Source: Myxococcales bacterium (GTDB taxonomy: Bacteria > Myxococcota_A > Polyangia > Haliangiales > SHYZ01). From it: a stretch of 56,134 nucleotides of DNA. The notes beneath the pieces are model-generated. The model had not been told where the DNA came from, did no database searches, and saw only the letters and a list, made by a program, of their open reading frames with translations. The stretch's first letter is position 1. Each line of letters begins with the position of its first letter. The translations under genes and the position numbers were made by a program. Below are positions 1-56,134 of this stretch, piece after piece. The stretch covers positions 1 to 56,134 of the forward strand of contig SHYZ01000004.1 of assembly GCA_009692535.1 (NCBI GenBank), in the 5' to 3' direction.

Positions 1-129
1 GTAGAGCGTGCTCTGCGCGTGGTTCTGCGCCAGCACGGCCGGTGCCGCGAACAGCACGGCGAGCAGCGCCAGCAACGCGGTGATCGCGCGCGGAGTCGTC
101 TCGGATCGGAGCGTCATCGGGAGCCTCAT
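1..129 (-). CDS. N-terminus of a secreted protein (partial, cut by window start)
   Basis: A minus-strand frame opens with ATG at 129 and runs off the left edge after 43 codons. A second in-frame ATG lies at 117. The translation is a clear Sec signal peptide: a short basic start, then a hydrophobic core (ITALLALLAVLFAAP) and an AVLA-Q cleavage-like site, followed by about nine mature residues. The mature protein is outside the window, so no function can be given. It may continue the minus-strand run that starts upstream, since the GT4 gene on the same strand ends 163 bases away. Confidence 0.7.
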   Translation of the reverse strand, partial: MRLPMTLRSETTPRAITALLALLAVLFAAPAVLAQNHAQSTLY

Positions 130-292
130 GGACGGAGAACGATGCACGCGGCCTACGCGCGGTGTCGCCTCCGGTACGACCGGCGACGATCGTGGTGCGC
201 TGCCATGCAAGGGCTCTGCAGGGTGGGCATGCGGAACAGCGAAGCGGGGCACCATAGCCGGGGCGCGGGCCGCCGGGAGGATGGGGGCCGGC

Positions 293-1468
293 TCAGCTCG
301 CGAGCACCGCCTCGTAGAGCTCGCGGTAACGCTCGACCATCGTCGAGAGCGCGAACTCGCGCAGAGCCTTCGCCCGGTTGGCGGCGCCGATGGAAGCGCG
401 CCGCTCGCGGTCGGCGAGCGCCGCATCGAGCTGCCGCGCGAACGCCGCCGGATCGCGCCCCGCGACGATCCACGGCCCGTTCTCCGGCGCCACCATCGCC
501 GCCACATCACCGACCGCGGTCGCGACCGCTGCCAGTCCGCACCCCATCGCCTCGACCAGCGAGATCGGCATCTGCTCGGTGTGGGACGACAGTGCGAACA
601 GGTCGGCGGTGCGATAGGCGTCGCGCGGATCGGGCAGGTTGCCGGCGAATCGCACCCGCGATGCGATGCCGAGCTGCGCGGCGCGCTCGCGCAGGGGCGC
701 CTCCTCCGGTCCGTCGCCGCCGATGAGCAGCGCGGCACGGCGCAATGTCGCGAGCGCAGGCTCCCGCTCCGCGACCGCGAGCGCTTCGAGCAGGAGCTCG
801 AGCCCCTTCTCCTTCCGCAACCTCGCCACCGTCACGATCACCGGCGCGTCGATCGCGAGACCGAACCGCTCGCGCAAGATCGCGTGTGAGTCGCCTTGGC
901 CTCGCACGGCGCCTGCATCACTCGGCGCGAAGTGATCGAGATCGATGCCGTTCGGGATGCAAAGACGCCGCGCCTCCGGCACGCGCCACGAGTCGGCCGC
1001 GTGGCGCAGCAGCGTCTGCGACGGCACGACGACGCGCGTGACCCACGGCAGGACGAACCGGCGAAAGCGGACGCGGCGCGCGAGCTGACCGCCACTTTCG
1101 TCGGGGCCGAAGCCGTCCTCGGCGTGCAGCAACCGGCGAAAGCCGAACAGCCGCGCGCCCGGAATCGCCTCGATCGCGCCCCAGTTGTAGGTCAGCACCA
1201 GGTCGGGTCGCAGGCGCGCGATCAGCCGACCGAGGCGCCACGCGTAGGCGCCCAAGCGGCTCTTTCGCGGCGGATCGACGTAGGCGACCCGCGGGTGGCC
1301 TTCGAGCCGCTTGCCGCAGCTGAAGTTGCCGTCGAGCCCGACGATGGTGTGGCGGAACGTCGCCGGCAACGCGTGGATCAGCGTCGCCGTGCGCACCTGC
1401 GGACCGCCGGCGGCGAACGTGCTGAAGAGATGCAGCAGGTGGCGCGGCGTCGCCATCGCCCCGCTCAC
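293..1468 (-). CDS. Family 4 glycosyltransferase
   Basis: The 391-residue product looks like a GT-B fold retaining glycosyltransferase of family GT4, which moves a sugar from a nucleotide donor to a glycan, lipid or small molecule. The N-terminal half has the usual glycine-rich acceptor-side start (FAAGGPQVRTA). Near the middle are the PNGID motif and the VARLRKEKGLELLLEA segment typical of GT4. The donor side has GGDGPEE, and the E-x7-E region reads EQMPISLVEAMGCG. No membrane segment is evident. The first codon is GTG at 1468, overlapping the stop of the upstream fusion gene as GTGA, so translation is probably coupled; ATG at 1456 is an alternative start. Donor and acceptor cannot be told from sequence. 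Its coupling to a sugar-type dehydrogenase/epimerase gene suggests work on the same glycan. Confidence 0.85.
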   Translation of the reverse strand: MSGAMATPRHLLHLFSTFAAGGPQVRTATLIHALPATFRHTIVGLDGNFSCGKRLEGHPRVAYVDPPRKSRLGAYAWRLGRLIARLRPDLVLTYNWGAIEAIPGARLFGFRRLLHAEDGFGPDESGGQLARRVRFRRFVLPWVTRVVVPSQTLLRHAADSWRVPEARRLCIPNGIDLDHFAPSDAGAVRGQGDSHAILRERFGLAIDAPVIVTVARLRKEKGLELLLEALAVAEREPALATLRRAALLIGGDGPEEAPLRERAAQLGIASRVRFAGNLPDPRDAYRTADLFALSSHTEQMPISLVEAMGCGLAAVATAVGDVAAMVAPENGPWIVAGRDPAAFARQLDAALADRERRASIGAANRAKALREFALSTMVERYRELYEAVLAS

Positions 1469-3615
1469 GGCGCTCGCGCAGCGCGCGGTGGCGGCAGCGC
1501 GCGCGCCATGAACTGCGCGCGATCGGCGACCGGCTGCCAGCCGAGCTCCTGCTTCGGCCGCGAGTTATCGAAGCGCCGAGCCGCGGCGCGCGTGGCGAGG
1601 TCGGTCCAGCTCGGCGGCTGCGCGCCCGGCTTGCGGATCGCCTTCTTCACCGCGTACTTGAAGTACTCCTCAGCGAACCAGCTCCAAATGGCCTGCGGAT
1701 GGAAGACGAAGTCGCGGCCGAGTCGCTCGCGCAACTGCGCCACCCAATCGCGCGCGGTCAGGAGCACGTCGCCGACCAGGTTGTAGGAGCGCCCCGCCGC
1801 TGCCGGCAGCGTCGCCATCTTGATCAGCGCCTCGGCGACATCGTCGACCAACACGAACGGCAGCGGCAGCCGACCGCCGCCCCAACCGAAGACCTGGCTG
1901 TCCTTGGCCCAGAAGCCGACGCCCGAGTGCTGCGGCGCGCCGCTCGCGCCGACCACGAAGCCGGGCCGCGCGATGACGAGGTCGAGACCGAGCTCGGTCG
2001 CCGCCTGCAGCAACGCCGCCTCGGCCGCGATCTTCCCGCGCGCATAGAGGCTGCGCGTGTCGGGCGTGGGGTCGAGGGGCGTCGCTTCGGTCACGGGCGC
2101 TGCGTTGCTGTCGGAGAGGTCGTAGGCGGCGATCGAGCTGGTGTAGACCAACCGCGTGACTCCGGCTCGCTTGCACGCCGCCGCCACCGTCCGCGCGCCG
2201 CCCACCATCGTCCGCGCGAACTGCTCCCAGGTGTCGCCGCCACCGGTCGCGAGGTGGATCGCCGCGTGGCAGCGTGCGGCCGCACGTTCGAGCGCCGCGG
2301 CATCCGTCACGTCGCCGGCGAAAAGCGTGACGCCGGGATCGCGCAACGCATCGGGCACGAACGCCGGCTTGCGCACCAGCGCATGGACGCGCTTGCCGTC
2401 GCGCAGCAGCCGCGCGACGACGTGACTGCCGATGAAACCGTTGGCGCCCGTGACCAGGATCGCATCGCGCGGCGCGCCGGGGGCCGGCGTGGCGTAGTTC
2501 GCGGCCGGGACGATCGACGGCGTGACCGCCGCAACCGTCGACTCCGACTCTGGCACCGCGGCCGCAGCGAGTTCGCACGCCTCGACCACGTCGAGACCCT
2601 GCCGCGCGTTGCAGGGATAGCGCGCCCCGCCCCGCAAACTGGCATGGAACGCCGCGATCGCGTCGCGCATGCCGACGTAAAACGGGTCGCTCCGCCCCTT
2701 CAACTTGAGCGTCGAGAGCACGTAGTCGAGCGCATTGCTCCAACCCTGCCGCAGCAGCGAGCGGGCGTTCCACTGCGCGTTCTTCAACTGATCCCAGAAG
2801 TCGGGCCACGGCGTTTTCTGCAACTGCGTCACGTGGCCACGCAACAGATCGACGTGCAGCGAGCCGTCCGGACCGAGCAGCCGCAGGAAGCTCTCGGCGA
2901 AGTCGCGCCCGAACGACAGGAAGAGCGACGCCGTGCCGCGCTCGTGGGTCAGCGACAGCTGCCAGGTGTCGTAGAAGACGACGCCCGGCGCCAGTTCACG
3001 CCGCCCACCCGGCGCCGCGGTCACGCTGCGCACCGGCCCCAACAGATCCACGAGCTGCGAGAACGGGTGGGTTGCCTGCTCGAACACGATGTTGCGCGGC
3101 GCCCTAAACATGTAATGCGAGAAGTCGCGCGTCGTGAGCTGCCGCAACGGCACCGACAAGCAGGCGAACACATGGTCGAGCGGGCCGAGCTGCTGCTCGC
3201 CGAGTCGCCGTTTCGCCTCGGTGAACGCCGGATGGAACGTCGCGTTGTGGTTGACCGCGAGCGGGAGCTTCAGCGACTCGGCGAGCTGCAGCAGTCGCAG
3301 CGCGTCGGCACGCGAGGTCGCGATCGGCTTTTCGAGGAAGACGCCCACGCCGGCTTCAAGCAGCTCCGTCGCGACCTCGACGTGGCGTTGCGGCGGGACC
3401 AGCGCGTGGGCGATGTCAGGCTTGCCAGCCGCGACCAGCTCGGCGATCGAGCCGTGCACGCGCGTGACGCCGTGCTTGCGCGCCAACGCCTCCGCGCGCG
3501 CGCGGTCGAGGTCGACCAGCGCCACCACCTCGACACCCGGCAGCTTGGTCAGGATCTGCAGGTGGTAATCGGCGATGAAGCCGGCCCCCACCACCGCCAC
3601 CTTGGTCGTCGCCAT
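1465..3615 (-). CDS. Gfo/Idh/MocA oxidoreductase fused to an NAD-dependent epimerase/dehydratase
   Basis: This 716-residue protein joins two NAD(P)-binding enzymes. Residues 1 to about 375 are a Gfo/Idh/MocA oxidoreductase: it begins with a Rossmann motif (VAVVGAGFIADYH) and holds the EKP signature (VFLEKPIATS). After a short Ala/Pro linker, residues about 385-716 form an extended SDR. That domain has the TGANGFIGS dinucleotide loop and a YxxxK catalytic pair at Tyr524 and Lys528. The usual family members are separate proteins of roughly 350 and 320 residues. ATG at 3615 was chosen because the Rossmann strand begins five residues later; the open frame upstream looks non-coding. The downstream GT4 gene overlaps by four bases. 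Likely role: making or modifying a sugar precursor for the glycosyltransferase (inference). Substrates are unknown. Confidence 0.85.
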   Translation of the reverse strand: MATTKVAVVGAGFIADYHLQILTKLPGVEVVALVDLDRARAEALARKHGVTRVHGSIAELVAAGKPDIAHALVPPQRHVEVATELLEAGVGVFLEKPIATSRADALRLLQLAESLKLPLAVNHNATFHPAFTEAKRRLGEQQLGPLDHVFACLSVPLRQLTTRDFSHYMFRAPRNIVFEQATHPFSQLVDLLGPVRSVTAAPGGRRELAPGVVFYDTWQLSLTHERGTASLFLSFGRDFAESFLRLLGPDGSLHVDLLRGHVTQLQKTPWPDFWDQLKNAQWNARSLLRQGWSNALDYVLSTLKLKGRSDPFYVGMRDAIAAFHASLRGGARYPCNARQGLDVVEACELAAAAVPESESTVAAVTPSIVPAANYATPAPGAPRDAILVTGANGFIGSHVVARLLRDGKRVHALVRKPAFVPDALRDPGVTLFAGDVTDAAALERAAARCHAAIHLATGGGDTWEQFARTMVGGARTVAAACKRAGVTRLVYTSSIAAYDLSDSNAAPVTEATPLDPTPDTRSLYARGKIAAEAALLQAATELGLDLVIARPGFVVGASGAPQHSGVGFWAKDSQVFGWGGGRLPLPFVLVDDVAEALIKMATLPAAAGRSYNLVGDVLLTARDWVAQLRERLGRDFVFHPQAIWSWFAEEYFKYAVKKAIRKPGAQPPSWTDLATRAAARRFDNSRPKQELGWQPVADRAQFMARALPPPRAARAP

Positions 3616-3736
3616 CCGTTGAGGTTTCCGCCCGCCGTTCCATGGCCCAGCCGCGCGCAACACCCTTCGCTCGTCCAGACCCTTGCCTGGACGGTCACTC
3701 GAATCGTCGTTCACGCCACGATCTTGGTCAACCGGA

Positions 3737-5236
3737 TCACGATCCGCCGGCGCAGCAACTCCCCGCCGCCGCTCCACCCACCGCCGCCGCCGGCTTCGGC
3801 GCGCGCCGCGCCTCGGCCACGATCGCGCGCACCCGCTCCATCAGCGTCGGCCCGTGGTACGGGATGCCGTCCTTGATCGTCCATTCGATGCCGCCGGCGT
3901 GAACCGGCCGCCCGTCCACGTTGATGTCGGCACCGGTCGGATAGAGCAGCCGCAGGTTGTCGAGCGGGTTTCCGTTCACCAGCACGAGGTCGGCGAGATG
4001 GCCCGCCCGCACCCGCCCGAGCGTCGCGTCGACGCCGACGATGCGCGCGCCGCTCACCGTCGCCTGCGTGAACACTTCGAGCGGCGTGAAGCCCGCCTCC
4101 TCGTGCAGTTCGAGCTCGCGCAGGTAGCCGAAGCCATACATTTCATAGATGAAGCCGGCGTCCTCGCCGCAGGTCACGGTGCCGCCCAGATCGGCGAAGC
4201 GCTTCACCGCCGCCATCCAGATCCGGTAGTTCTCCCGCCAATACGCCTCGTCGGTCGCGCTCCAGCCGATGAAGTAGCTGCCGTGCGAGTCGAGGTTGGG
4301 CTCGAAGAACTTGGCGAGGCCGGGGTGGAGATGGTCGCGGAACCACGGCTGGTTCTGCGCCCGCGTCAAGTCGCGCGACGCTTCGTAGATCGCCAGCGTC
4401 GGATCCCACGCCAGCTTCGCGTCGACCATCGCCTGCAGCACTTGGTCGAGCTTCTCCGGGTCGGCCTCGCGCCAGAGACGGCCGGCGTAGCGGAAGCGGT
4501 CGACCTCGTTGCTGTAGGAAAAGTCAGGCGGGAAGTGCTGCAGGCCGAGCAGCGCCGCGTCCGGTACGCCGTACCAGTGCTCGATCGAGGTCATGCCGAG
4601 CCGCGCGCAGTCGAGGACGGTCGTCTCCTCGACGCCCATGTGGATCGTCGTCGGCAGGCCGAGGTTCTTCGCCTCGCCGACCACCGCGTCGAGCGCGTCG
4701 CGATCCATGCTGAAGAGCTTCAGTCCGTCGGCGCCGCGGCCCTTCAGCTCGCGCACCTTCGCGCGCAGTTCGTCGGGCTTGCCGTTGTTCAGGAACGGGT
4801 AGAGCCAGAAGCGCGGTGCCGCGATCGCACCGTCGCGGCTCTGCTGCCGCAGCTCGAGGCTCCGGTCGAACTCGCTGCCGACATCGCGTACTGAAGTGAT
4901 GCCGCACGCCAGCCAGAGATTGAACTGGTACTCGTTCTCGATCGCGATCCCGCCACGCTCCTCCTGGATGTGGCCGTGCAGGTTGAAGAACCCCGGCAGC
5001 AGGTACTTGCCCTTGCCGTCGATCACGGTCGCGAAGCGCTCGTCCGGCTTGGCGCGCTCGACCTGCTCGATCGTGTTGCCGCGCACCAGCACATCGGTCG
5101 GCCCCAGCGGCGGCGTCCCGTTGCCGCGAATCACCATGACATCGCGGATCAGCAGCGACTCGGCGCGCACGCCGTGGGTCGGCGGCGGCGGCGCCTGCGC
5201 AAGGAGGAGGTTCACGACAAACGGTGCGATCAGCAT
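3737..5236 (-). CDS. Secreted amidohydrolase-family protein
   Basis: The 499-residue product is a metal-dependent amidohydrolase of the imidazolonepropionase-like/prolidase-like group. It starts with a short signal peptide (MLIAPFVVNLLLAQA) followed by a proline run, so it should act outside the cytoplasm. The first metal motif HGH lies near residues 87-89 (FNLHGHIQ). Later candidate ligands are in TIHMGV, SIEHWYG and CGEDAGF. The C-terminal part has the usual return to the beta-sandwich (GHLADLVLVNGNPLDN). The tail is rich in Ala/Gly with two adjacent cysteines. ATG at 5236 begins the signal peptide and was preferred over the longer frame, which starts upstream inside the neighbouring gene's end. 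The substrate is unknown; relatives hydrolyse cyclic amides, dipeptides or xenobiotics. Confidence 0.82.
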   Translation of the reverse strand: MLIAPFVVNLLLAQAPPPPTHGVRAESLLIRDVMVIRGNGTPPLGPTDVLVRGNTIEQVERAKPDERFATVIDGKGKYLLPGFFNLHGHIQEERGGIAIENEYQFNLWLACGITSVRDVGSEFDRSLELRQQSRDGAIAAPRFWLYPFLNNGKPDELRAKVRELKGRGADGLKLFSMDRDALDAVVGEAKNLGLPTTIHMGVEETTVLDCARLGMTSIEHWYGVPDAALLGLQHFPPDFSYSNEVDRFRYAGRLWREADPEKLDQVLQAMVDAKLAWDPTLAIYEASRDLTRAQNQPWFRDHLHPGLAKFFEPNLDSHGSYFIGWSATDEAYWRENYRIWMAAVKRFADLGGTVTCGEDAGFIYEMYGFGYLRELELHEEAGFTPLEVFTQATVSGARIVGVDATLGRVRAGHLADLVLVNGNPLDNLRLLYPTGADINVDGRPVHAGGIEWTIKDGIPYHGPTLMERVRAIVAEARRAPKPAAAVGGAAAGSCCAGGS

Positions 5237-5316
5237 CGAGACGCTCCGCGACGAGTGGCGCGCGATTGTAGGCCGATCGTGCGCCGGAACTTCGCCGCCG
5301 CTCCACTCGCTCCCGA

Positions 5317-6567
5317 TCACTCCGGTTCGAGCAGCAACTCGAGGTCGGTCGCCTCGCCCGCGCGGATCGTGAACGACTGCTCAAGCGGTCGGAAGCCGGC
5401 ACCCTTGAAGCGGAGCCGATGGATGCCCGGCTCCAGCAGCGGTGCCGAGAGATAGGCAACGCCAGGCAGGAAGTCGTGTTCGCCGAGCTCGACCGTGCCG
5501 TCGTCGTGGAGGCGGTAGACGACGCCCAGTGGCGGAGGCGAAAGCAGCGCCGGCAAATGATCGAGATTCGCCCCCACGGAGGCATCGGTCGCCACATCGG
5601 GCGGCACGCGCAACGTGAATCGGAGCCGGCCGCCGGCACGCAGGCGCAATGAGACCGCCGTCGTCTGGTCGGCGTGCACCTCCGCCTCCACCGAGGCGGG
5701 GAACCAGAGGCTCGACTCGGGGAACGGGCCCGCCTGCGGCACACCGGCGAACACCTCGACTTGGTAACGGCCCGCTGGCAGCCCCTCGATCCGGTGCACC
5801 GACGCGAGCGGACGGCGATAGCAGTTCTCGACCATCCCGCCGAGCGGCGTGCGCAGCGTCACGGTCGCAGGAGCGAGCGCGACGCCCTGCTCGTCGGTGA
5901 TCGTCAGTTCGAGCGCACCGATCCGGTCGCCGATCGGCCGCAGCACGAGGCGCAGCTCCGCGTCCTCGTCCGCGTTCTCGTCATCGTCGCCAAAGGTGTA
6001 TTCGCCCTCCGCCGGCACGCAGCCCGCGAGCGTCGCCGTCACGGTGACGCGCTCGCCCGCGCGGGCGTCGACGGCGACGGTGCCATCGGCTTCGAGCCGC
6101 AGCGTTGCGATGCGCGCCAAAGTCTCGTAGCGAGCGCCGACATGGAACAGGCACTCGGCTTCTGGCAGCGGCGCACTCTCCTCGTCGACCACGAGGATGC
6201 GCAGACGATGGCGCTCGACGATCAGCTCCGCGCTCGTGTCGCCGAGCGGGAGGACAGGAGTGTCGCCGCGCTCGGTCGACCGCTCGAAGTACGTGGCGAA
6301 GCGGTAGCTCCCGGCGGCGAGCCCGTCGATGCGAAAGGAGCCGTCGCCCTGTGATGTCGCACAACCCCGTAGGCGTCCGTCACGCCGGTCTACCGAAGGC
6401 GCGTCCGCAAGCGCGCCGGATGTCGCACCCTCCGCCGCGACCGCGTCGACTAGGACTCCGGCGAGCGGCCGTCCGCGCCGATCGACGGTGCGCCCGCCGA
6501 CGAATCCGCGCCCGGCGAGGACAAGGTCGCCGAGTTCGACGTCGACCGACAGCGTGACGTCGATCAC
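5317..6567 (-). CDS. Carboxypeptidase-regulatory-like repeat protein, downstream part after an in-frame TAG
   Basis: The 416 residues contain several beta-sandwich repeats of the carboxypeptidase-regulatory-like/Ig-like type (for example RGRPLAGVLVDAV, ITDEQGVALAPATVTLRT, GIHRLRFKGAGFRPLEQSF). Such domains usually lie outside the cell and bind or stabilise other proteins. The first possible start is GTG at 6567. The reading frame is open further upstream as far as a TAG at 6613-6615, and it is the same frame as the preceding gene. The two pieces therefore read as one protein of about 700 residues interrupted by a single stop. As a separate gene it would have no signal peptide, which is odd for this fold. 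It may be translated from the GTG, reached by readthrough, or be the dead end of a pseudogene. Confidence 0.65.
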   Translation of the reverse strand: MIDVTLSVDVELGDLVLAGRGFVGGRTVDRRGRPLAGVLVDAVAAEGATSGALADAPSVDRRDGRLRGCATSQGDGSFRIDGLAAGSYRFATYFERSTERGDTPVLPLGDTSAELIVERHRLRILVVDEESAPLPEAECLFHVGARYETLARIATLRLEADGTVAVDARAGERVTVTATLAGCVPAEGEYTFGDDDENADEDAELRLVLRPIGDRIGALELTITDEQGVALAPATVTLRTPLGGMVENCYRRPLASVHRIEGLPAGRYQVEVFAGVPQAGPFPESSLWFPASVEAEVHADQTTAVSLRLRAGGRLRFTLRVPPDVATDASVGANLDHLPALLSPPPLGVVYRLHDDGTVELGEHDFLPGVAYLSAPLLEPGIHRLRFKGAGFRPLEQSFTIRAGEATDLELLLEPE

Positions 6568-6612
6568 TGGCGAGAGCGCGATGCCGTGGCCTCCCGACGC
6601 GAAGACGCGCCA

Positions 6613-7431
6613 CTACTGCGCGCTTTGGATCGGCAGCTCGAAAGCGCCATGCCGGTTGCTCCACGCCTCCCCCAAGCAGCGCAACTCGGGCGCGATCAAG
6701 CCGCGCACCATCGCCATCTCGACGGGCGCGCCGGCGGAATCGACGACACGGCCGCGGACGGCGGCGCCGACGACCAGCTCGAAGCGAAGCGTGCAAGCGC
6801 CGGTGGCCGCATCGAAGGTGCCGCTCAGCGTCTGCAAGCGGTGGCGCGGCGCATGGGCGGTGGCGACGACGGCGACGGTCGCGCGCGCGACGGCAGGCAC
6901 GGACTCGACGACTGACGCCATCACTTCGTGGTCGACGCCGCCATCGGCGTTCGTCGTCACGACCGCGAGCGGCGTCAAGCGTCCGCCGCGATCGAGCGAC
7001 AGATCGACGGTCACGCCCGCGATCGGGCCCGCGGCGTCAACCACTTCAACGCGCACGCGCCACTCGGGACTCGCCGCCGTCGACGCTGCAGGAGCGGGCG
7101 CTGATTCGAGATCGAGGACGCGTGACGCGCCCAGCGGCGGCAGCTCGCCGACTTCAACCAAAGCAGGTGCTGCCAACGCAGCAGACTCCGCCGCGGCGCC
7201 CTGCACCGATCCGCTGTTCGGTGCGGCGTCGCCCCGCTCCTCCCCTCGCATCCACTCGTAGCAAGCGAAGCGCCCGCCGCAGATCAGCAGCGTCAGGCCG
7301 ATCGCCAAGAACAACGCGACACCGTGGCTCGTGCCGCGTCGAGGCGGCACACTGTTGCCCGCCGCCGTCACGCCCGCCGCTCCGTCACTGCTTCGCTGGC
7401 TTCGCGGGCTTCTCTGCTTCTGCGGTTCCAT
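6613..7431 (-). CDS. Membrane-anchored carboxypeptidase-regulatory-like protein, upstream part ending at an amber stop
   Basis: This piece has a basic, Ser/Arg-rich cytoplasmic start, one membrane segment (GVALFLAIGLTLLICGG) and an Ala-rich linker. Beta-sandwich repeats follow (VDAAGPIAGVTVDLSLDRGG, GRVVDSAGAPVEMAMV). It ends at TAG 6613-6615, and the next 15 codons lead in frame into the neighbouring repeat protein. The ATG at 7431 has a good GGGGAG ribosome site but lies 47 bases inside the upstream gene. A GTG at 7371 with GGAG before it would avoid the overlap, so the start is uncertain. Function is unknown; the layout suggests a single-pass protein displaying beta-sandwich domains outside the membrane. 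Confidence 0.65.
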   Translation of the reverse strand: MEPQKQRSPRSQRSSDGAAGVTAAGNSVPPRRGTSHGVALFLAIGLTLLICGGRFACYEWMRGEERGDAAPNSGSVQGAAAESAALAAPALVEVGELPPLGASRVLDLESAPAPAASTAASPEWRVRVEVVDAAGPIAGVTVDLSLDRGGRLTPLAVVTTNADGGVDHEVMASVVESVPAVARATVAVVATAHAPRHRLQTLSGTFDAATGACTLRFELVVGAAVRGRVVDSAGAPVEMAMVRGLIAPELRCLGEAWSNRHGAFELPIQSAQ

Positions 7432-9550
7432 TCGCGCTCCCCACCGTCTTCTTCCAGAACGTGCTGCTCGCCGGCAGTGCCAGCAGCGTCGTTGCATCCT
7501 TCTCCTTCACGTCGACGAACAGCCCGAACCACTCGCCGGTCCGCACCAGTCCGTCGCCGCGTTCCTTCTTGGTGTAGCTGTCCTTGCCGCCGCCGAAGTC
7601 GAGCAGCGCGCCGATCGCCTGGAACGTGTGGTAGCTCGAATCGCCGCTGCCGCCTTGCGAGTCGGCGCCGCCGCCGCCGCCGTAGCGGTCGTTGCCGCCG
7701 CCATCGAGCAGGATTGCGACCGCGGAGTTGGCGGTGCCGCCGAGGGCGAGGCCGCCGACGTCGTATTGATCGTCGCCGGCGTCGTCGATCAGCCAGCCGA
7801 CTCCTTCGTCCCAGCCGGCGCCGCAATTCGCCGCACACTTCGTCTCGTAGCGATCGTTGCCGCCGGCATCCCAGCGCACACCCACCGCCTGATGCACGCC
7901 GAAGCCCTGGCTGTAGCGGTAGCCGTGGTTTTCGTCGTCGCCGCCGCCGTCATAGAGCAGGCCGAAGCCGAAGTAGTAGGCACCACCCATGCTGAAGTTG
8001 CCCGACTCGTAATAGTCGGTGCCGTTGCCGAGATCGGCGCACAGCGCGAGTCCGCCCGCCAACTGCTGCCCATCGCGGAAACCGAAGCTGTAGCCCTGCG
8101 ACGCACCATGGAAACTGCCCGGCCCCGAATCACCGTAGACGTCGGGCCAATGGCCGTTCGCGACGTAGCGATCGTCGCCGCCTCCGTCGATCAGCGCCGC
8201 GAAGCCGTTGCCGTTGCCGCCGCCCTGCGCGTAGGCCCACGCGCTGTAGCTGTCGTTGCCGGCGCGATCGATCAGCAGACCGATTCCCGCGAACGAGTAG
8301 CCCTGCACGTAATCGTGCGCGACATAGACATCGTCGCCTTCGAGGTCGATCAGCGCCGCAAAGCCCAACGCCGCGCTGCCCTGACCGAGCCGCCCGCTCG
8401 TGTAGTGGTCCTTGCCCTTCACGTCGATCGCCAGCGCGACGCCGCAGGTGGCGAACGCGGGACCGCTCGCTTCGCTGCTGCCCCAACGATCGTTGCCGGC
8501 GAGGTCGATCACCACGCTGACGCGCGGCGACTCGCCATCGACGACCGCCGCGCGCGCCCACGTGTCGTCGCCGCCCAGGTCGATCACCAGCGCCGCGGCG
8601 CCGCGGACGATCGTCTTGCCGGTGCCGAGCAGCACGACGCGCGACTCGTCGCGGACTCCCGCCGTTGCGATCACGTCGCCGCTGAAACCGTCGACCTTCG
8701 CCTGGGTGCGCGCCGTCTTCGCCAGGCGCCGGCCAAGCGTCGCCAGGAACGGCGGCAGCGTGAGCCGCGCCACCCGCTCGCTCACCGCCAGCAGCGCCAC
8801 GCGATCGAGCTTCCACGCCAACGCCTTCCACTTCTCGATCAGCGCGTTCTGCTCGACTGAAAGCTGCCCCTTCGGGTCATGCACGAGCGCGAACGCCGCG
8901 GCAAAGTCGACGAAGCTCGAACGCAGGAGCGCCCGATCGCCATCGCTCACCCCGGTCAGCAGCGCCGCGAGTGCGTCATGGCATCCGGCGACGTAGCTCG
9001 ACAGCAGATCGAGCAGCTCCTCGTCCACCACCGCGACCTCGACCGGCCGGCCCTCCGTCTTCGCGTCCGCCAATGGCGGAGCGATCTTGAGCCACAGCGC
9101 GTCGAGCTCCTGCAGCGCCGGTTCCAGCGGCTCCACCGGCACGACGTCGAGCCAGTTGCCAATCTCGCGGACGAAACCAGTCAGCGCAACGCCGCCCGAC
9201 TGCGACCCCAGCTTCGGCAGCGCCGCGGTCGCGCCATCGCGCAACTCGGCCGCCACCATCGGCGCATGCCACGGCTGCGACAGCGACTCCATCACCCGCT
9301 TGAGCCGCGTCTTTCCGAGCGAGATATCGTGCTTTGCGACCATCTGCGCGAGGTAGGGCGGCAGCGCCGCGAACTCCGCCCCGAAGCCGCGCGCTTCCGC
9401 GATCCGTTCGAGCAGCCGCCAAGTCGGCGATGAGCCGTCTTGCGCAGGAAGCGTCGCGGCCGACACCGGCGGAACGACCGCGGACCCGAGCAGCAGGCCG
9501 ACGCCGCACGCTGCCAACATCGCGCCATTCACCAATCGCAATCTGCCCAT
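7385..9550 (-). CDS. Secreted protein with about twelve GGxD-type repeats
   Basis: The 721-residue product has a signal peptide (LAACGVGLLLGSAVVPPVSA) and an alpha-helical region to about residue 320. The rest is a tandem array of about twelve repeats spaced roughly 25-50 residues apart. Each repeat centres on D-x-x-G-x-D-x-Y/W, for example DLGGDDTW, DLAGNDRW, DLEGDDVY, DRAGNDSY, DGGGDDRY, DAGGNDRY and DGGGNDRY. Each is preceded by a small hydrophobic strand such as GFAALI or GIGLLI. The pattern resembles the Gly/Asp turns of RTX-like calcium-binding beta-rolls but is not the standard nonapeptide. The ATG at 9550 was chosen because it begins the signal peptide; the same frame stays open for 2.6 kb upstream only as the antisense of thiC. 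No enzyme motif was recognised. A surface or periplasmic structural or calcium-binding role is a guess. Confidence 0.78.
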   Translation of the reverse strand: MGRLRLVNGAMLAACGVGLLLGSAVVPPVSAATLPAQDGSSPTWRLLERIAEARGFGAEFAALPPYLAQMVAKHDISLGKTRLKRVMESLSQPWHAPMVAAELRDGATAALPKLGSQSGGVALTGFVREIGNWLDVVPVEPLEPALQELDALWLKIAPPLADAKTEGRPVEVAVVDEELLDLLSSYVAGCHDALAALLTGVSDGDRALLRSSFVDFAAAFALVHDPKGQLSVEQNALIEKWKALAWKLDRVALLAVSERVARLTLPPFLATLGRRLAKTARTQAKVDGFSGDVIATAGVRDESRVVLLGTGKTIVRGAAALVIDLGGDDTWARAAVVDGESPRVSVVIDLAGNDRWGSSEASGPAFATCGVALAIDVKGKDHYTSGRLGQGSAALGFAALIDLEGDDVYVAHDYVQGYSFAGIGLLIDRAGNDSYSAWAYAQGGGNGNGFAALIDGGGDDRYVANGHWPDVYGDSGPGSFHGASQGYSFGFRDGQQLAGGLALCADLGNGTDYYESGNFSMGGAYYFGFGLLYDGGGDDENHGYRYSQGFGVHQAVGVRWDAGGNDRYETKCAANCGAGWDEGVGWLIDDAGDDQYDVGGLALGGTANSAVAILLDGGGNDRYGGGGGADSQGGSGDSSYHTFQAIGALLDFGGGKDSYTKKERGDGLVRTGEWFGLFVDVKEKDATTLLALPASSTFWKKTVGSANGTAEAEKPAKPAKQ

Positions 9551-9652
9551 GCCGCGATGGTAGTCCGAGCCGCTCCGCCGCGATTCAACGCGTTGCCTCG
9601 CGCTCGCTAACCTTCCGCCCCTCGCGCACGCGATCCACGGGTCGTCGCGCGC

Positions 9653-11422
<1,770 letters not shown>

Positions 11423-11513
11423 TCGACGAACCGGTTGCCTGCCCCCGGTCGCCCGTCTATCTCGACCGGAGTGCCGGCGCGCCGCCCCGCCCGCGACCCA
11501 CCGCGCAAGTCCG

Positions 11514-11546
11514 CCCCCCTCCCGCGCCGATCGCGGGAACGGGGGG
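11514..11546 (+). promoter_or_regulatory. Strong GC hairpin between thiC and the HEAT-VWA gene
   Basis: CCCCCC (11514-11519) and CCCGCG (11521-11526) can pair with GGGGGG (11541-11546) and CGCGGG (11532-11537) around a five-base loop. It is followed by TGGGA and the next gene's ATG at 11552, not by a T run. It could end thiC transcription or partly cover the next gene's ribosome site. Confidence 0.4.
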
Positions 11547-11551
11547 TGGGA

Positions 11552-13573
11552 ATGGCAAGGAGTCCTGTGCGCCGGTCGAGCCTGCCGTACCTGCTGGGTT
11601 GCTTCATCGTCGCGGGCGCGCTCGGCGCGCCGCTGCGCGGGCAATCGTCGTCGCCACGCAGCACCGCTCCTTCGGGCAACGCCACTTCCGACGAGCTTGG
11701 TCCCGACGACCGTGCTCCCGACGACGCTGTGGCGCGTCTGCAGGCGCTCGCGGCGATCCCCGACACCGAGGAGGCTGCGAGCGCGCGCGAACGCCTCGCA
11801 GAATTCGCGCTGGGTACGGACGCGGCGCGCGCCGAGGCCGCGGTCGAAGCGCTTGGCAGCTTCGGCCGCCATGCGGCCAGCGCACTCGAACAGGTGGTGG
11901 AGTCCGGCGCGACCCAAAGCGCGCGTCAGCGGGCGCTCGAACTGCGCCTCGCGCAGCGGCAGCCGGGCGACGGCGAGCGGTTCGCCGCGTTCGCGATCGC
12001 GGAGCTGCCGATGGCGTTGCGGCTGCTGGCGCTCGATGGCGTCGGCGACGATCCGGCGGCGTTGAAGACGATTTCGCCCCTGCTGCGCACGAGCGAGCCG
12101 CGGCTGCAGACTCGCGTGCTCCGATTGCTCGCCGCCGCCCACGATCCCGCCGCGATCGCCTTCGCGCACTCGACCCTCGCTCCCGATGCGCGCGCTCCGG
12201 TCACGCTCCAGGTCGCCGCCATCGACGTCCTGCGCGAAGAGCGCTCGCGTGCGGCGATCGAGCGCCTGATCGACGTCGCCGGCTTCGAGGCGGGCGAGGT
12301 GCGGCAGTTCGCGCAGAAGTCGCTGCTGGTGATCGAGCGCGGCTCAGTCCTGCTGACCGTGATCCCGATGCTGACGGAAGCCGCGCCGGTGTCGCGCGCG
12401 CTGGTCGCGATCGAGATCGTGCGGCACGTCGACCTCGCCGAGCTGCCCGAAGTGCAGGCGGCGCTGCGATCCACGCTCTCGCACGCGAGCGCCGAAGTGC
12501 GCGTCGCCGCGATCGAGGCGGTCGCGGCACTCGGCGACCGCGAGGCGCTGCCGAAGCTCGAGCGCGCCGCGCTCGACCCCGATCCGATGGTCGCCGCCAG
12601 CGCGATCCGTGGCGTCACGCTCCTGCGACGCGACGAACTGCCGTGGCGGCAGCGGTTGCTGCAGCTCGCACACTCCCGGCTGCCGGCGCAACGGCTCGCG
12701 GCCGTCGCGGCACTCGCCGACAGCGGTGTTCCCGCGGCGACCCCATTGCTCCTCGAACTCCTGTTGAACGAGTCCTGGGTGATGCGTGAACAGGCCGCAC
12801 GCGGCCTCGGCCAGATCCGCACGGCCGCCGCGATCGCGCCCTTGATCGAGCGCGTGGCGCAGGACCGGCGCCGAGTGCGGGTGGCCGCGGCGGCGGCGCT
12901 GCGCCGGATCACCGGCATGCCGTTCCAGGACAACGAGCGCGACTGGCGCCGCTGGTGGGCCGACCAACCGACGGACTTCGTGCCGCCGCCGCTCGAACAG
13001 GTCCTCGCGTTCGAGGAGCGTCTGGCCGCCAACCGCGTGCGTGGCACGACACGGTCGAGCTTCTACGGCGTCCCGGTCGAGAGCGAGCATCTCGCGCTGG
13101 TCGTCGACATCTCGGGGAGCATGGGGGGCCCGGGCGCAGAGGAGCGCACCAAGCTCGATGTGGCCAAGGACGAAGTGGCGCAGGTGGTCGCGAAGCTCGA
13201 GACCGGGGCGTGCTTGAACCTGCTCTTCTTCGCCGGCGAGGTGCGGCGATGGCGGCCGCGGCTGGCGAAGCTCGACCGCCGGGCGATCGCGGAGGCGACC
13301 GCGTTCGCGCGCAGCCAGCGGGCGAACGGCGCGACCAATCTTTTCGCTGCGCTCGCGCTGGCGCTCGAGGATCCCGAAGTCGACACCGTCTACGTGCTCT
13401 CCGATGGTGAGCCGACCGCGGGCAGATTTGTCCATCCGACGGAGTTGCGCGCCGCGATCCGCCACAAGAACTCCGGCGGCCGCGTCCTGATCCACGCCAT
13501 CTCGATCGGCGGCTCGAGCGCGCTCCTGCGCCACCTGGCAGAGGATTCGGGCGGCAACTACGTCGAGCGCTGA
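11552..13573 (+). CDS. HEAT-repeat and von Willebrand A domain protein
   Basis: The 673-residue product has an N-terminal signal peptide or anchor (LPYLLGCFIVAGALGAPLRG). About 400 residues of short helical HEAT/PBS-lyase-like repeats follow, rich in phrases such as VRVAAIEAVAALGDREALPK and LAAVAALADSGVPAATPLL. A von Willebrand A domain occupies roughly residues 500-670. Its metal site begins with DISGS at residues 519-523, with TNLFAALALAL and LSDGEPTAG later. Such proteins usually hold or assemble protein complexes outside the cytoplasm. ATG at 11552 was chosen for the signal peptide and the GGTGGGA just before it; a longer frame upstream is Arg/Pro-rich and lacks these. No partner in the window is obvious. 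Confidence 0.85.
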   Translation: MARSPVRRSSLPYLLGCFIVAGALGAPLRGQSSSPRSTAPSGNATSDELGPDDRAPDDAVARLQALAAIPDTEEAASARERLAEFALGTDAARAEAAVEALGSFGRHAASALEQVVESGATQSARQRALELRLAQRQPGDGERFAAFAIAELPMALRLLALDGVGDDPAALKTISPLLRTSEPRLQTRVLRLLAAAHDPAAIAFAHSTLAPDARAPVTLQVAAIDVLREERSRAAIERLIDVAGFEAGEVRQFAQKSLLVIERGSVLLTVIPMLTEAAPVSRALVAIEIVRHVDLAELPEVQAALRSTLSHASAEVRVAAIEAVAALGDREALPKLERAALDPDPMVAASAIRGVTLLRRDELPWRQRLLQLAHSRLPAQRLAAVAALADSGVPAATPLLLELLLNESWVMREQAARGLGQIRTAAAIAPLIERVAQDRRRVRVAAAAALRRITGMPFQDNERDWRRWWADQPTDFVPPPLEQVLAFEERLAANRVRGTTRSSFYGVPVESEHLALVVDISGSMGGPGAEERTKLDVAKDEVAQVVAKLETGACLNLLFFAGEVRRWRPRLAKLDRRAIAEATAFARSQRANGATNLFAALALALEDPEVDTVYVLSDGEPTAGRFVHPTELRAAIRHKNSGGRVLIHAISIGGSSALLRHLAEDSGGNYVER

Positions 13574-13635
13574 GCGGTGCATCCCGTGAGCGGCGCGAAT
13601 TGAGCCCGACGGGCCCGCGCGCCGATGTCGCCGGC

Positions 13636-14721
13636 ATGGACCTTCCTCCTCGCGAGCTGGCGCGGCGATCCCGACTTGCATCGTGGCGGTCGCTGCTGCA
13701 CCCGGCGCTGATCGCGGCAGCGCTCGTGCTGCTCGCGACGGCGGCCATCGTCGACTGGCCGAAGAGCGATCCGCAGGCGCGCCGACAGCTGTCGTTGCGC
13801 GCGGCGGAACTCGAGGCGTGGTTGCGCCAGGAACTGCTGACGCCGATCGAGCGCAGCGAGTTCGCGGTGGCGGGCGGAGCGCCCGATTCGGCGCGGGCGT
13901 GGCGGGTGCTCTTCGCCGAAGTCGAGAAGCGCGCGGCGCAGTCGCTCGCCGATGGCGTGCAGCTGCCGGCGCTCGAGCGCGGCGGCGCGCTGGCGATCGA
14001 GCTCGATCTCGCCTGCGGTGCGCGTCACTTCACCGCGTTCGACTCGGTCGAGTCGCTGCTCGGGGACGAGTGGTTGCAGGATGCGCGCCTGCTGACGACG
14101 CTGCTCGATCGCGCGGTGGCCCCGCCGGACGGGACGCTCGCCGACTGGCTCGATGCCGCGGTGGTCTTCGCGGCCGACTTGCGCGCGACGGCGCTGCTCG
14201 AACCGGCGCTGCATGCGGCGCGGCTCGAGGAGGCGGTGCTGCGTCGCCTGGAGCGTCCAGGCGAACCGCTCGATGGCGCGGCGCTGCGCCGGGTGCGTGA
14301 TCACGCCGGCAGCGCGCGCGCGACGCTGCCGGCGGCCGCGCTGCTGGCGGAACGGGAGTCGCGGTTCGTGCAGGCGACGATCTGCATGCATGCCGACATC
14401 GCGCCGTTCCGATTGCCGCGCGAGCGGCAGCACGAGGGCGAGTCATGGCCGCTCATCCCGGCGGCAGCGGCGGTCGAGGAACTCGAGATCTACGACGAGC
14501 TGCTGGCAGGTCTCTTGGCGGAGCCGCAGGACCAGCGGGCGCGATCGAGCTTCGAGCGGTGGATCGAGAAGCTGACGAACGAGTCACCCCGAGCGACGGC
14601 ATTGCTCGCAGATGGCGGCCTGCTGCTGCCGGTGCGCGACGCCGCGAAACGGCTCGAGCGGATCGCGGCCGCGGCGGCGTTCGCAGCTCCCGGCGTTGAT
14701 CGCGCCGAAAGGCGGCAGTAG
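13636..14721 (+). CDS. Unknown single-pass membrane protein
   Basis: The 361-residue product has a basic start, one membrane segment (LIAAALVLLATAAIVDWP) and then a long Ala/Leu/Glu-rich region predicted by eye to be helical, with no recognised motif. A TTG at 13600 would add 12 residues; ATG at 13636 places the membrane segment nearer the N-terminus but has no clear ribosome site. It lies 62 bases after the HEAT-VWA gene on the same strand and 11 bases before the carboxyltransferase gene, so it may be co-transcribed with either. No function is claimed. Confidence 0.6.
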   Translation: MDLPPRELARRSRLASWRSLLHPALIAAALVLLATAAIVDWPKSDPQARRQLSLRAAELEAWLRQELLTPIERSEFAVAGGAPDSARAWRVLFAEVEKRAAQSLADGVQLPALERGGALAIELDLACGARHFTAFDSVESLLGDEWLQDARLLTTLLDRAVAPPDGTLADWLDAAVVFAADLRATALLEPALHAARLEEAVLRRLERPGEPLDGAALRRVRDHAGSARATLPAAALLAERESRFVQATICMHADIAPFRLPRERQHEGESWPLIPAAAAVEELEIYDELLAGLLAEPQDQRARSSFERWIEKLTNESPRATALLADGGLLLPVRDAAKRLERIAAAAAFAAPGVDRAERRQ

Positions 14722-14732
14722 CGTCCGGGGCG

Positions 14733-16397
14733 ATGAGCACCGCCACCACGATCGGGAGCGCCGTCGACGGCAGCTCCGCCGCGTTCCTGGCTCTGCGCGA
14801 AGCGATGGCGAAACGGGTCGCCGCGATCGCCGCCGATGAGCAGCGCCTGGCGCAAGGCGGTGGACCGAAGGCGATCGCCAAGCAGCACGAGAAGGGGCGG
14901 CTGACCGCGCGCGAGCGGATCGCGCGGCTGATCGACCCTGGGGCGGAGTTCTTCGAGCTCGCGGTGTTCGCCGCTTGGGGCATGTACGAGGAATGGGGAA
15001 CGCCGCCCGCGGCCGGAGTCGTGACCGGCATCGCTCGGGTGGCCGGGCGGCTGTTCATGGTCATCGCCAACGACGCCACGGTGAAAGCGGGCGCGTTCTT
15101 CCCGATGACCTGCAAGAAGGTCCTGCGCGCGCAGCGCATCGCGCTCGACAACCGGTTGCCGGTGATCTACCTGGTCGATTCAGCCGGCGTCTTCCTGCCG
15201 CTGCAGGAGGAGGTGTTTCCCGACGAGGACGACTTCGGCCGGGTCTTCCGCAACAACGCCGTGCTGTCGGCGCGCGGGACGCCGCAACTCGCCGCGATCA
15301 TGGGGATGTGCGTCGCGGGCGGCGCCTATCTGCCGGTGATGTGCGACACGCTGCTGATGACCGAGGGGTCGGGACTGTTCCTCGCCGGGCCATCGCTGGT
15401 GAAGGCGGCGATCGGGCAGCAGACGGGCGCGGAGGAGCTCGGCGGCGCGGCGATGCATGCCGAGATCTCGGGCACCGTCGACTTCAAGGAGAAGGACGAC
15501 GAAAGCTGCATCGCGCGGATCCGGTCGATCGTCGACAAGCTCGGCGCGCGGCCGGCGGCGCCGTTCGATCGGCGCGAGGCGCGCTCTCCGAAGTTCGACC
15601 CGGCCGAGCTGGCGGGGATCGTCTCGGTCGACGGGACGCGCGAGTACGACGTGCGCGAGGTGATCGCGCGGCTGGTCGATGCGAGCGAGTTCGACGAGTA
15701 CCGCAAGGAGTACGGGCCGACGCTGGTCTGCGGCTTCGCGCGGATCGGCGGCTTCGCGGTCGGGATTGTGGCGAACCAGAAACAGCACCAGCGGCGAGCC
15801 GGCCATCCGATCGAGTTCGGCGGCGTGATCTACAAGGAGTGCGCGGAGAAGGCGGCGCGCTTCATCCTCGATTGCGGGCAGAACCGGATCCCGCTGGTGT
15901 TCCTGCACGACGTGAACGGCTTCATGGTCGGGCGCGACGCGGAGCGCGGTGGGATCATCCGCGCCGGCGCGAAGCTGGTGAACGCGGTCAGCAACACGCC
16001 GGTGCCGAAGCTATCGGTGATCCTCGGCGGCAGCTTCGGCGCCGGCCACTACGCGATGTGCGGCAAGGCGTACGACCCGCGCTTCCTGTTCGTCTGGCCG
16101 AGCGCGCGCTACGCCGTGATGGGTGGCGCGCAGGCGGCCGCCACGCTGGTCGACGTGCGCGTGAGCCAGCTCGAAAAGGGCGGCAAGAAGCTGACCGACA
16201 GCGAGCGCGACGCCCTGCGCAAAGACACCGAAGCGCGTTACGCCACCGCGCTCGACCCCCGCTACGCCGCCGCCCGCCTCTGGTGCGACAAGATCCTCGA
16301 CCCCGCCAAAACCCGCGACGCCCTCATCACCGCGCTCGAGGTCGCCGCCCTCAACCCCGACGTCGCCGAACTGCGAACCGGCGTCTACCCGAGCTGA
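14733..16397 (+). CDS. Acyl-CoA carboxylase carboxyltransferase subunit (methylcrotonyl-CoA carboxylase beta-like)
   Basis: The 554-residue product has the two crotonase-like halves of a biotin-dependent acyl-CoA carboxyltransferase. It would transfer carboxylate from biotin to an acyl-CoA such as 3-methylcrotonyl- or propionyl-CoA. Recognisable segments are HEKGRLTARERIARLIDPG at the start, LPVIYLVDSAGVFLPLQEE, GTPQLAAIMGMCVAGGAYLP, and in the second half LVFLHDVNGFMVG and the glycine-rich GGSFGAGHYAMCG. The length and the FLPLQ stretch favour the methylcrotonyl-CoA type. No biotin carboxylase or biotin carrier gene lies in the window, so the partner must be elsewhere. The nearby HMG-CoA lyase and methylglutaconyl-CoA hydratase candidates fit leucine breakdown. 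Confidence 0.88.
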   Translation: MSTATTIGSAVDGSSAAFLALREAMAKRVAAIAADEQRLAQGGGPKAIAKQHEKGRLTARERIARLIDPGAEFFELAVFAAWGMYEEWGTPPAAGVVTGIARVAGRLFMVIANDATVKAGAFFPMTCKKVLRAQRIALDNRLPVIYLVDSAGVFLPLQEEVFPDEDDFGRVFRNNAVLSARGTPQLAAIMGMCVAGGAYLPVMCDTLLMTEGSGLFLAGPSLVKAAIGQQTGAEELGGAAMHAEISGTVDFKEKDDESCIARIRSIVDKLGARPAAPFDRREARSPKFDPAELAGIVSVDGTREYDVREVIARLVDASEFDEYRKEYGPTLVCGFARIGGFAVGIVANQKQHQRRAGHPIEFGGVIYKECAEKAARFILDCGQNRIPLVFLHDVNGFMVGRDAERGGIIRAGAKLVNAVSNTPVPKLSVILGGSFGAGHYAMCGKAYDPRFLFVWPSARYAVMGGAQAAATLVDVRVSQLEKGGKKLTDSERDALRKDTEARYATALDPRYAAARLWCDKILDPAKTRDALITALEVAALNPDVAELRTGVYPS

Positions 16398-16496
16398 CCG
16401 CCACGTCCCCGGCATTCGCCGTTCGCCAGATCCGCACCTCCGAACTCGCGTGGTCACCGTCCTCTCCGCCGAGCGTCTCCAGCCCGGGGGGCGCTC

Positions 16497-17576
16497 ATGC
16501 CAGCGATTCAACGACGCGACGACCGCGGAAGCCTGCACCACTGCTATGGGCGGGGCGTGGCGAAGCGGACGGTGTTAGAGACCGACCTCGATCGGCGGTT
16601 TTTCCTGTCACGCTTGGCGAAGATCGTGCAACTCGGCCTGATCGAACTGCTCGCGTACTCGCTGTTGACCACGCACTTCCACCTGTTCTTGCGCAGCCTG
16701 CGCGGCGAGCTGTCGAAAGCGCTCGGGTGGCTTCTCCACCAGTACGTCTGCTACTTCAATCGAACGCGCGGGCGTGATGGCTCGCTGTTCAACGGCCGAT
16801 TCTGCTCGAAGCGGGTCGAGTCGACGGCGTACGAACGCGCGGTGCAGCTCTACATCGAGAACAACGCCGTCGACGCCGGCATCGTCGCCCGCGCCGCCGA
16901 CTACCCGTGGTGCAGCGCCCACGCCCGCGCGCGCGCCCGATCACCGCGCTGGCTTTCGGGCGGCGACGGACAGCTTTGGACGCCAATGGATGCGAGCGAG
17001 GAGATCGCGAATGCCCGCTGGCTCGTCGAGCAGCGGATGGTGCGCGGCCGCGGCGCGTCGGCCCCTGATCCGCTCTGCGAACTGCTCGACAAGCGCCGCG
17101 TCGACATCGTCGAGTGGCTGCGGCGACGGACCGCACTCGCCGACGGAACCGACATCGGAGTCCCGGTGGCCGCGCCGGGAGCTGTGGCGGTCGCGCTTCG
17201 CCGCCTCGGCTCCGCGGGCGATCCTGCGGCCGTCACCGGAGCTGGCATTGACCCGCATGCCGTCCACGTCGCGCTGCTGCGCACCCTCTGCGGACTGCGC
17301 TGGCCCGATATCGCTCGCGCGACCAACGTCGGGCGCACCGCCGCGCACCTTGCTGCCGACGTGTGCGCGCGTCGCATGCAGACCGATCCAGCGGTCGCCG
17401 CGCTGATCGGCTCGATCGCGGCGGAGGCGATCGAGCGCACGATTGGCGCCGCACGCGCACGGCGTTCCGGCGCGACGACTGGCGGCGCGGACGCGGAGGA
17501 GGGAGGTGTGCGGAACAGGCGAACGGCGAGTGCCGGGGACGAGGCGGCGATCGTCAGCGTCACCGGCGTTCGGTGA
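16497..17576 (+). mobile_element. RAYT-like (REP-associated) HUH transposase gene
   Basis: The N-terminal 150 residues match the Y1/IS200-like transposase fold of REP-associated tyrosine transposases. The start carries HHCYGRGVAKRTVLETD, the metal motif H-x-H is in LTTHFHLFLRS, and a helix with candidate catalytic tyrosines reads HQYVCYFNRTRG. The family signature GSLFNGRFCSKRVES is followed by ALYIENN-like and YPWCSAHA segments. The 359-residue length exceeds the roughly 150-300 usual for the family. The extra C-terminal part, LCGLRWPDIARATNVGRTAA, looks like a DnaA-domain-IV-like DNA-binding helix-turn-helix. A GGGGGG ribosome site precedes the ATG. No terminal repeats were found next to it, as expected for this domesticated family. 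It overlaps the 3' end of nadA by 17 bases in convergent orientation. Confidence 0.82.
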
Positions 17577-18897
17577 TCTCGACCATCCGCTCCAGCGCGC
17601 GGCGGGCGTTCGCCACCACTTCGGCGCGCTCGTCAGCTGAAAGGCGTTCGCGGGCGCCGGTGGTTTCGTCGACGACGTCGCCGGCGATGACGCGGTTGGC
17701 GTCGGGCGCATGGCCTTTGCGCAACAGGTCGACGATGGCGACAAGGTGCGGGGGATCGTTGCGGGACATGGTGGCGCAGCCGCAGCCAATCGACTGGTAG
17801 GTCGGGTCGGGGATGTCGGCCAAGTGAACGACTTCAGCGCCGCGCGACCGCGCCAGCGCCCGCGCGTTCTTGACGAAGTGACCCTCGGTGGCGATGGCGA
17901 GCTTGTCGCCGGGCTTCGCGGCCTCGACCGCCGACCAGAGGTACCTGGTCGAGCCGGAACCGTCCGCCACCTGCACCACCGGCAACGGACTCTCCGGATG
18001 GACCAGCACCCGGTAGCCGCGCGCGCGCCAATAGTCGACCATCGCCGGCTTGAAGATCGTGTGCACGCCGCACGAACTGCCCCACCGGATCACTCGCGCC
18101 GCGTCCAGCCGCGCCCGCTCCTCCGCGCCCATCCGCGCGATCCGCATCTGCCCACCCGCCTCGCCGCCGCCCCACTGAAACTGCAGCTCCGGCGCGACGC
18201 CGCTCCACCAGCAGACGACTTCGGCGAGGTTCTGATCGGGCACGAACAGGACCTTCTTCTTCTGCGCGAGCGCCCACTGCAGCACCTTCTGCGCGTTTCC
18301 CGACGTGCAGACCGCGCCGCCAGTCGCGCCCGCCAACGCCTTCACCCGCCCCGACGTGTTCATGTACGCGATCACCATCAGCTCGTCGCCGTAGCGCGCG
18401 CGCAACTCCTCGACTGCGGGCGCCACCTGATGCTCCTTGGCGTACATCTCGAGCGTGCACCCGGCGCGCGGATTGGTGATCCATACCTGCTGGTGCGGAT
18501 GGGCGAGCGTCGCGATCGCATCGGCCATGAAGTGGACCGCGGACTCGACGATCAGCTCCGCCTGCGTGTTGCCGCGCGCCTGCAACGCCAGCTCGTAGCT
18601 GTCAGCGACGCGCCCGCCATACCGCTCGACCAACTTCACGATCTCGCCACCCATGTAGTAGTGCGCGAGCAGCAGCAGCCGCGGCCCAAACTCCTTCAAC
18701 GCCGGTTCGAGGTAGCGATCCATCCACGGCAGCACCGACTCGGGCGTGCGATCGGGCAGTGCCAGGTACTCCTCGGCGTACGGCTTGAACTCCTCCTGGT
18801 ACCAATCGAGCGGAAAATCGGTCTGGCAGATCGGCAGACCCGGCTCGATCTGGAGCCCGCTTGGACGGAACAGGTGCTCGACCGTGCGAGTGGACAT
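17560..18897 (-). CDS. nadA: Quinolinate synthase A
   Basis: NadA condenses iminoaspartate with dihydroxyacetone phosphate to quinolinate, the first ring compound of NAD synthesis, using a [4Fe-4S] cluster. The 445-residue product is of the long NadA type. Conserved stretches include LAHYYMGGEIVKLVE, ITNPRAGCTLEM, VPDQNLAEVV, WGSSCGVHTIF, VHPESPLPV and IATEGHFVKN. Candidate cluster cysteines are in AGCTLEM, AVCTSGN and SIGCGCATM. ATG at 18897 begins the conserved N-terminus; the longer frame overlaps the divergent gene. Only 28 bases separate this start from the divergent HMG-CoA-lyase-like start at 18926, so the promoters of both must lie inside the neighbour's coding region. No nadB or nadC is in the window. 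Confidence 0.95.
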   Translation of the reverse strand: MSTRTVEHLFRPSGLQIEPGLPICQTDFPLDWYQEEFKPYAEEYLALPDRTPESVLPWMDRYLEPALKEFGPRLLLLAHYYMGGEIVKLVERYGGRVADSYELALQARGNTQAELIVESAVHFMADAIATLAHPHQQVWITNPRAGCTLEMYAKEHQVAPAVEELRARYGDELMVIAYMNTSGRVKALAGATGGAVCTSGNAQKVLQWALAQKKKVLFVPDQNLAEVVCWWSGVAPELQFQWGGGEAGGQMRIARMGAEERARLDAARVIRWGSSCGVHTIFKPAMVDYWRARGYRVLVHPESPLPVVQVADGSGSTRYLWSAVEAAKPGDKLAIATEGHFVKNARALARSRGAEVVHLADIPDPTYQSIGCGCATMSRNDPPHLVAIVDLLRKGHAPDANRVIAGDVVDETTGARERLSADERAEVVANARRALERMVEITERR

Positions 18898-18925
18898 GCT
18901 GCACCGTTCTAGGGAAGCTCGCCGC

Positions 18926-19945
18926 ATGGACAAGCCGCGCGATCCGCAGCTCAATCCGAACCGGGTCGAGTCGCATTTCATCGAACTTGTGGAATGCCCG
19001 CGCGACGCGTTCCAGGGCTATCGCCGGCCGATTCCGACAGCGCGCAAGTCGGCCCATCTGGAAACGCTGGTGCGCGCCGGATTCCGGACCATCGACTTCG
19101 GTTCCTTCGTCTCGCCCAACGCGGTACCACAGATGGCCGACACCGAGGCCGTCTGGGCGGAACTGATGCGCGCGGGCTTGACGAGCAGGCGCGACCACTC
19201 ATCGGCCGCTGCACCAACGGCCGCTGCACCCATGGCCACGACCACCGCCGGATCAACCGCCGCGGCCGCTCCCGCCGCCGTCGACTGGATCGGCATCGTC
19301 GCCAACGAGCGCGGCCTCGAACGCCTGCTCGCACTGCCGGGCGTCACGACCGCCGGCTACCCCTTCTCCTGCTCTAAGACCTTCCAGCAGAAGAACACCG
19401 GCGCCTCGATCGAGCAGAGCTTCGACCGCCTCGACGCGCTGCTGTCGGCCACCCGCGCCGCCGGCCGCCGCCTGAACGTCTACCTCTCCATGGCCTTCGG
19501 CAATCCGTTCAACGATCCCTGGAGCCCCGACCTCGTCGCGCGGTTCGCCGAAAAGCTCCGCGCGCGCGGCGTCTCGAGCCTGCAACTCGCCGACACGGTC
19601 GGAACCGCAACCCCCGCGACCATCCGCGATCTCGTCACGAGCGTCGGCGCGACGATGCGGGACGCGCGCTTTGGCGTCCACCTCCACGCCCGCTCCGACG
19701 ACTTCGCGCAAAAGGTCGACGCCGCTCTCGACGCCGGCTGTCGCGCCTTCGACTCGGCGCTCGGTGGCGCCGGCGGCTGCCCGTTCGCCGGCGACGATTT
19801 GGTCGGCAACCTGCCGACCGAGGCGCTGATCGCACATCTTCGCGCGCGCGGCTTCGATCCCGCGATCGCTCCCGCGGCACTCCTCGCAGCCTCGGCATCC
19901 GCGGCCGCGGTGATCCACGACTTCGCCGGAGCTCCCGTCCCATGA
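18926..19945 (+). CDS. Hydroxymethylglutaryl-CoA lyase-like protein
   Basis: The 339-residue product has the HMG-CoA lyase/DRE-TIM barrel layout; the enzyme splits HMG-CoA to acetoacetate and acetyl-CoA. Arg26-Asp27 in ECPRDAFQ match the catalytic RD of the family. SFVSPNAVPQMADTEAVW, LQLADTVGTATP and the metal motif FGVHLHARSDD follow, then the catalytic cysteine loop GGAGGCPFAGDDLVGNLPTE. The usual RDG is RDA here. An Ala/Thr/Pro-rich stretch of about 30 residues (around residues 90-120) interrupts the barrel and is encoded partly by a 15-base tandem duplication (19203-19231). ATG at 18926 follows AGGGA. The next gene starts inside its stop codon as ATGA, so the two are one operon. Substrate specificity is not proven. 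Confidence 0.82.
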   Translation: MDKPRDPQLNPNRVESHFIELVECPRDAFQGYRRPIPTARKSAHLETLVRAGFRTIDFGSFVSPNAVPQMADTEAVWAELMRAGLTSRRDHSSAAAPTAAAPMATTTAGSTAAAAPAAVDWIGIVANERGLERLLALPGVTTAGYPFSCSKTFQQKNTGASIEQSFDRLDALLSATRAAGRRLNVYLSMAFGNPFNDPWSPDLVARFAEKLRARGVSSLQLADTVGTATPATIRDLVTSVGATMRDARFGVHLHARSDDFAQKVDAALDAGCRAFDSALGGAGGCPFAGDDLVGNLPTEALIAHLRARGFDPAIAPAALLAASASAAAVIHDFAGAPVP

Positions 19946-20733
19946 GCGCGCCGCTGATCACCGTTCGCGACGTCGAAGATGTCCGCATCGTCACGCTCTC
20001 CCGCCCCGAGGTAAAGAACGCGCTCTCGGCGGACATGGTGAGCGCGCTGCTTGCCGCGCTCGACGCCGCCACCGCCGACCTTCGGCTGCGCGGCCTCGTG
20101 CTCGCTGGCGCTGGCGCCGACTTCTGCGCCGGCGCCGACCTCAAGTCGCTGCAGCAGCTCGCCACGCTCGGCTTCGAGGCCAACCGCGCTGACTCGCGCC
20201 ACCTTGCCGCGCTCTTCACTCGCATCCATCGCCATCGGCTGCCGATCGTCGCCGCCGTGCACGGCCACGCACTCGCCGGCGGGGCCGGCCTCGCCTGCGT
20301 CTGCGACCGCGTAGTCGCGGCCGACGACGCGAAGTTCGGCTTCACCGAGGCGCGCATCGGCTTCGTCGCGGCGATCGTGTCGCGCTTCCTGGTCGATCGC
20401 ACCGGCCCGCGCGTCGCGCGCGAGCTGCTCCTCACCGCCCGATTGGTGCAGGCCGGCGAGGCGCTCACCCTCGGCCTCGCCGACGAGGTCGCGCCCACCG
20501 CCGAGGTCGAGGCGCGCGCACTCGCCTGGCTCGCTTCGCTGCGCCGCTGCTCGAGTTCCTCGATTGCGCTGACCAAGACGCTGCTCGCCGACCTGCCCGG
20601 TACCGCCGCCGACGCCGCGCTCGACTGGGCTGCCGACCTGAACGCGCGCACGCGCGCCACCGACGACTGCCGCGAAGGCATCGCCTCGATGCTGGAGAAG
20701 CGCAAGCCGCGCTGGTGGCCGCCGACGTCGTGA
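19942..20733 (+). CDS. Enoyl-CoA hydratase family protein, probably methylglutaconyl-CoA hydratase
   Basis: The 263-residue crotonase-fold protein has the oxyanion-hole and CoA segments GADFCAGADLKSLQQL and HGHALAGGAGLACVCDRVVA, then FGFTEARIGFVAAIVSRF with the single catalytic-type glutamate. Loss of the first glutamate (GGAGLA instead of GGGxE) and the FTEARIG stretch match the LiuC-type methylglutaconyl-CoA hydratases of leucine/isovalerate breakdown. It is translationally coupled to the HMG-CoA-lyase-like gene, the next step of that pathway, and a methylcrotonyl-CoA carboxylase-like subunit lies 3.5 kb upstream. The substrate assignment rests on this context. Confidence 0.85.
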   Translation: MSAPLITVRDVEDVRIVTLSRPEVKNALSADMVSALLAALDAATADLRLRGLVLAGAGADFCAGADLKSLQQLATLGFEANRADSRHLAALFTRIHRHRLPIVAAVHGHALAGGAGLACVCDRVVAADDAKFGFTEARIGFVAAIVSRFLVDRTGPRVARELLLTARLVQAGEALTLGLADEVAPTAEVEARALAWLASLRRCSSSSIALTKTLLADLPGTAADAALDWAADLNARTRATDDCREGIASMLEKRKPRWWPPTS

Positions 20734-20740
20734 CCGTCGC

Positions 20741-22150
20741 GTGAGCGAGCAGCGGCGGATCGCGGCGGCGTGCGCGTTGCTGCTTGGCACGACAGCGGCG
20801 ATCGCCTGGCTGCCGCGCCTCGCGGTGCCAAACGTCGCCAGCTACCTCGCACTCGCCGCGGGTGCCGCCGCAGCGTTCCTGGCACTGGTCGGGTTCGCCG
20901 ATCGCAACGCCCGCCGAGGCGCCCCGCTCCGCAACTCGCCCTTCTCGCCACGCCGATTGCTGTGGGGAGCGCTCCTGCTGCGGATCGCCGTCGTCGCCGC
21001 GCCGCCGTGGCTTTCGGACGATCTCTGGCGCTACCTCTGGGAAGGCCAGGTTCAGCGTGCCGGCTTCTCTCCGTACGTGCACGCACCCGACGATCCGGCG
21101 CTGTCGGAGCTGCGCGACGACCTGCACTCCCGCGTCGCATTCGGTTCGATTCCGGCCGTCTATCCACCCGCCGCGCAACTGCTCTTCCGCGCAACGCCGC
21201 CCTCGCCGTACCTCTGGAAGGCGCTGATCGCCGCGATCGATCTGGCGTTCGTGGCCTGGATGGTGCACCGGCTCGGTCGCGGCTCCGCGCACCGCGCGCT
21301 GCTCTACGCCTGGAACCCGCTGGTGCTGCTCGAGGGCGCCGCAAGCGGCCACGTCGATGCGCTGGCGTGGATGGCGACGGTCGTCGCTCTCGATCGCTTC
21401 GCGTCGCAGCGCACGGCGAGCGCGGCACGCGCGGTCGCGACCGGCGCTCTGGCCGGCATCGCCGGGATGCTGAAGCCACAGGGCTTCGTGGCGCTGCTCG
21501 GACTCCTGCGCGCGCCACGCCTCGCGACGCTGCTCGGCGCCGTCGTCGCGATCGCGCTCCCGTGGCTGCCGTTCGCGAGCGACGGTCTGCGCCTGTTCGA
21601 CGGCCTCGCCCGCTACGCCCACGACTGGGAGATGAACGGCCTGTGCTACCCGCCGTGCGTCCGCTTGGCAGAGCACGTGAAGGCGTGGCTCGAAGCACTG
21701 CCCGACACGTTCTCACTCTGGCGAGTGCGCGAGATCGGCTACGAGATCGTGCCGAACCAGCTGGGGCGCAAGCTCTCGACGCTGCTCTTCCTCGGCGTGG
21801 TCGCACTGCTGCTGCGGCGCTGGCGCGGTCGCGTGCTGCCGCTCGCGTTCTTCGTGATCGCCGCGTTCCTCGCGACGACGCCTGCGGTGCATCCGTGGTA
21901 CGTCGCCTGGCTCGCGGCCTTCCTGCCGTTCCTGCCCAACGGCGCCGGCCGCTTCGCGCTGGCGCTCACCGTGACGACGCTCGCGGCGCACGCGATTCCG
22001 GTGGCGCGACTCGCTGACGGCGCGTGGAGCGAGCCGCCCTGGATCGCGCTCACCACCTGGCTGGCGCCCTGCGCCCTGTTCGCGTGGTCGAGCTGGCGCG
22101 GCGAGTTTGCGCCGCTCGAAGCCGCGGATCGGACGATCGGTCGATCGTGA
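20741..22150 (+). CDS. Polyprenol-phosphate-dependent membrane mannosyltransferase-like protein (GT87-type)
   Basis: The 469-residue product has about ten hydrophobic segments. The acidic loop LSDDLWRYLWEGQ after an early membrane helix is the pattern of GT-C mannosyltransferases of the GT87/MptA-B group, which use a lipid-phosphate sugar donor on the outer face of the membrane. Further typical stretches are NPLVLLEGAASGHVDALAWM and TTPAVHPWYVAWLAAFLPFL. GTG at 20741 starts seven bases after the hydratase stop. It may share a transcript with the hydratase but is functionally unrelated. Its acceptor is unknown; other glycosyltransferases lie within 8 kb. Confidence 0.8.
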   Translation: MSEQRRIAAACALLLGTTAAIAWLPRLAVPNVASYLALAAGAAAAFLALVGFADRNARRGAPLRNSPFSPRRLLWGALLLRIAVVAAPPWLSDDLWRYLWEGQVQRAGFSPYVHAPDDPALSELRDDLHSRVAFGSIPAVYPPAAQLLFRATPPSPYLWKALIAAIDLAFVAWMVHRLGRGSAHRALLYAWNPLVLLEGAASGHVDALAWMATVVALDRFASQRTASAARAVATGALAGIAGMLKPQGFVALLGLLRAPRLATLLGAVVAIALPWLPFASDGLRLFDGLARYAHDWEMNGLCYPPCVRLAEHVKAWLEALPDTFSLWRVREIGYEIVPNQLGRKLSTLLFLGVVALLLRRWRGRVLPLAFFVIAAFLATTPAVHPWYVAWLAAFLPFLPNGAGRFALALTVTTLAAHAIPVARLADGAWSEPPWIALTTWLAPCALFAWSSWRGEFAPLEAADRTIGRS

Positions 22151-22174
22151 CCCACGGCTCCGAGCGAAGACGCG

Positions 22175-23179
22175 TCAGCTCTTCATGATCGTGTCGAGCA
22201 ACTGCTGCGCCTGCGGCGGGATCTCCTGGCCGGTCTCCTTCACCTTGCCGGCGTACTTCTTCGCCGCCTCGGGATTCTTCAGGAACCGGTGGTTGAAGAA
22301 CGCGCCGTTCATGTAGAGCTGGAACGCGACGCTCATGTCCTTCAGCGGACCGAACGCATCGAGCTCGTCGATCTTCTTCGTGAACGGCGGGATCTTGTCG
22401 GGACCGTCGATCGACGACATCTCCGCCAGCACCACGCGCTCGAGCAGGCCGTGCTCATTCGTCGGATCGAGTGCGCGCGCCGCCGCCGTCGTCGCGTCGT
22501 CGAGCTGGCCCGCCTTCAACAACGCGTTCACGGCCTTCAGCTTGCGACCGGCCTTGTTCTCGGGGTCCGCCGCCAACGCGAGACGGACGATGGCGGCGAG
22601 CTTCAGCCCGAACGGCGAATCCTCCGGCAACGTCTCGAGCCTGACGATCGCGCCATCTAGAAGTGCGTCCTTCGCCGCGCCTTCCGCCGCCAGGACCGCC
22701 TTCTCGAGCTCCACGACCTCGGCGAGCGCCGCCTTGCCGGTCGCGCGCAACTCCCCCAGGTGCTTCACGTAGGCGTCGGGGCCGCCGGCCGCGTAGCCGG
22801 TCCGGCCGAAGACATCACCGTCGGCCGTCATCAGCAGGATGGTCGGGAAGCCGCGGATCGCGTACTTCGCCTGCAGCTCCTGGTTGCGTGCCATGTTCGG
22901 CACCTTGGCCACGATCTCCTCGGCGTGCGGGAAGTCGAGCGCGCAGAGGACGTACTGCTCGTTCGCCGCCTTCAGGAACTCGTCGTGGGCGAAGACCTCT
23001 TCGTGCAGCTTGATGCACCAGCCGCACCAGTCGGAACCGGTGAAGTCGACCAGCAGGTCCTTCCCAGCTTCCTTGGCAGCCTTCGCCGCCACGTCCCAAT
23101 CGGCGTTCCAGGCGGACTCACCCTCGGTTCCCGGCGCGGCCGCAAGCGCGGCCGCGGACAGCAGCAATTGGTTCAACAT
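22175..23179 (-). CDS. Secreted thioredoxin-fold protein (CGWC)
   Basis: The 334-residue product has a signal peptide (NQLLLSAAALAAAPG) and an N-terminal thioredoxin-like domain with the redox pair WCGWC (GSDWCGWCIKLHEEVF) and a cis-proline-type IRGFPTILLM. The remaining 190 residues are helical and TPR-like (LALAADPENKAGRKLKAVNA). Such proteins reduce or isomerise disulphides of exported proteins. ATG at 23179 begins the signal peptide. It is convergent with the GT87-like gene, 24 bases apart. Confidence 0.88.
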   Translation of the reverse strand: MLNQLLLSAAALAAAPGTEGESAWNADWDVAAKAAKEAGKDLLVDFTGSDWCGWCIKLHEEVFAHDEFLKAANEQYVLCALDFPHAEEIVAKVPNMARNQELQAKYAIRGFPTILLMTADGDVFGRTGYAAGGPDAYVKHLGELRATGKAALAEVVELEKAVLAAEGAAKDALLDGAIVRLETLPEDSPFGLKLAAIVRLALAADPENKAGRKLKAVNALLKAGQLDDATTAAARALDPTNEHGLLERVVLAEMSSIDGPDKIPPFTKKIDELDAFGPLKDMSVAFQLYMNGAFFNHRFLKNPEAAKKYAGKVKETGQEIPPQAQQLLDTIMKS

Positions 23180-23323
23180 CCGACGCGATTCCTTCGATGC
23201 GCCGGAGCGAGCGCTTCCCTGGGATTCCGGCACCTACCGGATCAGGCCCTGGAGAGTCGGCGACACGCGGCGATCGTGCGGCGACTGCGGAGCGTGAGAT
23301 TTCGGATACGACGCGGCGCGAAC

Positions 23324-24553
23324 TTAGTGACGCTGCTCCTTGGTGCCGGCACGCTCCTGCGCCAGCTCGCCGGCCACGACCGTGGCCAGCCGCTGGTACT
23401 GCTCGCGTCGGTTGTAGAGCTGCGCCGAGATGCGGAGCAGCCGCCGGGGAGGCGCCGGCCACAGGGGCAGCGGCAGCTCGATCTGGTGGCGCTCGAACAG
23501 GCGCAGTTGGAGCGGATCAAGGCCAAGCGGAGCGGCGCCGGGCTCCGGCTGGTCGGGCAGGACGATCGCCGCCAACGACCCCACCATCGATTCGGGGCAC
23601 GGTTCGGGCTGCGGCACCGCTTCCAGCAAGAGCCGCCGCCCCTCCAGCACCAGCGCGTGGTTGCGCCGCCGGATCTCGTCGAAGCCGCCCGGCACGAGAC
23701 CGGCCAGGAATTGCAGCGCCAGCGGGATCACCAGCCACGGTGTCGGATCGAAGGTGCCGGGCCAGTCGAATTCGAGCAGGAAGCGCGAGCGATCGGTGCG
23801 GCGGCTGTTGGCGCCGTGGCTGATCGCGAGCGGACGGATCGCCGCCTGCCGATCGCGGCGCACCCACAGCAGCGCCGAGCCCTTCGGCGTGCAAAGCCAC
23901 TTGTGGCAGTTGCCGGTGTAGTAGGCCGCGCCGAGCTGTTCCAAATCGAGCGCCACCTGCCCCGGTCCGTGCGCGCCATCGACCAGCGTGTCGACGCCGC
24001 GCGCCGCAAGTTCCCGCACGATCTGCTCGATCGGGAAGAGCAGGCCGGTCGGGCTCTGGATGTGGTCGACGAGCGCGAGGCGGGTGCGCGGAGTGACCTG
24101 CGCCAGGATCCGCTCGAGCACGATGTCGGGCGACGCGAGCGGGAACGGGACCTTGGCGACGACGACCGTCGCGCCGCACTGGCGGGCCACGAAATCGAGC
24201 GCGTTCCGGCTCGCGTTGTACTCCTGGTCGGTGGTCAAGAGCTCGTCGCCGGGTGCAAACGTGAGGCTGCGCAGGACGCTGTTCACGCCGGCGGTTGCGT
24301 TCGGGACGAGGGCAATGTCCTCGGGGCGGGCGCCGAGAAACGTTCCGAGCGCGCCGCGCGCCGCGTCGAGGTGGCGTTCGATCTCGCGATGGAGGAACAG
24401 GACTGGCTCGCGTTCGAGGCGGCGCTGCCATTCGTGCTGCGCCGCGAGGATCGGCGCCGGGCAGGCACCGAAGGAGCCGTGGTTCAGATAGGCGATGGCC
24501 GGATCGAGCGACCAATGGCGGGCGAGATCGACGGCAGGCAGCACGGGGATCAC
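23324..24553 (-). CDS. Class V PLP-dependent aminotransferase (isopenicillin-N epimerase/cysteine desulfurase-like)
   Basis: The 409-residue product is a fold-type I PLP enzyme of class V. The N-terminus AYLNHGSFGACPAPILAAQ is typical of the isopenicillin-N epimerase-like subgroup. ALVPNATAGVNSVLRSL binds the phosphate side. VDGAHGPGQVALDL holds the Asp/His facing the pyridine ring, and YYTGNCHKWLCTPKGSALLW carries the Schiff-base lysine. No cysteine loop typical of true cysteine desulfurases was seen. The substrate is unknown. Its start lies 20 bases from the first copy of the 180-base repeat. Confidence 0.85.
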   Translation of the reverse strand: MIPVLPAVDLARHWSLDPAIAYLNHGSFGACPAPILAAQHEWQRRLEREPVLFLHREIERHLDAARGALGTFLGARPEDIALVPNATAGVNSVLRSLTFAPGDELLTTDQEYNASRNALDFVARQCGATVVVAKVPFPLASPDIVLERILAQVTPRTRLALVDHIQSPTGLLFPIEQIVRELAARGVDTLVDGAHGPGQVALDLEQLGAAYYTGNCHKWLCTPKGSALLWVRRDRQAAIRPLAISHGANSRRTDRSRFLLEFDWPGTFDPTPWLVIPLALQFLAGLVPGGFDEIRRRNHALVLEGRRLLLEAVPQPEPCPESMVGSLAAIVLPDQPEPGAAPLGLDPLQLRLFERHQIELPLPLWPAPPRRLLRISAQLYNRREQYQRLATVVAGELAQERAGTKEQRH

Positions 24554-24573
24554 GGGAACTCCTGGCGCGGTGA

Positions 24574-24750
24574 GCCCGGGTGATTCATGAGCCCCGTAGC
24601 GAGGCGACGGGATGTCGGTGCAGGACGAGAATGGAAATCGCGGCTCCGACGATGCGGGTCAAAAGACCCGCTGAGCAAGGAACGCGGTTTTCCGACGACG
24701 TCATGCGCCGACAGACCAAGCCGAAGTAGGGGTTCATGAATCATCCGGGC
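24574..24750 (+). repeat. Intergenic repeat with terminal inverted repeats, copy 1
   Basis: This 177-base non-coding unit recurs in the same orientation at 26625-26816. Its 22-base ends (24574-24595 and 24729-24750) are inverted repeats matching at 20 of 22 positions and containing the core TTCATGA. A perfect 7-bp hairpin GCGGGTC-AAAA-GACCCGC sits at 24654-24671. GTAG occurs just inside each end (24596-24599 and 24726-24729). The structure is that of a MITE- or REP-doublet-like element. No protein is credible in it. Confidence 0.85.
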
Positions 24751-24815
24751 TAGAACGTCCGCGCCGCTCGCGCGGTGCGGACGCAGAAGCGTAGCACGAG
24801 ACGCGCGCGCCTCAG

Positions 24816-26615
24816 GTGGAGCCGACCACGGTCTCGCGCGCGAAGCACCGACTCGTGATGGCGTCGCTGCTGCTGCTCGCGGCGTGGCTGCGGCTGCGCG
24901 CGATCGACTTCGGCCTGCCCTACCCGTTCGCCGCCATCGACGAGCACATCGTGACCGACCACGCGATCGGCTTCACGACCGGCGACCTGAATCCGCATTA
25001 CTTCGCCTACCCGTCCGGCTGCTTCCTGCTCCACTCGATCGCCTATCTGGGCGCGTTCCTGTTCGGGCCGCACGAGTCGCTGGCGGAGTTCCGCGATGCG
25101 TTCTGGGTCGCGCCGCAATCGTTGCTCCTGCTGAGCCGCTGGCTGACCGCGCTGCTGGCGATCGCGACGGTGTGGGCGGTCTCGCGTCTCGCCGCCGAGC
25201 TCGCGCGCACCGCCGGCTTTTGCGCGGCGCGCCGGCCCGCGGCGTGGTTCGCGGCGGCGGCGCTCGCGAGCTCGCACCTGCACGCGGCCAACTCGCGCTG
25301 GACCACAGTCGACGTGCCGATGCTGCTGGCCGCGACGATCGGCCTCGTGCTGGCGCTGCGCCATCTGCGGCGCGGCGGTCGCGGCACTGCGGCCGGCGCT
25401 GCCATCGCGATCGGGCTGGCAGCGTCGTGCAAGTACTACGGCGCGCTCTTCGCAATCGGGGTCGGTGTTGCCGTGGCCTGGCGCGCGTGGGTCGACAGCG
25501 CCACGGCAATTTCGTCGAGCGCGCTTCAAGGCAGACGCCATCGCGCACGACTCGTCGCGGTCGCGTTGGCGCGAGCAGCCGGCTGGACGATCGTGGCGTT
25601 CGTGGCGACGTCGCCCTTCGTCGTGCTCGACTTCGCGGCGTTTGAAAACGACTTCGCCGAACTCTCGAGACACATGGAGGGCGGCCACTTCGGCCACGAT
25701 CCGACCCGTTCCGGCGCCGCGGTCTACGCCGCGCACCTGGTCGGGCCGTGGATCGGCGCGTGGCTGGTCGTGCCGGCGGCGTTGGGAGCTTTGCTCGCCG
25801 CCACGCGCCGTGGCGCACGGATCGCGCTGCTGGTGATCGTGCTGCCGGCCGCCGTTCACTTCATGGTGATCGCCCGCTTCAAGGCGCAGCCGGTCGACTA
25901 TCTGCTCGGGCTCCTGCCGGCGTTGGTCGCGGTCGCGGGGCTGTTCGCGGCAGCGCTCGTCCGCCGAGTCGCCACCTCACGTGCCCCGCGCACCGCCTTC
26001 GCGGCGCTCGCCCTGCTGGCCGCCCCACTCGCGTTCGGCGTGCAGCATGCCCTTGATTTCACGAGCTACGTCGCGCGCGAAGACAGCCGCGTCGCCGCGC
26101 GGCGCTGGATCGAGGAGCACCTTCCGCCGGGCACACTCGTCGCCGCCGACACCTGGCTCGACCTCGAACTGACCACGGCCTGCCTCGAGCAGATGCGCGA
26201 CGCGCGTGCGCGGGAGCTCCTGCAACCGCCTGGCGCACCCCCCGAGATCCCGAAACGCCGGGCGCGCGACGAACCACTCGCAGCGCTCGACGCAAAACTC
26301 GCCGCCGCGCGTCTGCGGCCAAGCGGACGCGGGTTCGACTTCGGCTTCCTTTCACCACAAGTCGAGATCGGGCTGCGTGACGAACTGTTCGCGGTCATCC
26401 GCGAAAACGGCGGGCGCTGGCTGATCCTCGACGGCAGCCGCGCCGCACGCGCGCAACGCACCGGCGGCGACCAACTCGACCTCGCCGCGTGGTACCGCCG
26501 CCACATGAGCGGCCCGATGGTGGTCGCGCGCTTCGATCCGGCGGGCGGCACGATCAGCGGCCCAGCGCTCGTTGTGCTCGACCTGCGCCTCGATCCGGCA
26601 CTCGCGCCGAAGTGA
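24816..26615 (+). CDS. Membrane glycosyltransferase, GT39/ArnT-PMT-like
   Basis: The 599-residue product has an N-terminal helix, then the short extracellular loop FAAIDEHIVTDHAIGFTTGD with the acidic residues expected in GT-C enzymes. About ten more membrane segments follow, then a soluble C-terminal domain of about 180 residues. It most resembles the dolichyl-phosphate-mannose/ArnT-like family, which moves a sugar from a lipid-phosphate donor to a protein or lipid outside the membrane. The start is GTG at 24816; ATG at 24858, directly before the first membrane helix, is a good alternative. The gene is bracketed by the two 180-base repeats. Acceptor and donor are unknown. Confidence 0.78.
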   Translation: MEPTTVSRAKHRLVMASLLLLAAWLRLRAIDFGLPYPFAAIDEHIVTDHAIGFTTGDLNPHYFAYPSGCFLLHSIAYLGAFLFGPHESLAEFRDAFWVAPQSLLLLSRWLTALLAIATVWAVSRLAAELARTAGFCAARRPAAWFAAAALASSHLHAANSRWTTVDVPMLLAATIGLVLALRHLRRGGRGTAAGAAIAIGLAASCKYYGALFAIGVGVAVAWRAWVDSATAISSSALQGRRHRARLVAVALARAAGWTIVAFVATSPFVVLDFAAFENDFAELSRHMEGGHFGHDPTRSGAAVYAAHLVGPWIGAWLVVPAALGALLAATRRGARIALLVIVLPAAVHFMVIARFKAQPVDYLLGLLPALVAVAGLFAAALVRRVATSRAPRTAFAALALLAAPLAFGVQHALDFTSYVAREDSRVAARRWIEEHLPPGTLVAADTWLDLELTTACLEQMRDARARELLQPPGAPPEIPKRRARDEPLAALDAKLAAARLRPSGRGFDFGFLSPQVEIGLRDELFAVIRENGGRWLILDGSRAARAQRTGGDQLDLAAWYRRHMSGPMVVARFDPAGGTISGPALVVLDLRLDPALAPK

Positions 26616-26624
26616 CCGCCCCAA

Positions 26625-26816
26625 GCCCGGGTGATTCATGAGCCCCGTAGCGAGGCGACGGGATGTCGGTGCAGGACGCGGATGGAAATCGCGGCTCCGA
26701 CGATGCGGGTCAAAAGACCCGCTGAGGATGGAACGCGGTTTTCCGACGTTGCGAAGCACGTTCTAGTCATGCGCCGGCAGACCTAGCCGAAGTAGGGGCT
26801 CATGAATCGGCCGCGC
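26625..26816 (+). repeat. Intergenic repeat with terminal inverted repeats, copy 2
   Basis: This is a second, 192-base copy of the element at 24574-24750, in the same orientation. Over the first 124 bases it differs at only four positions. About 15 bases are added near 26751-26766. The inverted ends (26625-26646, 26795-26816) match at 19 of 22 positions. The 7-bp hairpin with AAAA loop and both GTAG sites are kept. It lies between the convergent stops of the GT39-like and GT2 genes. Confidence 0.85.
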
Positions 26817-26820
26817 TAGA

Positions 26821-28359
26821 TCAGCCGCCGGTCGCGGTCGCCGGGTCGCGCGCCAAGAATCGACTGAGGCTCCGGCCCGACAAGAGCGAGGCGATGCCAA
26901 CGTAGAAGAAGCCGCCCGCAAAGAGCGACATGAACCCGACCACCATCCAGAGGCGCTCGGTCCAGCCGACCCAGATGATCGTGAGCATGTAGAAGCCGAA
27001 CGCGATCTCGACCCACGGCATGAGGCCCGCGAGGCTGGTGTAGCGGCGCTTCGCGGCCGGGAGCTTCGCGGCAACACCGGCTCTCTTCGCGGTCGCGGCG
27101 GCACCGTCGGTCACGTCGTACTTCGGGGTGCGCACGAACGGCGTCTCGTGGCCGCAGAGCGCCTCGATCACCGCCCGCGCGTTGTTGACCGCGAGCCCGA
27201 TTCCGAGCGCCAAGACGGCCGGCAGGAAGCGCAGCCCGCGCTTCCAGAACGGATCGACCTCGCGCTGCGCGGCGACGTAGAACGAGAGCACCGAGGCGGT
27301 CGCCAGCACGAACACCGACCAGTCGAAGAGCACGCTGCGCAGCCGATCGGGATCGGCCAGTCGCGCCTGCAGCGCCGGCAGCATCAGGACGCACATCGCC
27401 AGCATCAGCAGGTAGCTCAGGTTGGCAGTCAGGTGGAACGTCGCTTCGCTCTTCACCTTGAACGGCAGGTTGCTGCGCCAGACCGCCGGCAGGACCTTCA
27501 GCCCGGTCTGGATCGAGCCCTTGGCCCAGCGGTGTTGCTGCGCCTTGAACGCGGTCATCTCGACCGGCAGTTCTCCCGGCGCGGTGAAGTCGCGCAGGTA
27601 GACGAACTGCCACCCCTTCATCTGGGCGCGATACGAAAGGTCGAGATCCTCGGTGAGCGTGTCGTGCTGCCAGCCGCCGGCCGACTCGATGGCGCTCCTG
27701 CGCCAGACACCGCCGGTGCCGTTGAAGTTGAAGTGGCGGCCCGAGCGGTTCCGGGCGGTGTGCTCGATCACGAAGTGGCCGTCGAGCAGCATCGACTGCA
27801 GCCGCGTCAGCGTGCTGTAGTCGCGGTTCAGGTGGCCCCAGCGCACCTGCACCATCCCGATCTTCGGGTCGGTGAAGTAGTCGACGGTCTTCGCCAGCGT
27901 GTCTTGCAGCGGCAGGAAGTCGGCGTCGAAGATCGCGATGAACTCGCCCTTCGCGCGCTTCATACCGGCGGCGAGCGCGCCCGCCTTGAAGCCGGTCCGA
28001 TCGGTGCGGTGCAGGTAGACGATGTCGACACCGCGCGCGGCGATCTCATCGACCTTGCGGCGCGCGAGCTCCTGCGTCTCGTCGGTCGAGTCGTCCAGCA
28101 CCTGGATCTCGAACCGGTCGGCCGGCCACTCGATCCGCGCCACCGACTCGAGCAGCCGCTCGACGACGGTCGCCTCGTTGAAGAGTGGCAGCTGCACCGT
28201 GACCCGCGGCCGATCGGTGAAGCTTCCGGCCGGGACGGGGTTGTCGCGGCGGTGGCGGTAGTAGAGCCACATCAGCGCGTACCGGTGCAGCCCGTAGATC
28301 GAAAGCAACGCCAGCAAGGCGAAGTAGAGGATCAGGATCGTGTCGTGCCAGGACTTCAT
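26821..28359 (-). CDS. Family 2 processive glycosyltransferase (cellulose synthase/CslA-like)
   Basis: The 512-residue membrane protein has one N-terminal helix, a cytoplasmic GT-A domain and four C-terminal helices. The catalytic motifs are complete: VTVQLPLFNEATVVERLLES, QVLDDSTDET, the DAD metal motif in FIAIFDADFLPL, the third aspartate in LTEDLDLSYRAQ, and QQHRW for processive transfer. This set matches bacterial glycosyltransferases related to plant CslA/CslC mannan and glucan synthases, which use GDP-mannose or UDP-glucose. No PilZ domain was seen. With the GT87- and GT39-like genes it suggests a locus for envelope or exopolysaccharide building (inference). Confidence 0.9.
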   Translation of the reverse strand: MKSWHDTILILYFALLALLSIYGLHRYALMWLYYRHRRDNPVPAGSFTDRPRVTVQLPLFNEATVVERLLESVARIEWPADRFEIQVLDDSTDETQELARRKVDEIAARGVDIVYLHRTDRTGFKAGALAAGMKRAKGEFIAIFDADFLPLQDTLAKTVDYFTDPKIGMVQVRWGHLNRDYSTLTRLQSMLLDGHFVIEHTARNRSGRHFNFNGTGGVWRRSAIESAGGWQHDTLTEDLDLSYRAQMKGWQFVYLRDFTAPGELPVEMTAFKAQQHRWAKGSIQTGLKVLPAVWRSNLPFKVKSEATFHLTANLSYLLMLAMCVLMLPALQARLADPDRLRSVLFDWSVFVLATASVLSFYVAAQREVDPFWKRGLRFLPAVLALGIGLAVNNARAVIEALCGHETPFVRTPKYDVTDGAAATAKRAGVAAKLPAAKRRYTSLAGLMPWVEIAFGFYMLTIIWVGWTERLWMVVGFMSLFAGGFFYVGIASLLSGRSLSRFLARDPATATGG

Positions 28360-28484
28360 GCCGTGGTGCTGAACCGCTCGCTTGACCCAATCGACGCCGC
28401 GTCACTCTGCGCCGTCAGATTCCGGGCCCATGGAAAACGCGGCATAGTAGCGCGCTCCCCTTTGACACCCAATCCACCCGCCCC

Positions 28485-31653
<3,169 letters not shown>

Positions 31654-31685
31654 GTCGCGCTCGACCGATCCGACAAGGGTGGCCG

Positions 31686-32732
31686 ATGCGACTGACATGG
31701 GCCGCGGCTTTCGCCACCGCCCTCGGCAGCGTCGTGCTCGACTTCTGCAGCCCGCCGCCACCGCCGCCGCATCCAGTCGTCATCGCCTCCGCGAATCGAC
31801 ACGACTTCGGCCCGCTCTGGATCGGTGAAGCAAGGCAGCAGCGCTTCACGATCCGCAACGACGGCGGCAAGCAGCTCGTGCTCGATCCGGTGCGCTCGAG
31901 CTGCGGCTGCCTCGTGGCGAGCCTGGCCAAGAACCGCCTCGCGCCGGGCGAAACGACCGAGCTCGTCGCGGAGATTCACGCCGACCGCGGCCCCGCGCAG
32001 CTCGACAAGTACATCACCGTCGGGACCAACGATCCGGCGGTCGCGTGGCTGCCGTTCCAACTGCTGACCGAAACCCGGGCGCTCTACGCCTACTCGCCGC
32101 CAATGATCGACCTCCAGGCGCTGGTGCTCGGCGATCCGTTCGAGATCGAAGTGCCGATCACGATGGCCGACGGCAACGCGGTCCACTTCGGCACGCCGAA
32201 GACGCCCATCGCCGGCTTCAGTTCGAGGCTGAAGGGCATCGAACCGGGAGTCGCGGCGACGAGCGTGACGCTCGTGGTCCGCTTCGACGGCGCGTCACGG
32301 CCGGGCCGCACCCTGTTCCACGTGACGCTTCCGAGCGACCATCCGCTGGTCGCACGGGCGAACATCACGATCCAGTCGATCGTGAATCCGCGGCTCGTGT
32401 CGCAACCGGCCGACTTGCTCGACTTCGGGGCGATCGCGCGCGCCGACGGTGCGTTGCGCGAGGTCATCGTCAGGAGCCGGGCGAAGGAGCCGCTCGCGAT
32501 TGCGCCGACGGTAAAGGTCGAGACCAGTATTGTCCGCCGACCCGACGCGGTCGACCTTCCCGACGTCACGGCGTCGCTGGTCGAGCAAGTGGCGGGGCGC
32601 GAGTGGAAGCTGACCGCCACCGTCGCTCCGGGCAGCGCCGGCAAGGTGATCGTCGGCCGCATCGTCGTCTCCGTCGACCTCGAAGGCGAGCCGCCGCTGT
32701 CGCTGACGCTTGCCGGCCGGCTGCTCGACTGA
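31686..32732 (+). CDS. DUF1573-domain exported protein
   Basis: The product (348 residues from ATG 31686, or 360 from GTG 31650 overlapping the ligA stop) has a signal peptide (LTWAAAFATALGSVVLDFC) followed by a Pro run. The first domain is DUF1573, an Ig-like fold: HDFGPLWIGEARQQRFTIRN and then VRSSCGCLVASL with the typical SCGC. Two further beta-rich segments follow. ATG at 31686 was preferred because AAGGGTGG lies just before it and the signal peptide begins there. The role is unknown; the family is common in Planctomycetota and Bacteroidota envelopes. Confidence 0.82.
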   Translation: MRLTWAAAFATALGSVVLDFCSPPPPPPHPVVIASANRHDFGPLWIGEARQQRFTIRNDGGKQLVLDPVRSSCGCLVASLAKNRLAPGETTELVAEIHADRGPAQLDKYITVGTNDPAVAWLPFQLLTETRALYAYSPPMIDLQALVLGDPFEIEVPITMADGNAVHFGTPKTPIAGFSSRLKGIEPGVAATSVTLVVRFDGASRPGRTLFHVTLPSDHPLVARANITIQSIVNPRLVSQPADLLDFGAIARADGALREVIVRSRAKEPLAIAPTVKVETSIVRRPDAVDLPDVTASLVEQVAGREWKLTATVAPGSAGKVIVGRIVVSVDLEGEPPLSLTLAGRLLD

Positions 32733-32849
32733 CGATTCAGCTCGGCGCAAAACGGAAGTTTCGTCCGAACGGGGTTCCGCCACCCGCGCTTGTGCGCGCT
32801 CGCCGGCCGATACACGCGGCGGAGGCTGGCGGGAGGCGGACCGGAGCGC

Positions 32850-33911
32850 ATGGGTTGGGTCGCGACGTTGCTCGACCGAGTCGGCTGGCGCCCCCGAAGC
32901 GTCGACCGTGCCGTCATGCACCGACCCGCGCTGCGGGTGCCGATCGTCGAGCCGGTGGTCGCGCCGGCGGATGCCGGCGCCGATGCGGCGAAGCGCCAGC
33001 AGGAGCGCGAACGAGCCGATCTCGAGAAGTCGTTCCGCGCGGCCGTCGTCGACCGGATGTTCCAACGGGACGACCTCGACCTGCGGTTCGTCGAGGAGCT
33101 GGGGAGCTACCTCGGGAAGTCGCAGAACGAGTTCGCGCTGCCGCCGGCGGCTGCGTTCGACGTGGTGCGGATGATCGGCGACAGCGGCTACCTCGTGCGC
33201 AAGGTCGCCGCGGCAATCTCCTGCGACCCGACGCTCGCCGGCGCGGTGCTGTCGCTCGCAAACTCGCCGCTGCACAAGGGCGAGATCGGCGTCGACAGCG
33301 TGAATGGCGCCGTCGTGCGACTCGGCCAGCGCCACCTGCGGATGCTGCTGCTCGACATCGCGCTGCATTCGGCGAAGGTGCGCGGTCGCCCGTTCGAGGC
33401 GTTCTCCGCGGCGCTGTGGAAGCATTCGCTGCTCACGGCGAACTTGTCGCATCAGGTCGCGCAACTGGCGCGGATGGACCCGGACCAGGCCTACATGGCT
33501 GGCCTGTTCCACGACATCGGCAGCTTCGCCGTCATCGCCGCGGCCAGGCGCCTGGCGCAGCGACAAGAACGCAAGCTCTCGCCGCAGACGCTGCTGCAGT
33601 GCGTGCGCAGCTTCGGCTACGAAAAGAACGGCGCGATCGTCGCGCGCTGGCGCCTTCCCGACGCCGTGACGCGGGCCGTCACTCATCGCCGCGATCGCGC
33701 CGGCGCCGGCACTGCCGCCGGGCTCGCCGCCGTGATCCAACTGGCGAACGACCTGTCCCGGCCGCTCGGCGCCTGGGTCGAACCACGCGCGGTCGACTTG
33801 ACCCGCCATCCCGCAGTCGAACTGCTGCGGATCGACGTCGCACGACTGCCGGACACGAAGACGATGCTCGATCTGGCACAGAAAGTGGAGCGGGTAGGGC
33901 AGCTCGTCTGA
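32850..33911 (+). CDS. HDOD-domain signalling protein
   Basis: The 353-residue product has a variable N-terminal 90 residues, then an HDOD domain. Landmarks are the PPAAAFDVVRMI start, VAAAISCDPTLAGAVLSLANS, VNGAVVRLGQRHLRMLLLDIA, HSLLTANLSHQVA and GLFHDIGSFAVIAA. The HD pair is present but the full phosphohydrolase set is not evident, as usual for HDOD proteins, which act in signalling and stress regulation. ATG at 32850 is preceded by CGGAG. The first acyl-CoA ligase gene follows after 15 bases, so they are probably co-transcribed. Confidence 0.87.
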   Translation: MGWVATLLDRVGWRPRSVDRAVMHRPALRVPIVEPVVAPADAGADAAKRQQERERADLEKSFRAAVVDRMFQRDDLDLRFVEELGSYLGKSQNEFALPPAAAFDVVRMIGDSGYLVRKVAAAISCDPTLAGAVLSLANSPLHKGEIGVDSVNGAVVRLGQRHLRMLLLDIALHSAKVRGRPFEAFSAALWKHSLLTANLSHQVAQLARMDPDQAYMAGLFHDIGSFAVIAAARRLAQRQERKLSPQTLLQCVRSFGYEKNGAIVARWRLPDAVTRAVTHRRDRAGAGTAAGLAAVIQLANDLSRPLGAWVEPRAVDLTRHPAVELLRIDVARLPDTKTMLDLAQKVERVGQLV

Positions 33912-33926
33912 CGCTAGCAGGAGGCC

Positions 33927-35750
33927 ATGGACGCACCCCAAAGCGTCGCCGCGATGTTCTTCGCGCAGGCGCGCCGGCACCACGACCGGCCGCTCCTGCA
34001 CGCGAAGCGCGAGGGCCATTGGAGCGCCGTGCGGTGGGACGAAGCGGCGCACGCGGTGGCGAACGTCGCCGCGCGACTGGTCGCGCGCGGCCTCGCGCCC
34101 GGCGCTCGCGTGGCGCTGCTGGCGGAGAACCGACCCGAGTGGTTGCTGGCGGACCTCGCTTGCCTCGCGGTCGGCCTGGTCGACGTGCCGCTCTATCCGA
34201 CGAGCCCGGCCGGCGACGTCGTCGCGTTGCTGCAGCGCAGCGGGGCCGAGGCGCTGTTCGTCTCCGACGCGGCGCAGTGGAGCAAGGTCGCGCCCGCACT
34301 GGCACAACTGCCGCGGCTCAAGCTGGTGATCCACTTCGGGCACGAGCCGCTCGCGGCCGTTGGCGAAGGTGTCGCGATCGTGCCGTTCCGCGAGTTTGCG
34401 CTCTCCGATCCGGTCGGTGGCGCACTCGATCATTCCGCCGCGCAAGCCGTAAAGCGGCGCCTCGCCGCAGTCCGCGAGGGTGACGTTGCGACGATTCTCT
34501 ACACGTCGGGCACGACCGGCGCGCCGAAGGGCGTGATGCTGTCGCACGGCAACCTGCTGTCGAACTGCGCCGCGCTGCTGAAACAGGTGCCGCTCGGACC
34601 CGACGATCGCACGCTCTCGTTCCTGCCGCTCTCCCACTGCTTCGAACGAACCGCGGGCCACTACCTCCTGCTGATGGCGGGCGGCTCGATCGCCTACGCC
34701 AGCGCCCCCGACAAGGTCGTGACTGAAGTTCGCGAGATGCCGCCGACGCTGATGCTGGGCGTGCCGCGCTTCTTCGAGAAGGTGCATGACCGCATCCTCG
34801 GCGCGATCGAACGTGCACCGCGTTACCGCCGCGCGCTGTTCCAGTTCGCGCTGCGCGTCGCCGACGAGATGGCGGCGCACACTGCCGCGAACCACGGCGT
34901 ACTGCCGCTCAAGCTGCGTTTCCGCCATGAGCTCGCGCAACGCCTGGTGTTCTCGCTGATCCGGCAGCGCCTTGGCGGCCGGCTGCGGCTGTTCGTGTCG
35001 GGCGGCGCGCCGCTCGACCCGGAGCTGGTTCGCTTCTTCGGACGCCTCGGCCTGCCGCTGATCGAGGGCTACGGCTTGACCGAGACCGCGCCGGTGGTCT
35101 CGGTCAACGTCCCCGACCGGATCAAGCCTGGCTCGGTCGGACGGCCTCTGCCGGACGTCGCGGTCACGATCGCGCCGGACGGCGAAATCCTCGTCCGCGG
35201 CCCGAACGTGATGAAGGGCTACTTCGAGGACGCCGCGGCGACAACTGCCGTGCTCGATCCCGACGGCACGCTGCACACCGGCGACATCGGCCATCTCGAC
35301 CAAGACGGCGACCTGTTCGTGACCGATCGCAAGAAGGAGCTGATCATCGGCAGCGGCGGCAAGAACGTCGCGCCGGCCCGCATCGAAGGGCTGCTCAAGC
35401 GCCATCGCATCATCGGCGACATCTGCCTCATCGGCGATCGCCGGCCCTACCTCGTCGCGCTCGTGGTCGCCGACGAGGCGGCATTGAAGACGGCGCTCCA
35501 GGAGAGCGGCGAAGCCTGGACCACGCGCGACGCGGTGATCGCGCAACCGGCGGTGCGCGCGCGCTTCGCCGCCGCGATCGAGCAGGTGAACGGCGAACTC
35601 GCCCCGCCCGAGCGCATCCGCCGCTTCCTGCTGGTGCCCGAACCGTTCTCGCCCGACAACCAGCAGTTGACGCCGACGTTGAAGGTCCGCCGCCGCGAAG
35701 TCGAAAGTCGGTGGCACGCCGAGATCGACGCCTTGTACGCGGCGCCGTGA
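33927..35750 (+). CDS. Long-chain acyl-CoA synthetase (AMP-forming), first of a tandem pair
   Basis: The 607-residue ANL-superfamily enzyme activates fatty acids with ATP to acyl-AMP and then acyl-CoA. It has the phosphate loop TILYTSGTTGAPKGVMLSHG, the Y/F-G-L-T-E motif in EGYGLTETAPVVSVN, the TGDIGHLDQDGDLFVTDR hinge region, and a GGKNVAPARIE end. It lies in the long-chain/bubblegum-type branch (inference from length and motif spacing). A related gene of nearly equal length follows 50 bases later, and an acyltransferase gene converges after that, pointing to fatty acid or phospholipid handling. Confidence 0.92.
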   Translation: MDAPQSVAAMFFAQARRHHDRPLLHAKREGHWSAVRWDEAAHAVANVAARLVARGLAPGARVALLAENRPEWLLADLACLAVGLVDVPLYPTSPAGDVVALLQRSGAEALFVSDAAQWSKVAPALAQLPRLKLVIHFGHEPLAAVGEGVAIVPFREFALSDPVGGALDHSAAQAVKRRLAAVREGDVATILYTSGTTGAPKGVMLSHGNLLSNCAALLKQVPLGPDDRTLSFLPLSHCFERTAGHYLLLMAGGSIAYASAPDKVVTEVREMPPTLMLGVPRFFEKVHDRILGAIERAPRYRRALFQFALRVADEMAAHTAANHGVLPLKLRFRHELAQRLVFSLIRQRLGGRLRLFVSGGAPLDPELVRFFGRLGLPLIEGYGLTETAPVVSVNVPDRIKPGSVGRPLPDVAVTIAPDGEILVRGPNVMKGYFEDAAATTAVLDPDGTLHTGDIGHLDQDGDLFVTDRKKELIIGSGGKNVAPARIEGLLKRHRIIGDICLIGDRRPYLVALVVADEAALKTALQESGEAWTTRDAVIAQPAVRARFAAAIEQVNGELAPPERIRRFLLVPEPFSPDNQQLTPTLKVRRREVESRWHAEIDALYAAP

Positions 35751-35800
35751 TGGCGCGCTCGCATCGCGACGGCGCGAGCGGTTGAATCGCGCGCCTCGCC

Positions 35801-37636
35801 ATGGCCGCCATCGTTCCTCAAACCCTGACTGCCCGCCTGTTCGCGGCGCTCGACCGCCACGCGCTGCGGCCGCTGCTCGTCACGCCGGCACGTGAAGGCG
35901 GCGCTGGCGCCGATCGCGTGCGCACTGCCGGCGAGGTGCGTGACGACGCGTCGCGATTCGCGGCCGCGCTCGTCGCGCTTGGCGTGCGCGCCGGCGAGCC
36001 GGTCCTGCTCTGGAGCGAGAATCGCGAACAGTGGCTTGTGGCAGCGCTCGCTCTCCTTCTGCTCGGCGCGCCGGCGGTCCCCCGCGGCGCCGAAGCGCCC
36101 GCCGACGAGATCGCCGGCATCGTCGGCCGCGTGCGCGCGCGCGTCGCCATCGTCGAGCGGCCCGAGTTGCTGCGCCGGCTCGCGGCCAGTGGCGATCGCC
36201 TCGAGCACGCGCTCTTGCTCACGGGCCGCGACGACGGCAGCGCGGGCGGAACGCGCGTGCACGGCTTCGAGGAGTGCCTCGCGCGTACGACTGCCGAGGA
36301 AGGCGCGACGTTGCGCCGCGCGCAGATCGGCCGACGCCGGCTGGACGAGGTCGCCGCGATCGTCTTCACGTCGGGGACCACCGGTCGGCCGAAGGGCGTG
36401 GTGCTGACCCAGGCGAACCTCGCCGCCAACCTTGCGCAGGTGCTCGCCGTCATCGACTACCTGCCGGCGGGCGCCAGCTGCGTCTCGATCCTGCCGGCCT
36501 GGCACATGTTCGAGCAGATGGTCGAGTACGCGCTGATCGAGCTCGGCGTGCAGATCGTCTACAGCGACCGGCGCCACTTCGCGAAGGACCTGGCGCGCGT
36601 GCGACCCGCCGTGCTCGGCGCGGTGCCGCGGCTGTGGATGGCGCTCGAGGAAGGAGTGCGCGCGAAGCTGAAGAACGCGCCGCCGAGAAGGCGTCGGCTG
36701 GTCGAGTGGGCGCTCGCGCGCGCGATCGCGCGGGAGCGGGCGCGTCGATTCGGCGGCAATGGTCCTGGCCTGCTCTCCGCCCCGCTCGATGCGCTGCTGC
36801 AACGTGTCGTGCTGCAGAAGATCGCGCGCACACTTGGAATCGAACGGCTTGCCGGCGGCCTGCCGATCAGCGGCGGCGGCTCGCTGCCGGAGCACGTCGA
36901 TCTCTTTTTCGCGGCACTGCGCGTGCCGCTCATGAACGGCTACGGACTGACCGAGACCTCGCCGGTGCTCACGCTGCGTCGACCGGGGCAGGCGCGCGGT
37001 GGCACGGCCGGCGCGCCGCTCGACAAAACGGAACTCTCGATCCGCGATGTGGAGAACGGCGCGTCGCTGCCGACCGGGCAGCGCGGCGTCATCTTCGCGC
37101 GCGGCCCGCAGGTGTTGACCCGCTACTTCGAGGACCCGATCGCGACCGCGGCGGTGCTCTCTCCCGACGGCTGGTTCAACACCGGCGACCTCGGCCACCT
37201 CGACGCCGACGGCGAGATCACAATCACCGGCCGCGCCAAGGACACGATCGTGCTCCTGTCGGGCGAGAACGTGGAGCCCGAGCCGATCGAGAATGCGCTC
37301 GCCGCCTCGCCGCTGATCGCGCAAGCCGTCGTCGTCGGGCAGGACCGGAAGTTCCTCGCGGCGCTGCTGCTGCCACGCACCGGCCACAGCTCACCGGAGC
37401 TGCCGCGCGCGGAGCTTGAAGCGTCGATCCGCCGCGAGATCGACACGCGCGTGAACGCCGCGGCGGGCTTCCGATCGAACGAACGGATCGCTCGATTTGC
37501 GCTGCTCGACGAACCGTTCACGGTCGAGAACGGGCTCTTGTCGCAGACGATGAAGGTGAAGCGCAACGTGGTGCAGGAGCGCTACAGCGCGACCATCGTC
37601 GCGCTCTACGCCGACAACGCCGCCGCGGAGGGTTGA
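35801..37636 (+). CDS. Long-chain acyl-CoA synthetase (AMP-forming), second of a tandem pair
   Basis: This 611-residue paralogue of the preceding gene has its own complete motif set: IVFTSGTTGRPKGVVLTQAN, NGYGLTETSPVLTLRR, NTGDLGHLDADGEITITGR and LLSGENVEPEPIENAL. SGEN replaces the SGGKN of its neighbour at the end, a difference often seen between long-chain ligase subgroups and suggesting different chain preference. ATG at 35801 starts a normal N-terminus. Its 3' end overlaps the convergent plsC-like gene by 31 bases. Confidence 0.9.
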   Translation: MAAIVPQTLTARLFAALDRHALRPLLVTPAREGGAGADRVRTAGEVRDDASRFAAALVALGVRAGEPVLLWSENREQWLVAALALLLLGAPAVPRGAEAPADEIAGIVGRVRARVAIVERPELLRRLAASGDRLEHALLLTGRDDGSAGGTRVHGFEECLARTTAEEGATLRRAQIGRRRLDEVAAIVFTSGTTGRPKGVVLTQANLAANLAQVLAVIDYLPAGASCVSILPAWHMFEQMVEYALIELGVQIVYSDRRHFAKDLARVRPAVLGAVPRLWMALEEGVRAKLKNAPPRRRRLVEWALARAIARERARRFGGNGPGLLSAPLDALLQRVVLQKIARTLGIERLAGGLPISGGGSLPEHVDLFFAALRVPLMNGYGLTETSPVLTLRRPGQARGGTAGAPLDKTELSIRDVENGASLPTGQRGVIFARGPQVLTRYFEDPIATAAVLSPDGWFNTGDLGHLDADGEITITGRAKDTIVLLSGENVEPEPIENALAASPLIAQAVVVGQDRKFLAALLLPRTGHSSPELPRAELEASIRREIDTRVNAAAGFRSNERIARFALLDEPFTVENGLLSQTMKVKRNVVQERYSATIVALYADNAAAEG

Positions 37637-38295
37637 CCGCTCATCCGTTCCGGCAGCGCAGCCTCGATCCCCGCCATCACCTGATCGCGCAGTTCGCGGC
37701 GCGCCTCGCGCGGCGTCCGGTGGAAGGCGACCGCGCTCGGCTCGATCAAGCGCGAGTAGCGGATCTCGATCCGGGCTGGCTTCGGGAACCCGCCGTTCCG
37801 CGGAAGCGCGTCGAACGTGCCGACGATGGCGGCGGTGAGGACCGGCGCGTCGCCTTGCAGCAACAACGAAGCGACGCCGAGATGCCCCGCTTTCAGCCGA
37901 CCGTCGTCGCTGATCCCGCCTTCCGGGAAGATTCCGACCACGCCACCGTTTCGGAGCACGTCGAGCGCGCGACGCATCGCCTCGACGTTGATCGAGTTCT
38001 CTTCGACCCGGATGCAGCCGAAGACCCACATCCAGGGGCGATAGGCCCTGAGGTCATAGACGTCCGAGGTCACGAGGTAGGTCACCGGTCGGCGCAGCGC
38101 GAGACCGAGTGCGACCGGGTCAAGGTACGAGACGTGGTTGGACGCGAGCACGAGCGGGCCACGCGGGAAGGGCGATGGCCGTCCGACGATTCGCAGCCGG
38201 AACCAGAGCGCGAAGAGGACGCGCGCGAAGATCCAGAGCAGCGCGTAGAGCAGGAGACGGATCGCACTGTTTGGGGGCGCCGCGGGACGAGTCAT
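37606..38295 (-). CDS. plsC: 1-acyl-sn-glycerol-3-phosphate acyltransferase (PlsC family)
   Basis: The 229-residue product has an N-terminal membrane helix (LLLYALLWIFARVLFALWF) and the PlsC motifs: NHVSYLDP (the HX4D catalytic pair), the middle block FGCIRVEEN, and FPEGGIS. The family acylates lysophosphatidic acid at position 2 to phosphatidic acid. ATG at 38295 overlaps the upstream TPR gene's stop by four bases, making it the third gene of a coupled xdhC-TPR-plsC operon. Exact acceptor is assumed from the family. Confidence 0.88.
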   Translation of the reverse strand: MTRPAAPPNSAIRLLLYALLWIFARVLFALWFRLRIVGRPSPFPRGPLVLASNHVSYLDPVALGLALRRPVTYLVTSDVYDLRAYRPWMWVFGCIRVEENSINVEAMRRALDVLRNGGVVGIFPEGGISDDGRLKAGHLGVASLLLQGDAPVLTAAIVGTFDALPRNGGFPKPARIEIRYSRLIEPSAVAFHRTPREARRELRDQVMAGIEAALPERMSGQPSAAALSA

Positions 38296-39356
38296 CTCAA
38301 CCTTGCCTTCTTCGCCCACTCCGAAGCCGGAAACTCGTCCTGGCAGCGGCGAAGCAGCAGTTTCGCGCTCTCCTGATCGTCCGCCCCCGGCCGCGCGGCG
38401 AGGCAAACGCCGGCCTGATAGAGCGCCTCCGCCAGCAATTCGCTCCCCGCAAGCTGGTCGCCGTAGTGGAAGACCGTGCGCAAGAACGGGAAGAGCGCAG
38501 CGTCGTAGTCGGCGGGCTTGCGCTGCTCCTTGGCCAAAAATGTCGCGCCGAGACCGTTGTAGGCGCCGGCGACGATCACAAGCTCGGAGGCCTCGCGCTC
38601 CTTGATGACATCCTCGAAGTAGATCCGCGCGCGATCCGGCTCGCCGCGTTGCAGCAGCAGGCAGCCAACGCGCAGACGCGCCATGTTGGCGATGTCCGGG
38701 TGGTCGATGGCGCTCGCCTGCAGTTGCAGATAGGCGGCGAGCGCCGCAGCCGGGTCGCGGCCGCCAGCGAACTCGTCGAGCTCGAGCAGACGGAGCGCAG
38801 CGAGCAACGGGTAGCGGTCGCCGAGTTTTCGCGAAGCGGCCGGGCTCGCCAGCTCCTGGTAGCTCTTCCTCGCTGCGGCGATGTTGCCGAGCGCACGCTC
38901 ACACGCGGCGATGCGCTCAAGGCAGTCGCCAAGGAAGCGTGTCGCGGGCACTTGCCGGAGAAGTTCCTGATATGCCGTGATCGCCTCGACGAATTGACCA
39001 CTGAGGCGGCGGCACTCGGCCACGCGGAAGAGCGCGTGCGGCTTCTCCCAGTTCTTCGCGGCCGCCGCCGCGGCGATGTAGGAGCCGGCGGCCTTGCTCT
39101 GATCACCGGCTTTCCACGCGGCGTCGCCCGCCGCAAACCACTTCGATCGCTTGCTGTAGCGCACGTCCCTGACGGTTCCGGCGGCGATCGTCTGCTCACC
39201 GGAAGCGCCCCGCTTCCTGAAGGTGAGCCCATCGCAGCTCTCCTGGATCACGGTGACACCCGCGATCACGTCGCCCCTCCACAGGACGATCTCGTCCACC
39301 GGAGCCGGTGCTCTCCACGCCGCCAGCAACAGCGGCAGAAGCAGCAGCAGCGTCAA
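38292..39356 (-). CDS. Exported TPR-like repeat protein
   Basis: The 354-residue product starts with a signal peptide (TLLLLLPLLLAAWRAPAP), then a short beta-rich part (IVLWRGDVIAGVTVIQE). Helical TPR-like repeats follow (AGDAAWKAGDQSKAAGSYIA, FVEAITAYQELLRQVPATRF, GDRYPLLAALRLLELDEF). The start is a TTG at 39356 that overlaps the stop of the xdhC-type gene, so coupling would compensate for the weak codon. Its end overlaps plsC by four bases. Function unknown; such repeats bind partner proteins. Confidence 0.72.
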   Translation of the reverse strand: MTLLLLLPLLLAAWRAPAPVDEIVLWRGDVIAGVTVIQESCDGLTFRKRGASGEQTIAAGTVRDVRYSKRSKWFAAGDAAWKAGDQSKAAGSYIAAAAAAKNWEKPHALFRVAECRRLSGQFVEAITAYQELLRQVPATRFLGDCLERIAACERALGNIAAARKSYQELASPAASRKLGDRYPLLAALRLLELDEFAGGRDPAAALAAYLQLQASAIDHPDIANMARLRVGCLLLQRGEPDRARIYFEDVIKEREASELVIVAGAYNGLGATFLAKEQRKPADYDAALFPFLRTVFHYGDQLAGSELLAEALYQAGVCLAARPGADDQESAKLLLRRCQDEFPASEWAKKARLR

Positions 39357-40303
39357 AGCAGCGACTCGGGCAGATCGCCGTCAAGGTTTCCTTCCGTCAC
39401 GCTGCGTGCGGCGCCGTCGACTTCCTCGCGCACGTTCCAGCGTCCTTCGTTGCGGCCGCGCCGCACCGCGATCAACTCGGCGACGATCGACACGGCGATC
39501 TCATCAGCGGTGCGCGCGCCAAGTCGCAGCCCGACCGGCGTCCGGATGCGCTTCAGCCAGTCGCGATCGACGCCGACGGCGAGCAGTTGCTCGAACGTCA
39601 ACCGCGCCTTCGTCCCGCTGCCGATCATCCCGACGTACCGCGGAGTCGCGCCGCGACGCCACAGCTCGTGAAGGATCTGGCGATCGTCGGCGTGCGAACG
39701 CGTCATCACCAGCACGTAGGTTGCGCGATCGATCGGAACCGTGCGCGCGGCAGCATCGGGGTAATCGACCCGCGTCTCCGCCGCCATCGGGAAGCGCGCC
39801 TTGCTCGCGTAGTCGGGACGATCGTCGGTGATCAGCAGACGAAAACCAACTCGCGCAGCGAGAGTCGCGACGGCTTTGCTGACATGGCCACCACCGAAGA
39901 GCACGAGTGGCGGCGCGGTGATCGGTTCGAGGTAGACCTCGACGCTGCCACCGCAGATGAGCGCTCCATCGGCGGAGTCTTCGGCGGTGAGCGCCATCGC
40001 GACGCGACGCGGCCGCTCCTCCTCGATGACCCGCTGCGCCTGCCGCTTCACCTCTTCCTCGAGGCAGCCGCCGCCGACCGATCCGAGCGTCGTGCCGTCC
40101 GCGCGAACGAGGATCTTCATCGGCTCGCGCGCCGGCGCGGAGCCCTTGACCTCGATCACCGTTGCCAGCGCCGCCGCAACGCCCGCCTCGCGCAACCGCA
40201 CGATCTCGCGAAAAAGTCGGTCTTCGACGCTGTGCGCGGGCCCGTCGTCGAGTTGGTCGAGTGGGGTGACTTGGATTCGGGAGCGGGTCGGTTCGGGGGT
40301 CAT
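39353..40303 (-). CDS. XdhC/CoxI family protein
   Basis: The 316-residue product has both halves of the XdhC family: the N-terminal XdhC_CoxI domain (AALATVIEVKGSAPAREP, LGSVGGGCLEEEV) and a C-terminal Rossmann domain (LVLFGGGHVSKAVATLA, VMTRSHADDRQIL, YVGMIGSGTKA, VGLRLGARTADEIAVSI). XdhC proteins bind and sulfurate the molybdenum cofactor and help insert it into xanthine dehydrogenase-like enzymes. No such enzyme is in the window. ATG at 40303 was chosen as the last start before the conserved region. It is divergent from the PdxR-type regulator, with 108 bases between the two starts. Confidence 0.9.
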   Translation of the reverse strand: MTPEPTRSRIQVTPLDQLDDGPAHSVEDRLFREIVRLREAGVAAALATVIEVKGSAPAREPMKILVRADGTTLGSVGGGCLEEEVKRQAQRVIEEERPRRVAMALTAEDSADGALICGGSVEVYLEPITAPPLVLFGGGHVSKAVATLAARVGFRLLITDDRPDYASKARFPMAAETRVDYPDAAARTVPIDRATYVLVMTRSHADDRQILHELWRRGATPRYVGMIGSGTKARLTFEQLLAVGVDRDWLKRIRTPVGLRLGARTADEIAVSIVAELIAVRRGRNEGRWNVREEVDGAARSVTEGNLDGDLPESLL

Positions 40304-40358
40304 CGGGGCGGGAGCATAGAATGCTGCGCCAAGTTCTCCCGGTTGCGGGACGACATGA

Positions 40359-40403
40359 CCATCCAATATGGATGGTTGACAGCCATCCATTACCGGCCAC
40401 AAT
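40359..40403 (+). promoter_or_regulatory. Promoter and palindromic operator of the pyridoxal synthase operon
   Basis: Three hexamers form two overlapping inverted repeats: CCATCC (40359-40364), GGATGG (40370-40375) and CCATCC (40383-40388). A consensus TTGACA (40376-40381) sits between the second and third. With a 16-base spacer the -10 would be CACAAT (40398-40403). Transcription would then start near 40410, almost at the ATG at 40412, which lacks a Shine-Dalgarno. The best reading is an autoregulated PdxR promoter making a leaderless or nearly leaderless mRNA; regulator binding here is inferred, not shown. Confidence 0.65.
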
Positions 40404-40411
40404 CCCGCGCC

Positions 40412-41905
40412 ATGAACGGTGCCGACCTACCGCTCGACCGCGACAGCGACCTTCCGCTTCGGGACCAACTCGTCGCTGCGATCCGCGCCCGCATCGAGTC
40501 GGGCGAGTGGGCCAGCGGCACCCGCTTGCTGTCGAGTCGCGATCTCGCCAATCGGCTCGGTGTCAATCGCACGACGGTGGTGCTGAGTTACGACGAGCTC
40601 AGTCGGCTCGGTCTCATCGACTCGGCCGTCGGTCGCGGCAGCTTCGTTCGCGGCGCGGCCGCGATTCCGCGCGCCGCGGCGCCCGCGACGCCCGCGACCG
40701 GCGCCTTCACCTGGGATGGAGTGCTCGCGCGCAGCCGTCCGCTGCCGACGCTTCCGACCGACGTGGGCACGGTCGACAGCGTCGGCCTCGCGCGCGCCGT
40801 CGGCCATCCGATGCTCTTCCCGCTCGAGCGGATCAAGACCGCCGTCGATCGCGTCTTCGCCGAGCTCGGCCGTGACCTGCTCGCCTATCCCTCACCCGCC
40901 GGCTACGAGCCGCTGCGCGCTGCGCTGCGCACCCGACTCGCGCGCCACGGCGTCGCGGTCGATCGCAACGAGCTGATCATCGTCAATGGTTCGCAGCAGG
41001 GACTCGACCTCGTCGCGCGCCTGCTGCTGGCCGACGGCGGCACGGTGATCACGGCGCGGCCGAGCTTCTCCGGCGCGCTCGACGTCTTCCGCTGGTGGCG
41101 CGCGCAGCTGGTCGGCGTGCCGGTCGATGAAAACGGCTTCGACCTTGCCGCGCTCGATCGCGCGCTGGCGTCATCGCGCGCGCGCCTCGCCTACGTGATC
41201 CCGGATCGAGCGAATCCCACGGGCCTGACGATGTCGCCCGCCGCGCGCACCGCGTTCCTCGAACGGCTGCAAGCGGCGCGCGTGCCGGTGCTCGAAGACG
41301 ACTGGCTCGCCGAGTTGCGCGGCGTCGGTGAACCGGCGCCGATCAAGGCCGGTGATCGCCACGATCAAGTCCTCTACCTCGGCACCTTCTCGAAAGTCCT
41401 GGCGCCAGGACTGAGGCTCGGCTGGCTGCTGGTCCCGAAGGCGCTCTACAAGCCGATCCTGGCGTTGAAGAAGACCTCCGACCTCGCGACCAACTTCCCG
41501 GCGCAAGCCGTGCTGCACGAGCTGATCGAGAGCGGTTTCATCGACCAGCACGTGCGCGATCTGCGCGTGCAGCTCGAGCGGCGCCGCGCGCTGGTCGATG
41601 CCGCCATCGACCGCCACTTCCCGCGCGGCGCGCGACCGTGTCGCCCGCATTCGGGCATGGTCTGTTGGATCGAACTACCGCCCGGCAGTGAAGTCGCGCG
41701 CCTGGTCGAGGACGCGCGCCGCGCCGGCATCGAGATCTCGTCCGGCACGCCGTTCGACCCGGCGGGCCAGCCGATCGCAGCCTTCCGCCTCGCCTACGCC
41801 GCCGCCGATGAGGACGCGCTCGAACCCGCCATCGCTCGTCTCGGCAAGCTGCTCCATCACCACCTCCATGGCGCCGGCCAGCTCGCCGCGCCGCCGATGG
41901 TCTGA
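40412..41905 (+). CDS. pdxR: MocR-type GntR/aminotransferase regulator, probable PdxR
   Basis: The 497-residue product joins an N-terminal GntR winged helix (residues about 10-75, [20 protein letters not shown] then [17 protein letters not shown]) to a fold-type I aminotransferase domain. The latter has [29 protein letters not shown] and the PLP lysine segment [16 protein letters not shown]. MocR proteins sense PLP; those beside pdxST are PdxR, which activate the operon and repress themselves. An upstream ATG at 40355 is possible but falls inside the operator. pdxS starts 16 bases after the stop. Confidence 0.9.
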
Positions 41906-41921
41906 ACCAGAAGGAACTCCG

Positions 41922-42872
41922 ATGCAACGCAATCCGATGCAGGACAGCCCGAAGCAGCACGACGGCGCGCGCGGCGCCGACGACACGCCACTCCCCCATG
42001 GTCTCGACGAGGTGAAGATCGGCCTCGCGCGGATGCTGAAGGGCGGCGTGATCATGGATGTCACGACCGTCGAGCAGGCGAAGATCGCCGAGGATGCGGG
42101 CGCCTGCGCCGTGATGGCGCTCGAACGCGTGCCGTCCGACATCCGCAAGGAAGGCGGCGTGGCACGGATGGCGTCGATCGACATGATCGCGCGCATCCAG
42201 CAGGCGGTCACGATCCCGGTGATGGCGAAGGCGCGCATCGGCCACTTCGTCGAGGCGCAGGTCTTGGAAACGCTCGGCGTCGACTTCATCGACGAGAGCG
42301 AAGTGCTGACGCCGGCCGATCCTGAGAACCACATCGACAAGCGCGCATTCAAGGTGCCGTTCGTGTGCGGCGCGACCTGCCTCAACGAGGCGCTGCGGCG
42401 GATCGGCGAAGGCGCCGCGATGTTGCGGACCAAGGGCGAGGCCGGCACCGGCAACATCATCGAAGCCGTGCGCCACCTGCGCCTGATCCAGAAGACGATT
42501 CGCGAGCTGTCGGTCACGCCAACGGCCGAACTGATGCATCGCGCGAAGGAGCTGCAGGCGCCGTTCCATCTGGTCGAGTTCGTCGCGAAGCACGGCAAGC
42601 TACCGGTGCCGAACTTCGCCGCGGGCGGCATCGCGACGCCGGCCGATGCCGCGCTGGTGATGGCGCTCGGCGCCGAGGCCGTGTTCGTCGGCTCCGGCAT
42701 CTTCAAGTCGGACGATCCGGCGAAGACGGCTGCGGCGATCGTCAAGGCGACCGCGCAGTGGCGCGACCCGGCGGTCATCGCGCAGGCGTGCCGCGAGACC
42801 GGCAGCGCGATGCGCGGGCTCTCGATGGAGTCGATCCCGGAGGGCGAGCGGCTCGCGACGCGCGGTTGGTGA
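41922..42872 (+). CDS. pdxS: Pyridoxal 5'-phosphate synthase subunit PdxS
   Basis: PdxS makes pyridoxal phosphate from ribose 5-phosphate, glyceraldehyde 3-phosphate and ammonia supplied by PdxT. The 316-residue length is a little above the usual ~290 owing to an N-terminal extension. Nearly every family landmark is present: [53 protein letters not shown] with the active-site lysine near residue 103, the second lysine near 171 in [16 protein letters not shown], and [20 protein letters not shown] at 41922 follows AAGGA. Confidence 0.98.
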
Positions 42873-42873
42873 C

Positions 42874-43482
42874 ATGCGCGGCATCGCTGGCGTCCTCTGC
42901 CTTCAGGGCTCGAGCGAGCCGCACCTCGCGCGGCTCGCTGAACTGTTCGCGGCCGGCGAGTTGGCGCAACCACCGCGCGAGGTGAGACAGCAGCGCGACC
43001 TTGACGGCCTCACCCACCTGATCCTGCCGGGCGGCGAATCGACCACGATCCGCCACCTGCTCGATCTGTTCGGAATGACCGACGATCTGCTCGCGCGCCA
43101 TCGCGATGGCCGGCTCTGCCTCTTCGGCACCTGCGCCGGCGCCATCCTGCTCGCTGCGGACGACGGCACGCGGCCGAAGCGCCTCGCGCTGCTCGACGCG
43201 ACGCTCGATCGCAATGCCTATGGCCGTCAGGTCGACTCGTTCAGCGAGGCGCTGACGCTCGAACTGCCCGAGGAGCACGGCGCCCCGACGTTCCACGGCG
43301 TCTTCATCCGCGCGCCGCGCTTCACGCGGATCGGGCCCGGCGTGCGAGTCGTGGCGCGGCGCGGCGCGGAACCGGTGCTGGTCGAGGCGCCGGGCCTGCT
43401 GGCCGGAACGTTCCACCCAGAGCTGACGCGCGATCTGCGGATCCATCGCCATTTCGTGGCTCTGAAGGTCGCGACCCACTGA
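42874..43482 (+). CDS. pdxT: Pyridoxal 5'-phosphate synthase glutaminase subunit PdxT
   Basis: PdxT hydrolyses glutamine and channels ammonia to PdxS. The 202-residue class I amidotransferase has LILPGGESTTIRHLL, the nucleophile Cys87 in FGTCAGAILLA, and the catalytic His181/Glu183 pair in GTFHPELT. ATG at 42874 is one base after the pdxS stop, so the two are made together. A 34-base part of its coding sequence (43361-43394) recurs imperfectly at 44777-44810. Confidence 0.96.
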   Translation: MRGIAGVLCLQGSSEPHLARLAELFAAGELAQPPREVRQQRDLDGLTHLILPGGESTTIRHLLDLFGMTDDLLARHRDGRLCLFGTCAGAILLAADDGTRPKRLALLDATLDRNAYGRQVDSFSEALTLELPEEHGAPTFHGVFIRAPRFTRIGPGVRVVARRGAEPVLVEAPGLLAGTFHPELTRDLRIHRHFVALKVATH

Positions 43483-43487
43483 CAACG

Positions 43488-43522
43488 GATTGAAGTTTCA
43501 ACTTTCAATCGGTCGAAGTTTC
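43488..43522 (+). promoter_or_regulatory. AT-rich inverted and direct repeats before the DUF4143 gene
   Basis: GATTGAA (43488-43494) and TTCAATC (43504-43510) form a 7-bp inverted repeat around a nine-base centre. GAAGTTTC occurs at 43492-43499 and again at 43515-43522. The patch is AT-rich in an otherwise very GC-rich region and sits 11 bases before the ATPase start, so it looks like an operator or promoter. The binding protein is unknown. Confidence 0.45.
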
Positions 43523-43532
43523 GCTCCGCGCC

Positions 43533-44754
43533 ATGTTCCGCCCCCGCGACCTCTCCGACGCCATCGAGCGCGCCTGCCGCAGCTTCCCCTGCGTGCTGGT
43601 CACGGGGCCGCGCCAGTCGGGCAAGTCGACCCTGCTGCGCCAGCGTTTCGGCGGCTCGCACGCATACGTCTCGCTCGACCAGCCCGACGCGCGCGAGCGG
43701 GCGCGGCGCGACCCGTCCGGCTTCTTCCGCCGCCATCCCGCGCCACTGATCCTCGACGAAGTCCAGCACGTCCCGGAACTGCTCTCCTACGTCAAGGCGA
43801 TGGTGGACGAGAACCGCCGGCCGGGCCAGTTCCTGTTGTCGGGCTCGCAGTCGTTCGCGCTGATGCAGGGCATCAAAGAGTCGCTGGCGGGCCGCGTCGC
43901 GGTGCTGACGCTGCTGCCGCTGTCGGCGGGAGAGATCGCCGGGCGCGTCCGCGACGCCCGCGACCGCGAGCCGATCCCGGCGCGCTGGATCGCCGGGCAG
44001 GGCGAGCTCCCGAAGCGGATCGCGCTGGCGCGCTGGTTGATGCGCGGCGGCTACCCTGAGCGCTGGTTCGCGCGCGGCGTCGATCAGGAGCTGTGGGCGG
44101 CGAGCTACGTGCAGACCTACCTCGAACGCGACGTGCGTTCCTTGATCGGCGTGCGCGACCTGAACGCGTTCGCCACCTTCCTGCGCCTCGTGGCGGCGCG
44201 CACCGGCCAGATCCTGAACCTCTCCGATCTCGCGCGCGACGCCGGCATCACCCATCCGACCGCCCGCCCGCCAATGGATCTCGGTCCTCGAGGCGAGCCA
44301 CCAGGTCCTGCTACTGCGCCCCCACTACGCCAACCTCGGCAAGCGGCTGATCAAGGCGCCGAAGATCTACTGGCTCGACACCGGCATCGCCGCCCATCTG
44401 GTCGGCCTCGACGAGCGCACCGTGACCACCCACGCGATGGCCGGCGCGCTGTTCGAGACCGCCGTCGTCGCCGAGATCCTGAAGGCGCACCACCATCGCG
44501 GCCGCGAGCCGCGCCTCTGGTACTTCCGCTCGCGCGACGGCTGGGAGGTCGACGTAGTGATGGAGCGCGGCGGCAAGTTGCACGCGATCGAGATCAAGCT
44601 CACCGCGACGCCGCGCCCACTCCACGCCGAGCCGCTCGAACGCTTCCGCCGCGCGACCAAGACCACGGCCGTCCCCGGCTTCGTGATCTGCGACGTCCAC
44701 CAACCCGAGCCGCTCGCGCCCGGCGTCACGGCGATGCCGTGGGGTCTGCTGTAG
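43533..44754 (+). pseudogene. DUF4143/AAA-type ATPase, frameshifted
   Basis: The first 245 codons encode a typical AAA_14/DUF4143 ATPase: Walker A VTGPRQSGKSTLLRQ, Walker B LILDEVQH, sensor LLSGSQSFALM, and the start of the DUF4143 winged helix (LARDAGITHPTA). The frame then shifts at a GCCC tandem repeat (44261-44271). The rest of the protein continues in the +1 frame to 44754: QWISVLEASHQ, IYWLDTGIAAHL, FETAVVAEI and the nuclease-like LWYFRSRDGWEVDVVM and AIEIKLT. Removing four bases would restore a normal protein of about 405 residues. The family is associated with mobile or toxin-antitoxin-like loci. Either a recent inactivation or a phase-variable tract is possible. Confidence 0.85.
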
Positions 44755-44809
44755 CACCGACGGCTCCCGCATCGTCGCGGCGCGGAACCGGTGGCAGTCG
44801 AGGCGCCGG

Positions 44810-45730
44810 GTGTGGGTAGCGTTCGCGGTCGTTCTGGAGAACACCTTGAGTTCCGTCGCATGTTCGTTCGGCCTCGTGCTTCTGTCGCATTGTGCACCGC
44901 CCTCGGACTCGATCCAGGGCGCGCCGGTCGCTGCTCCCGCCTCTGGCGAGCGTGGCGCGTCGGCGGCAGCACCGGCGGTCGCTCCGTTCGACCACTCCGA
45001 CTGGGACACGATCCTGAAGCAGCACGGCAATGGCGACCGCGTCGACTACGCCGCGTTGAAGGCCGACCGCGCTCCGCTCGACGCTTACCTCGACCGCGTC
45101 GCGAAACTGCCGGCCGAGGCGCTGGCGAAGCTCCCGCGCGCGGACCAGATGGCGTTCTGGATCAACGCCTACAACGCGCTCACGCTGCAGACCATCGTCG
45201 ACCACTATCCGATCGCGGCGTCGGGCCTTTCGGCGCTGCGCTTCCCGAACAGCTCGATCCGCCAGCTCGACGACCCGTGGGGCAGCAAGCACACCATCGC
45301 CGGCGCACAACGCTCGCTCGATGACATCGAGCACAAGATCCTGCGCGCCGAATGGAAGGACGCCCGCATCCACGCCGCCGTCAACTGTGCGAGCGTCGGC
45401 TGCCCGCCGTTGCGCCTGGAGGCCTTCACCGGCGAGCAACTCGAAACGCAGCTCGACGAGCAGATGCGGCAGTTCGTCGCCGACCCGCTCCGCAACAAGA
45501 TCGACCCGGCGCAGAAGAAGATCGAACTCTCGCCGATCTTCGACTGGTTCGGCGAAGACTTCGGCACCAAGGCCGGCGGCAAGGGCAGCACGAAGGAGAG
45601 CGAGCGCGCGCTGCTCGCCTGGCTCGAGAAGTACGGCAAGCCTGAGTGGAAGGAGTTCCTCGCGAGCTTCGACCCCGACGACGTCGACTTCCTCGATTAC
45701 GACTGGACGCTGAACGAAGTCGTCCGCTGA
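44810..45730 (+). CDS. DUF547 domain lipoprotein-like exported protein
   Basis: The 306-residue product has a hydrophobic N-terminus (VACSFGLVLLSHCAPP, resembling a lipobox) and an Ala/Pro linker. A DUF547 domain follows: WDTILKQHGNGDRVDYAALK, LPRADQMAFWINAYNALTL, HAAVNCASVGCPPLRLEAF and WFGEDFG. The domain has a papain-like fold in some members but is mostly uncharacterised. GTG at 44810 is the first start; another could lie within the signal region. The kinase of the DGR begins 50 bases after its stop. Confidence 0.85.
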   Translation: MWVAFAVVLENTLSSVACSFGLVLLSHCAPPSDSIQGAPVAAPASGERGASAAAPAVAPFDHSDWDTILKQHGNGDRVDYAALKADRAPLDAYLDRVAKLPAEALAKLPRADQMAFWINAYNALTLQTIVDHYPIAASGLSALRFPNSSIRQLDDPWGSKHTIAGAQRSLDDIEHKILRAEWKDARIHAAVNCASVGCPPLRLEAFTGEQLETQLDEQMRQFVADPLRNKIDPAQKKIELSPIFDWFGEDFGTKAGGKGSTKESERALLAWLEKYGKPEWKEFLASFDPDDVDFLDYDWTLNEVVR

Positions 45731-45780
45731 ACGATGGCAGGCGCGCTATCCTTCCGCCCCGCCTTGGGGGGGATCGTCGC

Positions 45781-48700
45781 ATGCCTGCCGACCCAATGAA
45801 TCCGCCGGCGGACGCGCCGCCGCCTGATCGCGCCGCTGGCGATGCGCGCGCGCTCGAACTCTTCGCGGTGTGGCTCGGCCGCCACAATGACGAAGTCGAC
45901 GACGCGAGCTTCGAGCGGATCTGCCGCGACCACGCCGAGATCGCCGCGGAGCTGCGCCGGCTGAAGCGCACGCTGGAACAGGTGGCGGCGGCACTGCCGC
46001 GCGAGGAGTCACCCGACGGCGTCGCTGATCGCCTGGCCGCGCAGTTCGGCGACGAGGTCGATCCGCGGATCTCGCTCGACGGCACCGACGAGCGCGCGCA
46101 CGCTGGCGCGAGCCGCGGCGCGGTCCATCCGCCGCCCACCTCGACCTGGTCGCGGCTGGTCGAGCGCATCCGCGGCCGCACGGCGCCGAGCACTCGCTAC
46201 ACGGTCGGCGAGGTGCTCGGCAAGGGCGGGATGGGCGTGGTCTATTCGATCTGGGACGCCGACCTGCGCCGCCGCCTGGCGATGAAGGTGATCCGCCGCA
46301 GCGGCGAACGCGAGGCGCCGCCGCCACGTCTTGGCGCGACGCCGTCGCCGGCAGCCGTCGCCACTGCGCAAGCGCCGATCGATCTGGTGAGCCTCGGCCG
46401 CTTCATCGAAGAGGCGCAGATCACCGGGCAACTGAACCACCCCGGCATCGTGCCGATCCACGAACTCGGCCTCGACGCCGACGGCCGCGTCTACTTCACG
46501 ATGCGCCTGGTGAAGGGCTCGACCTTCGCGCAGGTGATCGAGTGGGCGGCGACCGGCGAGCAGGGCTTCAACCCGACGCGCGCGCTCTCCGTGCTGGTCG
46601 CGGTGTGCGACGCGCTCGCCTACGCGCACGCGAAAGGCGTGGTCCATCGCGATCTGAAGCCGGCCAACGTGATGGTCGGCCACTTCGGCGAGACCTATGT
46701 CATGGACTGGGGCCTCGCCCGCGTGCGCGGCCAGAAGGACCGCCACGATCTGCGCTTGAAGGTCACCGACACCACGCGCTTCAAAACCGAGCGTGACGAG
46801 CCGGCCTCCTCGCGCGATGACGCGCAGCTGATGACGATGGACGGCGCCATCGTCGGCACGCCGGCCTACATGCCGCCCGAGCAGGCGTTCGGCAAGACCG
46901 AGCTGATCGACGCGCGCGCCGATGTCTACGCGGTGGGCGCGATGCTCTACCACCTGCTGACGCGGCGCATGCCCTACGTCGAGCCCGGCGCGCGCATGTC
47001 GCCGCGGATGATCCTCCTGGCGGTGCAGCATGGCCCGCCGAAGCCGCTGCACGAGATCGATGCCACGGTGCCGGCCGAGCTCGCCGCCATCTGCGAACGC
47101 GCCATGGCCCGCGAACTCGGCAAACGCTACGCGAGCACGCAGTCGCTGGCTGGCGAACTGCGCGCCTATCTCGAACACCGCGTCGTCGCCGCCTACGAGA
47201 CCGGCGCCGTCGCCGAGCTGAAGAAGTGGATCGAGCGCAACCAGGCGCTGGCCGCGTCGCTGGTGGCGGTGGTGGTGCTGGCGATCGGTGGGCTGAGCTG
47301 GAACGCATGGACGAGCCATCGGCATAACGAGGCAATCGCGACGAAGAATCGCGATCTCACCACGGCCAACGCGATTGCCGAGCAGAACGCGTCGGACGCG
47401 CGCGAGCAGGCGACCCGCGCCGACGCCGCCAAGCGCGAGGCGGAGGCGAATCTCGCCGACGTGCTGCGATTGGGCGACATCAAGCGGGTGCGCGATCTCG
47501 AGGCGCGCGCCAAGGAGCTGTGGCCGGCACGGCCGGAACTTGTGCCGGAGATCGAGGGGTGGATCGCGGACGCGAAGGAGGTCGTGAGCCGGCTCGATGC
47601 GCACCGAGTGTCGCTGGCGACGCTGCGGGAGAGGGCGCTGCCGGCGGACGCGCCGGAGGAGACGACCAGCGTCACGGCGCAGCGGCGGGAAGCCGAGCAG
47701 CGGCAGCGGCGCGAGGATCTAAAGCGGCTCGACGCGTTCCTCGCGAAGCGCGCGGAAGCGCTGGCAGCAGCCGATCAGGCGGAGAGTGCGGCGGCCGACG
47801 CCGAGACGAACGCCGAGAAGAAGGAAGCTCTCGGCGCCGCGCTGGCGGGATTGGCGATACAGCGCGCGGCCGTAGCGGAGGAACTGCGGGGCGGCAGCGG
47901 TGGTCGTGGCACCGACGCAGGCGCCGAAGCGGGCGCCTCTGCGTCCGCCGATCGCGTCTGGCGATTTGCCGCCGACGCCACCAGGCCGCAGTGGCGCCAC
48001 GATCAGCTTGCGGAGCTGGTCGCCGCGATCGAGGCGCTGCAGGCTGGGATCGAGGCTCCCGCGGAAGTGGTCGCCTCATGGAATCCGTCCGCCACCGAAG
48101 CGGCGCCGCCCGCTGCCTTCGTGCCGGCGGCCGCGACGATTGCCGCGCTGCAGCGGCGCATCGACCACGCGGCGTGGGTCGAGCAGGTGTCGCTGGATGA
48201 GGCGCTCGACGCCTGGCAGGAAGCGATCACGCGCATCGCCACGAACCCGAAGTACGCCGTCTTCGCCGATCGCCCGTTCAAGGAGCAGATCGGACTGGTG
48301 CCGATCGGCCCCGATCCCGACTCCGGGCTCGAGGAGTTCTGGCACGTCGGGACGGGCGCGCGGCCAAAGCACGATGCGACGAGCGGTCACGTCGTGATGC
48401 GCGACGCGACCGGCGTCGTTTTCATCCTGCTGCCGGGGGGCACCTTCACCATGGGCTCCCGCGATCCCGACGCCGACCACGCGGTCGGCACCCCGAACGT
48501 CAATCCCGTGTTGCGGAGCGACGAGCAACCTCCCCACGCCGTGTCGCTGGCGCCGTTCTTCGTCTCGAAGTTTGAGCTGACGCAGGCGCAATGGCTGCGG
48601 GTCGCCGGCAGCAATCCAAGCTGGTTCCAGGAGCAGGACGGGATCGGCAGGGCCTATCCGGCGACTTCACCCGTTGAGCAGGTGTGGTGGGACGTCGCGC

Positions 48701-49212
48701 ACGATCAGTGCGCCGCACTGGAACTGCGGCTGCCGACCGAGGCGCAGTGGGAGTACGCCGCGCGTGCGGGCACGACCTCGGTCTATTGGTGCGGCGATGA
48801 TCCGGCGGAGATCGATCACCGCAAGGCGGGCAACATCTTCGATCAGAAGGCTATTTCCGTCGGCTACTCGGTGCCGAAGACAGGTTCGACGGAAGCTTGG
48901 GACGATGGCTTCAGTGATGTCGCGCCAGTCGGGACGTTTACGGCGAATCCGTTCGGTCTTCACGACGTGATCGGCAACGTTTGGGAGTGGTGCGAGGACG
49001 AATACGCCGGCGACTACGAGAGCGCCCCCGCACGTCCCGGAGACGGAGAGCGATCGCTTCCCGTGCAGGCTGGCACCCGCCACCGCGTCTTCCGCGGCGG
49101 CGGCTGGCTCAACGGGGCCGTGTACGCGCGTTCGGCGAGCCGCTACCGGGGCGATCCCTCGGACCGCATCAACAGCCTCGGCGTCCGTCCCGCCAGGGTC
49201 ATCACTTGGTGA
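45781..49212 (+). CDS. Transmembrane Ser/Thr protein kinase with C-terminal FGE/C-type-lectin-fold domain; DGR target protein
   Basis: The 1143-residue product has, in order: an N-terminal helical region; a Hanks-type kinase (residues about 138-470) with GKGGMGVVY, Lys169, HRD at 289-291, DWG in place of DFG at 309-311, and GTPAYMPPEQA; one membrane helix (about 489-511); a long charged coiled coil with Ala-rich parts (about 515-860); and an FGE-sulfatase domain (about 865-1143). That domain shows LLPGGTFTMGS, RLPTEAQWEYAARAG, GLHDVIGNVWEWCED and VFRGGGW. The catalytic cysteines of true FGEs are absent from the last part, so this is a ligand-binding C-type-lectin fold. Residues about 1099-1139 are encoded by the DGR variable repeat. 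ATG at 45781 begins the conserved region. The kinase faces the cytoplasm and the lectin fold the outside: a receptor whose sensor end can be rewritten (inference). Confidence 0.93.
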   Translation: MPADPMNPPADAPPPDRAAGDARALELFAVWLGRHNDEVDDASFERICRDHAEIAAELRRLKRTLEQVAAALPREESPDGVADRLAAQFGDEVDPRISLDGTDERAHAGASRGAVHPPPTSTWSRLVERIRGRTAPSTRYTVGEVLGKGGMGVVYSIWDADLRRRLAMKVIRRSGEREAPPPRLGATPSPAAVATAQAPIDLVSLGRFIEEAQITGQLNHPGIVPIHELGLDADGRVYFTMRLVKGSTFAQVIEWAATGEQGFNPTRALSVLVAVCDALAYAHAKGVVHRDLKPANVMVGHFGETYVMDWGLARVRGQKDRHDLRLKVTDTTRFKTERDEPASSRDDAQLMTMDGAIVGTPAYMPPEQAFGKTELIDARADVYAVGAMLYHLLTRRMPYVEPGARMSPRMILLAVQHGPPKPLHEIDATVPAELAAICERAMARELGKRYASTQSLAGELRAYLEHRVVAAYETGAVAELKKWIERNQALAASLVAVVVLAIGGLSWNAWTSHRHNEAIATKNRDLTTANAIAEQNASDAREQATRADAAKREAEANLADVLRLGDIKRVRDLEARAKELWPARPELVPEIEGWIADAKEVVSRLDAHRVSLATLRERALPADAPEETTSVTAQRREAEQRQRREDLKRLDAFLAKRAEALAAADQAESAAADAETNAEKKEALGAALAGLAIQRAAVAEELRGGSGGRGTDAGAEAGASASADRVWRFAADATRPQWRHDQLAELVAAIEALQAGIEAPAEVVASWNPSATEAAPPAAFVPAAATIAALQRRIDHAAWVEQVSLDEALDAWQEAITRIATNPKYAVFADRPFKEQIGLVPIGPDPDSGLEEFWHVGTGARPKHDATSGHVVMRDATGVVFILLPGGTFTMGSRDPDADHAVGTPNVNPVLRSDEQPPHAVSLAPFFVSKFELTQAQWLRVAGSNPSWFQEQDGIGRAYPATSPVEQVWWDVAHDQCAALELRLPTEAQWEYAARAGTTSVYWCGDDPAEIDHRKAGNIFDQKAISVGYSVPKTGSTEAWDDGFSDVAPVGTFTANPFGLHDVIGNVWEWCEDEYAGDYESAPARPGDGERSLPVQAGTRHRVFRGGGWLNGAVYARSASRYRGDPSDRINSLGVRPARVITW
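49076..49198 (+). repeat. DGR variable repeat (VR) in the kinase-FGE gene
   Basis: These 123 bases align without gaps to the template repeat at 51548-51670. All 15 differences are at template adenines (to G eight times, T five times or C twice by eye). The 3' 25 bases, ending CCGCCAGGG, are identical, as expected for the initiation-of-mutagenic-homing segment. Twelve codons are AAC in the template; ten of them differ here, at residues 1101, 1104, 1110, 1115, 1120, 1122, 1124, 1128, 1130 and 1132. The stop codon lies 12 bases after the repeat. Confidence 0.95.
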
Positions 49213-49487
49213 CTCTTACGACTTCACCGACCGCATTGGCGATCACCGTGAAGCATCGCTGAGGTCCGCGGTCCGCAGGCCAAGCGCAGCGTGGCCGAAG
49301 GACGGCGGACCGGCCGGGAGCAAGGCGGTGAACCTGGCGCGGAATCGGGAATGACGAGTCCGCATTGCGCGCAATGAGCGGCCGCACGGATTGACATCAA
49401 ACGTGCGATGCGGATGCTGCCCCGATTTTTTTCGATGGCGGTTCGGCAAAGGGTGGGTACTGGGCGGTCTCCTTATGGAGACTCGCG
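49213..49487 (+). other. Intergenic region between DGR target and accessory genes: stem-loop and promoter-like box
   Basis: GGTCCGC (at 49263 and again at 49270) can pair with GCGGACC at 49305-49311, enclosing an inner GGCCA/TGGCC stem (49278-49296). This is a candidate terminator or a cruciform downstream of the VR. A consensus TTGACA lies at 49391-49396 but the matching -10 is weak. A T7 run follows at 49426-49432, and the HRDC gene's GGAG ribosome site is at 49477-49480. No protein is credible here. Confidence 0.5.
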
Positions 49488-50126
49488 ATGCGCGTCAGAC
49501 TGCTCACGTTCCGCTATTCCGCGACACTCGGCGGCTTCGATGACACGCCGCTGGTCGAACTGCTGCGCGACAAGGAACTGATCTCCTTCCGCGAGCACTT
49601 CTTCGCGGTGAACGAAGTTCCGCACCTGACCTGCGTCGTTACGTGGCAGGAGGCGCTGGTGCCGACGCATCGGATCGGCTCGGGAGCAGCCGTTGGCGCC
49701 GTGCCGTCAGCCGCCGCATCCGGCAGAACGGAAACGGCCGCGCGAGCGCGATTCGAGCCAACCCCGCAAGGTCACCCCGCCGCCGAACTCGACGAGCCGC
49801 AGCGCCTGCTCTTCAATTCGCTCCGCGAGTGGCGCGCCACCACCGCGCGCGCCGAAGGCGTGCCACCGTTCCTGGTGTTCACCAACCGCCAACTCGCCTG
49901 GATCGCCACCCAGCGCCCGGAGTCGGCCAACTCGCTCGCCAATGGCCACGGCATCGGCCCGTCGAAGACGCGCCGCTATGCCGAGGCCGTGCTGCGCGTG
50001 CTGCATGGGCCACGGCCGGTGGCGGCGCCTGAACCGGGGGTGGAGTTCGATGCACCGGCTCGAGCCGGGCCGGTCCCTCCCGCCGACTTGATCGTGGCGG
50101 TCCTCACCGCGGCACCGCAACCGTGA
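49488..50126 (+). CDS. DGR-associated HRDC-domain protein
   Basis: The 212-residue product has an N-terminal domain of about 60 residues (MRVRLLTFRYSATLGGFDDT, LISFREHFFAVNEVPHLTCV) that is typical of HRDC proteins found beside DGR reverse transcriptases. A Pro/Ala linker and an HRDC domain follow at about residues 105-175 (LFNSLREWRATTARAEGVPP, LVFTNRQLAWIATQRP). HRDC domains bind nucleic acid in RecQ and RNase D; in DGRs the role is unproven, perhaps helping template or target handling. The stop overlaps the GTG of avd (GTGA), tying it into the retroelement operon. Confidence 0.9.
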   Translation: MRVRLLTFRYSATLGGFDDTPLVELLRDKELISFREHFFAVNEVPHLTCVVTWQEALVPTHRIGSGAAVGAVPSAAASGRTETAARARFEPTPQGHPAAELDEPQRLLFNSLREWRATTARAEGVPPFLVFTNRQLAWIATQRPESANSLANGHGIGPSKTRRYAEAVLRVLHGPRPVAAPEPGVEFDAPARAGPVPPADLIVAVLTAAPQP

Positions 50127-50518
50127 GCGCCATCCCGATCGATCGCCCGGCTCCGTCAACCGCCGGCCCGGAACTCCTGGTGCTGGCGCAATGGGAGGAG
50201 TTCACGGGTTGGCTTCTCGCCCACACCGGCCGCTGGCCGAAGTCGGTCCGCTTCACGCTGGCGCAGCGCGTCGAGGAGCACGCGCTCGACATCACCGAGA
50301 TGCTGGTCGAGTCGCGCTACGTACCGGCTGCACGCGCGGCGCACTTGCGTGAAGTGAACCTCCGGCTCGAGCGGATGCGCCACCTGCTGCGCCTCGCGCT
50401 CGCCACCCACGCCACCTCGAATTGCGGCTTCGAGTCCGTCATGCGCGGCATCGACGAATGCGGTCGGATGGTCCACGGCTGGCGCGAGGCGTTGAAGCCG
50501 AGGAGCACAGAGCGATGA
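50123..50518 (+). CDS. avd: DGR accessory variability determinant Avd
   Basis: Avd forms a pentameric four-helix-bundle barrel that binds the reverse transcriptase and the template RNA and is needed for cDNA synthesis in studied DGRs. The 131-residue product has the size and all-helical look of the family, with segments such as FTGWLLAHTGRWPKSVRFTL, ALDITEMLVESRYV and LRLERMRHLLRLA, and a basic C-terminus. It starts with GTG inside the HRDC gene's stop and ends inside the ATG of the reverse transcriptase (ATGA). Confidence 0.9.
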   Translation: MSAIPIDRPAPSTAGPELLVLAQWEEFTGWLLAHTGRWPKSVRFTLAQRVEEHALDITEMLVESRYVPAARAAHLREVNLRLERMRHLLRLALATHATSNCGFESVMRGIDECGRMVHGWREALKPRSTER

Positions 50519-51528
50519 AGCGCGTCGGCAACCTGTGGCCGCTGGTCACCGATTTCGGAAACCTCCGCCGCGCCGCGTTCCGCGCCGCCGCCAGCAAGCG
50601 CGACCAGCGCGGAGTCGCGGGCTTCCTCGAACGGCTCGAGCCGGAGCTCTTCGCGCTGCAGCGCAAGCTGGTCGACGCCACGTGGCGCCCCGCCCCCACC
50701 CACTCCTTCACGATCCGCGATCCGAAGACGCGCGTCATCACGGTGGCGCCGTTCTGCGACCGCGTCGTCCACCACGCGCTGATCGATCCGCTCGAGCCGC
50801 TGCTCGACCGACGTCTCTGCTTCGAGAGCTTCTCCTGCCGGCGCGGCAAGGGGACGCACAAGGCGCTCAATCACGCGCAGCGGATGCTGCGGCGGCATGC
50901 ATGGTTCCTGAAGCTCGACGTGAAGGCGTTCTTCCCGTCGCTGTCACACGCCGTGGTGATGGCGACGCTGGCGCGCATCGTGAAGGATCCAGAGGTTCTG
51001 CGGTTGGTGGAGCGGATCCTCGCGGCGCACGGAACGGGCGAAGGCGGCGCGCGCGGCGTGCCGATCGGCAACCTCACCAGCCAGTGGTTCGCGAATCTCG
51101 TGCTCGGCCGGCTCGATCACCAGGTGAAGCAGGAACTGCGGATCCCCGGCTACGTGCGCTACATGGACGACTTCGTGCTGTTCGCCGAGGACAAGGCGAC
51201 TCTGCAGGCCGCGCACGGTTGGATCGAGCGGTGGCTCGGCGAGGAGCTCTCCCTGCGGTTGAAGCCGACGGCGACCCAATTGGCGCCGGCGAGCGAGGGA
51301 TTGCCGTTCCTCGGAATCCACCTGTGGCGCGGGACGCGCCGCCTGCGACCCGCGAACCGGCGCCGCACGGTGGCGCGGCTCGCGACGCGCGGGCGGCAGT
51401 TCGCCGCCGGTCGGATCGAGGAGCCGGCCTACCTCGACAGCGCTCGCTCGATCTTCGCCCACTTGCACGGCACCGGATGCCGTGCCTTCGCGCGGCAGCT
51501 CGCAGAAAGGAGTTGTGAGCCCATGTGA
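50515..51528 (+). CDS. DGR reverse transcriptase
   Basis: The 337-residue product is a group-II-intron-related reverse transcriptase of the DGR clade. Landmarks are ITVAPFCDRVVHHALIDPL, FESFSCRRGKGTHKALNHAQ, FLKLDVKAFFPSLSHAVV (first catalytic Asp) and the DGR-specific IGNLTSQWFANLVLGRLDH, where SQ replaces the QG of other RTs. The catalytic YMDD is at residues 216-219. LPFLGIHLWRG then leads into a basic thumb. There is no endonuclease or maturase domain, as expected. The enzyme would copy the template-repeat RNA into cDNA with errors at adenines. The template repeat begins about 20 bases after the stop. Confidence 0.97.
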   Translation: MKRVGNLWPLVTDFGNLRRAAFRAAASKRDQRGVAGFLERLEPELFALQRKLVDATWRPAPTHSFTIRDPKTRVITVAPFCDRVVHHALIDPLEPLLDRRLCFESFSCRRGKGTHKALNHAQRMLRRHAWFLKLDVKAFFPSLSHAVVMATLARIVKDPEVLRLVERILAAHGTGEGGARGVPIGNLTSQWFANLVLGRLDHQVKQELRIPGYVRYMDDFVLFAEDKATLQAAHGWIERWLGEELSLRLKPTATQLAPASEGLPFLGIHLWRGTRRLRPANRRRTVARLATRGRQFAAGRIEEPAYLDSARSIFAHLHGTGCRAFARQLAERSCEPM

Positions 51529-51547
51529 TGGGGACCGGCCACTGGCT

Positions 51548-51670
51548 CCCGCAACCGCGTCAACCGCGGCGGCGGCTGGAACAACGAGGCCGTGAACGCG
51601 CGTTCGACGAACCGCAACCGGAACGATCCCTCGAACCGCAACAACAACCTCGGCGTCCGTCCCGCCAGGG
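51548..51670 (+). repeat. DGR template repeat (TR)
   Basis: This non-coding 123-base sequence is the template for the variable repeat at 49076-49198 (constant offset 2472). Weak similarity may extend left to 51541. It holds 28 adenines, mostly in AAC triplets when read in the target's frame: 12 AAC codons, which random A-mutation can turn into many residues without making stops. Fifteen adenines differ in the VR; none of the 95 other bases does. It lies downstream of the reverse transcriptase, in the same orientation. Confidence 0.96.
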
Positions 51671-51989
51671 CGTCGATCCGCCCGATCGCGATGGTCACTT
51701 GGCCAAAGGCCCCGGACCGCCGCGCCGCGCAAGTGATGCCCAGGCTGGTCTCCTGCGCTTCGATCGGGTGGACGGCTCGCGGTAGCGAGCCGCAGCCCGA
51801 TCGCGGCCGAAGAGTCATGCGCCGCCGGCCGTGGTAGCCGAGGAGACTCGGCGAAGCGGCTGGCGACGCCTCTTTTCGAGTTCGACTCGACCGACGTGGC
51901 TCCGCGAGTCGGCGGTCTCCCACTCCTCGCAAGCGCAATGGAGGACGGTGCACGCCGGGCCCGTTTCCAAGATCTTCAATCGCCGACGA
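51671..51989 (+). other. Non-coding region after the template repeat, with a strong hairpin
   Basis: No gene is credible in these 319 bases. CGGCTCGC (51773-51780) and GCGAGCCG (51785-51792) form a perfect 8-bp stem with a GGTA tetraloop, 102 bases after the TR. An 8-bp GC stem with a GRNA-type loop matches the hairpins reported near DGR target repeats, although here it lies after the TR. It could also end the TR transcript. The convergent methyltransferase gene ends at 51990. Confidence 0.55.
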
Positions 51990-52700
51990 CTACTTCCCCA
52001 GCTTCCTCGCCAGCAGTCGCACGACATGCGTCTTCGGGCCGAGGTTCCAGTCGCTCTCGAAGCGGCCGTCCTCGTAGGCGAGCACGCGCCAGTCGGCGAA
52101 GGTTTGCAGCAGCTCGCCCGGCTTGAACAGCGTCTCCTTTGGCGGGCCGCCGCCGTCGTGCTCGCTGCCCTGGCCCTCGATCACGATCACGCCGCCCTGC
52201 TTCACGGCCGCCTTCAGTCGGTCGACGATCGAGAGCGCGGGGTTGAAGTAGATCACGCTCAGCAGGTCCCACTGCGCGGTGCCGTAGTCGAAGGCGTAGA
52301 GGTCGGCCTCCCGGCAATCGAGGGTGAGCGACTTCGCCGCAGCGCTCGCGCGCGCCTTGTCGAGCCCGACCTTGCTGATGTCGACAGCCGTGGTCTTCCA
52401 GCCGCCGGCCGCCAGCAGCAGTGCGTTGCGTCCATCGCCGGCAGCGAGGTCGACCGCCGTGCCGGGCGCGAGCCACTTCTCGTCGGCGAGGCGACGGAGC
52501 GAGCGAGCGAGAAAGTCGTTCGGTTCGGTGCGGTAGCGCGGCTTGGCGGTGCTAAAGACCTTGTCCCACTTCTCCGGATCGCTGACGCCGCCACCCTGCG
52601 GCTGCGACGGCGAGCGCCACGCGATCGCGAGGCCGGCAACAACCGCGACGGCGAGCAGCAACGCCGCTGCGGCAGCTCGTTCAAGAGCGGATTTCCTCAT
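51990..52700 (-). CDS. Membrane-anchored class I SAM-dependent methyltransferase
   Basis: The 236-residue product has an N-terminal membrane segment (AAAAALLLAVAVVAGLAIAW) and a Rossmann-type methyltransferase domain: GTAVDLAAGDGRNALLLAAGG (motif I), TAVDISKVGLDKARA (motif II) and WDLLSVIYFNPALS (motif IV). The nearest look is the TehB/Methyltransf_25-like group. ATG at 52700 was chosen because GAGGGAG lies eight bases before it; ATG at 52724 is an alternative. The N-terminal anchor is unusual for this fold, which is normally cytoplasmic. The substrate is unknown. Confidence 0.8.
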   Translation of the reverse strand: MRKSALERAAAAALLLAVAVVAGLAIAWRSPSQPQGGGVSDPEKWDKVFSTAKPRYRTEPNDFLARSLRRLADEKWLAPGTAVDLAAGDGRNALLLAAGGWKTTAVDISKVGLDKARASAAAKSLTLDCREADLYAFDYGTAQWDLLSVIYFNPALSIVDRLKAAVKQGGVIVIEGQGSEHDGGGPPKETLFKPGELLQTFADWRVLAYEDGRFESDWNLGPKTHVVRLLARKLGK

Positions 52701-52912
52701 GCGTCGATCTCCCTCGCGCTTCATTTCGTCGCCTGACCCGTCGACGGTCGATGCGGCGCACGATCGTGCCAGAAAACTCTGCGACTGCACGCGCGCGATT
52801 CGCGTTTGCCTGACGCTTCACCCAGCACACCGCCGAACTAGGCGCGCAAGGGAGAGGGCGGCAGGGCGGCACGACCGGCCTGCAAGACGACGCGCCAACA
52901 CGAGATCACACC

Positions 52913-53788
52913 TTGATTCACGCTGCTGCCGCCCTGCTCCTTTCTTGGCTGAACTGCGTCGGCGAACCCGAAGCGCCGGCAGCTGACTTGATGGTCGCCG
53001 CGGCGACCCGTCCGATCTTGGTCGAGGCGGCGCCACTGCTCGGCGGCGACCGCCCGCTCAAGGCGAGCGGGCTCGCGCCAGCGAAGCGCTGCGCCCCGTG
53101 GGTCCTGATCGCGTCCGCGAGCGACGCCCCGCCCGATCGCTACCGGCAGTGGACCGAGGCTCTGGCGCACTGCGGATTCGCGACGCTGGTCGTCGAGCGG
53201 CAGCAGGACGAGGCGTGGTGGCGCTACGCCAAGGCGATCGAAGACGCGGCGACGCTGCTCCGCGCCGGAGCCGCGACGCCGGACCACCCGTTGTTCGAGG
53301 CGATCGATCCGCACCGATTGCTGGTCCTCGCCGACGGTGACGGGACGACCGCGGCGGCGCGGGCGGCGGCGACCATCGTCGATCTCGACGGACTGTTGCT
53401 GCTCGACCCCAACGATGCCGGCGCAGCACTGCCATGGCTCGCCCGCATCGAGGCGCCCGTCGCGACTGTGGCGAGCGGCTTCGAGCGCGAAGAGCACGCG
53501 AACACCTGGTTCCGCGCCGGCCGCGGTGGAACGAGTCGCCGTTGGTTGGTGCAATTCCAAGGCGAGCAGGGGCTGCCTCCGGACCACGGAAAGGAACGGC
53601 CGCGACTCGAACAGGAAGTGCGCGACGTCTGTGTCGCCTTCGTCGAATGCACGCTGCCGACTGCGACGGCTACAGCGACGAGCACGCGGACGCTGACCTT
53701 CGCGGAACGCGCGGGTCGCGGCACGATCGATCGCACGATCAAATCCACCGACGACGCGGCGCGCATCGCGCTCGCGCAATCGCGCTGA
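52913..53788 (+). CDS. Unknown exported protein, possibly alpha/beta-hydrolase-like
   Basis: The 291-residue product begins with a signal peptide (MIHAAAALLLSWLNCVGEPE). The core reads like an alpha/beta fold: a strand before the loop ASASDAPPDRYRQWTEALAH, then FATLVVE, then HRLLVLADGDGTTAAARAAA where a nucleophile elbow would be expected. No GxSxG is present (GDGTT instead), so it may be an inactive or distant relative. The start is a TTG at 52913. A longer frame exists on the other strand (52838-53884), but it is Arg-rich and motif-free and was judged a shadow. Function unknown. Confidence 0.55.
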   Translation: MIHAAAALLLSWLNCVGEPEAPAADLMVAAATRPILVEAAPLLGGDRPLKASGLAPAKRCAPWVLIASASDAPPDRYRQWTEALAHCGFATLVVERQQDEAWWRYAKAIEDAATLLRAGAATPDHPLFEAIDPHRLLVLADGDGTTAAARAAATIVDLDGLLLLDPNDAGAALPWLARIEAPVATVASGFEREEHANTWFRAGRGGTSRRWLVQFQGEQGLPPDHGKERPRLEQEVRDVCVAFVECTLPTATATATSTRTLTFAERAGRGTIDRTIKSTDDAARIALAQSR

Positions 53789-53793
53789 CGCGC

Positions 53794-53831
53794 CGCTGAC
53801 ACCGCGCCGGAAGGCGCCCTCGGCGTCAGCG
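53794..53831 (+). terminator. Two-part hairpin, probable terminator
   Basis: CGCTGAC (53794-53800) pairs with GTCAGCG (53825-53831). Inside it GCGCC (53804-53808) pairs with GGCGC (53813-53817) around a GGAA loop. It begins five bases after the preceding stop codon. No T run follows, so it would be a non-canonical terminator or an mRNA 3'-end protector. Confidence 0.45.
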
Positions 53832-53902
53832 CTCGAGCTTCGCGGAACGCGCGTTCGCAAGCGTCGTAACCGTGGCTTCCCCAACTCTCACGAGGGAAGC
53901 CC

Positions 53903-54514
53903 ATGCCGACGAATCGTCTCCGCGCGTGGTTGCCGCTGATCGTCGCCGCGATTCCGCTGGTCGCTTGGAGCGCGCAACAAGTCGCGCCGAAGGTGACGCA
54001 GCGCCCGTTCGCCGAGCTCAGCACGCGCGGCAGCACGCGCATCTTCTATTGGGGTGGCAACAGCTCGGGCGGGCAGCTCGAGATCCACTACGGCCAGCCG
54101 CCGTGGAAGGCGGAGTACGACGCCGCGATCCCGACCTTGTCGGGCCAGCGTTGGCGGCTCGGCCAGAACTTCTGGACCACGCTCGACACCAACATCGACC
54201 TCGAGCTGGCCGACGTCGAGATCCTGGCGGGTTGCTACTACCTCGCGCTCGAACGCAATGCAGATGGGTCGTTCGTGCTCTGGGTGCTCGATCCGGTCGA
54301 GATCCGTGACGCCCACCTCGACGCTTTCTTGGTCAAGCAGACCACGGGCGGCATCGCGATCCCGCTCGCGTACAAGAGTTCGCCGGTGCTCGCCGACAAG
54401 CTGCAGATCCGGCTCGACGTCGAGCCCAACGTGAAGGACCGAGGCAAGTTCGTCCTCCACTTCGGGTCGCACGAGCTTTCGGCATCCCTCACGATGGCGC
54501 CGGCCCGCGACTGA
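53903..54514 (+). CDS. DUF2911 family exported protein
   Basis: The 203-residue product has a signal peptide (LPLIVAAIPLVAWSAQQVAP) and a beta-rich domain matching DUF2911: the block IHYGQPPWKAEYDAA with SGQRWRLGQNFWTTLDTN after it, AGCYYLALERNADGSFVLWV, and a last strand GKFVLHFGSHELSASL. The family is exported and of unknown role. GGGA six bases before the ATG supports the start. Confidence 0.82.
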   Translation: MPTNRLRAWLPLIVAAIPLVAWSAQQVAPKVTQRPFAELSTRGSTRIFYWGGNSSGGQLEIHYGQPPWKAEYDAAIPTLSGQRWRLGQNFWTTLDTNIDLELADVEILAGCYYLALERNADGSFVLWVLDPVEIRDAHLDAFLVKQTTGGIAIPLAYKSSPVLADKLQIRLDVEPNVKDRGKFVLHFGSHELSASLTMAPARD

Positions 54515-54729
54515 CCGCGGATCGACCACTCCGCAGCACTCCGCACAGCGATCTCTCGCTCCGCAGCGCCAACGCACAGCGCCTCGAACGGGCGGCTCTG
54601 GCGCACGGTACGATGCGCCGCGCCCGCCGGATCGACGCGCAAAGTGCATCGATCAAGCGTCGGCGCGCCGCCGAATGGCGGTTCCCACTGTCCCATTGCA
54701 AACAGTTCCATTGCGAGAGGAAGAAGCCG

Positions 54730-55491
54730 ATGGTTGCAACCGAAGTCGCGTTGCGTTCGCGCGGCAGCGCGCTGAAGGCCGTGCTCGTGCTGGTGGTGGC
54801 GGCGGGCGCTGCCTATGCCTTGTTTCCGGGCGTCCGCGCCATCTTCGACCAGCAGCTCGACAAGGTGGGCGGCTGGAACGACGAGGCGCGCCGCCACGAT
54901 CCAGTCGGCTTCATCGACTACTCGATCGGCAAGCTCAACGAGAACGTCGCCCAGTTCGGCATGGTGAAGGTCGACCTCGCGGTTGCCAAGACGAAGATGC
55001 AGAAGATCCGCGACGACAGCCAATCGAAGGTCACCTTCGCGAGCAAGGAGCTCGAGACTTTCAAGGCGGCCTACAAGGACGCGGCGGGCGGGAAGGGCTG
55101 GCCAGTGACGCTCGCGGGGAGGACCTACGACGAGGCACAGCTCAAGCAACAGGTGAACGTGTTCCTCACGCAGCGGACGAGCTACGAGATGTCCGCGAAG
55201 CAGGCTGCTGACGGCGCCGCCTCGGCCGGCAAGCGCGAAATGGACGTCCTGGCGCGCGTCACAGAGAGCAAGGCGAAGCTCGAGCTGCTGAAGACGCAAC
55301 GGGAGTTGGTGAAGGTCGCCAAGCTCACCGCCGAAACTGAAGCGCTGCTCGCCGAAGTGAACGAAGTGCTCCTGCAGAATGAGGAAGCCACCGCGGCGAA
55401 CCCGGTGCTCACGGTGGAAGAGATGATGAAGCAGAAAGAGTCGAGCTCTGGCGCGTCGAACGCCAACGTCGACGCCTTCCTCAACGGATGA
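54730..55491 (+). CDS. Membrane-anchored coiled-coil protein
   Basis: The 253-residue product has a short cytoplasmic start, one membrane segment (ALKAVLVLVVAAGAAYALFP) and long charged helices likely to form coiled coils (VDLAVAKTKMQKIRDDSQSK, ESKAKLELLKTQRELVKVAK). A Gly-rich motif, WPVTLAGRTYDEAQLKQQV, splits the helices. GAGGAAG precedes the ATG. The next gene starts as ATGA across its stop and carries a similar motif, so the pair probably work together. No family was recognised. Confidence 0.75.
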   Translation: MVATEVALRSRGSALKAVLVLVVAAGAAYALFPGVRAIFDQQLDKVGGWNDEARRHDPVGFIDYSIGKLNENVAQFGMVKVDLAVAKTKMQKIRDDSQSKVTFASKELETFKAAYKDAAGGKGWPVTLAGRTYDEAQLKQQVNVFLTQRTSYEMSAKQAADGAASAGKREMDVLARVTESKAKLELLKTQRELVKVAKLTAETEALLAEVNEVLLQNEEATAANPVLTVEEMMKQKESSSGASNANVDAFLNG

Positions 55492-56134
55492 GCCGACTGC
55501 GCCCGCTCACGGCGTTCCGGCTGTCCACGCTGCGCCACTCGCTTGCGGCGTGCGTGCTCGCCTCGCTTGTGGTGGCCGTCATCGGTGGCTGCGGCGACGA
55601 GTCGGGCCGAGCGCCTGCGGGAAGAGCACCGGTGAAGCCGGTGATGGCGCCACCGAAGACCAACTGGACCAGCGACGAGATGGCGGCCGACCCGGAGGGC
55701 TACCTCCAGTGGGCCGACCAGAACCTCGCCGCGCAGATCGAGACGCGGCGCCAGCGCATTGCGACGGTCACGCAACGTGTCGGCGAGCTTGAAGCAAGGC
55801 GCACCGGGTTCGGCACCAATCTCGACGACGTGCGCAACATCGAGAAGCGGCTCGCCGACGCTTTGCGCAAGGCCGAGGAAGAGGATCGCCTCCCCGTCCG
55901 CATGGGCGGCAGGACGTTCGAGCGCGACAAGGCCAAGGCGATCCTCGTCGAGCTCAACCGCCTGCTCGGGGAGCGCAGCCCGCTGCAGCAAACGTACGAA
56001 GACGGCCTCGCGCGCCTGCGCCAGGTCGAGGCGGGGCTCGCTGCCGACATGACGCGCCTCACCGCGCTGCGCGACAAGCTCGCGATCGACTTGGAACAGG
56101 TGCGCGTGAGCCACGGCGTGGCCGAGCTCGAGCA
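55488..56134 (+). CDS. Coiled-coil lipoprotein-like protein (partial, cut by window end)
   Basis: An ATG at 55488 overlaps the preceding stop and the frame stays open to the window end (215 codons). A basic N-terminus and hydrophobic segment (LAACVLASLVVAVIGGC) end at a cysteine in a lipobox-like VIGGC. A Pro-rich linker (APVKPVMAPPKTNW) and long charged helices follow. LPVRMGGRTFERDKAKAILV resembles the WPVTLAGRTYDEAQ motif of the upstream protein, at a comparable place between two helices, which suggests the genes share an ancestor. It may span the periplasm as a lipid-anchored partner. Function unknown. Confidence 0.75.
   Translation, partial: MSRLRPLTAFRLSTLRHSLAACVLASLVVAVIGGCGDESGRAPAGRAPVKPVMAPPKTNWTSDEMAADPEGYLQWADQNLAAQIETRRQRIATVTQRVGELEARRTGFGTNLDDVRNIEKRLADALRKAEEEDRLPVRMGGRTFERDKAKAILVELNRLLGERSPLQQTYEDGLARLRQVEAGLAADMTRLTALRDKLAIDLEQVRVSHGVAELE

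Follow-up and report, generated by a model that had tools for sequence, protein, structure and literature searches.

In diversity-generating retroelements (DGRs), a complex of the template repeat (TR) RNA, the reverse transcriptase (RT) and Avd makes an adenine-mutated cDNA, primed at an adenosine located 3′ of the TR in the RNA, and this cDNA replaces the variable repeat (VR). By what means the mutated cDNA is directed to the VR, and not the TR, and replaces it was still incompletely understood in 2026 (PMC12875486), and it is this question that is raised by a locus in the window analysed here, a stretch of 56,134 nt that makes up an entire contig. The features of the locus are collected in Table 1.

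Table 1. Features of the DGR locus, with positions counted in the window
Feature	Position	Strand	Remarks
Target gene, 1143 aa	45781..49212	+	Ser/Thr kinase aa 140-454, TM-like aa 489-507, long linker, FGE-sulfatase/C-lectin aa 881-1139
Variable repeat (VR)	49076..49198	+	ungapped alignment to TR
VR 3′ flank GGGTCATCACTTGG	49196..49209	+	complementary to RNA element 51730-51741
CTCTTACGACTTCACC, local version of the relatives' post-VR motif CTTCACnnCTTCAC	49213..49228	+	motif lies just after VR in relatives
HRDC accessory protein gene	49488..50126	+	PF00570; conserved N-terminal beta-alpha-beta-beta domain of ~55 aa
Avd (bAvd) accessory protein gene, GTG start	50123..50518	+	PF22296, PHROG Avd
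DGR reverse transcriptase gene	50515..51528	+	IGNLTSQ, YMDD
Template repeat (TR)	51548..51670	+	ungapped alignment to VR
Conserved structured RNA	51680..51870	+	30 consensus pairs, 24 with compensatory changes
Putative guide CAAGTGATGCCC	51730..51741	+	complementary to VR 3′ flank, target sense strand
Conserved A immediately following the guide, candidate adenosine for cDNA priming	51742	+	CCCAG kept in most relatives
Terminal hairpin with GTAG internal loop	51819..51869	+	relatives' alignment and consensus fold

An earlier note on this DNA had claimed a complete DGR with a gapless repeat pair of 123 bp, and the parts of such an element were all found, namely the adenine signature in TR and VR, the RT, Avd, the HRDC protein and a C-type-lectin/FGE target. 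Recomputation of the repeat pair gave the same result: all 123 positions align without a gap, the 15 mismatches all fall on the 28 adenines of the TR, and none of the 95 other positions is mismatched, a pattern with a hypergeometric chance of 5.3e-12. The 15 changes in the VR alter 13 codons, all non-synonymously and most of them from AAC, and make no stop. Extension of the repeat in the 5′ direction to 129 bp adds one T/A mismatch, at 51547, which makes 51548 a fair 5′ edge of the TR, and beyond 51670 the identity of TR and VR ends abruptly. Elsewhere in the assembly the repeat is absent, apart from one FGE paralogue, C176:6372, which was tried as a second VR and rejected, as it is an ordinary FGE gene whose differences are not adenine-only.

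The HRDC, avd and RT genes overlap by four bases, as had been noted, in the form of two overlaps among the three genes (GTGA between HRDC and avd, 50123-50126, and ATGA between avd and RT, 50515-50518), and the target gene has no overlap with them. The first of the two RT motifs fits the DGR pattern [LIVM]GxxxSQ, which is present in 162 of the 173 RTs compared, and the nine RTs with QGxxxSP are all of the non-DGR group II type. A maximum-likelihood tree built from 113 RTs places the query, which the note had called DGR-type, inside the DGR clades: it lies in a clade of 13 rows (100/100), mostly from Planctomycetota, of which 12 have both HRDC and Avd, and this clade is nested in one of 55 rows made up chiefly of HRDC or HRDC+Avd DGRs. 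It is nested among RTs with TR/VR pairs of the adenine-only kind and lies apart from the QGxxxSP group II-type RTs. The best PDB match of the RT is 8ub7, which is, from its length, probably the BPP-1 RT. Avd was recognised by PF22296 above the cut-off and by the PHROG model, with the NCBIfam Avd model staying below its cut-off (70.6 vs 80). The HRDC protein carries a RecQ-type HRDC domain with a PDB match to the HRDC of RecQ, preceded by a conserved and well-predicted N-terminal domain of 55 aa; only the HRDC part was matched in the PDB, and the fold of the N-terminal domain found no match there. Judged by these sequence features, the locus is a genuine DGR and apparently an intact one.

The order VR-HRDC-avd-RT-TR had been presented as a departure from the classic phage layout. 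It does differ from that of phage BPP-1, but it is not remarkable, since it recurs in many genomes: the order target-HRDC-avd-RT-TR with an adenine-only TR/VR pair is shared by 18 or more related loci of Planctomycetota type, and further loci in several phyla have the same order and signature. A TR downstream of the RT has been published as structural group 2 (PMC3521204), and HRDC has been published as a DGR accessory gene (PMC4891356, PMC10053308). The layout was therefore rejected as a novelty and, as the relatives share it and both the TR-downstream order and HRDC were already in print, the locus is one more example of a known DGR type.

The host of the contig is a separate matter. Its PdxS and NadA match those of Planctomycetota genomes, with up to 72% and 63%, and no such matches were found among the 8 other genomes searched in the order to which the assembly is assigned. 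No other genome of the 35 searched in that order gave an RT match above 45% identity, and a strong RT match was found in 13 of 154 genomes of the class to which the relative L009 belongs. By the style of its genes, the remainder of the assembly seems to resemble Myxococcota; tetranucleotides did not discriminate the host of the contig, and rpoB is absent from the assembly. Misbinning of a contig from Planctomycetota is the probable explanation, and a likelier one than horizontal transfer of the region.

In the target protein, the loop motifs of the kinase (HRDLKPAN, DWG) are intact, a single TM-like segment stands out (hydropathy 2.2), and the C-terminal domain, assigned to PF03781, carries the VR at its C-terminus and has its best PDB match in 2y3c, the TvpA of Treponema denticola. 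The order kinase-TM-FGE-VR is also found in L002, L004, L009 and L249. From this arrangement we infer a putative membrane receptor kinase whose diversified ligand-binding tip would lie outside the cytoplasm.

The earlier reading of the cassette held for the DGR proper, and what it missed lies 3′ of the TR. The alignment of the relatives showed a conserved block of ~190 nt after the TR, and RNAalifold, applied to 13 sequences, gave the consensus pairs and compensatory changes listed in Table 1. The strand ..GTGATGCCCAG.. lies inside this RNA block in most loci. A known RNA family was considered and rejected, the best Rfam hit being a sub-threshold RcsR1 (18 of 60 bits). The conservation of this RNA with covariation also bears on the rival view of the DGR as a relic, fixed or dead and without current activity. 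The single VR state in the assembly would suit a relic, which we nevertheless regard as very improbable, as the VR has no change at any of the 95 non-adenine positions and no stops, all genes are open, and the genes as well as the RNA are conserved across the relatives.

Within the structured RNA lies a short segment that, as comparison with about 130 relatives suggests, base-pairs with the 3′ flank of the VR in the target gene. At the locus itself, the RNA CAAGUGAUGCCC (51730-51741) forms 12 pairs, with one bulged T, with GGG-T-CATCACTTG of the target sense strand (49196-49208). Across 18 Planctomycetota-type loci, the duplexes of the guide with its own VR flank had a mean energy of -17.1 kcal/mol vs -11.9 with swapped partners, and in the permutation test 0 of 20,000 permutations were as good, a result that persists when near relatives are dropped. 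The register of the pairing is nearly fixed, its start usually lying directly after the GCCA of the VR and directly before the conserved A. Alternative Watson-Crick pairs occur at helix positions 2, 3, 4, 5, 8 and 10, with compensatory examples in L006 (GCGATGCCC/GGGCATCGC), L246 (GTGACGAAC/GTTCGTCAC) and L249 (GGGATGTCC/GGACATCCC). The pairing is weak in L004, L007, L010 and L019, and the motif is absent in L248. The DGRs of L246, L247 and L251 also have second VRs, and these have retained the complementary flank at places where the TR differs, to which recent duplication may contribute.

In anchored scans the same segment shows pairing with the TR flank as well (-13.0 vs -9.9; z=-5.8), less strong than that with the VR flank, and so it does in HRDC-only DGRs (z=-3.2), these and all other z-scores being exploratory because the accessory-gene grouping and the anchoring windows were picked after a first look at the data. 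Part of the conservation of the guide may therefore serve priming. One could go further and regard the element as an ordinary DGR, in which pairing of the segment with the TR 3′ flank serves priming and the match to the VR flank is a by-product of the shared ancestry of TR and VR; the anchored TR pairing is in keeping with this, as is the 7-bp TR/Sp pairing counted in BPP-1. We think this unlikely, because a role in priming only would predict the stronger pairing on the side of the TR and the opposite was seen: the VR pairing is the longer and stronger one (-17.1 vs -13.0), it covaries where the TR does not match, and without anchoring it is the only one visible.

A segment complementary to the sense strand is complementary to the target mRNA as well, and it ends up at or near the stop codon, so that the complementarity could serve RNA-RNA pairing with that mRNA (antisense control or co-transcriptional recruitment) instead of pairing with the target DNA. 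The register, however, follows the point where TR and VR cease to be identical and the candidate priming A. The stop codon does not keep to it, lying at distances of 7 to 71 nt in different relatives, and this explanation thus appears quite improbable.

The dual role is proposed because the segment pairs with both flanks, with that of the TR less strongly. We consider it probable, on the strength of comparative sequence evidence, that the locus is a chromosomal-type DGR acting on a predicted membrane receptor kinase, whose C-terminal C-lectin/FGE domain it diversifies, with 51730-51741 as an RNA segment of dual use that serves priming and, by pairing with the target, selects the VR, aided by HRDC. 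The segment would first hold the 3′ end of the TR for priming at A51742. Afterwards the guide, now joined to the new cDNA, would pair with the target sense strand just 3′ of the VR, the RNA guide and the attached cDNA lying head to tail on the same (antisense) strand. It would be this pairing that selects the VR, and not the TR, as the recipient, and HRDC would bind or stabilise the guide-cDNA nucleic-acid intermediate.

The generality of the pairing was followed in other DGRs. An initial energy scan of 300 nt, in which long loops were permitted, lacked power for that reason and gave way to local and anchored scans. In the unanchored scan, VR flanks paired preferentially with the RNA of their own locus, both in the Planctomycetota clade (z=4.1) and in the HRDC-only clade (z=7.7), whereas TR flanks showed no such preference (z=0.4 and z=-0.3, respectively). 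Three control regions, further downstream of the VR, in the VR interior and upstream of the TR, were null; in some of the groups a strand-reversed control reached significance, probably through residual TR/VR homology past the scored end. For the other HRDC+Avd DGRs (n=12) the preference of guide for VR flank was not significant, and neither was the unanchored test for HRDC-less and viral DGRs; the anchored test, in which the helix had to start near the TR/VR junction, was significant, with z=2.6 for the HRDC-less and z=3.6 for the viral ones. In the BPP-1-like phage (L256), Sp AGGTGGTCA stands against TGACCACCT at the VR junction (p=0.009). The last A of this complementary stretch is Sp position 56, counted from the TR end at 3350, and Sp A56 of BPP-1 is reported to be the cDNA-priming adenosine (Handa et al. 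2018).

Guide-like pairing may be the way in which such cassettes find their target. We lean, with somewhat less assurance than for the locus itself, towards the broader proposal that DGR template RNAs generally carry a guide 3′ of the TR, which ends at the cDNA-priming adenosine and pairs with the target sense strand just outside the VR, resulting in RNA-guided retrohoming; the guide would be longest in HRDC-carrying DGRs and short in BPP-1. If true, it would account for the choice of IMH over IMH* as the recipient, second targets elsewhere in a genome could be predicted from sequence, and DGRs could be readdressed as laboratory tools for protein evolution. Covariation of guide and target over many DGRs also makes the idea open to a direct and cheap test. 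The DGR papers searched make no mention of such a guide, and an earlier report is possible.

Among known systems, BPP-1 (Rauchvirus BPP1; L256) resembles the locus in its RT family and SQ motif, Avd, adenine-only TR/VR pair, C-lectin VR domain and structured RNA 3′ of the TR, and A51742 is positionally equivalent to its Sp A56; it differs in having the TR upstream of the RT, no HRDC and a tail-fibre target. BPP-1 also has a DNA hairpin after the VR, which target recognition needs and whose stem sequence is free (PMC3240598), so that pairing cannot be the sole means of recognition there and several elements act. No such hairpin stands out at the locus: a search of the 45 nt after the VR for the BPP-1 type (GC-rich, 7-10 bp, GRNA loop) gave a best stem of 4 bp, not above shuffles. 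In the chromosomal DGR of Treponema denticola (PMC4891356; PDB 2y3c), an HRDC gene likewise overlaps the RT gene and TvpA is the best match to the target domain, but its accessory gene lies between TR and RT, whereas the locus has Avd too and the TR downstream of the RT. The latter feature is shared with DiGReF group 2 (PMC3521204), the text of which is silent on HRDC and Avd. The conflict systems of multicellular bacteria (PMC10907252, PMC7159879) combine CLec/FGS sensors with signalling domains, Pkinase among them, and a kinase target is also listed among DGR targets (PMC10907252); unlike in those systems, no MoxR, STAND or other conflict partner was recognised beside the target of the locus. 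The cyanobacterial DGRs (PMC7517822) resemble the locus in having a Ser/Thr kinase fused to a diversified C-terminal CLec, which is the commonest target type there. Those proteins are mostly predicted to be cytosolic, whereas here a TM-like segment lies between kinase and CLec. The locus also contributes a kinase predicted to be a transmembrane receptor, with a ligand-binding tip open to hypermutation, and several Planctomycetota have it conserved.

The PdxS, NadA and reverse transcriptase (RT) proteins encoded in the window (1-56134, contig G000:C76) all match Planctomycetota and are absent or distant in the assigned order, Haliangiales. The contig therefore probably comes from a planctomycete and was misbinned into an assembly that is Myxococcota-like in other respects. 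The same contig carries an AAA_14/DUF4143 ATPase gene resembling PADLOC PDC-S01 that is seemingly frameshifted, its C-terminal part apparently continuing in another frame, and which seems to be either a broken gene or an assembly error.

Most of the related diversity-generating retroelements (DGRs) of other genomes (L002-L011, L247, L249 and L250) share a fixed difference between the 3′ ends of the two repeats, the template repeat (TR) reading CCAAG and the variable repeat (VR) CCAGG, and this suggests that the cDNA starts just 5′ of that position. In the window, the TR has GCCAGG there as well. In four loci (L010, L246, L247 and L251), second VRs lie on the opposite strand near their own DGR and differ at adenines only, or nearly so; judging by these repeats, one TR serves several targets.

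Features of the window and of locus L012 (another genome)
Feature	Location	Remark
AAA_14/DUF4143 ATPase	window 43494-44819	C-terminal part apparently at 44422-44754
Short tandem motif CTTCACnnCTTCAC, the window's version	window 49213-49228	shortly after VR
HRDC protein N-terminal beta-alpha-beta-beta domain	window 49488-49652	aa 1-55, conserved
DGR-type RT	L012 5346-6975	immediately 3′ of kinase gene

The N-terminal domain of the HRDC protein is common to DGR HRDC proteins across many phyla, and no PDB match to it was found. The stretch retrieved around the L012 RT showed neither of the accessory genes HRDC and Avd, nor an FGE target, nor a TR/VR pair.

The tandem motif is found a short way 3′ of the VR in the Planctomycetota DGRs (window, L002-L011 and L245-L251). 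At this position other groups of DGRs have short tandem motifs of their own, such as ATCTG repeats in viral loci and a GCAGG-like motif in HRDC-only loci. Such motifs are possibly a protein-binding portion of the target site.
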